Shown piece by piece: positions 1 through 45,780 of a stretch of 45,780 nucleotides of DNA. The DNA comes from Acidobacteriota bacterium (lineage in GTDB: Bacteria; Acidobacteriota; Terriglobia; Bryobacterales; Bryobacteraceae): contig JANXXI010000339.1 in NCBI GenBank assembly GCA_025350695.1, forward strand, positions 1 to 45,780. The letters run 5' to 3'. The notes under the pieces were generated by a model. That model saw nothing but the letters and a program-made list of their open reading frames with translations, searched no databases and was not told where the DNA came from. The translations under genes and the position numbers were made by a program. The stretch's first letter is position 1, and every line of letters begins with the position of its first letter.

Positions 1-96
1 CTGCGGAATCCTCGCGAACTGGCGCAAGCGCCTGCGAACTGGATGCCTTGGAATTACCGCGAGAATCTTCTTCAGACGTCCGATATTGCCGCCTGA
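1..96 (+). CDS. C-terminal end of an unrecognised protein (partial)
   Basis: An open frame runs from the first base to a TGA at 94-96. It gives 31 residues ending in Ile-Ala-Ala, rich in Trp, Asn and Pro (it contains PANWMPWNYRENLL). The start lies outside the window. The family cannot be named from so short a tail. Its last 25 bases overlap the convergent membrane-protein gene that ends at 72, which weakens both end calls slightly. Confidence 0.45.
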   Translation: MRNPRELAQAPANWMPWNYRENLLQTSDIAA

Positions 97-404
97 ATGG
101 CAAATTCATGTCGGTTACGCATGCTTGCCGCAACCTCACCAACTCGATACGCCACCAACCCGATCATGGCCGCCATCAATCCTGCTGATGCCATTCCAAG
201 ACCCATGGCATACGGCCTAATATTTTGGAGCTTGGCGAGAATCGCGTGCTGCTCATCCTCAAACCGAGATTCGGCTGGATCGAGGAACAGTTGATCGTCT
301 TCCTTCATCCCCACCACTGAACGGTAGATCAACACCAGCGTAAGGACGCCGGTCACAATACTCCAGACTAGGAACATCCAGCCCAACATAGTTAGATTCG
401 GCAT
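72..404 (-). CDS. Small two-helix membrane protein of unknown function
   Basis: This is a 110-residue protein. I place the start at 404 (MPNLTMLGW) because a strong AAGGAGG Shine-Dalgarno sits just upstream; the frame is open further to 449 without a comparable site. Two hydrophobic stretches at about residues 5-28 and 68-92 look like membrane helices. They are separated by an acidic, charged loop with many Asp, Glu and Lys. No family was recognised. It converges on the tail of the gene at 1-96. Confidence 0.65.
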   Translation of the reverse strand: MPNLTMLGWMFLVWSIVTGVLTLVLIYRSVVGMKEDDQLFLDPAESRFEDEQHAILAKLQNIRPYAMGLGMASAGLMAAMIGLVAYRVGEVAASMRNRHEFAIQAAISDV

Positions 405-485
405 AAAGCCCTCCTTTCCAACTGCTGCCTGATGTATACACCATTTCATCGCCGGATTCTAGGGGGGATCGCAGCCCGTGCTAAG

Positions 486-1808
486 TTATGGCTTCACCAC
501 TGTTCCATCCAAGGTCCGGTCGGTAGGGTAGCCACCGCCACCGCGAATCTGCCCCAATGGATATTTGGCCGCGATCTCTTCATTCAAATCAAGACCCAAG
601 CCCGGCTTGCCACTGTCGTACAAGTACCCCTTGCGAATCTCCGCCATGCCGGGAAATAGATCGTGCACGACGGGAGGGAAATGATTTTCCTCTTGAATCC
701 CAAAAGCCGAAGTCGACATGTCGAGGTGGTAGGCAGCCAACTGATTCACCGGATCGTTTTCGCCACCTTCCTGGAAGGCTGTCTTGACACCGTACAATTC
801 GCATAGCGCCACCAGCTTGCGCATCGGAGTAATTCCGCCCATGGCGGCAATCCGGCAGCGGATGAAGTCAATCAGGCGCTCCGTGATCAGCGGCATGATC
901 TCATAGGGATGGGAAAACACTTCGCCAATAGCTTGCGGTGTTGAGCAAATTTGCCGGATGTTTTTATACCAGGCGATTTGTTCCGGAGGCAGGATGTCTT
1001 CAACGAAATACATCTGCGCGGGTTGCAGCCGCCGAGCCAGTTCCACTGCGTTCGGACCGGACATGTGGGAATGAACATCGTGCAGAAGTTTCGGCTTAAA
1101 ACCGGCTTTGGCGCGTAGATACTCAAATACCGGGGGAATCGCATCCACGTACTGTTCTTCGTCGAATGCGGAACCCTTGTATCCGCCCTCGGGACGGTTG
1201 CCCTCGCCAGCCGGAATGAAGCCACCGCCGCCGTATCCTCCTTGGCCGAACTGGATGCGGACGTGGCGGTATCCACTCTCTAAAGATTTCTGAAGAGACT
1301 CAAGGCAAGCTTCTTTCGTGCGGCCTCCTTGATGATCATATAGCGCCACCGCATCGTGCGCTTTCCCGCCGAGTAAGTCGTAAACTGGCATGCCGGCGCG
1401 CTTGCCTTTGATGTCCCACAGCGCCATGTCCATGGCGGCCAGCACGTTGTTGTTCACCGGGCCGTTACGCCAGTATGTCTTCATTTGCGCCGCTTGCCAC
1501 AGGTCTTCAATGCGATCCGGATCCTTGCCGATGAGCCACGGTTTAAGGTGCTCTTCCAGTGCGGCGATCACGGCCTTGACCTGGTACTGGTTATTACCTG
1601 AACCGATGCCGTGGAGTCCCGGTTCGCTGGTGATGATTTTCAGGAATACCCAGCGGTAGTTTCCTCCCGCGGAGGTGGTGATCACTTTTACGTCTTTGAT
1701 GGTGAGGCGTGGCAGGCCATTTGTGCGTCTCGAAACTTCCTGGGCGATTGCGGCGGGAATCAGCGGGGCGGCGCCTAGCGCGGCGCGGATCAGTTTTCTT
1801 CTGTTCAT
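486..1808 (-). CDS. Tat-exported enolase-superfamily (mandelate racemase/ManD-like) sugar-acid dehydratase
   Basis: This 440-residue protein has a twin-arginine signal at its N-terminus (RRKLIRAA, then a hydrophobic Ala-rich stretch). The body has the enolase-superfamily capping domain and barrel. Mg-binding acids are visible at about Asp244 (HDVH), Glu270 (FVED) and Glu296 (GEVF). The C-terminus (KPGLGLDLNEEIAAKYPL) resembles the mannonate/altronate dehydratase (ManD, RspA) branch. Members of that branch abstract the alpha proton of a sugar acid and eliminate water. Where ManD has a catalytic His in a CHGATD-like segment, this protein reads FQEGGEND (about 345-352), so the substrate or chemistry may differ. 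Export is unusual, because most characterised relatives are cytoplasmic. The substrate is unknown. Confidence 0.82.
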   Translation of the reverse strand: MNRRKLIRAALGAAPLIPAAIAQEVSRRTNGLPRLTIKDVKVITTSAGGNYRWVFLKIITSEPGLHGIGSGNNQYQVKAVIAALEEHLKPWLIGKDPDRIEDLWQAAQMKTYWRNGPVNNNVLAAMDMALWDIKGKRAGMPVYDLLGGKAHDAVALYDHQGGRTKEACLESLQKSLESGYRHVRIQFGQGGYGGGGFIPAGEGNRPEGGYKGSAFDEEQYVDAIPPVFEYLRAKAGFKPKLLHDVHSHMSGPNAVELARRLQPAQMYFVEDILPPEQIAWYKNIRQICSTPQAIGEVFSHPYEIMPLITERLIDFIRCRIAAMGGITPMRKLVALCELYGVKTAFQEGGENDPVNQLAAYHLDMSTSAFGIQEENHFPPVVHDLFPGMAEIRKGYLYDSGKPGLGLDLNEEIAAKYPLGQIRGGGGYPTDRTLDGTVVKP

Positions 1809-1913
1809 CGTGCTTCAGAATATACACCTTTGGATGCGGGAGCCACAACGGCGCAAGCTAAGTTTAATTTCATTTTTGTTGCGGACATTTTCAGCTTTTC
1901 GCGCTTCCGGGAT

Positions 1914-3050
1914 ATGACGCAACTAATTCGATGGTTTTCTTTGGCCATTCTGCTCTCATCCGAGCTGCCGGCCCAACGCCTCTACAACGTGAGTCAGGAC
2001 ACCAGGGCTCAGGCGGCAGTGGCGGCAAGCGCCCTTGTTCGTGACTCCAGTGTGTTCGATACAGCGGTAGCCAATCTGGCGGAGGTTCAGAGGCTCCAGC
2101 AAGAGAACATCCTTATTGGAGCCCGCCTTCAAACGCGGGCCGATGTAAATTCGTGGAGCGAGTGGAGTGATGTCCTTGCGACGGTGGCGCGCGTTAGAGA
2201 CCAACTTCAGTCCGTGAGCAACGCCTCGCCGGACGAGTGGAAGAAGGCGTTGACCGGTATAGCGGATCGCCAAAAGGAGGTGAATGAATCCCTCTCCGCC
2301 TTGAAGGCGAAGCTCGGGGCATCGAACCCCGAGGGCGAAACTAAAGCGATAGGAGCGTGGTTCGAGAAGATCGGGCGCCTGAAGCCTGTCGCTGACTATC
2401 TATTGAAAATCAGCGCAAACGACAAGCCCTCCCAGGCAGATCTCAAGGCAGCCAACGAGGCCAGCGCAACGCTTACCAATCTCGCAACTTTATACAGAAC
2501 ATTCGCCACCCATATCCCAGAAAGACCCAGCACCATATACCTTGGGTTCCAGCTTCAACTTCTTGAAGCAGACGAGCAGCACTACAAGAATCTGATGGGT
2601 ATCCGCCAACGGCGTGACGAGGAGACCGCTGGCATCAATAAGCTGGCGGCGAAAGTTATTCGGGCCGTGGGGGAGTTTACGCTTCAAGGTAGCGTTGTTG
2701 AGTCCCTGCGGGCACAAGCCCAACTAGTAAAGACAAGCGTCGGAACTGCGAAGCAGAAAGAGCGCGACAAGCTCGACGCCATGCTGACGGCTTTGCTAGG
2801 TGCGTCAGCCGTCGCTGCCCGAGGGCACATGCCATCAGACTTGGCCGACCAGCGCGGGTCGCTTGAGATCAGAGCACACATGCTGCGGCGTTCCCGATTA
2901 GCGGCCTCCGTTTACGAGGACCTGCTCGCTAACGGAGCCCACCGGCTAGCTGGGTACTACAGCGGCGGAATCAGGCCCAGCAATCTGGCCGCACTTCTGC
3001 ACGCATTGACCACTGCCGGGGTGATCCCGGCCATCCTAACCAGCAAGTGA
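1914..3050 (+). CDS. Secreted, mostly helical protein of unknown function (first gene of an envelope cluster)
   Basis: This is a 378-residue protein starting at ATG 1914 (MTQLIRWFSLAILL), where a clear Sec signal begins and ends near PAQR. The frame is open to 1830 but the added 28 residues do not look like a signal. The mature part is rich in Ala, Leu, Glu, Lys and Gln, predicting long helices. It has no cysteine cluster, enzyme motif or repeat that I recognise. It is followed after only 7 nt by a lipoprotein gene and then by a small cytoplasmic helical protein, so the three are probably cotranscribed. Function unknown; a periplasmic scaffold or binding role is only a guess. Confidence 0.7.
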   Translation: MTQLIRWFSLAILLSSELPAQRLYNVSQDTRAQAAVAASALVRDSSVFDTAVANLAEVQRLQQENILIGARLQTRADVNSWSEWSDVLATVARVRDQLQSVSNASPDEWKKALTGIADRQKEVNESLSALKAKLGASNPEGETKAIGAWFEKIGRLKPVADYLLKISANDKPSQADLKAANEASATLTNLATLYRTFATHIPERPSTIYLGFQLQLLEADEQHYKNLMGIRQRRDEETAGINKLAAKVIRAVGEFTLQGSVVESLRAQAQLVKTSVGTAKQKERDKLDAMLTALLGASAVAARGHMPSDLADQRGSLEIRAHMLRRSRLAASVYEDLLANGAHRLAGYYSGGIRPSNLAALLHALTTAGVIPAILTSK

Positions 3051-3057
3051 GAATCCA

Positions 3058-3807
3058 ATGACCAAATCTTTGACCATGACATTACCCCTTTGTCTGCTCC
3101 TGGCAGGTTGTTCCGACAAGGTAGCCCGCGAGTGCGCCCGCGAGTTGACGAATTTGATGGACGAATATAGCAAACGAGTCGACCATCTGATCGCCACCGA
3201 GACTGCCCGTTATCGGGAAGAAGCCAGAGCCCTTGAAGCGGCGAGGGACGAAGGAGCCCTCGACAAACTCGCAGAAGATCGCCAAACACTCGTCACTAAG
3301 CAGTATCTGGACGGGCTCATTGAAGGCAAGGCCGACGCCCGCACTTTGATGAACAGTGTGCTGCCAGACTATGCCGAGCGCGACCACAACACGACTCGTA
3401 ACATTTACACCAAGCTCGATAGTGCATACACGGCCCACTTGACGGCCATGCAACCACTTGCCGCAAATAAGGCGAAGGTTAGTACTCTGCGCAACGCTTT
3501 CGCAGATCTGGCGAAGGAACCCAACGTCTTCGATCTGGCCACACAACTTAAAACATTTGGCGACGATTTGAAGGGCAATCTCGACTATGAGCGATGTAAC
3601 GACCTGAATAATGACGTCAACGCAATCACTGCTGATGTGCACGCGATCACAACGAAAATCAGCGGCCTACCCGCCGGGACACCCGAGAGGCTGTCACTCG
3701 AGGAAATACTCAAGACGACAAATGCGGAGTTGCTTGCCGTGACAGGGCAGCGCGCCAAGACCGGCCGCTATGTGGCGGCCAGCAATCAATGTACCAGGCC
3801 TCAATAG
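3058..3807 (+). CDS. Predicted lipoprotein of unknown function
   Basis: This is a 249-residue protein with a short signal and a good lipobox (LLLAGC, Cys at residue 18), so it is probably anchored to the periplasmic side of a membrane. The mature domain is helical and charged (many Glu, Arg, Asp, Lys) and is probably coiled-coil in part. It lies 7 nt after the secreted protein gene and 12 nt before the 117-residue gene. No family recognised. Confidence 0.7.
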   Translation: MTKSLTMTLPLCLLLAGCSDKVARECARELTNLMDEYSKRVDHLIATETARYREEARALEAARDEGALDKLAEDRQTLVTKQYLDGLIEGKADARTLMNSVLPDYAERDHNTTRNIYTKLDSAYTAHLTAMQPLAANKAKVSTLRNAFADLAKEPNVFDLATQLKTFGDDLKGNLDYERCNDLNNDVNAITADVHAITTKISGLPAGTPERLSLEEILKTTNAELLAVTGQRAKTGRYVAASNQCTRPQ

Positions 3808-3819
3808 GAGAACAAGACA

Positions 3820-4173
3820 ATGACCAACAACGAACGCATCATCTTCCTGACCAAGGCCGCCGCAGCCGCCAAGAAAGTACGCGACGAGATAAAGCGCGTG
3901 GACGACGAGGATCTGACTTCGTCAGGGCCGGAGAGGCGAGCTCCTGTCTTGCAGCGCGCCAAGAATCAAGTACGGTTGCTAGAAATCGAGATTCGGAATC
4001 TCTTAGCTGCCGACGACGAAATCGAGCTTACAGAACTTCAAGTGGATCGGCTGGAGATACTAGCCGTAAGGCTCGATAAGGCGATCATGGCCAACGCTCT
4101 GATTGATCTTGCGATGAGTTCGCTCACCGCAGTGCTGAATGCTGTCAGCGAAGTCCGCGAGACGCTTGCCTAA
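3820..4173 (+). CDS. Small helical protein of unknown function (third gene of the envelope cluster)
   Basis: This is a 117-residue protein with no signal peptide. It is preceded by a good Shine-Dalgarno (TAGGAG, 9 nt before ATG). The sequence is almost entirely predicted helix with alternating acidic and basic residues, plus a more hydrophobic C-terminal helix at about residues 85-112. It is closely spaced behind the lipoprotein gene, so it shares its transcript. No homologous family recognised. Confidence 0.65.
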   Translation: MTNNERIIFLTKAAAAAKKVRDEIKRVDDEDLTSSGPERRAPVLQRAKNQVRLLEIEIRNLLAADDEIELTELQVDRLEILAVRLDKAIMANALIDLAMSSLTAVLNAVSEVRETLA

Positions 4174-4184
4174 AGGAGACCCCG

Positions 4185-4229
4185 ATGAAACACAGCAGTT
4201 TCGGATACTTCGAAAGTCAAGAGGGATAA
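4185..4229 (+). CDS. Possible 14-codon ORF with strong ribosome binding site
   Basis: Eleven bases after the preceding stop lies ATG AAA, preceded by AAAGGAGAC, one of the best Shine-Dalgarno sequences in this cluster. It opens a frame MKHSSFGYFESQEG followed by TAA. It may be a real micro-protein, a leader peptide, or the stump of a fourth gene cut short by deletion or frameshift. There is no evidence beyond spacing and Shine-Dalgarno quality. Confidence 0.3.
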   Translation: MKHSSFGYFESQEG

Positions 4230-4557
4230 ATTCTCTGAATCATTTTTCAGTCCGGCCGCATTTGAGCAAGCCGCATAATAGGTAAATCATCGGCTTCAAC
4301 GACTGCTAGCTAGCTAGCTGAACTCAATGGTTCGGGTGTCATCGAAGCAGGCTGCAAGACGGTCATTGGAAAACGCCTTAATTAAGCACTCGGAAATGTT
4401 CCGGTCCGTTCCAGGCTTCTGCTCAATGCACCGAAGCCGCCTAGCTTCCACTTTTATGTCGCACTCCACCACTCAACTCGAACCAACCACCGCGATATAA
4501 ACTATGATCATGAGTTTCAATCCCGAAACTCATCCGCCAACTGGGGAGGCACAACAT
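4230..4557. other. Intergenic region, no gene seen
   Basis: About 330 bases without a convincing ORF. The only structure noticed is a short tandem GCTA run (4305-4318, self-complementary). Composition is more AT-rich than the flanking genes. Confidence 0.5.
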
Positions 4558-4824
4558 ATGGGTACCAGATCCACCAAAGTAGTCCAGCTATCCGAATATT
4601 CATTCCGCATTCAAGCCGTCCGCCTCACTGCCCTGCTGGGCGGTCTGCTCTGCGGAATCTGCGCCGGAGCCACCAGCCATGGGTTGCCCTATTTCGCCTT
4701 CCTCTCTTCACCCGGCGGCAAGGCAGGCTGCCTGATCATCGGCGCTACATTGCTATTTGCCAGCCTACGGCTGACTCAACCCAAGTGGACTGACGAAGCA
4801 ACAGTTCTTAAGCTGGACGATTAG
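4558..4824 (+). CDS. Small membrane protein of unknown function
   Basis: I choose ATG 4558 (MGTRSTKVV, 88 residues) because GGGGAGG lies about 8 nt upstream. The frame also has ATGs at 4504 and 4510 without such a site. It has two hydrophobic segments, roughly residues 25-43 and 52-72, with a charged C-terminal tail. No family recognised. Confidence 0.6.
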   Translation: MGTRSTKVVQLSEYSFRIQAVRLTALLGGLLCGICAGATSHGLPYFAFLSSPGGKAGCLIIGATLLFASLRLTQPKWTDEATVLKLDD

Positions 4825-4874
4825 CTTCAAGCTCTACCTCTGCGCGTCGATAAGTCTGCATGTAGAGTACCGAA

Positions 4875-5873
4875 TTGGCGAAGAGCTTCAACGATTCCAG
4901 TAACACTGATAATAACAAAGCGATGGCTTCGCTGAGCCAGATGTTGCTCGGAGCCATCGGACGTGAGGCGATTTGCGCCGATGCGGGGAGCCATGTCCGC
5001 TTTCAGGATTCGATCCTGGAGTTGGACAAACGGCTGCGCACCTCGAAGGAGAGTTCGGAGATCTATGCCATCTCAGGAGCCGCCGACAAAGCTCTCGAGG
5101 ATTATAAAAATGAGACCACCAAGTACCTTCGTAACCAAGCGGCGGAATTACAATCGATGGCCAGCGCCGCGATTCGCACCGTAGCCGATATTCATTCCAA
5201 TGGGTCAGATTCGGTCGAAAACTTACGAGAGTTAGAACAGCAAGTCCTGCGTGCCTCCAGTGCCCAATCTTTAATGGAGTGCCGCTCTCAGCTCAATGAA
5301 TGTTTAGCTTCGCTACGCGAGGAATCGAAAAGGCAGCAGCAAAAAAGCACTCAGATGGTGTCTCGGCTTCATTCGGAACTAAATCACAAAAGCCGTACTT
5401 CGTCACCAACCAACCAAACCGCAAAAGACCCGGTGTCTGGTTTGTCTTCGAGGCCCGATGGGCAAGCAATGCTCGCCGCACAATATGACGGGGTCCATAC
5501 CAATACCTTTGCGGTATTGTTCTTCGTGCATAGGACTGGCATCATCAATACAAAGTACGGTTATGCGGCTGGCGATCAAATCATGCGCGCCTTTCTCAGT
5601 CACCTTCGAAGCTACCTCACCATCGTTGATGATTTGTTTCGATGGTCAGGGCCGGCGTTTCTGGCTATCGTCCATAGGCCAGCCGGTATTGATCCGTTTC
5701 GTTCGGAAATCGCCAGGATATTGGGGAGGCGTCTTGAGCAGGAACTTGCACTTCCCAACAGAAGCGTCCTGCTTTCGGTTTCAGCGTCCGCGCTGATTAT
5801 TGAGCTATCGAAAGAAACAGGCGCGGACGAAGTGATACGAAAGGTGGATAACTTCGGGACTTCATGCCTTTGA
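4875..5873 (+). CDS. GGDEF-like domain protein with degenerate signature
   Basis: This protein is 332 residues from TTG 4875; an ATG at 4923 is an alternative start and neither has a clear Shine-Dalgarno. The N-terminal ~180 residues are helical and charged. The C-terminal ~150 residues follow a diguanylate cyclase fold: DPVSGL at the entry (family DPLTGL), then KYGYAAGDQIMRAF (family YGHxxGDxxL). The GG(D/E)EF signature is replaced by WSGPAF. It is therefore probably not an active cyclase, and a receptor or structural role is more likely. The gene converges on the SUMF1-fold gene 9 nt downstream. Confidence 0.68.
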   Translation: MAKSFNDSSNTDNNKAMASLSQMLLGAIGREAICADAGSHVRFQDSILELDKRLRTSKESSEIYAISGAADKALEDYKNETTKYLRNQAAELQSMASAAIRTVADIHSNGSDSVENLRELEQQVLRASSAQSLMECRSQLNECLASLREESKRQQQKSTQMVSRLHSELNHKSRTSSPTNQTAKDPVSGLSSRPDGQAMLAAQYDGVHTNTFAVLFFVHRTGIINTKYGYAAGDQIMRAFLSHLRSYLTIVDDLFRWSGPAFLAIVHRPAGIDPFRSEIARILGRRLEQELALPNRSVLLSVSASALIIELSKETGADEVIRKVDNFGTSCL

Positions 5874-5882
5874 GGGAATAGC

Positions 5883-6746
5883 CTAGGGCTCGCGCGCAGG
5901 ACGGAAACCGATCATGCGCCAGGCCTGCAACGACGGCCATCCCCCGGACCTGGCGTAACTCCTCAAATCCTGCCCTTCAAAGAAAAATGAGCCGCCCCGC
6001 AACACGCGAAAGGCTCCCTTGGCTGGGCCCTTTGGATTCTTCTTGGGCGAAACGGAATAGTAAGTGCGGCTATACCAGTCCGAACACCATTCCATCACAT
6101 TACCTGCCATTTCCATCACTCCGTAGGGCGAAGCTCCATTCTTAGTCTGTTCGTCGCCGCGCTTGCTTCCGTCGTAATATCCCACTAACTGCCCTGTATC
6201 GAATTTTTGCGCGCCCGCAAAGTTTGCGTAACTATGATCTATGGTATTACCCCATGGGAATCGTCGCTGATCGACGCCGCGTGCCGCCTTCTCCCACTCG
6301 GCTTCAGTGGGAAGCCGGTATTTCTTCCCAGTTTTAATACTGAGCCATTTGCAATAGGCAGTGGCCCCATCCCAGTTCACGCCAAGCACTGGATAATTGT
6401 CACTATCGGGCGTGCCGCCGCCGTGGTTCTGCTTCTGGTTCCAGTACGGGCTTTGATCTTTCGGAACTGGGCGGCCGTCGGGCCAAAGCTTGGGGTCATC
6501 ATAAAGAGGGTCGTTTTGAAACCTCTTCCAATCCGCGTTAGTAACTTCATATTTGCCGATGTAGAAGGCGTCCAGGTCCACCGTGTGCACTGGCTTTTCG
6601 CGCGGTTCGCCATCGCCGAAGTTATCGCCCATCTTGAAAGCTCCGGCCGGAACATATACAAAATCTCCGTAACCGTCATTCACTGACTTAGGAGCATCCG
6701 CTGCCCGCAAGTAACAAACAGTAACTAATACAAGTGCCCAACGCAT
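5883..6746 (-). CDS. Secreted formylglycine-generating-enzyme (SUMF1) fold protein
   Basis: This is a 287-residue protein with start ATG 6746 (MRWALVLVTVCYL, Sec signal). It shows the FGE-sulfatase domain hallmarks: FVYVPAGAFKMGD near the N-terminus, a YEVTNADW segment, LPTEAEWEKAARG, MEMAGNVMEWCSDWY, RVLRGGSF and the terminal GFRPARE. True formylglycine-generating enzymes need a Cys pair in the segment before GFR. Here that segment reads RSYARSGGWPS with no Cys, so it is more likely a ligand-binding or unrelated member of the superfamily than a sulfatase activator. The start lies 2 nt after the stop of the upstream esterase gene, so the two are translationally coupled. Confidence 0.8.
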   Translation of the reverse strand: MRWALVLVTVCYLRAADAPKSVNDGYGDFVYVPAGAFKMGDNFGDGEPREKPVHTVDLDAFYIGKYEVTNADWKRFQNDPLYDDPKLWPDGRPVPKDQSPYWNQKQNHGGGTPDSDNYPVLGVNWDGATAYCKWLSIKTGKKYRLPTEAEWEKAARGVDQRRFPWGNTIDHSYANFAGAQKFDTGQLVGYYDGSKRGDEQTKNGASPYGVMEMAGNVMEWCSDWYSRTYYSVSPKKNPKGPAKGAFRVLRGGSFFFEGQDLRSYARSGGWPSLQAWRMIGFRPAREP

Positions 6747-6748
6747 CC

Positions 6749-7555
6749 CTATTTCGTCCTCGCAAAGAAGTTGTTCAAATCCAGGAAGTGCCTTAAGGCA
6801 TCCATCCAAGGGCTAAATTCGGGACTGGTCGAAGCGGCGCCAAAACCATGACGGCCGCGTTGGAAAATGTGGAGTTCAGCGACGCCCCCGGCCTTGTTGA
6901 TGTCCAAGAATAACTGTGCTGAACCATTGGCTGCCCCCGGATCTGCCGCAGCCGACAATAGGAACGTCGGTGGAAATTCTTTAAGGTTCTCTTTGGGATT
7001 GGAACGGCCGGGGCCATAAACCATCACCAGGGAATGAGCCTTCGAATCCGTGCGGTCGATGGGGTCGGCGGCATTCGGGTCACCAGGTCCGGCGCCGTTA
7101 GCGACGCCTCGCGCCATGTTCGATCCGGCGGAAAAACCGGCGAAGGTGATGCGATTCGGGTCGATGCCCCATTCCTTGGCGCGCGTTTTGACTAGGCGCA
7201 TAGCGCGATTGCCGTCGAGCACGCGGGCTGCTTCGTTGTACCGCGGCGACAGGCGGTAGGTGAGCACAAAAGCCACGGTGCCCCAGTCATTCATGCGCTC
7301 GGCCACTTCAATACCTTCAAGGCCATACATCAACATGATGTTGGATCCACCAGGGGCGATGATGACGGCTGAACCGTTGCGCTTAGCTGCGGGCGGAGCA
7401 AAGACGGTGAGGAAAGGGTTGTCGAGCGGACCCTCGCCGACCGATAGCGGCACTTTGCCGGGTTCCCACAGGTGGACGTTGTAATTGTCCTCTTGGGCGA
7501 ACAACGAAGAGCATGCGGCTACGAGGACTAGAGTTTTAATAGCGTTTTTGAACAT
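6749..7555 (-). CDS. Secreted alpha/beta hydrolase, esterase/lipase-like
   Basis: This is a 268-residue protein with start ATG 7555 (MFKNAIKTLVLVAACSSLFA), which begins a Sec signal and has AGAGG upstream. The frame extends to 7594 without signal character. The oxyanion-hole region is IIAPGGSN (about 65-72). The nucleophile elbow is GFSAGS (Ser142), the likely acid is Asp205 (AAADPG) and the likely His is 236 (RGRHGFG). This is the layout of BD-FAE/acetyl-esterase-type hydrolases acting on carbohydrate esters. It is probably cotranscribed with the SUMF1-fold gene downstream. Exact substrate unknown. Confidence 0.82.
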   Translation of the reverse strand: MFKNAIKTLVLVAACSSLFAQEDNYNVHLWEPGKVPLSVGEGPLDNPFLTVFAPPAAKRNGSAVIIAPGGSNIMLMYGLEGIEVAERMNDWGTVAFVLTYRLSPRYNEAARVLDGNRAMRLVKTRAKEWGIDPNRITFAGFSAGSNMARGVANGAGPGDPNAADPIDRTDSKAHSLVMVYGPGRSNPKENLKEFPPTFLLSAAADPGAANGSAQLFLDINKAGGVAELHIFQRGRHGFGAASTSPEFSPWMDALRHFLDLNNFFARTK

Positions 7556-7598
7556 GGCCTCTGTATTGTTTCGCTCAGGAATAGGGCGTGTCAACTAA

Positions 7599-7790
7599 AT
7601 TGAAAAGTTAGCAGGGCATCCGGCCAAGAGTGATTTGGTGGAGCAGACGAATTTGGAGCAGGCTGGGGAGTTTATGTTGGCGGATCTTGGGGCGGCAAGT
7701 CCGCTGTTGGGGAAGAAGGCGCTGAGCGACTTGAAGGCCGCTGGACGCGTGAAGCTGGAAGGGCGCGGCACACGCTGGGCGGTGTCCTAA
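7599..7790 (+). pseudogene. Remnant of a winged-helix DNA-binding protein C-terminus
   Basis: A frame without an early start codon runs from just after a TAA at 7596 to a TAA at 7788. It ends in a stretch like the recognition helix and wing of a winged-helix domain (KKALSDLKAAGRVKLEGRG, then TRWAVS). No Shine-Dalgarno or N-terminal part is visible, and its stop overlaps that of the convergent gene at 7787. I read it as the 3' stump of a deleted gene. The evidence is pattern only. Confidence 0.35.
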
Positions 7791-8311
7791 TTGTCGAGAG
7801 TGTCCCGCCAACGTAATAGGCCTTGTCGAAGCCTCTCTTCTAACCAGGCGCTAAAACGTGCCTCCAAGTCGTCCTCCGATTCTCTGTAGTTGATCAGAAA
7901 AAAATATTTCGACTGCTCGGTTGTTGGCGACTCCTTGTATGAGGCGAAAGCCACCCCTAATCCGTGGAGCTTCTGGGGCAATCCAAAATCGAAAAACATG
8001 AAAGATGCTCCTTTCTGAGTTACGAGCTTGAGGTACAAAGACCGCTTCTGATTGAAGACCGCACCAGCGGCGATCAATGGCACTGGGATACCAGCGTTGA
8101 ATAATTCACAGTGAATGCCTGGACCCAACCGAGTGTGAAATGAGGAACCTACTGATTTCAAGCGACTTCCCAAGACAAGCCAAAGCCCGTCGATTTGACT
8201 ATTAATTACCCAATCGTTTCTAACAACACCTTTTTGCATTTTCAGATCGGTTTCAATAACCCCGATGATTTCATCAACGGTGGAAAGGGTCGAAAGGCTT
8301 TGAGGCGCCAT
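7787..8311 (-). CDS. Protein of unknown function
   Basis: This is a 174-residue protein starting at ATG 8311 (MAPQSLSTL); the frame is open to 8338. It is mixed alpha/beta with aromatic-rich strands (LVTQKGASFMFFDFGLPQ) and a charged C-terminal helix ending in RWRDTLDN. No signal or membrane segment. It is divergent from the shell-protein gene, with about 50 nt between start codons. Family not recognised. Confidence 0.6.
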   Translation of the reverse strand: MAPQSLSTLSTVDEIIGVIETDLKMQKGVVRNDWVINSQIDGLWLVLGSRLKSVGSSFHTRLGPGIHCELFNAGIPVPLIAAGAVFNQKRSLYLKLVTQKGASFMFFDFGLPQKLHGLGVAFASYKESPTTEQSKYFFLINYRESEDDLEARFSAWLEERLRQGLLRWRDTLDN

Positions 8312-8364
8312 AAACCCCACCCCTTCCAGCCCCCACATGTGCTACCGTGAAAAATCGAGGTGAA

Positions 8365-8670
8365 ATGTCCAAGATGGAGACGCGCATGGAAGCCATAGGA
8401 ATGGTGGAAACCAAAGGTCTCGTCGGCGCCGTTGAGGCTGCTGACGCAATGGTGAAAACCGCCAACGTGATCCTGCAAGGCAAGGAGTTCATCGGCGCCG
8501 GCTATGTCACCGTAACCGTTCGCGGCGATGTTGGCGCCGTGAAAGCCGCAACCGACGCAGGTGCAGCAGCCGCGCGCCGCGTTGGCGAACTGGTCAGTGT
8601 TCATGTCATCCCCAACCTCCACGAAGAAGTGGAAAAGGCCGTGCCCGGCGGCTTGAAAAACGGTAAGTAA
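8365..8670 (+). CDS. Bacterial microcompartment shell protein, BMC-H (PduA/EutM type)
   Basis: This is a 101-residue single BMC domain. The opening [20 protein letters not shown] is the classic BMC-H start, and the pore loop reads IGAG at about residues 43-46 (IGSG-like in PduA/EutM). [19 protein letters not shown] and [14 protein letters not shown] complete the fold. Such proteins form hexamers that tile the shell, with substrates passing through the central pore. I place the start at ATG 8365, with GAGG just upstream; a GTG at 8347 is also in frame. It lies 15 nt before the aldehyde dehydrogenase gene, its probable cargo. No pentamer (BMC-P) or trimer gene is in the window. Confidence 0.95.
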
Positions 8671-8685
8671 TCGGGACCCACGGAC

Positions 8686-10497
8686 ATGCTTGAGGACAAA
8701 GACCTCCTGTCTATTCAGGAAGTCCGAGCCAAAGTTGAGTTGGCCTACACAGCCTGGCAACCCTACCGCCGCTTTAATCAGCAACAGGTAGACGCCATTG
8801 TCGAAGCCATGGCTCGCGCCGCTCGGGCGGCGTCCATGCGCCTCGCTGAAATGGCCGTCCAGGAAACCGGCTACGGTCGCGCTGAAGACAAGCACGCCAA
8901 AAACATGCTCGCCGCCGACCTGCTTCCGCGCCGCATGCAAGGCATGAAAACTATCGGCGTCATTCGCGAGCTGCCCGAAGAACGAGTCGTGGAAATTGCC
9001 GAACCCGTCGGTGTGGTCGCCGCCATTCTGCCCACCACCAACCCAACCTCCACCGCAATCTACAAAACTCTAATCTCGCTCAAGGCCGGAAATGCGATTG
9101 TGCTCAGCCCCCATCCTCGCGCCAAGGCGTGCACCTGCGCGACGGTCGATGTGCTGAGCCGAGCAGCCACCGCGGCCGGTGCGCCCGACGGCATTATTCA
9201 ATGCGCCACCAACGCCACCATGGAAGGCGCCAACGAACTGATGCGCCACAAACGCACGGCGGTGATTCTTTCAACTGGCGGAAGCGGCATCGTTAAGGCC
9301 GCTTATTCGAGTGGTAAACCTGCTTACGGAGTTGGCCCTGGCAATGTTCCCGTGCTGCTCGACACCACAGCCAACATCGGCGAGGCCGTCGCAAAAGTGC
9401 TCAGCGGAAAAACGTTTGACTTCGGAACGCTGTGCTCCAGCGAACAAACTCTCGTTGCCGAAAAACCATTGCGCGATGCTGTACTAACAGAGCTGCGCAA
9501 TCGCGGTGCGCACATTTGCGACGCCCCGCAAGCCGCGGCGCTCGCCAAGCTCCTGTTCCGCCAAGGCACTACCGTCAACGCCGATTGTGTTGGTCAAGAC
9601 CCGCGCAAGATTGCCCAAATGGCCGGTTTCAACGTCGCCGATTCCACCACTGTGCTGATCGCCGAACTGGGCGGCATTGGCCACGATCATCCACTTTCAG
9701 CCGAAAAGCTGAGCCCCGTGCTTTCCCTCTATTTCGTCGATAGCTTCGACAAAGCCGTCGATGCCTGCGAAGCGATTCTGCGCTTCGGAGGATTGGGCCA
9801 TACCTGTGGCATCCATACGGAAGACGATGCCAAGGCGCGCGAATTCGCTCGTCGCATGCCCGCTTTCCGGGTGCTGGTGAACACACCCACACCGCAAGGT
9901 TCAACCGGCATCACCACCAATGTCTTCCCCGCCATGACGCTGGGCTGCGGAGCCATCGCGGGCAACGCCACGGGCGACAACGTCTCGCCGCTACACTTGA
10001 TCAACACCAAACGTCTGGCCTGGGCTGTGCGCAAACCGGAAGAGGCTTTTCCGCCGCGGCCCGCCGATCAGGAAGCTTCCCCAACACAAATCAACATGCC
10101 AACAAATATGGACAAGGCTACGGTCGCCGCCGCCGTGGAACGATATCTAACTGGGCGCGGCCTCTCCGACGCAACTGCCTCCACAGTGAACGTCGCCTCC
10201 ATTGTGGACCGCTTCCTGGCCTCCCGTGGGTTACCCACTCCGGCGCCCACACCAAATTGCGGATGCGACTTGCCGGAAGCGCCCAGAGCCGCCGATCCGA
10301 AACCTGCCGCTCCCGTTCCTCCGCCGCCTCCACCCGCTCCTCCCAAACTTGAAATAACTGATTTCGTTTGCGAAAATGATGTGCGCCAGGCGATCAATCA
10401 AAGTAGGAAGATCTATATAGGTAAGAAGTCGATCGTGACGCCCTCAGCGCGCGACCTTGGAATTCAATATGATGTGCTGGTGGTGGCTGAACGATGA
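8686..10497 (+). CDS. Microcompartment CoA-acylating aldehyde dehydrogenase with extended C-terminus
   Basis: This 603-residue protein is longer than the usual ~460-520. Residues 1-465 are the PduP/EutE-type dehydrogenase, with PTTNP (116-120) and catalytic Cys250 in FGTLCSSEQ. Its reaction is aldehyde + NAD + CoA to acyl-CoA. After the core come two amphipathic helices (about 475-490, VAAAVERYL; and 502-514, ASIVDRFLASRGL) that look like encapsulation peptides. They are followed by a Pro-rich linker with CGC (519-553), then a compact 50-residue end with ENDVRQAI and IVTPSARDLG. I recall the last pattern from other microcompartment-associated proteins such as EutT/PduL relatives; that link is inference. 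The stop overlaps the next gene by 4 nt (ATGA). Confidence 0.9.
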   Translation: MLEDKDLLSIQEVRAKVELAYTAWQPYRRFNQQQVDAIVEAMARAARAASMRLAEMAVQETGYGRAEDKHAKNMLAADLLPRRMQGMKTIGVIRELPEERVVEIAEPVGVVAAILPTTNPTSTAIYKTLISLKAGNAIVLSPHPRAKACTCATVDVLSRAATAAGAPDGIIQCATNATMEGANELMRHKRTAVILSTGGSGIVKAAYSSGKPAYGVGPGNVPVLLDTTANIGEAVAKVLSGKTFDFGTLCSSEQTLVAEKPLRDAVLTELRNRGAHICDAPQAAALAKLLFRQGTTVNADCVGQDPRKIAQMAGFNVADSTTVLIAELGGIGHDHPLSAEKLSPVLSLYFVDSFDKAVDACEAILRFGGLGHTCGIHTEDDAKAREFARRMPAFRVLVNTPTPQGSTGITTNVFPAMTLGCGAIAGNATGDNVSPLHLINTKRLAWAVRKPEEAFPPRPADQEASPTQINMPTNMDKATVAAAVERYLTGRGLSDATASTVNVASIVDRFLASRGLPTPAPTPNCGCDLPEAPRAADPKPAAPVPPPPPPAPPKLEITDFVCENDVRQAINQSRKIYIGKKSIVTPSARDLGIQYDVLVVAER

Positions 10498-11000
10498 CCT
10501 ACGAAAATCTCGACAAGCTTAAAGAAGAAATTGAAGCGGAACTTCGCGAAAAAAAGTTCGCCGTTTTCTATGGACTAGGGCGCTCGGAAATCGACCGTGA
10601 CATGTCCATCAACTGGGACACCGAGGCTCATCCCGATTTCCGCGAATTCCTCAATGTCGCCGAAGGCGCTGGAATCAAGATCGTCGTGGTCCATTACAAA
10701 ATTCTTACCCAAGGGCACATCGCTGAACTCATGGACCAACTGGACGATCTCGACTTGGAGCGCGACGAACGCCGCAATATGTCGCGCGATTTGCAGCGTC
10801 TCAAAATGTACGAAGGCTTCATTTCCTCCGTGGATCTAAGCTTCGATACCCAAGGGCAATCGTACATGTTTAGCGTCTCCACCAACTGGTTCAAAAACTT
10901 GCTCGAAATCGCCGGGCAGTTTGATATGTTCGGTCCTGGTTTCGATGGGGAGGATGCTGATGATGAGCCCCTCGGCGGCGCCTACTTCTCCAAAAACTAA
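10494..11000 (+). CDS. Acidic protein of unknown function coupled to the aldehyde dehydrogenase
   Basis: This 168-residue soluble protein is rich in Asp and Glu. Its start overlaps the dehydrogenase stop (ATGA) and its 3' end overlaps recJ by 41 nt, so translation is coupled on both sides. It begins with a charged helix (LDKLKEEIEAELREKKFAVF), has a central alpha/beta segment and ends in an acidic tail (GFDGEDADDEPLGG). No family recognised. The coupling suggests it belongs with the dehydrogenase or with RecJ, but the sequence does not say which. Confidence 0.75.
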   Translation: MTYENLDKLKEEIEAELREKKFAVFYGLGRSEIDRDMSINWDTEAHPDFREFLNVAEGAGIKIVVVHYKILTQGHIAELMDQLDDLDLERDERRNMSRDLQRLKMYEGFISSVDLSFDTQGQSYMFSVSTNWFKNLLEIAGQFDMFGPGFDGEDADDEPLGGAYFSKN

Positions 11001-12711
11001 ACCAGCCCGCTGGATTGAGCCGATTCTTGTAGATCTGCCCGCCGATTGGGGCACGCCATCCATTGTCTCGAAAATCCTTTGGAAACGAGGGTTCCGCACA
11101 GCGGAAGAGGTGCGCAGGTTCATGCAGCCGTCGCTTGATCACCTGCACGATCCGATGACCATGGCAGGCATGCCCGCTGCCGTGGACCGTCTGCGCCGCG
11201 CCATCGACAACCAGGAAAAAGTGTTGCTCTATGGCGACTACGATGTTGACGGAACCACTTCGGTTGTCATCCTAAAGACAGCTTTGAAACTGGCCGGACT
11301 GGAATCGGGCTTCCATGTGCCGCACCGTTTGAAAGATGGCTACGGCATGCATCCGGAAGTGATTGACCGCGCCGCAGCCGATGGCGTAAAGCTGATCATC
11401 AGTGTGGATACAGGCATCCGTGCCGGCGCCGTTGTGAAGCAAGCCAACGCGCTGGGTATTGATTGTATCGTGACCGATCATCACTTGCCCGAAGAAGAGC
11501 TGCCTCCCGCTGTAGCTGTGCTGAATCCGAATCGCCTCGATTGCAACTACCCGGAAAAAGGCCTATGCGGAGCGGGCGTTACTTTCAAGTTGATTCAAGC
11601 TCTCTTCGAATCGCTCCGTTGGGAGGCGGCTCGCCGGCACAAAATTCTCGGCAGCCTCCTCAAGCTGGTCGCGGTGGCGACGGTGGCGGATGTGGTCCCG
11701 CTTGTAGGCGAGAATCGCATCATCGTGCATCATGGCCTGCTGGATCTGGCAGCGACCCGCAATCATGGTCTGCGCGCTCTGCTCGATGTATCCGGGTTTG
11801 AGCCCCATCAATCGCCGTCGGCGGGCCAAGTAGCTTTCCGCATCGCCCCACGCATCAACGCCGCCGGACGCATGGCAAACGCCGGTGACGCCATTGAAAT
11901 GTTCTTGACTGCCGACGGCCCACGGGCGCGCGCCTTGGCCGAACAACTCAACGCGCATAACACCGAGCGCCAACAGACGGAACAAGAAATCATTGCCCAG
12001 ATTCTGCGTGAATGCGATGCCATCCCGGTAACCGACGACATGCATGCTCTTGTGTTCGCCGGCGAAAACTGGCACAAGGGCGTAGTGGGGATCGTGGCCA
12101 GCCGCATGGTGGATCGCTTCCATCGCCCGGCGTTTGTATTGAGCATCGATATCGAAACAGGCCGCGTGCAAGGCTCCGGCCGCAGCGCCGCGAATTTCCA
12201 CTTGTTGAATGGCCTTGAAAGCATGGCCGATCTATTCGTGAAATTCGGCGGCCATAAGCAGGCGGCGGGATTGACCCTGGAATTTGCGCGGCTTGAAGAG
12301 TTTCGCGAGCGCTTTCAACAAGTGGCCCAATCGCAGTTGAGCTCCGATGATTTCCGTAAGACCCACGAAGTGGATGCGATGGTTTCGCTCACCGAGTTGA
12401 ACGATGCAACCGCGGCAGCGATCCTTTCCATGGCCCCTTTCGGAATGGGCAACGCCGCGCCTTTGTTGGCGGCGAAGGATGTGGAGCTCGCCTCGCACGG
12501 GGAGGTTTTCGCGGACAAGCACTTGCGCCTGAAGTTCCGGCACAACGGACGAACCCTTACGATGAAGGCCTGGGATCTGGGCCATCATGCGGAAACGCTG
12601 CGGGCTGGGCAACGCATGGACGTTCTGTTCACCGTCGAAGACGACCCTTATTCGGCTAGCCGCGGATACTCCCCCTGGTCGGCCACGCTGAAGGATTTCC
12701 GCCTTGTCTGA
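10960..12711 (+). CDS. recJ: Single-stranded-DNA-specific 5'-3' exonuclease RecJ
   Basis: This is a 583-residue protein from ATG 10960, chosen because GGGGAGG ends 6 nt upstream; an earlier TTG at 10921 is in frame. DHH phosphoesterase motifs are DYDVDG (93-98), SVDTGI (about 149-154) and TDHH (172-175). The DHHA1 part ends with GSGRS, FHLLNGLE and KFGGHKQAAG. Length and motif order are normal for RecJ. It degrades ssDNA 5' to 3' in mismatch repair and RecF-type recombination. Sitting inside a run that starts with microcompartment genes is unusual. The unknown gene upstream overlaps it. Confidence 0.95.
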   Translation: MMSPSAAPTSPKTKPARWIEPILVDLPADWGTPSIVSKILWKRGFRTAEEVRRFMQPSLDHLHDPMTMAGMPAAVDRLRRAIDNQEKVLLYGDYDVDGTTSVVILKTALKLAGLESGFHVPHRLKDGYGMHPEVIDRAAADGVKLIISVDTGIRAGAVVKQANALGIDCIVTDHHLPEEELPPAVAVLNPNRLDCNYPEKGLCGAGVTFKLIQALFESLRWEAARRHKILGSLLKLVAVATVADVVPLVGENRIIVHHGLLDLAATRNHGLRALLDVSGFEPHQSPSAGQVAFRIAPRINAAGRMANAGDAIEMFLTADGPRARALAEQLNAHNTERQQTEQEIIAQILRECDAIPVTDDMHALVFAGENWHKGVVGIVASRMVDRFHRPAFVLSIDIETGRVQGSGRSAANFHLLNGLESMADLFVKFGGHKQAAGLTLEFARLEEFRERFQQVAQSQLSSDDFRKTHEVDAMVSLTELNDATAAAILSMAPFGMGNAAPLLAAKDVELASHGEVFADKHLRLKFRHNGRTLTMKAWDLGHHAETLRAGQRMDVLFTVEDDPYSASRGYSPWSATLKDFRLV

Positions 12712-12744
12712 AGTTTGCTTAAAATAGTTTCAAGAGCAACTGAC

Positions 12745-13587
12745 ATGAACCTTGAGACTTTGCAAAACACGCCTCCTTGGGATTGGCCGAAGGATGCCGC
12801 GAAGGTGATCGAGAAGATTCTGGTCGATAACGGGGCCAACGAATCCGACCGTCTCGTAGCCGCCGGGCTTGCTGGCGATTACGCCGTTATAAATGATGAG
12901 TTGGCGACTGTGTTGCTAACGGTACTACGCGATGCCGGCCAGCCAGAGCAACTGCGCGCCAAAGCCGCTATTTCCTTTGGAGCAGCCCTCGAAGAGGCAG
13001 ACTTAGATGAATTTGATGACCCGGATAGTGTGCCCATTTCCGAGGACATGTTTCATAAGATCCAAAAGTCGCTGCATGTCCTTTACCGGGATGAAACTAA
13101 CCCCAAGGAAGTACGCCGTCGAGTTCTGGAGGCATCGGTACGAGCCCCTGAGAAGTGGCATCCTGACGCGATCAGGACTGCGTATTCCAGTGGAGACAAA
13201 GAGTGGGTACTGACGGCTGTATTTTCGATGCAGTGGGTTCGCGGCTTTGACGATCAGATCCTGGAGGCTTTGGAAAGCACCGATCCACTCATTCGTTTGG
13301 AAGCAGTGGAGGCGGCCGGCAATTGGGAAATCGGCGCCGCGTGGTCTCATATTGCCAAGCTTCTGAAGGACCCGCACACCCCAAAAGATTTGCTGATTGC
13401 AGCTATCAACGCCAGCAATATCCGTCCGCAAGAGGCGCGAGAAATCCTCGAAGATCTAAGGGACTCGGATGACGAAGAAATCGCTGAAGCCGCCTACGAG
13501 GCGATGACGATGGCGACGGCGATGGAAAACCCTTACGAAGACTCGGAGGATGAGGAGGAAGTTAATCCACCAAAATGGCTCCATTGA
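12745..13587 (+). CDS. HEAT-repeat protein
   Basis: This is a 280-residue protein starting at ATG 12745; a TTG at 12715 is also in frame. Helical pairs follow HEAT/armadillo spacing: LRAKAAISFGAALEEADLDE, PKEVRRRVLEAS, DPLIRLEAVEAAGNWEIG, and DSDDEEIAEAAYEAM near the end. The C-terminal tail is strongly acidic. Such proteins are usually protein-protein scaffolds. It starts about 33 nt after the recJ stop in the same direction and a terminator-like hairpin follows its stop, so it is probably the last gene of the run. Confidence 0.75.
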   Translation: MNLETLQNTPPWDWPKDAAKVIEKILVDNGANESDRLVAAGLAGDYAVINDELATVLLTVLRDAGQPEQLRAKAAISFGAALEEADLDEFDDPDSVPISEDMFHKIQKSLHVLYRDETNPKEVRRRVLEASVRAPEKWHPDAIRTAYSSGDKEWVLTAVFSMQWVRGFDDQILEALESTDPLIRLEAVEAAGNWEIGAAWSHIAKLLKDPHTPKDLLIAAINASNIRPQEAREILEDLRDSDDEEIAEAAYEAMTMATAMENPYEDSEDEEEVNPPKWLH

Positions 13588-13639
13588 GTGAATCTGCCGC
13601 ATCCGCGTTTTCACGACACTCAGGAGCCTGCAACCGCCC

Positions 13640-13663
13640 TTGAGGCGTTTTAGCGCCTTTCAA
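13640..13663. terminator. Hairpin between convergent HEAT-repeat and pilin genes
   Basis: TTGAGGCG and CGCCTTTCAA pair around a TTTTAG loop, with two unpaired bases in the 3' arm. It sits between two convergent stops, so it could end transcription from both sides. There is no clear T-tract. Confidence 0.45.
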
Positions 13664-13673
13664 AACTGAGCTT

Positions 13674-13856
13674 CTAAGAAGCGGCTGCATTCGACATCGT
13701 AGAGCTGACTTTCGAGAAAATAGTACTGAGGTCAGTTGATATGCCTGGCATTATTGCTCCCGCCGCGAGAGCCACAAAACCGGCCATTAACGCGTACTCG
13801 ATCAGGTCTTGCCCCTTCGTGTTCTTGAGGAACCTCAGCACGTATTTGAATAACAT
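13674..13856 (-). CDS. Flp/Fap-type (type IVb) pilin
   Basis: This is a 60-residue protein with the Flp signature. A short basic leader ends KNTKG, then the processed end QDLIEYALMAGFVALAAGA forms a single hydrophobic helix containing the conserved Glu and Tyr. Cleavage by a TadV/prepilin peptidase is expected after the Gly. A strong AGGAG lies 7 nt upstream of ATG. No Tad secretion genes are nearby, so this is an orphan subunit whose assembly machinery must be elsewhere. Confidence 0.9.
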   Translation of the reverse strand: MLFKYVLRFLKNTKGQDLIEYALMAGFVALAAGAIMPGISTDLSTIFSKVSSTMSNAAAS

Positions 13857-13988
13857 AGTATTTCTCCTGGATAGTTTTAGAACTAGACTGAGTGTAGTAC
13901 TGGACAGGAGAGTATGAAATCGGATACCAACTCTAGAGCACCGTGGGAAAGATGCTTAGAGGTCTTGGGGCTTCCACTTAATGTGCTG

Positions 13989-15728
13989 CTAGATCGCGTC
14001 CAATTCCTGTTCCAACATCTGCTTCTGATGCAGGTCGGCATAGTAGCCGCCCGAGCCCAACAACTCGTCGTGCGTCCCTTGCTCAACCACGCGCCCGTGA
14101 TCGAGCACGATTATGCGATCGGCATTCCGCACGGTTGACACTCGGTGCGAAATCAGAATATTCGTTCGGCCCTGCATCACCTCGGTCAACGCCTTCAGGA
14201 TCTTTTCCTCAGTTACCGTATCAACGCTTGCGAGGGCGTCATCTAAAATCAGCAATCGCGGATTGCGCAACACGGCGCGGGCAATAGCCGTGCGCTGTTT
14301 CTGGCCCCCCGATAGCGTTATGCCACGCTCGCCGACCATCGTGTCCAGCCCCTGAGGAAACGAAGTCAAATCCGTATCCAACCCCGCCACTTTTACCGCC
14401 CACTCCACTTGCTCCCGCGTGGCTCCGGCAACACCGAATGCGATGTTTTGTTCAAGCGTCATGCCGAACAAAAATGTCTCCTGCGGCACGGTGGCGATCT
14501 GCTCCCGCAGCTGCGTCAAGTCCCACTGGCGAAGATCCACGCCATCCATGCGTAGCACGCCGCTCGATGGGTCGATCAATCTTGCCAGCAGGCGAACTAG
14601 AGTGGTCTTGCCACATCCGGTACGACCCACAATCGCCACTGTCTCCCCCGAGCGAACCGCAAGGGAAACGTCATCGAGCGCCGTCCGCCCATCAAATTGC
14701 ACGGTAACGTTTTCGAGCGAAATGGCCCCACGTGGTTCCCGCACCGCTAGGGGCTTCAGCGGCGACTTGATCGAAGGCTCGACGCCCAGCATTTCCTGAA
14801 TTCGGGCCAGCGACGCATTGCCACGCTCGATCAGATTCACTACCCAACCCATGGCGATCATCGGCCAGATCAGCATTCCCATGTAGGTATGGAACATGAC
14901 GAAGCCCCCAACGGAAAGTTCACCAGCCAACAGACGCCTGCCGCCACCCCACAACACCATCAGGAACGTCAACCCAATCAAGCCTTGCAGAAGCGGCATG
15001 AACGCACCGGACAACCTTGCAAGGCGTAAGCTTTCGCGAATGTAGCTCTGGTTCAGGCGCTCGAAAATTTGCATCTCGTGGTCTTCCTGGGCATAAGCCC
15101 GCACCACGCGGACACCGGCTAAGTTCTCCTGCACGCGGCTTGAGATGTCGGAGAATTGCTTTTGCACCGCTTCGTGCCGCACATGGATACGGCGGCCAAA
15201 AAAGATCACCGCAATTACGATGAGCGGGGCCGGCGATAAGGCGAGCAGCGTCAGGCGCCAATCGGTTGCCGCCATGACGGCAACCGCCAACACAAATAGC
15301 AGCGTAGTCTCGCACCAGTACATGACCCCTGGGCCGGCCATCATGCGGACAGCGTTCAAGTCGCTTGAAGCGCGGGTCATGATGTCGCCTGTGCGGAAAC
15401 GCTGATAAAAAGGCGCTGAGAGGTACACCAGATGCGCGAACAAATCATTGCGCAGATCAAATTCCAGATCGCGCGAAACGCCTACTAACAGTACGCGCAT
15501 CCAGTATTGGAACAGGCCTTTGAAAGCGGACAAGAGCATCAACAAGGCCGCGAACACAAAGACATCGCGCATTTCGAAATGCGTGGTTAATGCGTCCACT
15601 CCACGCTTCATGATCAAGGGTGATAGAACTGCCAACAGATCCTTTATCACCAGGGCGCCCATACCCAGGCCAAGTTTACGCTTGTGCCGCTTCAAGTAAG
15701 GCAACAGGGTTCGGAAAGATTCTTTCAT
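13989..15728 (-). CDS. ABC-type exporter, fused membrane and ATPase domains (MsbA/MdlB-like)
   Basis: This is a 579-residue half-transporter. The N-terminal ~320 residues form a six-helix type-1 exporter membrane domain. The C-terminal nucleotide-binding domain has Walker A GRTGCGKT, Q-loop VPQETF, signature LSGGQKQR, Walker B LLILDDAL, D-loop ASVDT and H-loop ISHR. It would act as a homodimer or with a partner half-transporter in the inner membrane. Substrate not predictable. The start lies 20 nt after the DUF218 gene stop, so it is the last gene of a three-gene operon. Confidence 0.93.
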   Translation of the reverse strand: MKESFRTLLPYLKRHKRKLGLGMGALVIKDLLAVLSPLIMKRGVDALTTHFEMRDVFVFAALLMLLSAFKGLFQYWMRVLLVGVSRDLEFDLRNDLFAHLVYLSAPFYQRFRTGDIMTRASSDLNAVRMMAGPGVMYWCETTLLFVLAVAVMAATDWRLTLLALSPAPLIVIAVIFFGRRIHVRHEAVQKQFSDISSRVQENLAGVRVVRAYAQEDHEMQIFERLNQSYIRESLRLARLSGAFMPLLQGLIGLTFLMVLWGGGRRLLAGELSVGGFVMFHTYMGMLIWPMIAMGWVVNLIERGNASLARIQEMLGVEPSIKSPLKPLAVREPRGAISLENVTVQFDGRTALDDVSLAVRSGETVAIVGRTGCGKTTLVRLLARLIDPSSGVLRMDGVDLRQWDLTQLREQIATVPQETFLFGMTLEQNIAFGVAGATREQVEWAVKVAGLDTDLTSFPQGLDTMVGERGITLSGGQKQRTAIARAVLRNPRLLILDDALASVDTVTEEKILKALTEVMQGRTNILISHRVSTVRNADRIIVLDHGRVVEQGTHDELLGSGGYYADLHQKQMLEQELDAI

Positions 15729-15748
15729 CGTCGGCTCAATTCTCTAGT

Positions 15749-16336
15749 TCAAATCCCCAGAAAATCCGCCACCGTTTTAGTGGTTTCCATCAACCAGACT
15801 TTCCTCGACGAGCGGCTCTTCCACCAGGAATCAGGATCGTACGACGCGGTTGCGCTGCCCACGCTCCGAATATCCAGCTGGGGGGCCACCCGCTGCAAAA
15901 TCCGCCGAGCGCGACGAGTATGGAAATCGCTGGTTACCAGCAATAGCTTTTTGATGCCGCGTCTGCGGCACTCGGTTTCGAGTGCGACGCATTCTTCCTG
16001 CGTCGAATCCGCATTATGGGCGACCAAGACGAACCATTCCCGAGGCGCGCCACGGTTTACGGCCCAGTCGATGGCGAGGTCCCCTTCTGACGTATCGAAT
16101 AACTTGCCTGTGCTGCTAACTAAAACGATTGGCGCCCACTGTTCCCTGACAAGCTCAACGGCTCGCCCAATTCTTTCGCCTTGAGAATCGCCCGCAAGCA
16201 CAGCTATGGCGTCTGCTTTGAACGGTTGCTCTTGCGCTATAAGAGAATGGCCGAGCCAGGAAAGCCAAGTGGGGCTGAAAAACCACGCAATGCCAATGAA
16301 GAGGAGAACAAGTAAGAGACTTCGGCGTTTACGCAA
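15749..16336 (-). CDS. DUF218 (YdcF/SanA/ElyC-like) membrane-anchored protein
   Basis: This 195-residue protein uses a TTG start that directly follows the TAG stop of the upstream gene (TAGTTG), so it is translated by reinitiation. It has one N-terminal membrane anchor (LLLVLLFIGIAWFF). A DUF218 domain follows: ADAIAVLAGD, GRAVELVREQWAPIVLVSS, then RGIKKLLLVTSDFHTRRARR. Relatives act in envelope biogenesis or have unknown enzyme activity. The operon context with an ABC exporter fits an envelope role. Confidence 0.85.
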   Translation of the reverse strand: MRKRRSLLLVLLFIGIAWFFSPTWLSWLGHSLIAQEQPFKADAIAVLAGDSQGERIGRAVELVREQWAPIVLVSSTGKLFDTSEGDLAIDWAVNRGAPREWFVLVAHNADSTQEECVALETECRRRGIKKLLLVTSDFHTRRARRILQRVAPQLDIRSVGSATASYDPDSWWKSRSSRKVWLMETTKTVADFLGI

Positions 16337-16912
16337 CTACTTCCCGTCCGGACCCGCTTGCGTATCGATGCGCCCGGCCGTTTTCAGTTGCTGGAACATT
16401 CTTTCCACTTCAGCCTCATCTTCGGATCGCAGCAACTTATACCGCGGTGAAGGCAACTGCCGGGGGACTGGGGCCGGCGGAGTAACGTCTCCCCAAACTT
16501 GCCGATGTGGAATTCCGTCGAGCAGTGCTTCGTTGGAATGTTTCCGGATCATCCGAAGCAACTGCTTGGAACTATCAAGATCGCCTGGGAAAAGAATCAA
16601 CTGTTTCTTCTTCTCGTCCAATTCAAGGAAAATACCAAGCGGGGTAACCCAGCCTGTGCGATCGACCCGGCGAACTGCGTACCAGGGGATTATCCTTGAA
16701 CCGTAAAGTAAGTGTGTGCTGTGGATTTCGATGGCGGGGCGGAAAGCTAAGAAGAGTAAAACAGAGGCGCTGATGAAGAACAGAACCGCGGCCACACCAA
16801 CGATGGGCCACTGCCAGGCGAAACCTGTAAACAGCGCGGCCAGAGCCAGCGCCGCAAGGCCGCCGCGAGAGTACTGCCGGGATGGCGTAAATCGCGCGAG
16901 AGGAGACTTCAC
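16337..16912 (-). CDS. Membrane protein with PH-like (bPH) domain
   Basis: This is a 191-residue protein. Two adjacent hydrophobic helices span about residues 18-57. They are followed by a beta-rich stretch with the order of bacterial PH-like domains (HSTHLLYGSRIIPWYAVRRV, then WVTPLGIFLELDE). A Pro-rich, polar C-terminal tail lies in the cytoplasm by prediction. It is first in an operon with the DUF218 and ABC exporter genes. The PH-like call rests on pattern only. Confidence 0.6.
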   Translation of the reverse strand: MKSPLARFTPSRQYSRGGLAALALAALFTGFAWQWPIVGVAAVLFFISASVLLFLAFRPAIEIHSTHLLYGSRIIPWYAVRRVDRTGWVTPLGIFLELDEKKKQLILFPGDLDSSKQLLRMIRKHSNEALLDGIPHRQVWGDVTPPAPVPRQLPSPRYKLLRSEDEAEVERMFQQLKTAGRIDTQAGPDGK

Positions 16913-17124
16913 TCTATTAGCGTAGCCGAGGTAAGGCCCCGCGTCAAACCTGTTTTTGTAACGATTTTTCGCGCATCTTTGCGTAGACAGTGTTTACGCT
17001 GATGAATCAAGGCATTAGTAGGTTTTTGCTTCGGGCAAATGTTAAGGGATTGAAACGCACATGTAACTGCTGGGCGCCTAGTTTGTATACGAATTTGACG
17101 GCGAGTGGGCGTGTTAGGACCGGC

Positions 17125-18603
17125 CTATGCGTCCAGCTTTTTCTTCAACAGATCATTCACCGTACCGGGAGCCGCCTGCCCACGGGATGCTTTCATGGCC
17201 TGTCCAACCAGGAAGCCGATCACCGCTATCTTGCCGGCTTTGTATTGCTCTACCTGTTTCGGATTGGCGGCCAATACATCATCCACGATCTTTTCAAGCG
17301 CGCCCGTATCGCTGATTTGCCGCAAGCCTTCGCGATCCATGATCGCTTGCGCTGAATCGCCCGAAGCGAACATCTTGGGAAAAATGTCCTTGGCCAGTTT
17401 GCCTGACAACTCGCCTTTGCCGATCAGCGTGACGAGCGCGCCCAGGTTTTCGGGGGAGATGGGCGATTCGCCGATGTCTTTCTCCGCAGCTTTCAACATT
17501 GCGGCCAGATCTCCCATTACCCAATTGGCGGTAATCTTGGCATCGCCCGAAGCACTGGTGGCGCGCTCGTAGTAGTCGGAAATTTCGCGTGTGGCGGTAA
17601 GAACGCCGGCATCATACTCGCTCAGACCGATCTCTTCCACGAAGCGCTTGCGCTTCACCGCTGGCAATTCCGGCATCTCACTTTTCACGCGGTCTAGCCA
17701 CGCTCGGCTAATGTGGAGCGGAACCAAATCCGGTTCGGGGAAGTACCGGTAGTCGTGCGCCTGTTCCTTGCTGCGCATACTTACCGTCTCGCCAGTTTCG
17801 GAATTGAACAGCCGCGTTTCCTGCTTAACTTTGCCGCCACCTTCGACCACGCCGATCTGGCGGCTGATTTCGTAATCGATGGCCATCTTCAAAAAGCGGA
17901 ATGAATTGACGTTCTTCACTTCCACCTTGGTACCCAACTCAGCGCCCGGCAGACGCACGGATACGTTCGCATCGCAGCGCAGGTGGCCCTTTTCCATATC
18001 GCACGTGGAGACGTCGGTGAACTGCATGGCTTGCTTAATCTCGGTCATGTACGCGTAGGCTTCGTCGGAGGAACGCATATCGGGGTCGCTAACGATTTCG
18101 ATCAGTGGCGTGCCGGAGCGGTTGAGATCGACGTAGGTGTACTTGTCGGAATCCCGGTGGCCGTCGTGCAGACTCTTGCCGGCGTCATCTTCCATGTGGG
18201 CGCGGGTCACGCCAATGCGCTTGGGGCCTGATTCGAGCATGATGTCCACATACCCTTTGCCGCAAACCGGTTCTTCAAACTGGGAAATCTGGTATCCCTT
18301 GGGGAGATCCGGATAGAAGTAGTTCTTGCGGGCGAAAACGGACTGCTCGCCGATCTCGCAATGCAACGCAAGCCCAGCGCGGATGGCAAGTTCGACGCCT
18401 TGGCGATTCAGAACGGGGAGCGCCCCTGGTAGACCCAGACAGACTGGGCAGACGTTTGAGTTGGGCGCGGCGCCGAAGCTGGTGGCGCAGCCGCAGAAGA
18501 TCTTGGTTCTGGTGGCGAGTTGAACGTGGACTTCCAAGCCGATGACGGCCTCGTACTTCGCCATCACTTCTGGGGACGGCGTTTCGAGGAAGGTTGTGGA
18601 CAT
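17125..18603 (-). CDS. gatB: Asp-tRNA(Asn)/Glu-tRNA(Gln) amidotransferase subunit B
   Basis: This 492-residue protein has the normal GatB length. YEAVIGLEVHVQL opens the family core. Zn-binding Cys pairs CGC and CPVC, the block GLPGALPVLN, YFYPDLPKGYQISQ, and VEVKNVNSF with a C-terminal YqeY-like tail-binding domain are all present. It converts misacylated Asp-tRNA(Asn) or Glu-tRNA(Gln) with GatA and GatC, which are not in this window. Start at 18603 (MSTTFLE); an in-frame ATG at 18564 is closer to the usual family start, so the true N-terminus is uncertain. Confidence 0.97.
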   Translation of the reverse strand: MSTTFLETPSPEVMAKYEAVIGLEVHVQLATRTKIFCGCATSFGAAPNSNVCPVCLGLPGALPVLNRQGVELAIRAGLALHCEIGEQSVFARKNYFYPDLPKGYQISQFEEPVCGKGYVDIMLESGPKRIGVTRAHMEDDAGKSLHDGHRDSDKYTYVDLNRSGTPLIEIVSDPDMRSSDEAYAYMTEIKQAMQFTDVSTCDMEKGHLRCDANVSVRLPGAELGTKVEVKNVNSFRFLKMAIDYEISRQIGVVEGGGKVKQETRLFNSETGETVSMRSKEQAHDYRYFPEPDLVPLHISRAWLDRVKSEMPELPAVKRKRFVEEIGLSEYDAGVLTATREISDYYERATSASGDAKITANWVMGDLAAMLKAAEKDIGESPISPENLGALVTLIGKGELSGKLAKDIFPKMFASGDSAQAIMDREGLRQISDTGALEKIVDDVLAANPKQVEQYKAGKIAVIGFLVGQAMKASRGQAAPGTVNDLLKKKLDA

Positions 18604-18684
18604 AATCTATTTTCGATGGGGGGGCGGGTGTGGCGCAAGTTTGCGTAAATTTAGACACAATCCGCCGGTGCTTCGCTGTTGCGG

Positions 18685-18705
18685 GTTTCCCGCCGCACGG
18701 GAAAC
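18685..18705. repeat. Perfect 8-bp inverted repeat upstream of gatB
   Basis: GTTTCCCG and CGGGAAAC flank a CCGCA loop. It lies about 80 nt upstream of the gatB start on the opposite side of its promoter region. It may be a REP-like hairpin or an operator. Confidence 0.4.
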
Positions 18706-19216
18706 GCCTAGGGATGGGTGCGTCGACGTGGATGGCGGCCAATGACGGGAGCGGGATTAGAGGGGCTTTGTTGAAATTGTGGTTTGGGGGGTAGAGAAGT
18801 TTTCTGGATTCTCGGCACTTCATTATTGGACGCCGAGGAGTGACTTTTTCATCTTGCTTCATGAAGTCGGTGCTGAGCCTAACCCAAGATGTTCACCCCC
18901 TAACCGACTTTAAGCGGAATACCACTAGAGGGCTCCGCATCGTTAATGAATCTTTTAAGAAGCTATGAGAGTGGGTGTCGAGGGCAATTGTCCACGTTCG
19001 GCCGGAGAGATTCTCGTGGTTGGTGGTGCCGTAGCGCCTGCAAATCCAGGACAAGGCGAAGCCGGTCTTCACGCCAGGGCAATGGCATCCAAAGGGTCGC
19101 CCGAAGGGCGTTCCCACAACAAACATATTTCTAACTCCCGCCTTCACAATCACTTACCGGATGCCGCAGCCGCAACCCCTTGCACCCGCCTGCTACGCTT
19201 TTACCCAGAGAGATAA

Positions 19217-19230
19217 ATTCTGCGCAGAAT
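19217..19230. promoter_or_regulatory. Perfect 14-bp palindrome, operator-like
   Basis: ATTCTGCGCAGAAT reads the same on both strands and is followed 15 nt later by another hairpin. A perfect palindrome of this size suits a dimeric regulator, but no gene with a clear start follows within 450 nt. Confidence 0.35.
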
Positions 19231-19244
19231 GCTCTTTTTGAAGC

Positions 19245-19262
19245 GCTCCCCGCAAGGGGAGC
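19245..19262. repeat. 7-bp hairpin with GCAA tetraloop
   Basis: GCTCCCC, loop GCAA, GGGGAGC. The GNRA tetraloop suggests a stable RNA hairpin if transcribed. There is no T-tract on either side, so it is not a standard terminator. Confidence 0.4.
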
Positions 19263-19734
19263 CAGCCCTCGTATCGATTCGAGAAGCTAAAAAAACGTGG
19301 TTGGTGGGACCGGTAAAACGGAATACTCGAAAGCAGCCCTCTTGGTTAGATTTGGCCAGGGAGGTTGTGCCTGTAAAGCAGGCGAAGTTGCTGGGCGGCA
19401 GCGAAAACGGGTGAAGCGAAACCGGTTCCATCAATTTGAAAAGTGGAAAGACTCACGCCCCCCGCCGAAGTGTGTCTAAACAGAAATCACCCCAAGTTTG
19501 GGATAATTCAGGCTGAGTTAGAGGGATGCCTCCCCAGATGTTCGAGGCCGCCGCAAGCGGCAATTGGCACGAAAATTGTATCCCGCGAAACTGTCCGGCC
19601 ATCCGCAAGAAAGTGCGGAAGGAAGGCAGAAAACGATGAGGTGCGTTGACCGCGTGGCCATTCCCGCAAGAGGCTCTTCTGGCTGTGCTTCGTGTAACGG
19701 GTCAAGAAGAAGATTAAAGCGATATACTAACCGC

Positions 19735-20229
19735 ATGTTCAGAACCATGCGTCTATTGTCTTTGTCGCTCATGGCGGCAGTTTGTGCTTTTTCCCAACCC
19801 AAGCCGCTTGAACTCAAGTGGAATGAATTGGCCGGCACTATCGTCGGCCACCCTGTCGAAGTGACTCTTCCGGACGGAGCCAGAATCAAGGGCGAAGCCG
19901 CATACGTCAGAGATACCGAACTGGTCGTTGATGTAACCAACACGTCGGACCGCGTCAAGCATCCAAAAGGTAATGCGACCATTCCTCGTGAATCCGTCAC
20001 GACTCTGAAGGTCGAGCGTGGCCGCGGTTCCTGGGGTCGAGGGTTGGGCACGACCATCGGAGTACTCACCGGCTTGACGTTAGGGGGCTACACGGGGGGA
20101 ACAGCCAGTGACTCGGCTGCCGTCGTCATCCCAATCTTTCTCGGCATTGCAACGGGGACTTCAGTACTCGGATACAAACTGGGCCGGGAGATAGATAAAA
20201 AAATGACAGTCATTAAGGTGATCCCATAA
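19735..20229 (+). CDS. Secreted protein with glycine-rich hydrophobic C-terminal segment
   Basis: This is a 164-residue protein starting at ATG 19735; the open frame upstream to 19564 has no signal-like or conserved character. Residues 1-23 are a Sec signal ending near FSQP. The mature part has a small beta-domain (GHPVEVTLPDGARIKGEAAY) of a kind seen in acidobacterial envelope proteins. A Gly/Thr-rich hydrophobic stretch (about 104-140) then resembles a glycine-zipper membrane segment. Function unknown. Confidence 0.68.
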   Translation: MFRTMRLLSLSLMAAVCAFSQPKPLELKWNELAGTIVGHPVEVTLPDGARIKGEAAYVRDTELVVDVTNTSDRVKHPKGNATIPRESVTTLKVERGRGSWGRGLGTTIGVLTGLTLGGYTGGTASDSAAVVIPIFLGIATGTSVLGYKLGREIDKKMTVIKVIP

Positions 20230-20307
20230 TAGCTGAAAGCTCCTATTGTTTCGATGTCGAACGGGCCACGGATCCTGAGATTTGCGGGATACTGAAGTTT
20301 CCCACGA

Positions 20308-22470
20308 ATGGCATCCCACTGGCTTTATCTCCTCTTTTTCATTTCAGGCTTTCCCGCGCTGCTGTACCAAGTTGTCTGGCAACGCACGCTGTTCTCTATC
20401 TTCGGCGTCAACATTGAATCGGTGACCGTTGTTGTGACGGCATTTATGCTGGGGCTCGGCCTGGGCAGCATGTTGGGCGGGTGGCTGTCTACGCGGTCTT
20501 GGATCAACCGGCTTGCGATGTTCGGCGTGGTGGAACTGGGGATCGCCGCATTTGGAGTCATTTCGCTGCCGCTCTTTCGCTTGGTAGCGGGATTCACGGC
20601 GGGCGCTGGAGCGCCGGCCACCTTCCTGATCACCTTCGCGTTGATCCTCTTTCCCACCATTTTGATGGGAGCTACGTTGCCTGTGTTGACTGCGGAATTG
20701 GTGCTGCGATCAGACAATGTTGGACGGTCGGTAGGCATGTTATATTTCGCAAACACGTTGGGGTCGTCTGTCGCTTGCTTTGCGGCGGCGCTCTATACGA
20801 TGCCGCTGCTGGGGATGTCGGGCTCCGTTTATCTGGCGGCGGGGTTGAACGCTTCGGTTGGGTTGGCTGTGTTGTTACTTCGCGGCAAACCGGTAATTGA
20901 CGGCCATGTGCGATCCATTGACGAAGATTCTACGGCCAGCGTAGCCAAGTTGCCGTTCGCGGCGGGCATGATGCTGGCGGCTATGGCTGGGTTTGTTTCG
21001 CTGGGCTACGAAATCGTCTGGTACCGTGTTTATTCGTTCGTTACGGGAGGAAGCCCGCGTTGTTTCTCCTTCGTGCTGGGAGCATTCCTTGGCGGCATTG
21101 CTCTTGGGTCGCTGTGGTCGCGCAGGTTGTGCCAAAAGCGGGAACACTTGCTGAACGTCGTTGCGGCGTTGGTGCTTTTTTCCACATTGCTTAGCTTCGC
21201 CGTAGCGTCACTACTTTCGTATGCCGCACTGCTAGGAATATCCTACGAGTTCACGCTGCCGCTGGTGGCATTGGCGGCGGGCGCGTTGGGCGCGGTGTTT
21301 CCGTTGGTAAGCCACCTCACCGTGTCTTCCGATTCACGGGCTGGAGCTAGACTTAGTTACCTGTACCTGAGTAACATCATTGCATCCGCCGCTGGCAGTT
21401 ACTTGATGGGGTTCGTTCTGATGGACCTGTGGCCGCTTTGGAAGATTTCCCTGTTCCTGGCGTTCCTTGGATTGGGGACAGCGGCATTGATTCTCGTTTT
21501 GGGGCAACAGCGCGGTTGGCGGCTAAAGTTGATCCAAATGGCGGCTGTGGCGGGGTTGTCTTTGTTGGGTGGTGGCGGACTATACGACGGGCTCTACGAG
21601 CGGCTTCAGTTCAAGGACGAATACGAGCCAAGCGATCGGTTCGTTGATATCGTAGAGACCCGCAGTGGCGTGGTGACGACGGACAAAGAGCAGCGTATCT
21701 ACGGCGGCGGCGCTCGGGACGGCGTTTTGCGTACGGACTTGCTCACGTCTGACTCCGTGATCCGGCCATTTTCGCTTAGTTATCTGCATCCGGCGCCGAA
21801 GCAGGTGCTGCTGATTGGAATCGCAGGCGGGGCTTGGTCACAAATCGTGGGCAATCACCCACAACTCGAAAACGCCGTGGCTGTGGAGCTCAATCCCGGC
21901 TATTTGCAGGTTATTGCCCGCTATGCGAGCGTCGCGCCGCTGTTGCGGAATCCGAAGTTGCAGGTAGTGGTTGACGATGGACGCCGCTGGATGCTGGCCA
22001 ATCGCGAACGCAAGTTTGATGCGATATTAATGGATACAACCCAGCATTGGCGCGCCCATGCGACTAACTTACTTTCGATGGAGATGTTGACGCTGGCCCG
22101 TTCGATGCTGAAGCCGGGTGGAATTCTTTATTACAACACCACTTACTCCGACGAGGCTCAAGTTACTGGCATCACCGTGTTCCCCTATGCTCTCCGATTC
22201 GGTCCGTTCCTGGCGGTGAGTGATACGCCCCTGCAGTTGGACGAAGCCCGATGGCGGAAGATGCTGCTCGAATATCGGTTGGATGGCAAACCGGTGCTTG
22301 AGGGTCCGGAAGGGCAAAGGCGCATGGATCAGGTGGCGGCGTATTTTCGCACGGAGGATAATACCGGCTCGGAACACTTTGCCGTCGAGGGAATTGAAAG
22401 CATCGGGAAGCGCACGAAGGGTGCCAGGGTAATCACCGACGACAACATGGCGTCCGAATGGCGCCGGTAG
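20308..22470 (+). CDS. Multi-spanning membrane protein fused to a spermidine-synthase-like domain
   Basis: This is a 720-residue protein. About residues 1-430 contain ten or more hydrophobic helices of the MFS-like type often fused to polyamine synthase domains; it opens FFISGFPALLYQVVWQRTLF. About residues 490-650 form a Rossmann methyltransferase-like fold: VLLIGIAGG (AdoMet-binding Gly loop), AVELNPGYLQV, VVVDDGRRWM and DAILMDTTQ. True spermidine synthases use decarboxylated AdoMet, and these membrane fusions are mostly uncharacterised. The function of this one is therefore open. The small secreted gene downstream may be coexpressed. Confidence 0.85.
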   Translation: MASHWLYLLFFISGFPALLYQVVWQRTLFSIFGVNIESVTVVVTAFMLGLGLGSMLGGWLSTRSWINRLAMFGVVELGIAAFGVISLPLFRLVAGFTAGAGAPATFLITFALILFPTILMGATLPVLTAELVLRSDNVGRSVGMLYFANTLGSSVACFAAALYTMPLLGMSGSVYLAAGLNASVGLAVLLLRGKPVIDGHVRSIDEDSTASVAKLPFAAGMMLAAMAGFVSLGYEIVWYRVYSFVTGGSPRCFSFVLGAFLGGIALGSLWSRRLCQKREHLLNVVAALVLFSTLLSFAVASLLSYAALLGISYEFTLPLVALAAGALGAVFPLVSHLTVSSDSRAGARLSYLYLSNIIASAAGSYLMGFVLMDLWPLWKISLFLAFLGLGTAALILVLGQQRGWRLKLIQMAAVAGLSLLGGGGLYDGLYERLQFKDEYEPSDRFVDIVETRSGVVTTDKEQRIYGGGARDGVLRTDLLTSDSVIRPFSLSYLHPAPKQVLLIGIAGGAWSQIVGNHPQLENAVAVELNPGYLQVIARYASVAPLLRNPKLQVVVDDGRRWMLANRERKFDAILMDTTQHWRAHATNLLSMEMLTLARSMLKPGGILYYNTTYSDEAQVTGITVFPYALRFGPFLAVSDTPLQLDEARWRKMLLEYRLDGKPVLEGPEGQRRMDQVAAYFRTEDNTGSEHFAVEGIESIGKRTKGARVITDDNMASEWRR

Positions 22471-22497
22471 ATGATAAGATGCAAACAGGAGGCTAGT

Positions 22498-22848
22498 ATG
22501 CGTTTCTGTTTGCTTCTCCTCTTCGGATCCCTGGCCAGTTTCGGACAAGAATCAACGAATGCGGTTTCAAGACCTCGGAATTTCAGTCTTACCCAAAGCC
22601 CTGCGCCGAAATTCAGGTTAGGTAGCCCGTACGCGAGGTTCCTAAATCACCCGGCGGCGCCGGTTGCTCCCTTCGCCGAGCGCGAAGCGACCGAATCCAT
22701 CCCAACCGGAGTAGGCCCAATGTGTGGGCATATCTTGATCCATCGGCCCAGAAACAACGGCTTCATAAAAACTGTGCCGCTGCCCGACAAGTTGGAGGAG
22801 ATGCCTGAAGTGAAGCCCCTTCCGCTCTGTCCGGCGGACCTTCGATAG
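22498..22848 (+). CDS. Small secreted proline-rich protein, unknown function
   Basis: This 116-residue protein starts at ATG 22498 (MRFCLLLLFGSLASFG), chosen for CAGGAGG 6 nt upstream. The signal is followed by a Pro-rich, apparently disordered sequence with two Cys (one in GPMCGHI, one near the C-terminus). It starts 27 nt after the spermidine-synthase-like gene. Its end converges on obg with 2 nt between the stops. Confidence 0.65.
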   Translation: MRFCLLLLFGSLASFGQESTNAVSRPRNFSLTQSPAPKFRLGSPYARFLNHPAAPVAPFAEREATESIPTGVGPMCGHILIHRPRNNGFIKTVPLPDKLEEMPEVKPLPLCPADLR

Positions 22849-22850
22849 CC

Positions 22851-23870
22851 CTAGCCGACAACCGTCGGCTTGCTTTCTTCGGGCATGATCCGTTCGGCCA
22901 TGGCATGCTTCAATTCTTCCAGACCCTCGCCAGTCACGGCCGAGATTTGAAAGAAAGGCAACTTGCGGCGCGCCGCCGCGGTCTTCAGCGCCTTCAAGCG
23001 CTTAGGGTCCTGGGCAGAATCCATCTTAGTCGCAACCACAATCATTGATTTCGCCGCCAGATCTTCGTTGAAGCTTGCAAGTTCATTCAAAATTACTTTG
23101 AAGTCATTGACCGGATCGCGTCCGCTAGATTCGGAAACATCGACAAGATGAACTAGAAGTTTAGTGCGCTCAATGTGCTTCAGGAACTGCACGCCTAACC
23201 CGTGCCCTTCGCTTGCGCCCTCGATTAAGCCAGGGATATCGGCCACAACAAAGCTTCGATTATGGGGAAGCGGCACCACGCCCAGGTTGGGTTCAAGAGT
23301 AGTGAAAGGGTAATCGGCAATCTTGGGCTTCGCGGCAGAGATGCGAGAGATCAACGTCGACTTTCCGGCATTGGGAAAACCAACCAACCCTACATCGGCC
23401 AGCAGCTTCAACTCAAGGCGCAGTTTTCGTTCTTCACCCGGGAAGCCTTCCTCATGTTCGGTTGGGGCCTGGTGACGTGAATTGACGAAACGGGCATTGC
23501 CCCGACCGCCCCGACCACCTCTCACTACTGTTATTCGATCATTGGGAGTGGTGAAATCGTGCAGCAGTTCCCCGGTTTCGTGATCGTAAACAACCGTGCC
23601 GACAGGCACTTGCACTTCGATTGACTTGCCGTTAAAACCAGTACAATTGGAGCCCAGACCGTGCTGCCCGCGTTGCGCTTTATGCTCAGGGTTGAAACGG
23701 AGGTGCAACAGGGTGTTGTGGTGCACGGAACTAACGAGGTCAACAGCGCCGCCATGCCCGCCATCGCCACCGGAGGGTCCACCGCGTGGCACAAATTTCT
23801 CCCGGCGGAAAGCCAGGCAGCCATTTCCGCCGTCGCCCGCTTTGACCAGGATTCTTACTTCATCGATCAT
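22851..23870 (-). CDS. obg: GTPase Obg/CgtA, ribosome assembly
   Basis: This 339-residue protein has the N-terminal Gly-rich Obg fold (about 1-158, with [12 protein letters not shown] and [11 protein letters not shown]). The G domain follows with P-loop GFPNAGKS (164-171), the G3 motif [12 protein letters not shown] and the base-specificity motif TKMD. It binds the 50S subunit late in assembly. It lacks the optional OCT domain. It follows rplU and rpmA as in most bacteria. Confidence 0.98.
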
Positions 23871-23898
23871 GACTTTTGGGGAACTCCATAATACAGAA

Positions 23899-23923
23899 AG
23901 CCGCCCGGAGTGAGCGGGCGGCT
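23899..23923 (-). terminator. GC-rich hairpin between rpmA and obg
   Basis: A perfect 9-bp stem (AGCCGCCCG and CGGGCGGCT) with a 7-nt loop lies between the rpmA stop and the obg start. Read on the minus strand it is followed by TTTCTGTATT, a poor T-tract. It probably reduces rather than stops read-through into obg. Confidence 0.5.
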
Positions 23924-23948
23924 CGTTGGTGAGACTTCGGGATAGCGG

Positions 23949-24215
23949 TTAGTTGTTGGTGATATGAGGATGAACCACAACGAACTTGCCCAGGCGGCCG
24001 CGATCACGGAATTCAACCGTGCCCGTGACGCAGGCGAACAAAGTATCGTCCTTACCAATGCCACAGTTTTCGCCAGCCTTATAACGGGTACCGCGCTGCC
24101 GGACAATGATCGACCCGCCGGGGATCAATTGACCGCCAAAAACTTTAATACCCAGCCGCTGCGCATTTGAATCGCGGCCGTTCTTTGAGGATCCTAGTCC
24201 TTTTTTATGTGCCAT
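23949..24215 (-). CDS. rpmA: 50S ribosomal protein L27
   Basis: This 88-residue protein begins [16 protein letters not shown], the standard L27 N-terminus without the cleaved extension seen in Firmicutes. [20 protein letters not shown] and GTRYKAG follow. It lies 9 nt after rplU in the rplU-rpmA-obg operon. Confidence 0.98.
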
Positions 24216-24224
24216 AAAAAATCC

Positions 24225-24536
24225 TTACGCCTGAATGGCGCCAATCTCCACTTCGGTGAAATTTTGGCGATGGCCAATGGTGCGCTTATACTGCTTTTTG
24301 CGCTTAAATTTGAACACGATGACTTTCTCGCCACGGTCCTGGGTCTTAATCTTGCCAGTAACCTTAGCCGCGGCAGTGTCCTTGCCGAGGGTCATGTGTC
24401 CCGCATCGTCAACAATGGCCAGCACGTTGCTGAACTCAACGGAGGAGCCGGGTTCGCCGGGAAGTGTTTCCACTTTCAATTTTTGGCCTGGGGCGACGCG
24501 ATATTGCTTTCCACCCGTTACAATCACTGCGTACAT
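24225..24536 (-). CDS. rplU: 50S ribosomal protein L21
   Basis: This is a 103-residue protein. It begins MYAVIVTGGKQYRVAPGQK and shows the L21 family blocks VEFSNVLAIVDDA and KRKKQYKRTIGHRQ with the final FTEVEIGAI. It is the first gene of the operon with rpmA and obg. The leader upstream (24537-24660) probably holds the promoter. Confidence 0.98.
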   Translation of the reverse strand: MYAVIVTGGKQYRVAPGQKLKVETLPGEPGSSVEFSNVLAIVDDAGHMTLGKDTAAAKVTGKIKTQDRGEKVIVFKFKRKKQYKRTIGHRQNFTEVEIGAIQA

Positions 24537-24884
24537 AAGCTTTTTTGAACCTTAATGAAAATTCAATGGGGATGATACTAGAGGAAGCAATCGCTTCGTG
24601 GCTGCACAACCCGACTGTGGTATCCAGGAGGGATACCTCGAATTTCCATGATACTAGGTTTTGGGTCGAGGCGCAACGTCCTGAATTATTCCAACCGGGA
24701 ATGGCCCATTGAGCTAAGCGAAACGCCTACGACAACGAAGACTCGGGCGCCGGAAGGTCTCTCCGACTGGGCGGTGAACTGCCAGCACTCAGCCAAATTA
24801 ATGGGGTTTTTCGTCACAGCTGCCTGGCGCCTGCGTGGTTGCCTTTTTTCCATTGAGTGGGCGAAAAAGCCGCTGAAATAGCTT
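24537..24884. other. rplU upstream region, no gene
   Basis: About 350 nt without a supported ORF. It contains a 7-bp hairpin (GGTATCC, loop AGGAG, GGATACC, 24619-24637) and two copies of ATGATACTAG (24572-24581 and 24648-24657), 76 nt apart. These could mark tandem promoters or a regulatory leader for the ribosomal protein operon. Confidence 0.4.
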
Positions 24885-24915
24885 GCGGCCCGGCAGCACA
24901 ACGCTACCGGGCCGC
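24885..24915 (-). terminator. Hairpin after the TonB receptor remnant
   Basis: A perfect 9-bp stem (GCGGCCCGG and CCGGGCCGC) with a 13-nt loop lies 17 nt beyond the stop of the receptor fragment on the minus strand. T-rich sequence (TATTT, later TTTTT) follows at a distance. It is probably the transcription end of the original receptor gene. Confidence 0.5.
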
Positions 24916-24932
24916 AGGGGTTACTATCGGTC

Positions 24933-26501
24933 TTAGAAGCGGAAGCGCAGGGTCAGGGACGCATGACGCGCCTGAACCTGAGCTCCCGTAATTTGTCCAA
25001 ACAAGTTGTTGGTGTTTGCCCCCCCAGCAGTGCAGAATCCATTTACGGCCGCACAATTAATTGACAAACCAGTATTTGGATTGCTTGGGTTGAAGTGGTT
25101 GAACAGATTGTAAGCTTCAGCCTTGAAGCTCAAAATCTTTGGCCGTTCGTTGCTCGACAGATTGATGTCCTTCTGGATTCCGAGGTCAATGTTCTGAACG
25201 CCCGGTCCATAGGTCAATGTTGGTGGAGTGTTGCCTATGCCGAAGGATGTAGCCGATGGCAGTGCGAAACTCGCGGGATTGAAGGGGTACCATAGCCGTG
25301 GATCGGCGTTTGATCCGACCGAAGCAGGAGTCGCTCCTTCGGCCAAGAAAAGGGGACCACTCATCTGGCAGCGGAACGGGAAACCGCCAGTTGGCGTGCC
25401 GGTCCAGTAGCCGGGAGGCGCTCCGTTGGCGCTGCAGCCGATAGTCATCGCCGAGCCGTAAAAGAAAGTTCCAACGCCCGAAAGATGCCAGCCATTGAAG
25501 ATCTGACGGCTTACAACGTTATCCCAATACTTGGCCGCGCTCGGGATATCGTAACCCCAGTTGACGTTGACCGCATGCGGGCGATTACCCGTAACGTTCT
25601 TCAACAGATTATCGTTCACCCATTGGTTACGGTTGTAGGTGATGGTCTTCGACCAAGTATAGTTTCCACCAAATTGAAAGTGCCGAGAGAACCGGCGGTT
25701 GAACGACATCTGCAAGGCGTTGTAGTTGGATGCGCCGTCCTGCGTGTAGGTCTGGATCGCTCCCCAACCGCGATAGCCGCCTGCCAGGGAGCGGATCAGA
25801 TTCGTGGAATAAAATCCGCCTGTGCCGCCGTTAGCGCTGGTTGGATCAAGGTACTTCTTCACCGCGCCATCGGTTGGGTTCCAAATGGTATAGGGCTTCA
25901 CAGCGTTGAAGTCGATACGGCCCTGGTTGAATTGGTTGTGCGCCACATTACCAACGTAGGTAACATCCATTACCCAACCTTTGCCCAGATCCTGTTGAAT
26001 ACCGAAGGTCCAGTCGTAGGTTGAAGGAGGCTTAACGTCAAGCGATCCGCCAGTGGTGGCCTGCGGCGTATAGACTACCGACGAACCAATCAGACTGTTG
26101 ATGTTGGTGTTAAGAATGATAGGCGCGACGTAATTGGGAGGAGCAGCGATTGGGCCGGTTCCCGCACCAGTGGCCCCAATAGTGTCTACGCCGAATGCAC
26201 GGCCGTAGAAGATACCGAAGCCAGTACGAAGAGCCGTTTTACCGTTGCCAAAAACGTCATAGGCCAAACCAATACGCGGTCCAATCTTGACGTTGGGGTC
26301 ATTGAATAGTTGTTCCTTCTTCTGCAAGATGCCGGAAAAGGGCAGGCCATTTGCCGGGAACGAACCTGGATCGAACGTGCCTTGCTGCGCGTAGGGGAAC
26401 ACTTTGCCGTTGGCTGGATTGATTGAAGCTTTATTAGCCGTCGGGCAGCTTGCGGTGGCCGATACCGCAACAGTGCAATGAGGATACAGCAGTTGCCCTG
26501 C
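24933..26501 (-). pseudogene. TonB-dependent receptor (Oar-like), beta-barrel fragment lacking its N-terminus
   Basis: The frame encodes about 520 residues of an outer-membrane beta-barrel: the segment FGNGKTALRTGFGIFYGRAF, repeated aromatic strands (SFNRRFSRHFQFGGNYTWSK), IFNGWHLSGVGTFF, and the terminal ASLTLRFRF ending in Phe. Acidobacterial receptors of this kind normally run to ~1000 residues or more, with a carboxypeptidase-regulatory-like domain and a plug. Here everything before the mid-barrel is missing, and the frame opens from a TAA at 26502-26504. Immediately upstream the DNA becomes a dipeptidase fragment, so the gene was cut by a rearrangement. A GTG at 26402 could serve as a start, but the product would not be a functional receptor. 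Confidence 0.75.
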
Positions 26502-26935
26502 TTACGGCCTGGGCGACATGATCGCGCAATAAATGCGGTGCATGTGTGAATCTCGCCAATCGTTTGATCGGCCGCATCGGGTCTGAACCTTCTTCCCCTG
26601 AGTTCTGAAAGACGCAAGTAACCCCCGCTACACGCGCCGCCGCAAGGTGCTCTTCCCGTTCCACTGCGACAGTGGCGCATCGGGTCATGACGTGTTCCTC
26701 GGCCAAGTCCTGATACTCAACGTCGCACGCGGCATGAGGCCGTAGGATTCAAACACCAATGAATCGGCGTGAAGCGTCAGCCCTCGCTCCAACTGCGCCT
26801 GAGTCGGCTTGAGCACGCTGAGCGCAGCCTCGCGCGAATTCTGAATGGTTTGGTTCGGGCTGGCCAGTTGTCGAGCGGCAGCCGGCAACGCAAGGAGAGC
26901 GCCTAAAGGAAAGTGAGAAAGCTACGGCGATGCAT
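26495..26935 (-). pseudogene. Membrane dipeptidase (M19 family), N-terminal half, inverted and frameshifted
   Basis: Read leftward from ATG 26935, the sequence gives a Tat/Sec-like start (MHRRSFLTFL), a frameshift, then LGALLALPAAARQLASP and LTLHADSLVFESYGLMPRA. After a further shift and small deletion it reads DLAEEHVMTRC and GVTCVFQNSGEEGSDPMRPI through RDHVAQAV. This is the N-terminal half of a renal-dipeptidase-type metallopeptidase. It ends near 26495 against the TonB receptor fragment. The matching C-terminal half lies on the opposite strand from about 27054. Confidence 0.7.
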
Positions 26936-26951
26936 TTCAGGTTAGGATATC

Positions 26952-26994
26952 GCGGAATTCTACTCTGTTAGCTGTGGAGTAGAATCCGCTTTTT
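26952..26994 (+). terminator. Intrinsic-terminator-like hairpin inside the inverted segment
   Basis: GCGGAATTCTACTC pairs with GAGTAGAATCCGC (13 pairs, one bulged base) around an 11-nt loop and is followed by TTTTT on the plus strand. It lies between the two dipeptidase halves, upstream of the N-terminal half, so its orientation may have been changed by the inversion. Confidence 0.5.
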
Positions 26995-27053
26995 GTGAAC
27001 GTTAACCCTTCTCAACCAAAACACCAATATTGCACACAATATCGCTAATACAG

Positions 27054-27857
27054 CCGGCGGATGTAGGGGCGGCCAACTGCGCCGGGCGTCATGCGATCTA
27101 CATGACGAGCGGCGTCCCCGTTACCGGTGAATGGGTCTCAGTTGAAAACGAACTGCGTTATGTCCCCATCTTCTTCCAACTTGGCGTGCGCATAATGCAC
27201 GTGACTTACAACCGGCGCAACATGCTGGGCGACGGATGCGGGAACCGGCCAATGCGGGGCTCTCTGACTTTGGGCGAGCCGCCATGGCGGAGATGAATCG
27301 TCTGGGAGTGATTGTCGACGTGGCGCACTCCGGCGGGCGCACCAGCTTGGAGGCTGCGAAGGCATCGAAGAAGCCGATGGTGGCGAGCCACTCCTGCTGC
27401 ACTGCGCTGAATAATCATGTGCGGTTCGAAACCGGATGCAGTGATCAAGGCGATTGTTGACACTGGCGGGTTGATCGGCATTTGTTGCATTCCGGAATTC
27501 CTGGCGAGAACCGGAGATATAGCGGCCATGCTGGATCACATCGATTATGTGGTGAAGAAATTCGGTGCGGAGCATGTGGCGATTGGGACGGATGTGGCCT
27601 ACACCTCAAGTAACGCTGCCGCAGTGAACCGGAAGATCCCACGCAGAGCAAGGCAGCGCGTGCGATGGGAGGCGCTATGGCCGCAGGGCGCTCTGGGCGG
27701 ATCTACCCAAGCGCAAGTGGAAAGCATGGCCTGGACGAATTGGCCGCTGTTTACAGTTGGCCTTGTTCAGCGGGGCTATTCGGAAACCGACATCCGAAAG
27801 ATCCTGGGGAAGAATGTACTTCGCGTTTGCCGGGCGAATTTTGACGGCTTTGCATAA
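27054..27857 (+). pseudogene. Membrane dipeptidase (M19 family), C-terminal half, frameshifted
   Basis: The homology picks up at PADVGAANCAGRHAIYMTSG and runs through FFQLGVRIMHVTYNRRNMLG. It changes frame near 27238 to EPANAGLSDFGRAAMAEMN and IVDVAHSGGRTSLEAAKAS. It changes again near 27425 to KPDAVIKAIVDTGGLIGICC, HVAIGTDVAYTSS and the end WTNWPLFTVGLVQRGYSE. These are the barrel and metal-site segments expected after the N-terminal half found on the other strand. With two frameshifts and a separated N-terminus, the gene is dead. Confidence 0.75.
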
Positions 27858-27915
27858 GCGCATCTAACAACCGTAAGCGGTGTGCAAAGGCTGCGATCGC
27901 CTGAGAGAGGCCACT

Positions 27916-28065
27916 ATAAAACAGATCATCCTGCTTGCTTTCCGCCTTCATGGCCGCCGCAAGGTGTCAGCGTCACCTGGATTGGCTAAGCTTGTTATGT
28001 CATTCAAACCGATAACAACGGGCCTGCTGTAATCTGACCCGCCGGCGGCCAACATCGGCTATGCG
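27916..28065 (+). pseudogene. Broken 5' end of the MBL-fold gene
   Basis: Just after AGAGAGG, a frame starting with ATA (not ATG) reads KQIILLAF, like a signal peptide. A different frame then gives GVSVTWIG, a TAA at 27987-27989 where homologues of this kind have Gln or His, and ACYVIQTDNNGPAVI. A further shift gives SDPPAANIGYALPTINADAV, which runs into the intact downstream frame. The missing start, the stop and two shifts show that the native N-terminus is no longer translated as one chain. Confidence 0.6.
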
Positions 28066-29283
28066 TTGCCCACAATCAATGCCGATGCGGTGACTATCAC
28101 GCATAACCATGGCGATCACAACAATTCAGCCGGAGTGAAAGGGAATTTTACGCTGGTGGATGGGCGGCCTGCGACTCTGCGGACGACTGTGACGGGGACC
28201 GGTACAACCTTCACGATCATCCCTGGCTTTCATGACAATACGAACGGCTCGGCGCGCGGACAGAACTCCATCATCCGCTGGACACAGGGCGGGCTCAACT
28301 TCGCGCACTTCGGCGACTATGGGCAGGACGCGTTGACTCCGGCGCAGATCGCCGACCTTGCGGATCTTGATTTGATTTTTGTGCCGGGCGGCGGCGGACC
28401 GACAATTTCCGGACAACAAGCCGCACAGTTGATTCAACAGCTGAAACCGAAAGCTGCTGTGTTGATGCACTTTCGAACCGCGCTTGGCGGGCCAACGGCT
28501 GTGGACTCGTTCCCAACGATGGCCATTCCTTTTCCTGCGCTGAAATTTAAGCCGTCGACCGTAACGCTGACGAAGGCTACGTTACCTTCCGCAACAGAAG
28601 TGTGGGTACAGGAAGTTCTTTCTGACGGAGGCGTGGTGAACGCCGCATCGTTTACCGCTGGGGCGCCGGTGGCTCCGGGGTCGCTGGTCTCCATTTTCGG
28701 GCAATTTTCGACGCCAATCCCGACGCAATCCGCGGCCAGCTTACCTTTGCAGACAACATTAGGGAATGTGCAAGTATTGGTGGCGGACAAGCCCATCCCG
28801 TTGTGGTTCGTTTCGTCCAATCAGATCAATGCGCAACTTCCAGCATCGATCGCCAGTAGCCAGCAGGTAGTGGAGGTGCGGTTGAATAACCAACGCATCG
28901 CGCGTACTTCTGTTACCGTGTTACCGAATGCGCCGGGCCTGTTTGTGGCTGTGGATCAGGCGGGGAAGGTGCTTTCGCGGATGAATCCCGTGCGGCGCGG
29001 GGATGTGATCACAATCTATGGAACGGGGCAGGGGGCGGTTACCGAAGTGGTGGCGGATGGCGCCGTTAGTCCGGCGAGCCCGCTCGCGCGGTCGCGCGAA
29101 AATCCTGGTGTGTATGTGAACGGACGGCTTGCACAGGTGCTGTTCAGTGGTCTCACGCCTGGGCTGCCCGGACTTTGGCAGATTAATGCGGTTGTCCCGA
29201 GTGACGCCACCGTTGGGTTGGATTCCACTCTGGTTGTGCTACAGGGGCAGGTTAGTAATGAGCTGAGCATCGCCGTGCAGTAA
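28066..29283 (+). CDS. MBL-fold metallohydrolase domain with Solibacter-type (TIGR03437) C-terminal domain, N-terminally truncated
   Basis: This open frame of 405 residues runs from TTG 28066. The metal motif THNHGDHNN is near residue 12, followed by an UlaG-like lactonase/metallo-beta-lactamase fold with HFGDYGQ and VLMHFRTALGG. From about residue 200 comes the TIGR03437 domain: GGVVNAASFTAGAPVAPGSL, VSIFGQ, PLWFVSSNQINAQLP, GTGQGAVTEV and GLPGLWQINAVVP. That domain is typical of Solibacter-like Acidobacteriota. The first ~50 native residues lie upstream in broken frames, so any product from here would lack its signal and first strands. Treat as a probable pseudogene with a long intact 3' part. 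Confidence 0.7.
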   Translation: MPTINADAVTITHNHGDHNNSAGVKGNFTLVDGRPATLRTTVTGTGTTFTIIPGFHDNTNGSARGQNSIIRWTQGGLNFAHFGDYGQDALTPAQIADLADLDLIFVPGGGGPTISGQQAAQLIQQLKPKAAVLMHFRTALGGPTAVDSFPTMAIPFPALKFKPSTVTLTKATLPSATEVWVQEVLSDGGVVNAASFTAGAPVAPGSLVSIFGQFSTPIPTQSAASLPLQTTLGNVQVLVADKPIPLWFVSSNQINAQLPASIASSQQVVEVRLNNQRIARTSVTVLPNAPGLFVAVDQAGKVLSRMNPVRRGDVITIYGTGQGAVTEVVADGAVSPASPLARSRENPGVYVNGRLAQVLFSGLTPGLPGLWQINAVVPSDATVGLDSTLVVLQGQVSNELSIAVQ

Positions 29284-29698
29284 GCGCCTTAGCGCAGCCA
29301 TTGGCTCAGTGTTAGGAAGTTGACTTTCTGGTCGGCTTGCTTTCGAGCAAACGGCGAATAATAGTAAGTCAAACGTCGCCTTAACTTTCAGCGCCTGCGG
29401 GTGAAGCGAAAGAAAACGACTCTCTGCGCGTTTCACAGGGCTTTAAGCGCGTGTCCGTACCAACGTTTGCAGCTTTGAGAAATACGAAATGTTACTTGTC
29501 CAGAAGATGGCCTGCCGCATTACGGTCATGGCCGATACTTCCAAAATCATTGCCTTAAGGATCTTTTTTATGGCCGTTTACTTCGAAGTCGATGTCTTCC
29601 GGCTTGGCGAAACGAATACATCCCTTGCCGACCTTTGAGCCCGGAAAGGACAAGCATCAATAACAATTGAATGAGGGTTTGGAGAGCATGGCGATAGA
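29284..29698. other. Intergenic region with a gene remnant
   Basis: No intact gene. It contains the DUF1801-like fragment on the minus strand (29554-29637) and otherwise unassigned sequence. Confidence 0.5.
29554..29637 (-). pseudogene. DUF1801-like protein, C-terminal remnant
   Basis: On the minus strand a short frame reads KVGKGCIRFAKPEDIDFEV before running to a stop in NGHKKDP. The GKGCIRF...DIDF pattern matches the end of DUF1801/YdhG-like proteins as I remember them. No start or N-terminal part is present in frame, so only a stump remains. Confidence 0.4.
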
Positions 29699-30883
29699 TC
29701 AGCGCGGTACATGCTCGGAGGAAACGATTAATCCGCGCTCATCTGTCAGGTTCAGGTAAAACACCGTCGCTCCCGCAGGGATCTTCGCGGATGCTCTTCT
29801 CTGCTTCGGGTCAAGTACGGCGGAAACGGTCTCCCACTTGCGGTCTTGCCACTTGCCGCTGTCTCGCGTGAAGTTCAACTCCGCGCGAACCGGCGATGTA
29901 CCGCGGCTGTAGTTCGCCCAGGCGGCACCAGCCTTCTCCCCTTGTTTCGAGATCCGCACCAGCGCGGGGCCGTCCATCAACATCGCTTTCGCATAGGCGT
30001 CGATTTCCTCGGGCTTGGCGCCATCCTGGTGCCCGTGCTTCATGCGCACTTGCATGCTGAGGATGCGCTGCCCTTTCGGCAGCCGGTATGACTTCTGCCA
30101 CGATGGCATGGGGTAGGCGAAATCGTTCGTCCCGTTGATCCAGAGCATTGGCCGGCGGCCCTGGGCCAGGTACGACGAAGGGTCCCAGAGCTTGAGCCAC
30201 TTCGCTGCACGCTGCTTGCCGAGGCCGTCGAAATCTTTCAGCCAGGCTGAGTCTTCCCCCAGAAAACCGCAACCGTAAACGGGGACGCCGAAACGGAAAC
30301 GACGATCAACACTGGCGACGATGCTGGTCAAGTAGCCTCCCCAACTGATGCCGGTGACGCCAATGCGTGTTGGGTCGACGCCGGGCAGGATCCGCAAATA
30401 AGAATGCGCCAGGATGGAGGCGGCGACGGCGTGGTACGTCCATTGATCGGTGGTGGGCGCATCCACGTTTTTGAAATCGCCCCAACCGGCTGGGCCGGAA
30501 AATTCGTGACGCTTTCGCGTTGGGTTCCATAGTTTGGTTGGGTCGGCGCGATCTGGAACTGTGCCGACCGTATCCACAGCGATTGCGGCATAGCCACGAC
30601 TACCCCACAGGCGGACCCATTCGGCGAAGGCTGTGCCTCCGCCTCCGTGGATCAGCACCATCGCCGGAAGGTTGCTGCTGGAGTTTGGCACATTGTAATA
30701 AGCGAAGATTCGGGTGGGTTTGCCTTGGTATAGCGGGCCTTCGAGCCAAACAGCTTTGACGCCGAGTTCGTCTGTTTGGGCGTCCCAATGTCTGGGAGTG
30801 ACTTCAAGTTCGGTGAGGGGCCAGGGAATGGAAGCCGCGTGGGAAAGCGTGGCCGCAAGCAGTAGCAGCACAATTCTGGACAT
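29699..30883 (-). CDS. Secreted alpha/beta hydrolase, acetyl xylan esterase-like
   Basis: This is a 394-residue protein with start ATG 30883 (MSRIVLLLLAATLSHA, Sec signal; GGAAG upstream). A TTG at 30901 is in frame but less likely. VLIHGGGGTAF marks the oxyanion hole. The nucleophile elbow is GISWGG (Ser180), and the probable acid and base are Asp254 (NGTNDFAYP) and His285 (KHGHQDG). After about residue 295 there is an extra beta-rich C-terminal domain. Dienelactone-hydrolase-like esterases of this shape often act on plant polysaccharide esters. No sugar-utilisation genes flank it, so the substrate is open. Confidence 0.85.
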   Translation of the reverse strand: MSRIVLLLLAATLSHAASIPWPLTELEVTPRHWDAQTDELGVKAVWLEGPLYQGKPTRIFAYYNVPNSSSNLPAMVLIHGGGGTAFAEWVRLWGSRGYAAIAVDTVGTVPDRADPTKLWNPTRKRHEFSGPAGWGDFKNVDAPTTDQWTYHAVAASILAHSYLRILPGVDPTRIGVTGISWGGYLTSIVASVDRRFRFGVPVYGCGFLGEDSAWLKDFDGLGKQRAAKWLKLWDPSSYLAQGRRPMLWINGTNDFAYPMPSWQKSYRLPKGQRILSMQVRMKHGHQDGAKPEEIDAYAKAMLMDGPALVRISKQGEKAGAAWANYSRGTSPVRAELNFTRDSGKWQDRKWETVSAVLDPKQRRASAKIPAGATVFYLNLTDERGLIVSSEHVPR

Positions 30884-30957
30884 TGGTATATTCTTCCACA
30901 ATGGGCCGGTGTTTGCGCGTTAATGAGTTAGTTTAATGCATTGACGTTTTGCAATGT

Positions 30958-33576
30958 TTACTGGCAGTAAGTTCGGGCGGATAACATCTGGGTAAGCATG
31001 GATAGGTCGCGCAGATTCACGACGTTGTCGCCGTTCAAATCGGCAATAGCCACATAGCCCGGCTCACCCACACGCTTGCCGAATGCGCCACGTACTATGT
31101 TGACATCGGTGCAGTCCACTGCGCCGTCCTTGTTCAGATCGAAGTTCACCAACATAAACGCCCCGCGGCCATGAGTGAAAGCGATCACTCTGCCGGCCCG
31201 CGCCACGATGTCGTAAACGGCGGTATTCGGCATTCCCATTGTGGGTCCCATGAAGGCCCAAGTGGACCCACTATCATTTGTGTACCACATGGCGAAATCC
31301 GTACCGGCGTACATGATGTTGTTGTTGTCGGGATCAATGGCAAGCGAGACGACGCTGACATCGACCGGGACGCTGACGTTGGTCCACGAAGGCGGGGATT
31401 GGGTGAAGTCGGACGTGCAATAGATGTTGGCTGGCAGGTTGCCGCTGAAGCCGGTTAAACCCACACAAATCTTTGTGTTGCTCTTTGACGGAAATACAAT
31501 GGTGGAGACGGGCCGCGGCGGCACTTGGCCATTGGGATTGATGTCGCGCAGATCGGCTTTCGTTACACCGCCGTTGGTTGACAGCAGAATCTGACCATCG
31601 ATGCTCCCCATGGCGAAGGTATTGCAGTTGTTGCCGAACGCGATTCCAATGCCACCCACTGATCCGTTGAAGATGCCACTGCCGTTGTTAGTCCACAAGC
31701 TGTTTGCCTGGCCGGTATAGAAGCTGGTGGTTTTGTTGATGCGCGAGCCATTAAGAATCACGGTTCCAGGCGATGAAGGGCACTCGCGTATTTTGCCGAT
31801 GAACGGCGGAGCTCCGCCGTAATTTCCCTTCACCCCAACGAACGTTTGGCCGCCGTCCGTGGTTCGTGCAATGTTGTGGCTCTGCGAGGAGACGCCGAAA
31901 TCGAAGGTAGAGCCGAAGATGTTTCCTGCTCCGTCGCCGCCGAAGATCAGGGGCCAGGCCTGCGTGCCGTTGCGGCGGTGGGTGCCGTTGTCCTGCGCGC
32001 CGGCCAGCACTTGGCTGCCATCGGGCGAAATCGAACCTTCGTAGTATTGCGAGATGGAGAGCGACGAATTATGCTCAAACCACATTCCATCCCCGTCGGT
32101 AATGGTGCTCCAAACGCCACCATCATTACCGACGATCAGGCGTCCACCGGACCAGACCGCGGCGTGTTGGTCCACGTGAATGCCATTGTTACGATCCGCG
32201 GGGGCGGCAGTCTGACTTACCTCCGTCCAACTATCGGAGACCATGTCATAGCGATATAGTGTTACGCCGCCGAAAAACAGTTTGGTCTGATCGGTAGGCT
32301 TGACGGTCAAAGTAAGGTTGTACCAGCATTGTGAGGCTACGGCTGAAAAAGCCTTGTCGTAGCCGCAAGGGCCGTAGGCGCCGCTCCCGTCGTCAGTGGG
32401 CGAAACATTGATCTTGGTCCAGCTTGGTGTTGGATCCCAACCGTTGGAGGTAGTCCAAAGACCGAACAATCCGCCGGTGGTGCTGTTGCTGACGGCTACA
32501 TAAATGCGGTTCGGATTGGATGGGGCAATTGCGATCACCGTGCGATCGGTGTTGCCGGAAAGAGCGTTCCATGGACCGGGCACGACGGACCAGGAGATGC
32601 CACCGTTGGTTGTACGGAGCACAGCGTTACCTGCATTCGAACCGAAACCTTCGCCGCCATACATCTGACTAAAACCGGCCGGATGGACGGCAATCGAAAT
32701 GCCATCGATAGCAAGGGTTTGAATCCAATTCTGGCCTCCGTCGTTTGAGAGCCAAAAGCCACGCGCGCCGAAGCCTTGCGGGCGGGCGGCGGCGCCTACC
32801 CGGCCGAATAAGCCGAGCGAAGTTGCGGCGACCAGCCTGTCGGGGTTGGACGGATCAACGCGGATCTCTGAAAAAGCGGTTCCCTTGATGAAGGTTGAGA
32901 CGCCCAGTTGAATCCAAGTCAAACCGCCATCGGTGGATTTCAAGATGCCTTCCCCGCCGAAGGAGTCGCCGGAGAAAGTGGCCTCGCCGGTGCCGACATA
33001 GATTATGTTGGGGTCGGAGGGAGCGTAGGCGATTGCGCCTACGGCCTGGGATGGGGCGGCATCGGTAAGGGGGCGGAATGAGCCACCGGCGTCGCGGGTT
33101 TCCCAAACGCCTCCATTGGCGGCACCGATCAGCCAGCGATTGGGATCATGTGGGTGAACGGCAATGGCGGCGATACGCCCGCTCATCAAGCGATTGGAAA
33201 TGGTGTCGCCCACTTGCCCATTTTGAACCGGCTGAGGGCCAATATTGGTCCAGCGCATGTTGTTCAGGCTGAGGGTGAGAGCTGATGTTGGGGCGGACCC
33301 ACCACGCGAAGGGGAGACTCCGCCCATTTGCTGGATTTGTGTAGCAAGGCGAGCGCCACGGGCGTCGGGAATCGTTTCGCCGTCAGGGCTACGCAACGTC
33401 CAGGAGGTTAGGAAGCGCTGAATGGGTTTACCAGCCAGGATTTTTGGACTAAGACCCTGAAGAAAGCTGGGGACCTTGGGGCCAATTTCAGGAGCTGGAG
33501 CGCGCTGTGCGAAAATCGCCGTTCCACTCAAACCAAGGAAGAGATAAGCACGGCAAATGCGGAGACTTAGATTCAT
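30958..33576 (-). CDS. Secreted BNR/Asp-box repeat (sortilin/VPS10-like) protein with dockerin-like C-terminus
   Basis: This is an 872-residue protein. A Sec signal ends near AIFAQ. The body is a beta-propeller of Asp-box repeats (S/T-x-D/N-G-G-x-x-W/F): STDGGLTW, SNDGGQNW, TTNGGISW, TTDGGQTF and TNDSGSTW. The last ~63 residues hold two EF-hand-like loops (DLNKDGAVDCTD and DLNGDNVVNLRD) in the spacing of a type-I dockerin domain. The combination suggests an extracellular adhesion or glycan-binding protein docked to a surface complex. No cohesin gene is visible here. Confidence 0.85.
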   Translation of the reverse strand: MNLSLRICRAYLFLGLSGTAIFAQRAPAPEIGPKVPSFLQGLSPKILAGKPIQRFLTSWTLRSPDGETIPDARGARLATQIQQMGGVSPSRGGSAPTSALTLSLNNMRWTNIGPQPVQNGQVGDTISNRLMSGRIAAIAVHPHDPNRWLIGAANGGVWETRDAGGSFRPLTDAAPSQAVGAIAYAPSDPNIIYVGTGEATFSGDSFGGEGILKSTDGGLTWIQLGVSTFIKGTAFSEIRVDPSNPDRLVAATSLGLFGRVGAAARPQGFGARGFWLSNDGGQNWIQTLAIDGISIAVHPAGFSQMYGGEGFGSNAGNAVLRTTNGGISWSVVPGPWNALSGNTDRTVIAIAPSNPNRIYVAVSNSTTGGLFGLWTTSNGWDPTPSWTKINVSPTDDGSGAYGPCGYDKAFSAVASQCWYNLTLTVKPTDQTKLFFGGVTLYRYDMVSDSWTEVSQTAAPADRNNGIHVDQHAAVWSGGRLIVGNDGGVWSTITDGDGMWFEHNSSLSISQYYEGSISPDGSQVLAGAQDNGTHRRNGTQAWPLIFGGDGAGNIFGSTFDFGVSSQSHNIARTTDGGQTFVGVKGNYGGAPPFIGKIRECPSSPGTVILNGSRINKTTSFYTGQANSLWTNNGSGIFNGSVGGIGIAFGNNCNTFAMGSIDGQILLSTNGGVTKADLRDINPNGQVPPRPVSTIVFPSKSNTKICVGLTGFSGNLPANIYCTSDFTQSPPSWTNVSVPVDVSVVSLAIDPDNNNIMYAGTDFAMWYTNDSGSTWAFMGPTMGMPNTAVYDIVARAGRVIAFTHGRGAFMLVNFDLNKDGAVDCTDVNIVRGAFGKRVGEPGYVAIADLNGDNVVNLRDLSMLTQMLSARTYCQ

Positions 33577-33737
33577 TATGTTAGTGTCACCTGGCGGTCG
33601 ATCTCGAATGGGACGATTGGGCTACTAAAATCATGCCGCAACCGTACCTTTGAACTAAGTCATTCGCCCTGAGTCGAGTATAAGTCAAGGTACGTGATTT
33701 TGTACCCACTAAAATGCAGATCATAGGAGTAAGTCGA

Positions 33738-33971
33738 ATGAAAAGATGGGTTGATAAGTACTATCACCGTTTGGAAATTACGGCATTCCCGGTGCTAGGT
33801 ATTGTAAGTACCATTACTAACATCTGCAAGGCGGGATCGTGCGAGTGTATTGAAAAACGGAGACTGACGGAACAGACTTTTTCGCAAATTACCTACTGGC
33901 AAAATAAATCCCTTGCGGTAGCGAAAAAAGATGTCAGTTTCGTCAGTCCCCGTTTTTCAACAAGCTGTTAG
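33738..33971 (+). CDS. Small protein, C-terminal half encoded by an inverted-repeat element
   Basis: ATG 33738 has AGGAG 7 nt upstream and gives a 77-residue frame starting MKRWVDKYYHRLEITAF. A hydrophobic segment at about residues 12-28 may be a membrane helix. From about residue 38 the codons lie inside the inverted-repeat element at 33850-33960, and the stop comes just after it. The original C-terminus was probably replaced when the element arrived. No family recognised. Confidence 0.45.
   Translation: MKRWVDKYYHRLEITAFPVLGIVSTITNICKAGSCECIEKRRLTEQTFSQITYWQNKSLAVAKKDVSFVSPRFSTSC
33850..33960. mobile_element. MITE-like element with imperfect ~38-bp terminal inverted repeats
   Basis: The left arm 33850-33885 begins TTGAAAAACGG, continues AGACTGACGGAACAGACTT and ends TTTTCGC. 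The right arm 33921-33960 is its imperfect reverse complement (GCGAAAAAAG, then GTCAGTTTCGTCAGTCCCCG, ending TTTTTCAA). Only ~35 nt lie between the arms, so there is no room for a transposase. The motif GACTGACGAAACTGACA followed by T-rich sequence resembles extragenic palindromes associated with REP-type (Y1/RAYT) transposases; that link is from memory. Confidence 0.6.
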
Positions 33972-34084
33972 ACGACTTCGAGTCCCATTGGGCTGGTGGA
34001 AGTTCGACCAATCCGCTCTTTGCCCGGCTGCGAAGTAAGTTTACGCCTCATTTTCAACTGATTCGGCTTATACTGGAGCCATAT

Positions 34085-35215
34085 ATGCGGTTGATTTCCC
34101 TATTCTTATTCGCTCTCCAAATGGCTTCGGCGCAGTCCGGCGGTTTTTCAGGGACATGGAAGTTAAATTCAAACAAGAGTGACCTTCGCGACATGCCCGA
34201 TCGTCCGGCGGCTGTTTTAAGGGCTGAAGAATCCGCGGTAGTTTTGAAACTATCCGGTTTAACCCAGGCTAGCGAGGCTGCTGCCAAAGCGATCAACTAC
34301 CCGCTGGACGGGTCGTCGCTTAAGAATGGCGATTGGAGCGTCGCGACGAAGTGGGAAGGCACGGCATTGCTGGTAAGCACGTTAGTCAGCGGTCCGCAAA
34401 ATTACTCAATAATGGAGCGCTGGAAGGTGGAAAATGGCGGCTCGAGGTTGACCATTAATCGCACCATTGTTCGCGCCACCGGCGAACAGGAATATGTTCT
34501 GATTTACGATAACGTGAACGTGGCTCCCCCGCTGCTGAGTCGGAGAGAAGAAACAATTCGCGATGGCGACGCCCGTCAGAGCGAACGGACGTGGCGCAAG
34601 ACAACCCCCGAGGAAGCAAAGGTGGAGGCGCGCGAATATGTGTTGGAGCCAGGCACGCGCATCCTGCTAAGGCTGACTAATTCCGTGAACACGAAAAATA
34701 CCACTCCTGGCGCGCGCATTTACTTGGAGACCGCTGTGCCCGTCTATGTGCAGGGCAAGCTGGTAATCCCGCGCGGCAGTTATGTGATGGGAACCGTGAC
34801 TGAATCCCAGAGAGCGGGAAGGGTGAAAGGGAAGTCGGGTTTGAACCTCCGTTTTGAAACGCTGACTTTGCCGAACGGCATTAGCCGCGATTTCCGCTCA
34901 AGGCCGGGCAGTGTCGATTCGAAAGGCAACCTGGATGCATCGGAAGGGCGGATCAAGGGTGAAGGCAACAAGGGTGGTGACGCGAAGACGACTGCGCAGA
35001 CGGCGGGTGCGGGAGCGGGAATTGGCGGACTGATCGGCGCGGCCTCCGGCCATGCGGGTATGGGTGCTGGCGTGGGCGCCGCGGCTGGAGCGGTAGGCGG
35101 TTTGATTGGGGCGCTCAGTTCACGGGGACCGGATGTGGTCTTGCCATCGGGTACGACTATGGAACTCGTGTTGGATCGGGAGTTGAAGTTTACGACGGAT
35201 GAGTTGAGGCAGTAG
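34085..35215 (+). CDS. Secreted two-domain protein with glycine-zipper segment
   Basis: This 376-residue protein starts at ATG 34085 with a short Sec signal (MRLISLFLFALQMASAQ). About residues 20-150 form a lipocalin-like beta domain (GTWKLNSNKSD near its start). From about 184 comes a second beta domain (GTRILLRLTNS, LVIPRGSYVMGTVTES, LRFETLTLPNG). The N-terminus of the LssY_C protein at 36528 appears to share this domain. Residues 300-345 are Gly/Ala repeats (GIGGLIGAASGHAGMGAG) of the glycine-zipper type, suggesting membrane association. Possible -10 TATACT at about 34069. Function unknown. Confidence 0.68.
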   Translation: MRLISLFLFALQMASAQSGGFSGTWKLNSNKSDLRDMPDRPAAVLRAEESAVVLKLSGLTQASEAAAKAINYPLDGSSLKNGDWSVATKWEGTALLVSTLVSGPQNYSIMERWKVENGGSRLTINRTIVRATGEQEYVLIYDNVNVAPPLLSRREETIRDGDARQSERTWRKTTPEEAKVEAREYVLEPGTRILLRLTNSVNTKNTTPGARIYLETAVPVYVQGKLVIPRGSYVMGTVTESQRAGRVKGKSGLNLRFETLTLPNGISRDFRSRPGSVDSKGNLDASEGRIKGEGNKGGDAKTTAQTAGAGAGIGGLIGAASGHAGMGAGVGAAAGAVGGLIGALSSRGPDVVLPSGTTMELVLDRELKFTTDELRQ

Positions 35216-35620
35216 GCGGGCTGTTTTATTCCAACCCGGAGATTCCCAAAGTGGTCGCAGATCTTCATAGCCAGTCTATTGTCTATTTCAACGTGTCTGG
35301 GAACAGGAGCGTGGGGCTCGTTTCGGAACCGATAGTGGTTTGCCCCATCTAAAGACTTATACCTTAGCCGAACTCCTCGAAGGCGGGGTTAAGTCTTCGG
35401 GAAGCACTCAGATAAGGCGCAACTCTTTACGACTGGGGCCTTACACAATGGCCATGGGAAAAGACATCCGAAGCAGCGCGTGAAGACCGCTGAAACACGC
35501 TGAAACAGTCGTCAGCAAATCCAGCTTACCGAAGAGGCTTTCCCTCGTTGTTCGCACGAAAATTGCACACCGATCGAGAAAAACAGTACCCTATCTGTTG
35601 GCAAGCAAAGTCAAAACATC
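35216..35620. other. Intergenic region, no gene seen
   Basis: About 400 nt with no supported ORF on either strand. It contains a short tandem repeat (CGCTGAAACA twice, about 35485-35506) and nothing else recognisable. Confidence 0.45.
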
Positions 35621-36418
35621 ATGAACGGTCGACTCACTTTTTTACCTCTAGTCTTGTTCGGGATTTACGGCGTGTATTTTTATTACAGCCATCGCGATAC
35701 GGTACCCGTCACCGGGCGCCAGCATATGGTGGACATGAACCCTCAGCAGGAGCAGGAACTGGGCTTTCAGTCTTACCAGAAAATTCTGCATGAATCCCGC
35801 GTGGCGCCCGCTAGCCATGCGCTTTCCCAAACGGTGAAATCTATCGGACAGCGCCTAGCGAAGGTTGCAGAAGACCCTGGCTATCAGTGGGAGTTTAACG
35901 TCATCATCTCCAATCAGGTGAACGCTTTCTGCCTTCCGGGCGGCAAGGTCGCGGTTTATACCGGTATCATTCCGGTAGCCAAAACAGATGACGGATTAGC
36001 GATCGTCATGGGGCACGAAATCGCGCATGCTATCGCCCGGCATGGAGCGGAGCGGATGGCTCAGGAAAAGCTGGTTCACATAGGGCAGATCGCCACGGGT
36101 GTGGCCATGGCGGGTATGGATTCGCGCAAGCAACAAGGAATCATGGCGGCGCTGGGCCTTGGCGCCCAATATGGTTTACTGCTGCCATTTTCGCGCAAGC
36201 ATGAATCGGAAGCCGACGAGATGGGGCTGGTGTTCGCCGCTCGCGCCTGCTTTGATCCCACCGAAGCGGTCAGGGTCTGGGAGCGCATGGCCCAAACTGG
36301 CGGCGGTCAACCCAGCCAGTACATGTCCACCCACCCAAGCCACGAAACCCGTATTGCAAACTTTGAGAGGTTAATGCCCAAGGCGCTGGAGATCCGGAAG
36401 CAGAACTGCCCGAACTAA
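35621..36418 (+). CDS. M48-family metallopeptidase, membrane-anchored
   Basis: This is a 265-residue protein. An N-terminal hydrophobic segment (LTFLPLVLFGIYGVYFYY) serves as signal or anchor. The zinc motif is HEIAH (132-136), and the third ligand is probably Glu195 in HESEADEMG. The C-terminus MSTHPSHETRIANFERLMP is typical of M48 (BepA/LoiP-like) peptidases that maintain the outer membrane. There is no visible Shine-Dalgarno, so the start is tentative. It precedes the outer-membrane mosaic protein at 36528 with a separate promoter between them. Confidence 0.88.
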   Translation: MNGRLTFLPLVLFGIYGVYFYYSHRDTVPVTGRQHMVDMNPQQEQELGFQSYQKILHESRVAPASHALSQTVKSIGQRLAKVAEDPGYQWEFNVIISNQVNAFCLPGGKVAVYTGIIPVAKTDDGLAIVMGHEIAHAIARHGAERMAQEKLVHIGQIATGVAMAGMDSRKQQGIMAALGLGAQYGLLLPFSRKHESEADEMGLVFAARACFDPTEAVRVWERMAQTGGGQPSQYMSTHPSHETRIANFERLMPKALEIRKQNCPN

Positions 36419-36463
36419 CCTTAATTTGGACCAAAAGCTCCCCTAAATTAGTACTCAAGGTAC

Positions 36464-36493
36464 CTGACTGAGCGGCATCTGCCGATATATAAT
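36464..36493 (+). promoter_or_regulatory. Sigma-70-like promoter for the LssY_C/outer-membrane gene
   Basis: CTGACT (36464-36469) and TATAAT (36488-36493) are separated by 18 nt and lie about 35 nt upstream of the TTG start at 36528. Confidence 0.45.
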
Positions 36494-36527
36494 CGAGAAC
36501 TGCGGCTTTGCATTAACAAGGAGTAAT

Positions 36528-38885
36528 TTGAGTCTTCTCCGCCGGTACCGTGTCCGCCTTGTGTTTGCGATCACGCTGCTGCCGGGAGTGTCTCTAGGGG
36601 AATCCATTCCGGCCGGCAGCATCCTTGAGTTGCGGTTGCGCCAGGAAGTGAATTCCTATTCCTCGGCGCAAGGTTCCACGATTCAAGCCTATTTAAGCGC
36701 CCCGGTGGTGGTAAACGGAAAGATTTTTCTGCCGATGGAAACGATCGCCACCGGCAGGGTGCGGGAAGTCAAAAGAGTTGGACTTGGCCTGATTCGTGAA
36801 CGAGCCAACATACTAATTGAATTCGACCAATTGGTGCTTCCTAACGGAGAACGCTATAACGTAAAGACCAGAGTGGTTGAGATCGAAAACGGCCGGGAGC
36901 GGGTGTTGGCTACGGGCAAGATACAGGGTATCCGGTCGACGAATATGCCAGGGTATCGGGCTTCAGGCGTTCTGGTTTCGATCGCCGCGGTTGATCCCAT
37001 AGCGCTGGCCTTTTCCTCAACCGTCTCCGCTGCCTTGCTGCGTTTTTCCGAACCGGAGATTCGTCTGCCGGTGGGCGCGGAATTGATGGTGAAGCTTACC
37101 GAGCCGCTGGAAGTGGAAACCACATTCGCCGATTCCACGGATAAGCTTCACATAACCGATGATGAACGATCGGCCTTGCGAATGGCCATTCGGCGCATGC
37201 CGTTTCGCACCCATACTCAGCCGCAGAAAACGCAGACTCAAAAAACACAACCGGTACGGGAATCCGATATAACCAACTTTGTATTCACGGGCCCCAAAGA
37301 GGCGCTCCTTGCGGCATTCGCGGCGGCTGGATGGGTGGAATCTGACCGGCGATCCGCCAGTAGTAACTACCGCGCGGTGCGCTCCTTCGCGGAAAATCAG
37401 GGTTACCAACAGGCTCCGATGTCGGTGCTGCTGTTAGACGGAAAAAAGCCTGTTTTGAGTTTGTCTAAGGCGATGAACACATTTCATAAGCGCCATCACA
37501 TAAGAATTTTTGAAAGCGGGCAAACATGGCAGGGTAATCCACTCTATACCGCTTCTTCGACACAAGATACGGCCGTTGTGTTTTCGTCGAAAAAATTCAT
37601 TCACCGTATTGACAATAACGTGGACAACGAGCGGGCCAAGGTGTTAAACGACCTGCTTCTTACGCGTTGCGTGGAAGAGGCCGAGACCATGGACCGGGCC
37701 TGGGTTCCCAAAGAAACCAAAAACGCCACCGGCGCGAATTTGACCACCGACGGGAAGATCGCGATTCTGCGCTTCAATGACTGCCACAACCCCAGCCGCT
37801 TCGATGAAGCAATAGCCGCCCCCCCGGGCCCATTTCATGGCAACGCGGCCTCGCGCATCAGCCGCCAGACTTTCTTGACCATACGCAACGATGTGGTGCG
37901 AGGGAATCTGGTTTATCAGAGCGTCAGCGGCGTTATTAGCGGCGTCAGAATTCTTAGGAACAAGGAACCGGAAGACAAACCGGAGCGGCAGACCGGAATT
38001 ACCAGTCCAGCGTTTCACCCCGCGGATTCCTTCACAAACTCTTTTGCCGCGCCTATTGGCCCCGCACCACCACCGCCACCGCCCGATGAACGCATCAATC
38101 TCTGGGAGCCGCCCAAAGTTGAGTTGAGCTTTGATCTGGGCTTCCTGCGCTTTGCCAACAAGAGCACGGGTGCGGAGGGAGTGCAGATTCTCCACCGCTT
38201 CCCTGGGCCTAACGGCAGTACGGATCCGTTCATAGTGGTTGCGGAAAATCTGGTCGATTCCGGCTATAGCTTCGGGGGGTCTGTAACGTTGAACACCCAG
38301 CGTTGGATCTCTCACGAATTAGGCTTTCACTATCAGCGCGGCCGGTTCAACCTTGGCCTGCAGTCGGTAACCAAAACGGGATCGGAAGACCTTCCAACGG
38401 TTGAAGAGCAGGATACAGGACTGGTGACGCGTCAGTTCTCTTACAATACTCTGGTTAACCTCCGCCCAAAGGAAAGCCGTTGGAGACCTTACGTTGGCGC
38501 AGGGCCGGTACTTCAATTGATCAACTTATCAGATTCACCTTTCAAGAAAGCTCGAGGCCTGTTTCGCTTCGGGTTGAACAACGTCGGGATGATTCAGGCC
38601 GCTTACAACTTCGGCAACGCGGCGCCGCTTGAAGGTGGTGGAATTTTCCAGCTCGGCATGCAGGCCGGCGCTGGGTTTAAGTATCGAGTCGCGCCTCGCT
38701 GGACGCTCCATATGGATTACCGAGGCACTGTCAGCCCAAGTCCCGATTTTCTAAGGAAATCGCTGACGCAGCCGAACATTGTTCCGATTGAAGAGGGGGA
38801 CCCGCAACCCAAAGCGGCGCCATCACTGCATCAGGGGCATTTGCGGCAACAACGATTCACCGGCGGATTCTCGTTTACATTCTAA
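36528..38885 (+). CDS. Mosaic protein: beta domain, LssY_C-like domain and outer-membrane barrel
   Basis: This is a 785-residue protein with TTG start; AAGGAG lies 6 nt upstream and there is no better ATG. After a signal (LVFAITLLPGVSLG), residues ~25-200 form a beta domain starting GSILELRLRQEVNS, similar in order to one in the protein at 34085. Residues ~246-400 resemble the LssY C-terminal domain: TNFVFTGPKEALLAAFAAAG, RHHIRIFESGQTWQGNPLY and HRIDNNVDNERAKVLNDL. A Pro-rich linker follows, then residues ~520-785 read as an eight-strand-type barrel ending GGFSFTF with terminal Phe. This fusion is unusual and its role is unknown. Confidence 0.75.
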   Translation: MSLLRRYRVRLVFAITLLPGVSLGESIPAGSILELRLRQEVNSYSSAQGSTIQAYLSAPVVVNGKIFLPMETIATGRVREVKRVGLGLIRERANILIEFDQLVLPNGERYNVKTRVVEIENGRERVLATGKIQGIRSTNMPGYRASGVLVSIAAVDPIALAFSSTVSAALLRFSEPEIRLPVGAELMVKLTEPLEVETTFADSTDKLHITDDERSALRMAIRRMPFRTHTQPQKTQTQKTQPVRESDITNFVFTGPKEALLAAFAAAGWVESDRRSASSNYRAVRSFAENQGYQQAPMSVLLLDGKKPVLSLSKAMNTFHKRHHIRIFESGQTWQGNPLYTASSTQDTAVVFSSKKFIHRIDNNVDNERAKVLNDLLLTRCVEEAETMDRAWVPKETKNATGANLTTDGKIAILRFNDCHNPSRFDEAIAAPPGPFHGNAASRISRQTFLTIRNDVVRGNLVYQSVSGVISGVRILRNKEPEDKPERQTGITSPAFHPADSFTNSFAAPIGPAPPPPPPDERINLWEPPKVELSFDLGFLRFANKSTGAEGVQILHRFPGPNGSTDPFIVVAENLVDSGYSFGGSVTLNTQRWISHELGFHYQRGRFNLGLQSVTKTGSEDLPTVEEQDTGLVTRQFSYNTLVNLRPKESRWRPYVGAGPVLQLINLSDSPFKKARGLFRFGLNNVGMIQAAYNFGNAAPLEGGGIFQLGMQAGAGFKYRVAPRWTLHMDYRGTVSPSPDFLRKSLTQPNIVPIEEGDPQPKAAPSLHQGHLRQQRFTGGFSFTF

Positions 38886-38887
38886 GT

Positions 38888-39346
38888 ATGATCACAATTG
38901 CAGATGCTTCCATTCGGCAGCAGTTGCGCGACCGCCTTGAGGGGTTGACGCCTGACGCCCCGCGCCAATGGGGCTCGATGACTCCTAACCAGATGCTCTG
39001 CCATCTAACCGATGCCTTTCGCCTGGCTCTTGGCGAAAGAGGCGGTAGCGCGGTTGACACCTGGTTCACGCGGAATATCATCAAAGGCTTCGCCCTGTAT
39101 GCCCAGCTTCAATGGCCAAAGGGCGTTCCAACCAGGCCAGAGGCTGATCAAAAAATCGGAGGCACTCCACCAACTCAATTCGCGGCCGATAAGAACCTGC
39201 TCTTGAATTACTTCGACCGGTTCTGCCGGCAGCCTCGCGACTTCACGTCAGGAGCTCATCCGATCTTCGGGAAAATGAGCGCCAAGGAATGGGACCGATG
39301 GGCGTATTTACATATGGATCATCACCTACGGCAATTCGGCCAGTAG
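38888..39346 (+). CDS. DinB-superfamily protein (DUF1569-like)
   Basis: This 152-residue protein starts 2 nt after the preceding stop. The four-helix DinB-like pattern is visible: PRQWGSMTPNQMLCHLTDAF near the N-terminus and WAYLHMDHHLRQFGQ at the C-terminus, giving the three-His metal site typical of the superfamily. These enzymes often transfer bacillithiol or similar thiols, but the substrate here is unknown. Confidence 0.8.
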   Translation: MITIADASIRQQLRDRLEGLTPDAPRQWGSMTPNQMLCHLTDAFRLALGERGGSAVDTWFTRNIIKGFALYAQLQWPKGVPTRPEADQKIGGTPPTQFAADKNLLLNYFDRFCRQPRDFTSGAHPIFGKMSAKEWDRWAYLHMDHHLRQFGQ

Positions 39347-39423
39347 TACTTTCGGCCACTATCCTAGGAGTGGTAGACCAAAAGCGCGTTGACGAACAAC
39401 CCCTTTCTCACTAAGTTAGTTGT

Positions 39424-39744
39424 ATGCTTGCCGAAGCTTCTCCGAGCAATTTCGAACTAGTGGTTATGCTTGCGATCCTCGAACTTCCAGGCAATGCGCA
39501 TGGGGCGAATCTGCGTAGGAAAATCGAAGCTGAAACAGAGCAGGAAGTCACGTATGGGTCGCTGTACGTGGCGCTTGACCGGTTAGAAGAGATGGGATGG
39601 CTTCGTTCGGTAGTAGGGCCGGGATCCATCCACCGCAACGGAAGACCAAAGGCGATTTACCACTTCACTATTGAGGGTTTGAAGTGCTTTGGACAAACCG
39701 GGGTCAGCGTGCAATCGTTGCTGGATTTCGAGGCGAATTTGTGA
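39424..39744 (+). CDS. PadR-family transcriptional regulator
   Basis: This 106-residue winged-helix protein contains ELVVMLAILELPGNAHGANL, then EVTYGSLYVALDRLEEMGWL (recognition helix) and GRPKAIYHFTIEGLKCF (wing), all PadR hallmarks. PadR proteins repress a neighbouring gene until a ligand or stress relieves them. Its stop overlaps the start of the downstream gene (GTGA), so the pair is translationally coupled, and the downstream gene is a likely target. Confidence 0.9.
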   Translation: MLAEASPSNFELVVMLAILELPGNAHGANLRRKIEAETEQEVTYGSLYVALDRLEEMGWLRSVVGPGSIHRNGRPKAIYHFTIEGLKCFGQTGVSVQSLLDFEANL

Positions 39745-40751
39745 TCGCGATCAACTTACTAAAGTGGAGCGGTTGGGGCGGACTATTCAAGTTGGTGGCG
39801 CCGCTTCATTTATCCTCCGCGCTCGAGGGTGATCTTACTGAAGATTACGGGCTGATTTTGATCGAATATGGGAAACCGGTGGCGGCGCGTTGGTTGGCGC
39901 GTCAACTGAGGGTTTCAGCTGCTGAGCTCTTGTGGTGGGAGATTACTCACTCGCCGTGGCGGTTACTTGGAATCGGCGTGGTATGTTCGGTCGCCTACTT
40001 AATGATTCTTGCAGGGCTAACTCCGTTTCCTTTACACCAAACCTTGCGCACATTCTTTGTTCCGCTTGTGCTCGGTTCCGTTGTCGGTCTGATTTTCCGC
40101 AAACGGGAACTATCGGCCACAATTTCGGCTGGGTTCCTAAGTGCGGCAGGGCTATGGAATGTCGGCCTCTTGCACGATTCCGGATTACTTCACACGGCTC
40201 CCACTTTGGCCGATTCGATAGCCTGTGTACCGAGTTGGGTAGTAGGCGGTATTTTTATTAAGCTCCTTAGGATACGAGATCATCGTATTAAGGAGCAGGT
40301 TGGCCTGAAGGCCGATTACCAGAACATAATGCACTTTGAATACAGCACGGTGGTCGCGGCGCCTGTGGAAAAGGTCTTCTCGTTTCATGAGCGGCCCGAC
40401 GCGATTCAGATCTTGACCCCGTGGTGGCTGTTTCCTAGCATTGAGCGGCTTCGCGGTAAGGGACTTGAAGAAGGCGTTGAGTTGGTGGTAACCACAATGG
40501 GCGTAAGCAAGTGGCATGCGCGTCACGTGGCCTTTGAACGGAACAAATTGTTTGTAGACGAAATGGTGAGCGGGCCGATGAAATCCTGGCGGCATGAACA
40601 TCGTTTCTATCCACAAAAGAACGGAACGCTGCTGACGGACTCGATCGACTTTGTGCCAATCGGGCCGGCCTGGCCGGTGAACTTTGGATTGCGGATGCTG
40701 TTCGCGTTCCGCCATGCGGTGACGAAGCGATACTGCGAGGCTGCCTCCTAA
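39741..40751 (+). CDS. Membrane protein with permease-prefix-like N-terminus and SRPBCC (START-like) domain
   Basis: This is a 336-residue protein from GTG 39741, overlapping the PadR stop by 4 nt. An open frame to 39684 is less likely. Residues ~15-65 (PLHLSSALEGDLTEDYG, WLARQL) resemble the permease-prefix segment that accompanies PadR-linked FtsX-type permeases in Acidobacteriota. Four hydrophobic helices follow (about 73-180). Residues ~195-336 form an SRPBCC ligand-binding fold (FEYSTVVAAPVEKVFSFHER, WRHEHRFYPQKNGTLLTDSI). The permease itself is absent and replaced by the ligand-binding domain. A terminator follows the stop. Confidence 0.75.
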   Translation: MIAINLLKWSGWGGLFKLVAPLHLSSALEGDLTEDYGLILIEYGKPVAARWLARQLRVSAAELLWWEITHSPWRLLGIGVVCSVAYLMILAGLTPFPLHQTLRTFFVPLVLGSVVGLIFRKRELSATISAGFLSAAGLWNVGLLHDSGLLHTAPTLADSIACVPSWVVGGIFIKLLRIRDHRIKEQVGLKADYQNIMHFEYSTVVAAPVEKVFSFHERPDAIQILTPWWLFPSIERLRGKGLEEGVELVVTTMGVSKWHARHVAFERNKLFVDEMVSGPMKSWRHEHRFYPQKNGTLLTDSIDFVPIGPAWPVNFGLRMLFAFRHAVTKRYCEAAS

Positions 40752-40777
40752 GCATTCCACGAACTAGCCCCGACTGG

Positions 40778-40803
40778 CCCCCGACGGGAATCGGGGGATT
40801 TTT
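40778..40803 (+). terminator. Rho-independent terminator after the PadR/SRPBCC operon
   Basis: CCCCCGA pairs with TCGGGGG around CGGGAA and is followed by ATTTTT. A second copy of the 5' arm (ATCCCCCGAT, 40836-40845) could pair with the same G-run instead. Confidence 0.8.
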
Positions 40804-40916
40804 CCGAGCCCTGTCCGGTGCTGGGATGCCGAACGATCCCCCGATTTCTCCATCAAGTCGCAATGCCCGTTTGGACAGTAGCGCTGGTCGCGTTTGGACC
40901 CTATAGCGCACGATTG

Positions 40917-41435
40917 CTACATGTAACACTTCACTGGCGTGCAGATGAACCCAAGAGGGTGATGTGTAAAATGCAGCACCGACATCTTTTCTCCGCCATG
41001 CGCTAACGCCTTTTCCTTAGTGATCCATTCTCCTTTCAGCTTCAACGCGGCCCCGGCATTCAACCCTTTGATTGGTTCTTGAACGCCCATCGCGTCGCCG
41101 AAACGGATCGCGACAAATACTTCGCGGGCCTTCGCTTTAGCGTCCTTCAGATCCTTGGAGACGTCAGGATCATCCACGACAATCTTCGTCACTACAATCC
41201 GCAAGTGGTAGTGCTTGTCGCCGGAAACATCATCCGGTTCACGAACTTTCAGGTCCGCCTCCACTTCAACGACATCCCTCTGCTTCTTCTTTTGGGACGC
41301 TTTGATCTTTTTCAAGCTATCAGCGGCGGTTCCTGAAAGTATGGGCTTTAGCCACTTTTTCTTTTCAGCTGCAGTGTAAGAGGCTAGAAACGCCGATAGG
41401 GATTTAAACTTACCAAACTTTTCAATAGGCATCAT
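40917..41435 (-). CDS. Lysine-rich protein of unknown function
   Basis: This 172-residue soluble protein starts ATGATG at 41435. The N-terminal helix region is very rich in Lys. A beta-rich C-terminal half holds GEWITKEKALAHGGEKMSVL and the end HFTHHPLGFICTPVKC, whose H-x-T-H-H element recalls OB-fold DUF3465-like proteins; that comparison is weak. Its start lies 2 nt after a small upstream ORF on the same strand. Confidence 0.6.
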   Translation of the reverse strand: MMPIEKFGKFKSLSAFLASYTAAEKKKWLKPILSGTAADSLKKIKASQKKKQRDVVEVEADLKVREPDDVSGDKHYHLRIVVTKIVVDDPDVSKDLKDAKAKAREVFVAIRFGDAMGVQEPIKGLNAGAALKLKGEWITKEKALAHGGEKMSVLHFTHHPLGFICTPVKCYM

Positions 41436-41437
41436 TT

Positions 41438-41644
41438 TTAACCGGCATCAATTTCAACCAACATCAATCGATGCTCCTTTTTTGATTTAGACCAAGTACT
41501 TCTGTCTAGTGAAGTCCATGTCGCAAACGTTTCGCTAAAACCCAAAAATTCTTGGAACTGTAACACGATAGGCGGTAATGGACGGCTGGTTGCCTGAAAT
41601 GCTCTAACAACGGCGCCTTTGGAATTCTCAAGCTGAGTTACCAT
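41438..41644 (-). CDS. Small unknown protein upstream of the lysine-rich gene
   Basis: This 68-residue frame from ATG 41644 ends 2 nt before the next gene's ATG, as in a coupled operon. It has no signal or domain that I recognise, and the central part is rich in Phe and Thr. Its start codon lies only 6 nt from the divergent patatin start, leaving no room for a normal promoter. The N-terminus, or the gene itself, is therefore doubtful. Confidence 0.35.
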   Translation of the reverse strand: MVTQLENSKGAVVRAFQATSRPLPPIVLQFQEFLGFSETFATWTSLDRSTWSKSKKEHRLMLVEIDAG

Positions 41645-41650
41645 TGCTAT

Positions 41651-42403
41651 TTGACGGCGTTAATCCTTTCCGGCGGTGGCATGTTCGCGGCTTGGCAGGC
41701 TGGGGCCTGGCAGGAACTGTCGAAGAGAATGGCTAAACCCGATTGGGTCATTGGCGCATCGGCCGGTTCGTTGAATGCCTGGGCCATTGCCGGTGAGTTG
41801 CCGCCTGAAGTGTTGATTGACCGCTGGCTGAACCTATCGTCTTACAATAATTTGCGCTGGCGCTTTCCCGCTGGACCAACTGGTAGCGTGCTTGACCCCA
41901 CGCATATTTGGGAAGACATCGACGAAATGTATTCCCTTTGCATGCCACGCACGAATATCGGCGTGACGCTGACGCGCCTGCCCTCGTTCAAAGTGGAGAT
42001 GGTAACCAACGAGAAGATCACCCCGCAAGTTCTGCGGGCGTCTTGCGCGGCGCCTGTGTTTTTCCCGCCAGTGAATTGGAACGGCCACTGGTATTGGGAC
42101 GGAGCGCTGATGGACGGGTTGCCGCACTCCTTTGGGCGGAGGGTTGGAGCGACGCGGTTGGTCTGCTTCAACGTCTGGGTGGGACTGCCGTGGTGGTGGA
42201 CCGTGACGGGCAATATGATGTACCGGTTCCGAAGGTGGCGGGAAGGTATGAAGGCGGATGCAACCGATACAGTCGAATGGATCTATCTTGCCCCTCCAGC
42301 AATGCCGGGATCGTTTCGAGATGCCGCGGTGTGGACGAGGTCCAACGTGGAGCGGTGGATTGATGAGGGGCGCGAGGCTGGGCGGAAGGCAGAGCTTGAT
42401 TGA
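41651..42403 (+). CDS. Patatin-like phospholipase
   Basis: This 250-residue protein uses TTG 41651, because the patatin hallmark begins at once: ALILSGGGMFAAWQAGAW (oxyanion loop). The nucleophile is GASAG (Ser37) and the catalytic Asp is Asp150 in YWDGALMDGLP. It has no signal, so it acts in the cytoplasm or at the inner face of the membrane on acyl lipids. A Trp-rich stretch near 180-200 (LPWWWTVTG) may help membrane contact. No Shine-Dalgarno is visible. Confidence 0.88.
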   Translation: MTALILSGGGMFAAWQAGAWQELSKRMAKPDWVIGASAGSLNAWAIAGELPPEVLIDRWLNLSSYNNLRWRFPAGPTGSVLDPTHIWEDIDEMYSLCMPRTNIGVTLTRLPSFKVEMVTNEKITPQVLRASCAAPVFFPPVNWNGHWYWDGALMDGLPHSFGRRVGATRLVCFNVWVGLPWWWTVTGNMMYRFRRWREGMKADATDTVEWIYLAPPAMPGSFRDAAVWTRSNVERWIDEGREAGRKAELD

Positions 42404-42475
42404 AACTAATTGACTACCGTCGCGATGAGTTGGTCGACTGAAAGCGCCGTGAGCGCAAGTTGGTTACAATCGCGG

Positions 42476-43405
42476 TCAGGAAAACTGGTCAGTTGGATAG
42501 CCGCGTTCCACCCAAGCGTCGTAACCGCCTTCAAGAGGGCGAACCTTGGTGATGCCTTTATTGATGAGGAGTAGCGCCGCACGGGCGCTGGATCTTTCGT
42601 CCGGTCAAGAACAGTAGAGAATTATTTCCTTGTCACGGGGAATCTCTAAGTGACGCTCTTCCAGATCGGCAAAGCTCATCATGACGGCTCCGCGAATTAC
42701 CGAAGTCCGCTTGATCTCCCAAGGGTCGCGCATGTCGATGAGGAAAAAGTCATGCCGATCGCGGCGCTCGTTGAGATCGTCAACCGTCATCCGGCTAACG
42801 TGGAGTAAGTGCAGGAAACGGCGGCGCTGGTAGTATTTGTATCCCAGATAACCAAGGAGCGCGGCAGTAACGGTCACCCCCAGGCTTGATCCCAATTGAA
42901 CGGCTGCGGTCGCGACGATTTCCAATTGATGATGGAACAGCGCCCCAGCCGCCATCAGGGAACCGGCCCAGAGCAACGAGCCGGCGCCATCGGCCAGAAG
43001 AAATTTTCCGGTAGACATGCCTGACATCCCGGCCAAAGGCGGGGCGGCGGTGGACAAGCCAGGCAGAAACTTCGCGCCCAGCAGCGTGCTCCAGCCGTAG
43101 CGTTGAAAACCGCGCTCCGTGGATTTGACGCAGGAGTCAGGTTCAAGGGAAATCTTGCACAGCAACTTTAGCACGCTGCGGCCTTTGGCCCGGCCGATCA
43201 GGAACCAGGTGAAGTCCGCCGCAAGGCAAGCGGCCACCGAGCCGATGATTGCCACCGGCCAGGAGTAGGTTCCATTACCGATCAGCGCACCCATGGCCAG
43301 CAGCATGGGCATGGCCGGAATCGGCAGGCCCGCTTGCTCGGCGAACACCCAGACGACGAGCACGGCGTAACCGTACTCTTTTAGGAAATGTGGGATCCCG
43401 GTCAT
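42476..43405 (-). CDS. DedA-family membrane protein fused to a rhodanese domain, with in-frame UGA (candidate selenoprotein)
   Basis: Up to 42605 the frame gives 266 residues. The N-terminal DedA part (GYAVLVVWVFAEQAGLPIPA, GAKFLPGLSTAAPPLAGMSG) has about five membrane helices. From about 205 a rhodanese domain follows (LIDMRDPWEIK, EIILYCS). The next codon, 267, is TGA. The same frame continues for 42 residues (PDERSSARAALLLINKGITK, then a stretch ending GGYDAWVERGYP) to TGA 42476-42478, completing the domain without further damage. Homologues as I remember them read Y-C-S/A-C-P-N-E here, so the TGA stands for Cys. It is either Sec inserted beside Cys265 or a nonsense mutation. A SECIS-like hairpin follows. 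It is the second gene of an operon after pirin (9-nt gap). Confidence 0.72.
42573..42589 (-). promoter_or_regulatory. Candidate bacterial SECIS hairpin downstream of UGA codon
   Basis: In the mRNA, AGCGCC, loop CGUGC, GGCGCU form a perfect 6-bp stem starting 15 nt after the UGA. The apical loop starts 21 nt after it, and its second base is G. This fits the spacing and small G-containing loop expected of bacterial SECIS elements. The same bases encode a Ser-Ala-Arg-Ala-Ala-Leu stretch, so codon choice could create the stem by chance. Confidence 0.45.
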
Positions 43406-43414
43406 CCTAAGATC

Positions 43415-44113
43415 TTACGCGAGATCGAACAGGATTAGATCTGCTTGTTCGATACCGGTGACCTCAAGGTTACTTTCTTCAGAGATGGCCGCGCCGTCGC
43501 CGGCATGCAAATGGACGCTGTTCAGTGTGACGGAACCGGTAGCGACCTGGAGCCATGCATGGCGACCGGATGCCAGTGGAATCGGCAACTTGACGCCAGG
43601 GGCGACGTCGGCAACCGAAACAAAAGCATCCTGTTCGATGGGTGGCGTATCTTCCCGGCCATCGGGCGAGGTAATCAGTTGCCACCTGTTCTGGCGGCCC
43701 TCGGCGGCAAATTCCCGATCCTCAAAGCGTGGCGGTACGCCATTTTCAGCAGGCTGAATCCAGATCTGGTAGAAGTGCACGGGCTCGGTCTTTGAGTGGT
43801 TGTATTCGCTATGTTGGATGCCCGACCCAGCAGACATACGCTGCACGGCGCCGGGACGCAGAACTGCCTTGGCGCCCGTGGAATCCTGGTGCTCCAGCGC
43901 ACCTGTGATCACCCAGGTGATGATCTCCATGTTGCTGTGGCCGTGGCGGCCGAAGCCCATGCCGGGCGAAACCCGATCATCGTTGATGACGCGGAGCGCG
44001 CGGAAACCCATGTGTTTCGGGTCGTGGTACTGATTGAAGGAAAACGTGTGGCGGCTATCCAGCCAGCCGATGTTAGTTTCGCCGCGTTCGGCGGATGGAC
44101 GGATGGTGATCAT
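43415..44113 (-). CDS. Pirin-family cupin protein
   Basis: This is a 232-residue bicupin of the YhaK/pirin type. The metal ligands are in FGRHGHSNMEI (two His) and GIQHSEYNHS (His and Glu), and RALRVINDDRV lies before them. Characterised relatives oxidise quercetin or sense redox state; the role here is unknown. It is the first gene of an operon with the DedA-rhodanese gene 9 nt downstream, which would fit a redox or sulfur-stress theme. Confidence 0.92.
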   Translation of the reverse strand: MITIRPSAERGETNIGWLDSRHTFSFNQYHDPKHMGFRALRVINDDRVSPGMGFGRHGHSNMEIITWVITGALEHQDSTGAKAVLRPGAVQRMSAGSGIQHSEYNHSKTEPVHFYQIWIQPAENGVPPRFEDREFAAEGRQNRWQLITSPDGREDTPPIEQDAFVSVADVAPGVKLPIPLASGRHAWLQVATGSVTLNSVHLHAGDGAAISEESNLEVTGIEQADLILFDLA

Positions 44114-44217
44114 AAGCTAGGTCCTCAATTGTTCTTGTAGTGCCTATTTTGATGCGTGGCGATGGATTTAGATTCAGACGCCCCCACTTCCCGCGTAATT
44201 CGTATAAGATAGACCGC

Positions 44218-45012
44218 ATGCGCGCCACGTTCCGACTCGCCTCGTTGTGCTCCTTATTAGCTTGGTCTGCCGCTGTCTTCGCCCAGGACAACCAACAGGT
44301 CACGTTACCGAACTCGCCCGAAGACCTTGCTCGTGGCAAGAAACTATTCCTCGGATCCTGCACTTACTGCCATGGCCCCACAGGCGACGGAGGAAAGGGC
44401 GCCGACTTATCTCGTCAGGAGTTGGTTCGCGCCAAGACCGATGGTGACCTGGCTCGAATTATCGAAGTAGGTATCCCCGGTACGGAAATGCCGAGCGCCT
44501 GGCATATGACCCGCCGCGAAGTTACGCAAGTAGCCGCCTACGTCCGGACGTTGGCGAAAGTGGACATACAGGCGGTGGCTGGTGACGTGAATAAAGGCCG
44601 TGGATTGTACGCCAAGAACGGCTGCGCCAACTGCCATACTCTCAAAGTGGATGGCGTCTTCACCGGCGGCTTGATGGGCCCTGACCTTGCCAGTATCGGC
44701 CTGAAACGCAATGGGGCACATATTCGCGAATCCATAACAGACCCCGCGGCGAGCCTGCCGGAAGGCTTTGTGCCGGCGAAAGTGGTTACCCAAGCGGGAC
44801 GCACCATTAGCGGCCGCATCACACAGGAAGATACGTTCGCAATCGTCGTGCGCGACGCGGCGGGTAATAACCACGCCATGCTGAAGAAAGATGTGAAGTC
44901 CATCACGCGCGAGCCAAAATCGTCACCCATGCCTTCCTTCAAGGACAAACTCTCCGCCGTGGAATTGGATGACTTGGCCGCTTATCTTGCGTCGTTAAAG
45001 GAACAGTTATGA
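44218..45012 (+). CDS. Secreted dihaem cytochrome c
   Basis: This 264-residue protein starts at ATG 44218 (MRATFRLASL, Sec signal ending near VFAQ). The frame extends to 44140 without signal character, and a TATAAGAT box lies just upstream of 44218. Two haem-binding motifs are CTYCH (48-52) and CANCH (136-140), with likely axial Met ligands in GTEMPSAW and the C-terminal PMPSFKDKL. The later half includes a haem-free segment (GRTISGRITQEDTF) found in large cytochromes of this group. The stop overlaps the PQQ dehydrogenase start (ATGA), so it is the likely electron acceptor for that enzyme. Confidence 0.92.
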   Translation: MRATFRLASLCSLLAWSAAVFAQDNQQVTLPNSPEDLARGKKLFLGSCTYCHGPTGDGGKGADLSRQELVRAKTDGDLARIIEVGIPGTEMPSAWHMTRREVTQVAAYVRTLAKVDIQAVAGDVNKGRGLYAKNGCANCHTLKVDGVFTGGLMGPDLASIGLKRNGAHIRESITDPAASLPEGFVPAKVVTQAGRTISGRITQEDTFAIVVRDAAGNNHAMLKKDVKSITREPKSSPMPSFKDKLSAVELDDLAAYLASLKEQL

Positions 45013-45780
45013 AAATCTTCCTCACGCTTATGTTGGGCGCAGCGCTAAGCGCACAGAACGTTCCCTATCAGCGCATTCTAAACGCCGCCAAGGAGCCGGG
45101 TAACTGGCTCACTTACTCGGGCAATTACAACGGGCAGCGGCATTCGGCGTTGGATCTGATCAATACCGGGAACGTCAAGCGCCTCAAGGTCGCCTGGGTG
45201 CACAATGCAGGCGGAACGGAATCGTATCAGGCCACGCCTATTGTTGTTGACGGCGTGATGTTCCTGACGGAAGGGCCGAATGTGGTGAAGTCGATCGACA
45301 CGCGCACGGGCACTCTGCTATGGCGCTATGAGAAAAAGATCCCCAGCGATCTGCGTCTGTGTTGCGGCCGGCCGAATCGCGGCGTGGCGATTCTTGGCGA
45401 TACGGTCTACTACGGCTCAATTGACGCCCATATTATTGCACTCGATGCGCGCACGGGACGGCTGAAATGGGACGTCGAAATGGCGGACTACAAGTTGGGC
45501 TACTCGTCCACTGTCGCGCCCCTAGCGGTGAAAGACAAGATTATCCTCGGCGTGGCCGGCGGCGAGTTCGGCATCCGCGGTTTTATTGATGCTTACAACG
45601 CGAAAACGGGAAAGCGGGATTGGCGCTTCTATACCGTTCCAGGCCCCGGTGACCCCGATTTTGGGACGTGGGAAGGGGATTCGTGGAAGATCGGTTCCGG
45701 CTCGGTTTGGACCACGGGTTCGTTCGATCCCGAGTCGAACGCCACCATTTGGGGCATCGGCAATCCCGGCCCCGATTGGA
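45009..45780 (+). CDS. PQQ-dependent (quinoprotein) alcohol/sugar dehydrogenase, partial
   Basis: The start (ATG 45009) overlaps the cytochrome c stop; about 257 residues are in the window and the gene continues beyond it. After a Sec signal (MKIFLTLMLGAALSA) come NWLTYSGNYNGQRHSAL and propeller repeats (ALDARTGRLKWD, DAYNAKTGKRDWRF). The vicinal disulfide CCGRPNRG (Cys118-Cys119) sits over PQQ in this family. It is a periplasmic enzyme oxidising alcohols or sugars and passing electrons to cytochrome c. Confidence 0.93.
   Translation, partial: MKIFLTLMLGAALSAQNVPYQRILNAAKEPGNWLTYSGNYNGQRHSALDLINTGNVKRLKVAWVHNAGGTESYQATPIVVDGVMFLTEGPNVVKSIDTRTGTLLWRYEKKIPSDLRLCCGRPNRGVAILGDTVYYGSIDAHIIALDARTGRLKWDVEMADYKLGYSSTVAPLAVKDKIILGVAGGEFGIRGFIDAYNAKTGKRDWRFYTVPGPGDPDFGTWEGDSWKIGSGSVWTTGSFDPESNATIWGIGNPGPDW

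Follow-up and report, generated by a model that had tools for sequence, protein, structure and literature searches.

A DedA-rhodanese membrane protein of Acidobacteriota with a probable selenocysteine at an in-frame UGA codon

The window, by which the whole analysed stretch of 45,780 nucleotides is meant, carries on its minus strand a gene whose product is almost certainly a 309-residue membrane selenoprotein, in which the UGA at codon 267 would be translated as selenocysteine (Sec) under the direction of a hairpin lying just downstream. An earlier note, made from the letters of the DNA, had put the gene forward as a candidate selenocysteine-containing fusion of a DedA domain with a rhodanese domain, and this proposal is now supported by the alternation of UGA with Cys codons among relatives, by a constrained hairpin, and by the presence of the Sec machinery. 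The gene and its two domains lie as follows.

42476–43405, minus strand: DedA-rhodanese gene, a very probable selenoprotein gene of 309 codons plus stop, with the TGA at codon 267 taken as Sec.
42605–42607, minus strand: in-frame TGA, codon 267, very probably read as selenocysteine; among 202 loci, 118 have TGA at the aligned position and 76 have Cys.
42941–43321, minus strand: VTT/DedA membrane domain, residues 29–155 (Pfam PF09335, 55.6 bits; helical in the predicted model).
42506–42787, minus strand: rhodanese domain, residues 207–300, interrupted by the UGA (Pfam PF00581, 55.8 bits; Z 18.4 to 3tp9_A).

From an ATG at 43405, the frame reaches the TGA at 42607–42605 after ...DKEIILYCS and continues for 42 further codons (268–309; PDERSSARAALLL...EGGYDAWVERGYPTDQFS) to a second TGA at 42478–42476; translation thereby bears out the earlier description of a TGA directly after LYCS, a 42-residue rhodanese tail and a second TGA. 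Besides its stop, the gene holds one in-frame UGA, and the active-site motif becomes LYCSU (CxU). The tail does complete a rhodanese domain, as had been claimed, since the read-through protein gives a full match to Pfam Rhodanese (gathering score 22.2; profile positions 1–101 of 102 matched), and this near-full match means that the domain is whole only when translation passes the TGA; the VTT_dom match is likewise above its gathering score of 33.9. Read with table 11, the open reading frame ends at codon 267, 43 codons short, and on this basis the TGA could be a true stop, the product being a DedA protein of 266 residues whose rhodanese is truncated, and the tail a decaying remnant. Such a reading is very improbable, for the tail is under constraint at the protein level. 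This TGA is shared by the nearest genome (G149, 71% identity), where the frame closes at the corresponding residue but uses TAG to do so. Over the 42 codons past the TGA, 17 synonymous and 9 non-synonymous changes separate G149 from the source genome of the window, and the differences fall mostly at third codon positions (2, 7 and 24 at positions 1, 2 and 3). The shared TGA, together with downstream changes that are mainly synonymous, indicates neither chance nor a lone assembly error. The source genome itself (G000, in which the window is contig C148) comprises 391 contigs and 7.19 Mb, with a completeness of 100 and a contamination of 4.8.

Homologues were sought in 257 genomes of the order, and the protein was found in 144 of them at E ≤ 1e-20; of 150 order matches listed, 19 marked 'none' were left out of the fetched loci. 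The alignment of 133 loci was assembled from 30 loci of the order search, 3 of named genomes (full-length matches in a Pyrinomonadaceae MAG and two Acidobacteria MAGs) and 100 fetched ones, and it was enlarged to 202 loci by 29 from a 396-genome phylum sample and by 40 later ones, namely 39 from the phylum sample and one (G037) from the order. The statistics on codon constraint, six-pair counts, folding energy, the Fisher test on genomes at least 90% complete, the tree and column conservation all refer to the loci gathered before these last 40. At the counterpart of codon 267, the 133 order and named loci have TGA in 88, TGC or TGT in 37 and another codon in 8, and the further loci bring the totals for TGA and Cys to those given above, with Ser or Gly in 8; TAA, TAG and Trp never occur at this codon in the 202 loci, and the TAA/TAG result argues further against a true stop. 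The eight Ser/Gly copies are divergent, being 34–40% identical to the window protein. In all 118 TGA loci, codon 267 is the sole TGA of the aligned region. Past codon 267, the columns A277, G284, G293, G294 and W298 are 99–100% conserved in the TGA loci, which again speaks against a decaying remnant; the decayed downstream frames that the earlier note had named as a sign against its proposal were not encountered, the relatives with the same TGA keeping conserved frames. The statement in the earlier note that this position is the second Cys of a conserved motif in related proteins proved right, the motif being C-[ST]-C. On an unrooted tree of 160 of 162 loci (two under 250 residues were dropped), no fewer than 14 changes of the Sec/Cys label are required, and well-supported branches force 7 of these, which points to repeated switching between Sec and Cys in a count that is neutral as to direction. 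One TGA-type locus (L136, on contig C156 of genome G157, which has a Cys copy, L172, as well) contains an extra in-frame TAG, perhaps because the copy is decaying or through an error.

The suggestion that the C following the UGA marks a context poor for termination did not hold as evidence. The next codon of the window gene is CCG (Pro), but the Pro codon is kept in the Cys forms too, and a C follows codon 267 in 86 of 88 TGA loci and in 35 of 37 Cys loci, which makes the base uninformative. As a separate observation, the base 5′ of the TGA (window position 42608) is T in 77/88 TGA loci and in 12/37 Cys loci, and codon 266 shows the strongest upstream synonymous constraint (2.52 bits); the preference for T is less marked in the phylum loci.

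SECIS elements are hairpins directly downstream of the UGA with G(U) in the apical loop. In the window gene, codons 6–11 past the TGA (AGC GCC CGT GCG GCG CTA) can form such a structure:

42573–42589, minus strand: SECIS-like hairpin, bases 18–34 when the U of the UGA is numbered 0 (AGCGCC, loop CGUGC, GGCGCU).

All six stem pairs are present in 78 of the 88 TGA loci versus 5 of the 37 Cys loci (order plus named set), and loop position 25 is G in 88/88, with position 26 being T in 71, G in 15 and C in 2. When the TGA set was recoded synonymously over 1000 rounds, the number of six-pair loci among the 88 averaged 4.6 and reached a maximum of 14; even with the identical peptide SAR[AV]AL, six pairs occur in 66/66 TGA loci and 4/8 Cys loci. 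A GGUC loop occurs in eight loci, six of which have GGUCU, and is similar to the SECIS loop of E. coli fdhF. Synonymous constraint follows the same pattern: in the 88 TGA loci, codons 6–10 past the UGA exceed the codon usage of the gene itself by 1.2–2.3 bits per codon, compared with a median of 0.24 bits over 252 upstream columns (251 of them at 0.72 or less) and at most 0.88 bits in the remaining downstream columns. Among the 37 Cys loci, columns 7–10 reach only 0.14–0.56 bits, and column 6 (Ser, AGC/AGT) is constrained in both forms. Against synonymous recoding, the folding energy has a mean z of −2.25 in 108 TGA loci and of −0.13 in 46 Cys loci. Taken alone, the window hairpin is modest (z −0.84 against dinucleotide shuffles, 40/200 being equally good; z −1.47 against recoding, 77/1000 being equally good). 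Total stem pairing amounts to 595 of 624 cells versus 121–292 in slid controls. Covariation by double stem changes was also considered and set aside, with 3 cells lying within the 0 to 11 of the slid controls; such changes are few because coding fixes most stem columns, and being uninformative they leave the case for the hairpin to total pairing and synonymous-site constraint.

Departures from the fixed stem occur within the TGA forms, fewer than five of the six pairs being found in 7 of 104 distinct TGA sequences. In two loci (L051, L233), a stem C-G is replaced by T-A, and in L202 and L205 the stem can be rebuilt in another register. Nine further TGA loci from the phylum have six pairs in none, five in 6 and four in 3, and five or six pairs are seen in 9 of 30 further Cys loci; with these looser phylum stems, the fixed-pair count separates the two forms well only within the order. 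Shifted or, in the present reading, bulged stems are seen in the TGA-type loci L202, L205, L226, L234, L236, L237, L238, L254 and L255, and loci of this kind would be useful for defining the tolerance of SelB. An Rfam scan of positions 42400–42700 returned five chance matches, all far below their gathering scores. Promoter and terminator scans gave counts equal to those of shuffled sequences, and a terminator-like site by the hairpin was discarded as the same inverted repeat seen on the opposite strand.

The genome that supplies the window is equipped to insert selenocysteine. It encodes selB on contig C212 (370.7 bits; cut-off 242), selA on C264 (493 bits; cut-off 268) and tRNA-Sec on C355 (66.6 bits; gathering score 47), the last also called by ARAGORN as tRNA-SeC with anticodon TCA; a second tRNA-Sec match over the cut-off was rejected as a tRNA-Ser. 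Similarly, selD on C313 (36302–37225, 366 bits) has one in-frame TGA at the Sec site, in the context AAG-U-ASK, and this UGA is followed by a hairpin with a GGU loop (GUCCAAA-GGU-UUUGGAC); very probably, therefore, the genome makes another selenoprotein of known type. The absence of selB or tRNA-Sec, which the earlier note had named as grounds for rejection, was thus not encountered, selA and selD being present as well. These genes lie off the window contig, which is a minor concern, the same pattern being seen again in other genomes. Within the order set, 67 of 85 typed TGA genomes have both selA and selB and 82 have at least one, and the remaining three (62, 83 and 85% complete) have a tRNA-Sec with TCA anticodon; G037, typed later, combines the TGA form with selB. 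For genomes at least 90% complete and typed by locus, selA or selB is found in 60 TGA and 18 non-TGA genomes and both are lacking in 0 TGA and 4 non-TGA genomes (Fisher p 0.004). Across the phylum sample, with the codon checked throughout, selB occurs in 29/30 TGA genomes versus 3/39 Cys genomes (p 6e-15), the best copy per genome being counted and two genomes whose loci end before codon 267 (G476, G387) being left out; the TGA genome without a selB match (G311) has selA and tRNA-Sec. At least one Sec gene is found in 115/115 TGA genomes of the order set and phylum sample, and by hand-listed genus selB is present in 25/25 TGA genera and 2/9 Cys genera. The p-values of these co-occurrences come from related genomes, which are not independent. 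Corrected for the tree, the test of machinery against codon has 9 independent pairs, of which 1.6 are concordant and none is discordant, and the reverse test has 7, with 1.4 concordant and 0.1 discordant; informative pairs are too few in both for the comparison to have power. In this test, G085, G100, G141 and G311 were scored as machinery-less.

This tracking of the TGA form by the Sec machinery is a further argument against a true stop. It also bears on a different explanation, in which the UGA would be passed by general readthrough or would mean Trp or Cys through suppression or a change of code, the frame being open under any code that gives UGA a sense. Such an explanation deserves very little credence: the window gene itself terminates at a second TGA; selA and selB are stop-free among the matches listed for the order; tRNA-Sec(UCA) and selA/selB are present in the genome; the hairpin goes with the TGA forms and is lost in the Cys forms of the order; and where the codon is not TGA it nearly always specifies Cys and never Trp. 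Decoding as selenocysteine, by contrast, would proceed through SelB carrying Sec-tRNA(UCA) to UGA 267, guided by the hairpin in the coding sequence just downstream.

The predicted structure (11 sequences in the alignment; mean pLDDT 88, pTM 0.64) is helical to residue 200 and then forms a rhodanese, in which residues 265–270 make a loop following strand 260–264. A structure search matched the rhodanese half only (3tp9_A with rmsd 1.3 over 108 residues, 3gk5 with Z 17.5), and DedA structures were absent from its matches. Two further features are needed to discuss the chemistry of the protein.

42611–42613, minus strand: Cys265 codon, which by strand register would be the catalytic rhodanese position, forming C-S-U with Sec267 (alignment).
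43130–43159, minus strand: residues 83–92, a loop between two long helices whose ends are C83 and C92 (conservation).

When the strand DKEIILYC anchors the alignment, the active-site loop of ordinary rhodaneses is shorter by two residues, although the alignment drew on loci chosen by this very peptide and phmmer placed one PDB chain two residues off. A two-residue insertion in the predicted loop C265-S-U267 is supported by this comparison, in which Cys265 would occupy the catalytic position and Sec267 would be an added chalcogen. Cys265 is present in 108/108 TGA loci, 46/46 Cys loci and all 40 later loci. The DedA part contributes two further cysteines: C83, C92, C265 and U267 are found in 106, 107, 108 and 108 of 108 TGA loci, the missing cases being truncated, and all four in the 10/10 later TGA loci. 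The loop that holds C83 and C92 is rich in Lys/Arg and is for this reason probably cytosolic; a cytosolic position is also probable for the R-rich linker that precedes the rhodanese and for the C-terminal rhodanese domain itself.

The two invariant cysteines of the DedA part suggest a four-residue chalcogen relay. In the preferred, though tentative, scheme built from these residues, Cys265 would accept sulfane sulfur or become oxidised, the selenolate of Sec267 two residues away would resolve it through a selenenylsulfide, the C265/Sec267 pair would exchange with the C83/C92 thiols of the DedA loop, and the resulting chalcogen redox state would drive or gate the activity of the DedA domain. 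In its widest form, which is possible but rather unlikely, the proposal is of a widespread selenium-dependent membrane redox machine, with the DedA fold controlled or powered by the relay C83/C92/C265/Sec267 and with sulfane-sulfur or selenium chemistry coupled to the translocation of lipid or ions at the inner membrane.

Alternatively, the protein may contain Sec while its CxU rhodanese acts alone, as a sulfurtransferase or as a persulfide or peroxide reductase that is merely anchored in the membrane, C83 and C92 being structural; this is a serious contender, with a chance somewhat short of even. It is favoured by CxU rhodaneses matched without a DedA part and by the persistence of C83/C92 in 5 of the 8 copies with Ser or Gly at residue 267, which lack a chalcogen there. 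Against it stand the invariance of C83 and C92 (106/106 TGA loci covering both, plus 10/10 later ones) and the loss of C92 in the other 3 of these 8 copies; among 46 Cys loci, C92 is missing from L177 alone, which is closely related to a C92-less Ser/Gly locus, and the remaining 45 Cys loci and 30/30 later ones keep both. Also against it, five of the six proteobacterial relatives have the pair together with CxC, and E. coli YghB lacks it; in the opposite direction, one frame-shifted proteobacterial record keeps CVC and has no counterparts of C83/C92. A role in the handling of selenium, with DedA as a selenite importer and the Sec-rhodanese passing selenium to SelD, is a good deal less probable. 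A gene on the CH34 megaplasmid encodes a CxC DedA-rhodanese and may lend it support, though it is possibly not the gene cited for such a role; on the other side, Cys forms occur in 36/39 phylum Cys genomes without a selB match, and recognisable selenium genes are absent from the neighbour clusters, for which annotation covers the pirin cluster only.

As to the DedA part, the window protein belongs to the same VTT/DedA family as UptA/DedA (NF052604; E. coli YghB), with 50.7 bits against a cut-off of 250. Glu39 of YghB aligns with Glu23, Arg130 with Lys112 (Lys in 106 and Arg in 1 of 107 TGA loci) and Arg136 with Ser118 (Ser, Asn, Gly, Ala or Thr, and never Arg, in 107 TGA loci). R130 and R136 are thought to bind phosphate, according to the accessible part of PMC10127716. 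The two conserved basic residues looked for in a UptA-type flippase are not both found in the window protein, and ordinary flipping of undecaprenyl phosphate is probably not its function because Arg136 has no Arg counterpart.

Among known selenoproteins, the closest is rhodanese_LYCAU (NF041203), which is form 3 (CxU) in Table 1 of the part of PMC13188914 that was available and shares the LYC-x-U motif, with Sec two residues past the Cys at the catalytic position. It is the best selenoprotein model match of the window protein (residues 202–306, E 3.5e-23), but the model has 126 positions and no DedA domain, and the score of 81.7 bits (77.1 in the genome search) lies below the curated cut-off of 115, which makes the window protein a non-member under NCBI's rule. 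Three fused and four rhodanese-matched CxU segments from the named genomes score 80–98 bits, also below this cut-off, the segments being trimmed to the match, which lowers scores. TsoB (NF045694, a rhodanese/DsbD fusion-like selenoprotein) is named as a fusion of a Sec-rhodanese with a DsbD-like part and weakly matches the window rhodanese (E 5.5e-6), but it has two Sec in UxxxxU, is DsbD-like and not DedA-like by name, and gives 24.7 bits against a cut-off of 805. The same domain order as in the window protein is found in the COG0586 DedA-rhodanese fusions (Todor et al. 2023, PMC10127716, in the portion accessible), although six proteobacterial relatives carry CxC where the window protein has CxU. 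In the accessible text of this 2023 DedA survey, the link of rhodanese to the lipid carrier is called unclear, selenocysteine is unmentioned and 'selen' occurs once, within a reference title. A further DedA-rhodanese fusion, PA1209, is named in the accessible part of PMC12893004.

The earlier note had presumed a DedA fusion of this kind to be new, which stands in part: CxU rhodanese selenoproteins and DedA-rhodanese fusions were each known already, and the Sec-bearing fusion is unreported in the open-licence literature searched. The accessible text of the 2026 selenoprotein review (PMC13188914) counts 119 families or subfamilies, rhodanese forms 1–5 included, and does not contain DedA, VTT or SNARE; DedA and SNARE are absent from the accessible parts of PMC9312934 and PMC2398784, as are DedA, VTT and rhodanese from that of PMC12013277. 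No report of the combination of Sec with a DedA-rhodanese was found in open-licence literature, and a report elsewhere is possible. The novelty lies in the probable Sec of a DedA-rhodanese fusion, in the SECIS-like hairpin that goes with it, in how widely the form is spread and in the additional pair of cysteines, the separate components being known. A 2006 table credits the phylum with 3 families and 4 selenoproteins (PMC1794560, in the part available), to which the TGA form, counted in 86 among the 150 order-level matches listed, would add a large group. DedA proteins are widespread in bacteria. The Sec-bearing DedA-rhodanese form recurs across a large bacterial phylum, and the Sec in the rhodanese and the two cysteines of the membrane part make a role of rhodanese for DedA testable.

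The surroundings of the gene contain one recurrent neighbour.

43415–44113, minus strand: pirin/quercetinase-like gene directly upstream, a possible operon partner (Pfam Pirin, 117.4 bits).

The largest neighbour cluster consists of this pirin-like frame, a related frame lying close to the DedA-rhodanese homologue in 16 loci, of which 15 are TGA-type; several other clusters are overlapping or opposite-strand frames, and the context therefore identifies no substrate. A supposed second NF041203-like copy in the source genome turned out to be just a weak, stop-free rhodanese on contig C330 (28.8 bits). In four loci from genomes titled Chloroflexi, Chloroflexota, Anaerolineae and 'bacterium' (L054, L055, L056 and L057, the CxU rhodaneses mentioned above as lacking a DedA match), the LYCxU codon is TGA and the match lies mainly over the rhodanese. 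Elsewhere in the window, the region 26300–29400, which includes the genes at 26495–29283 that the earlier note had called decayed, holds open reading frames of at least 100 residues in mixed or overlapping frames, together with a 405-residue open reading frame at 28066–29283.
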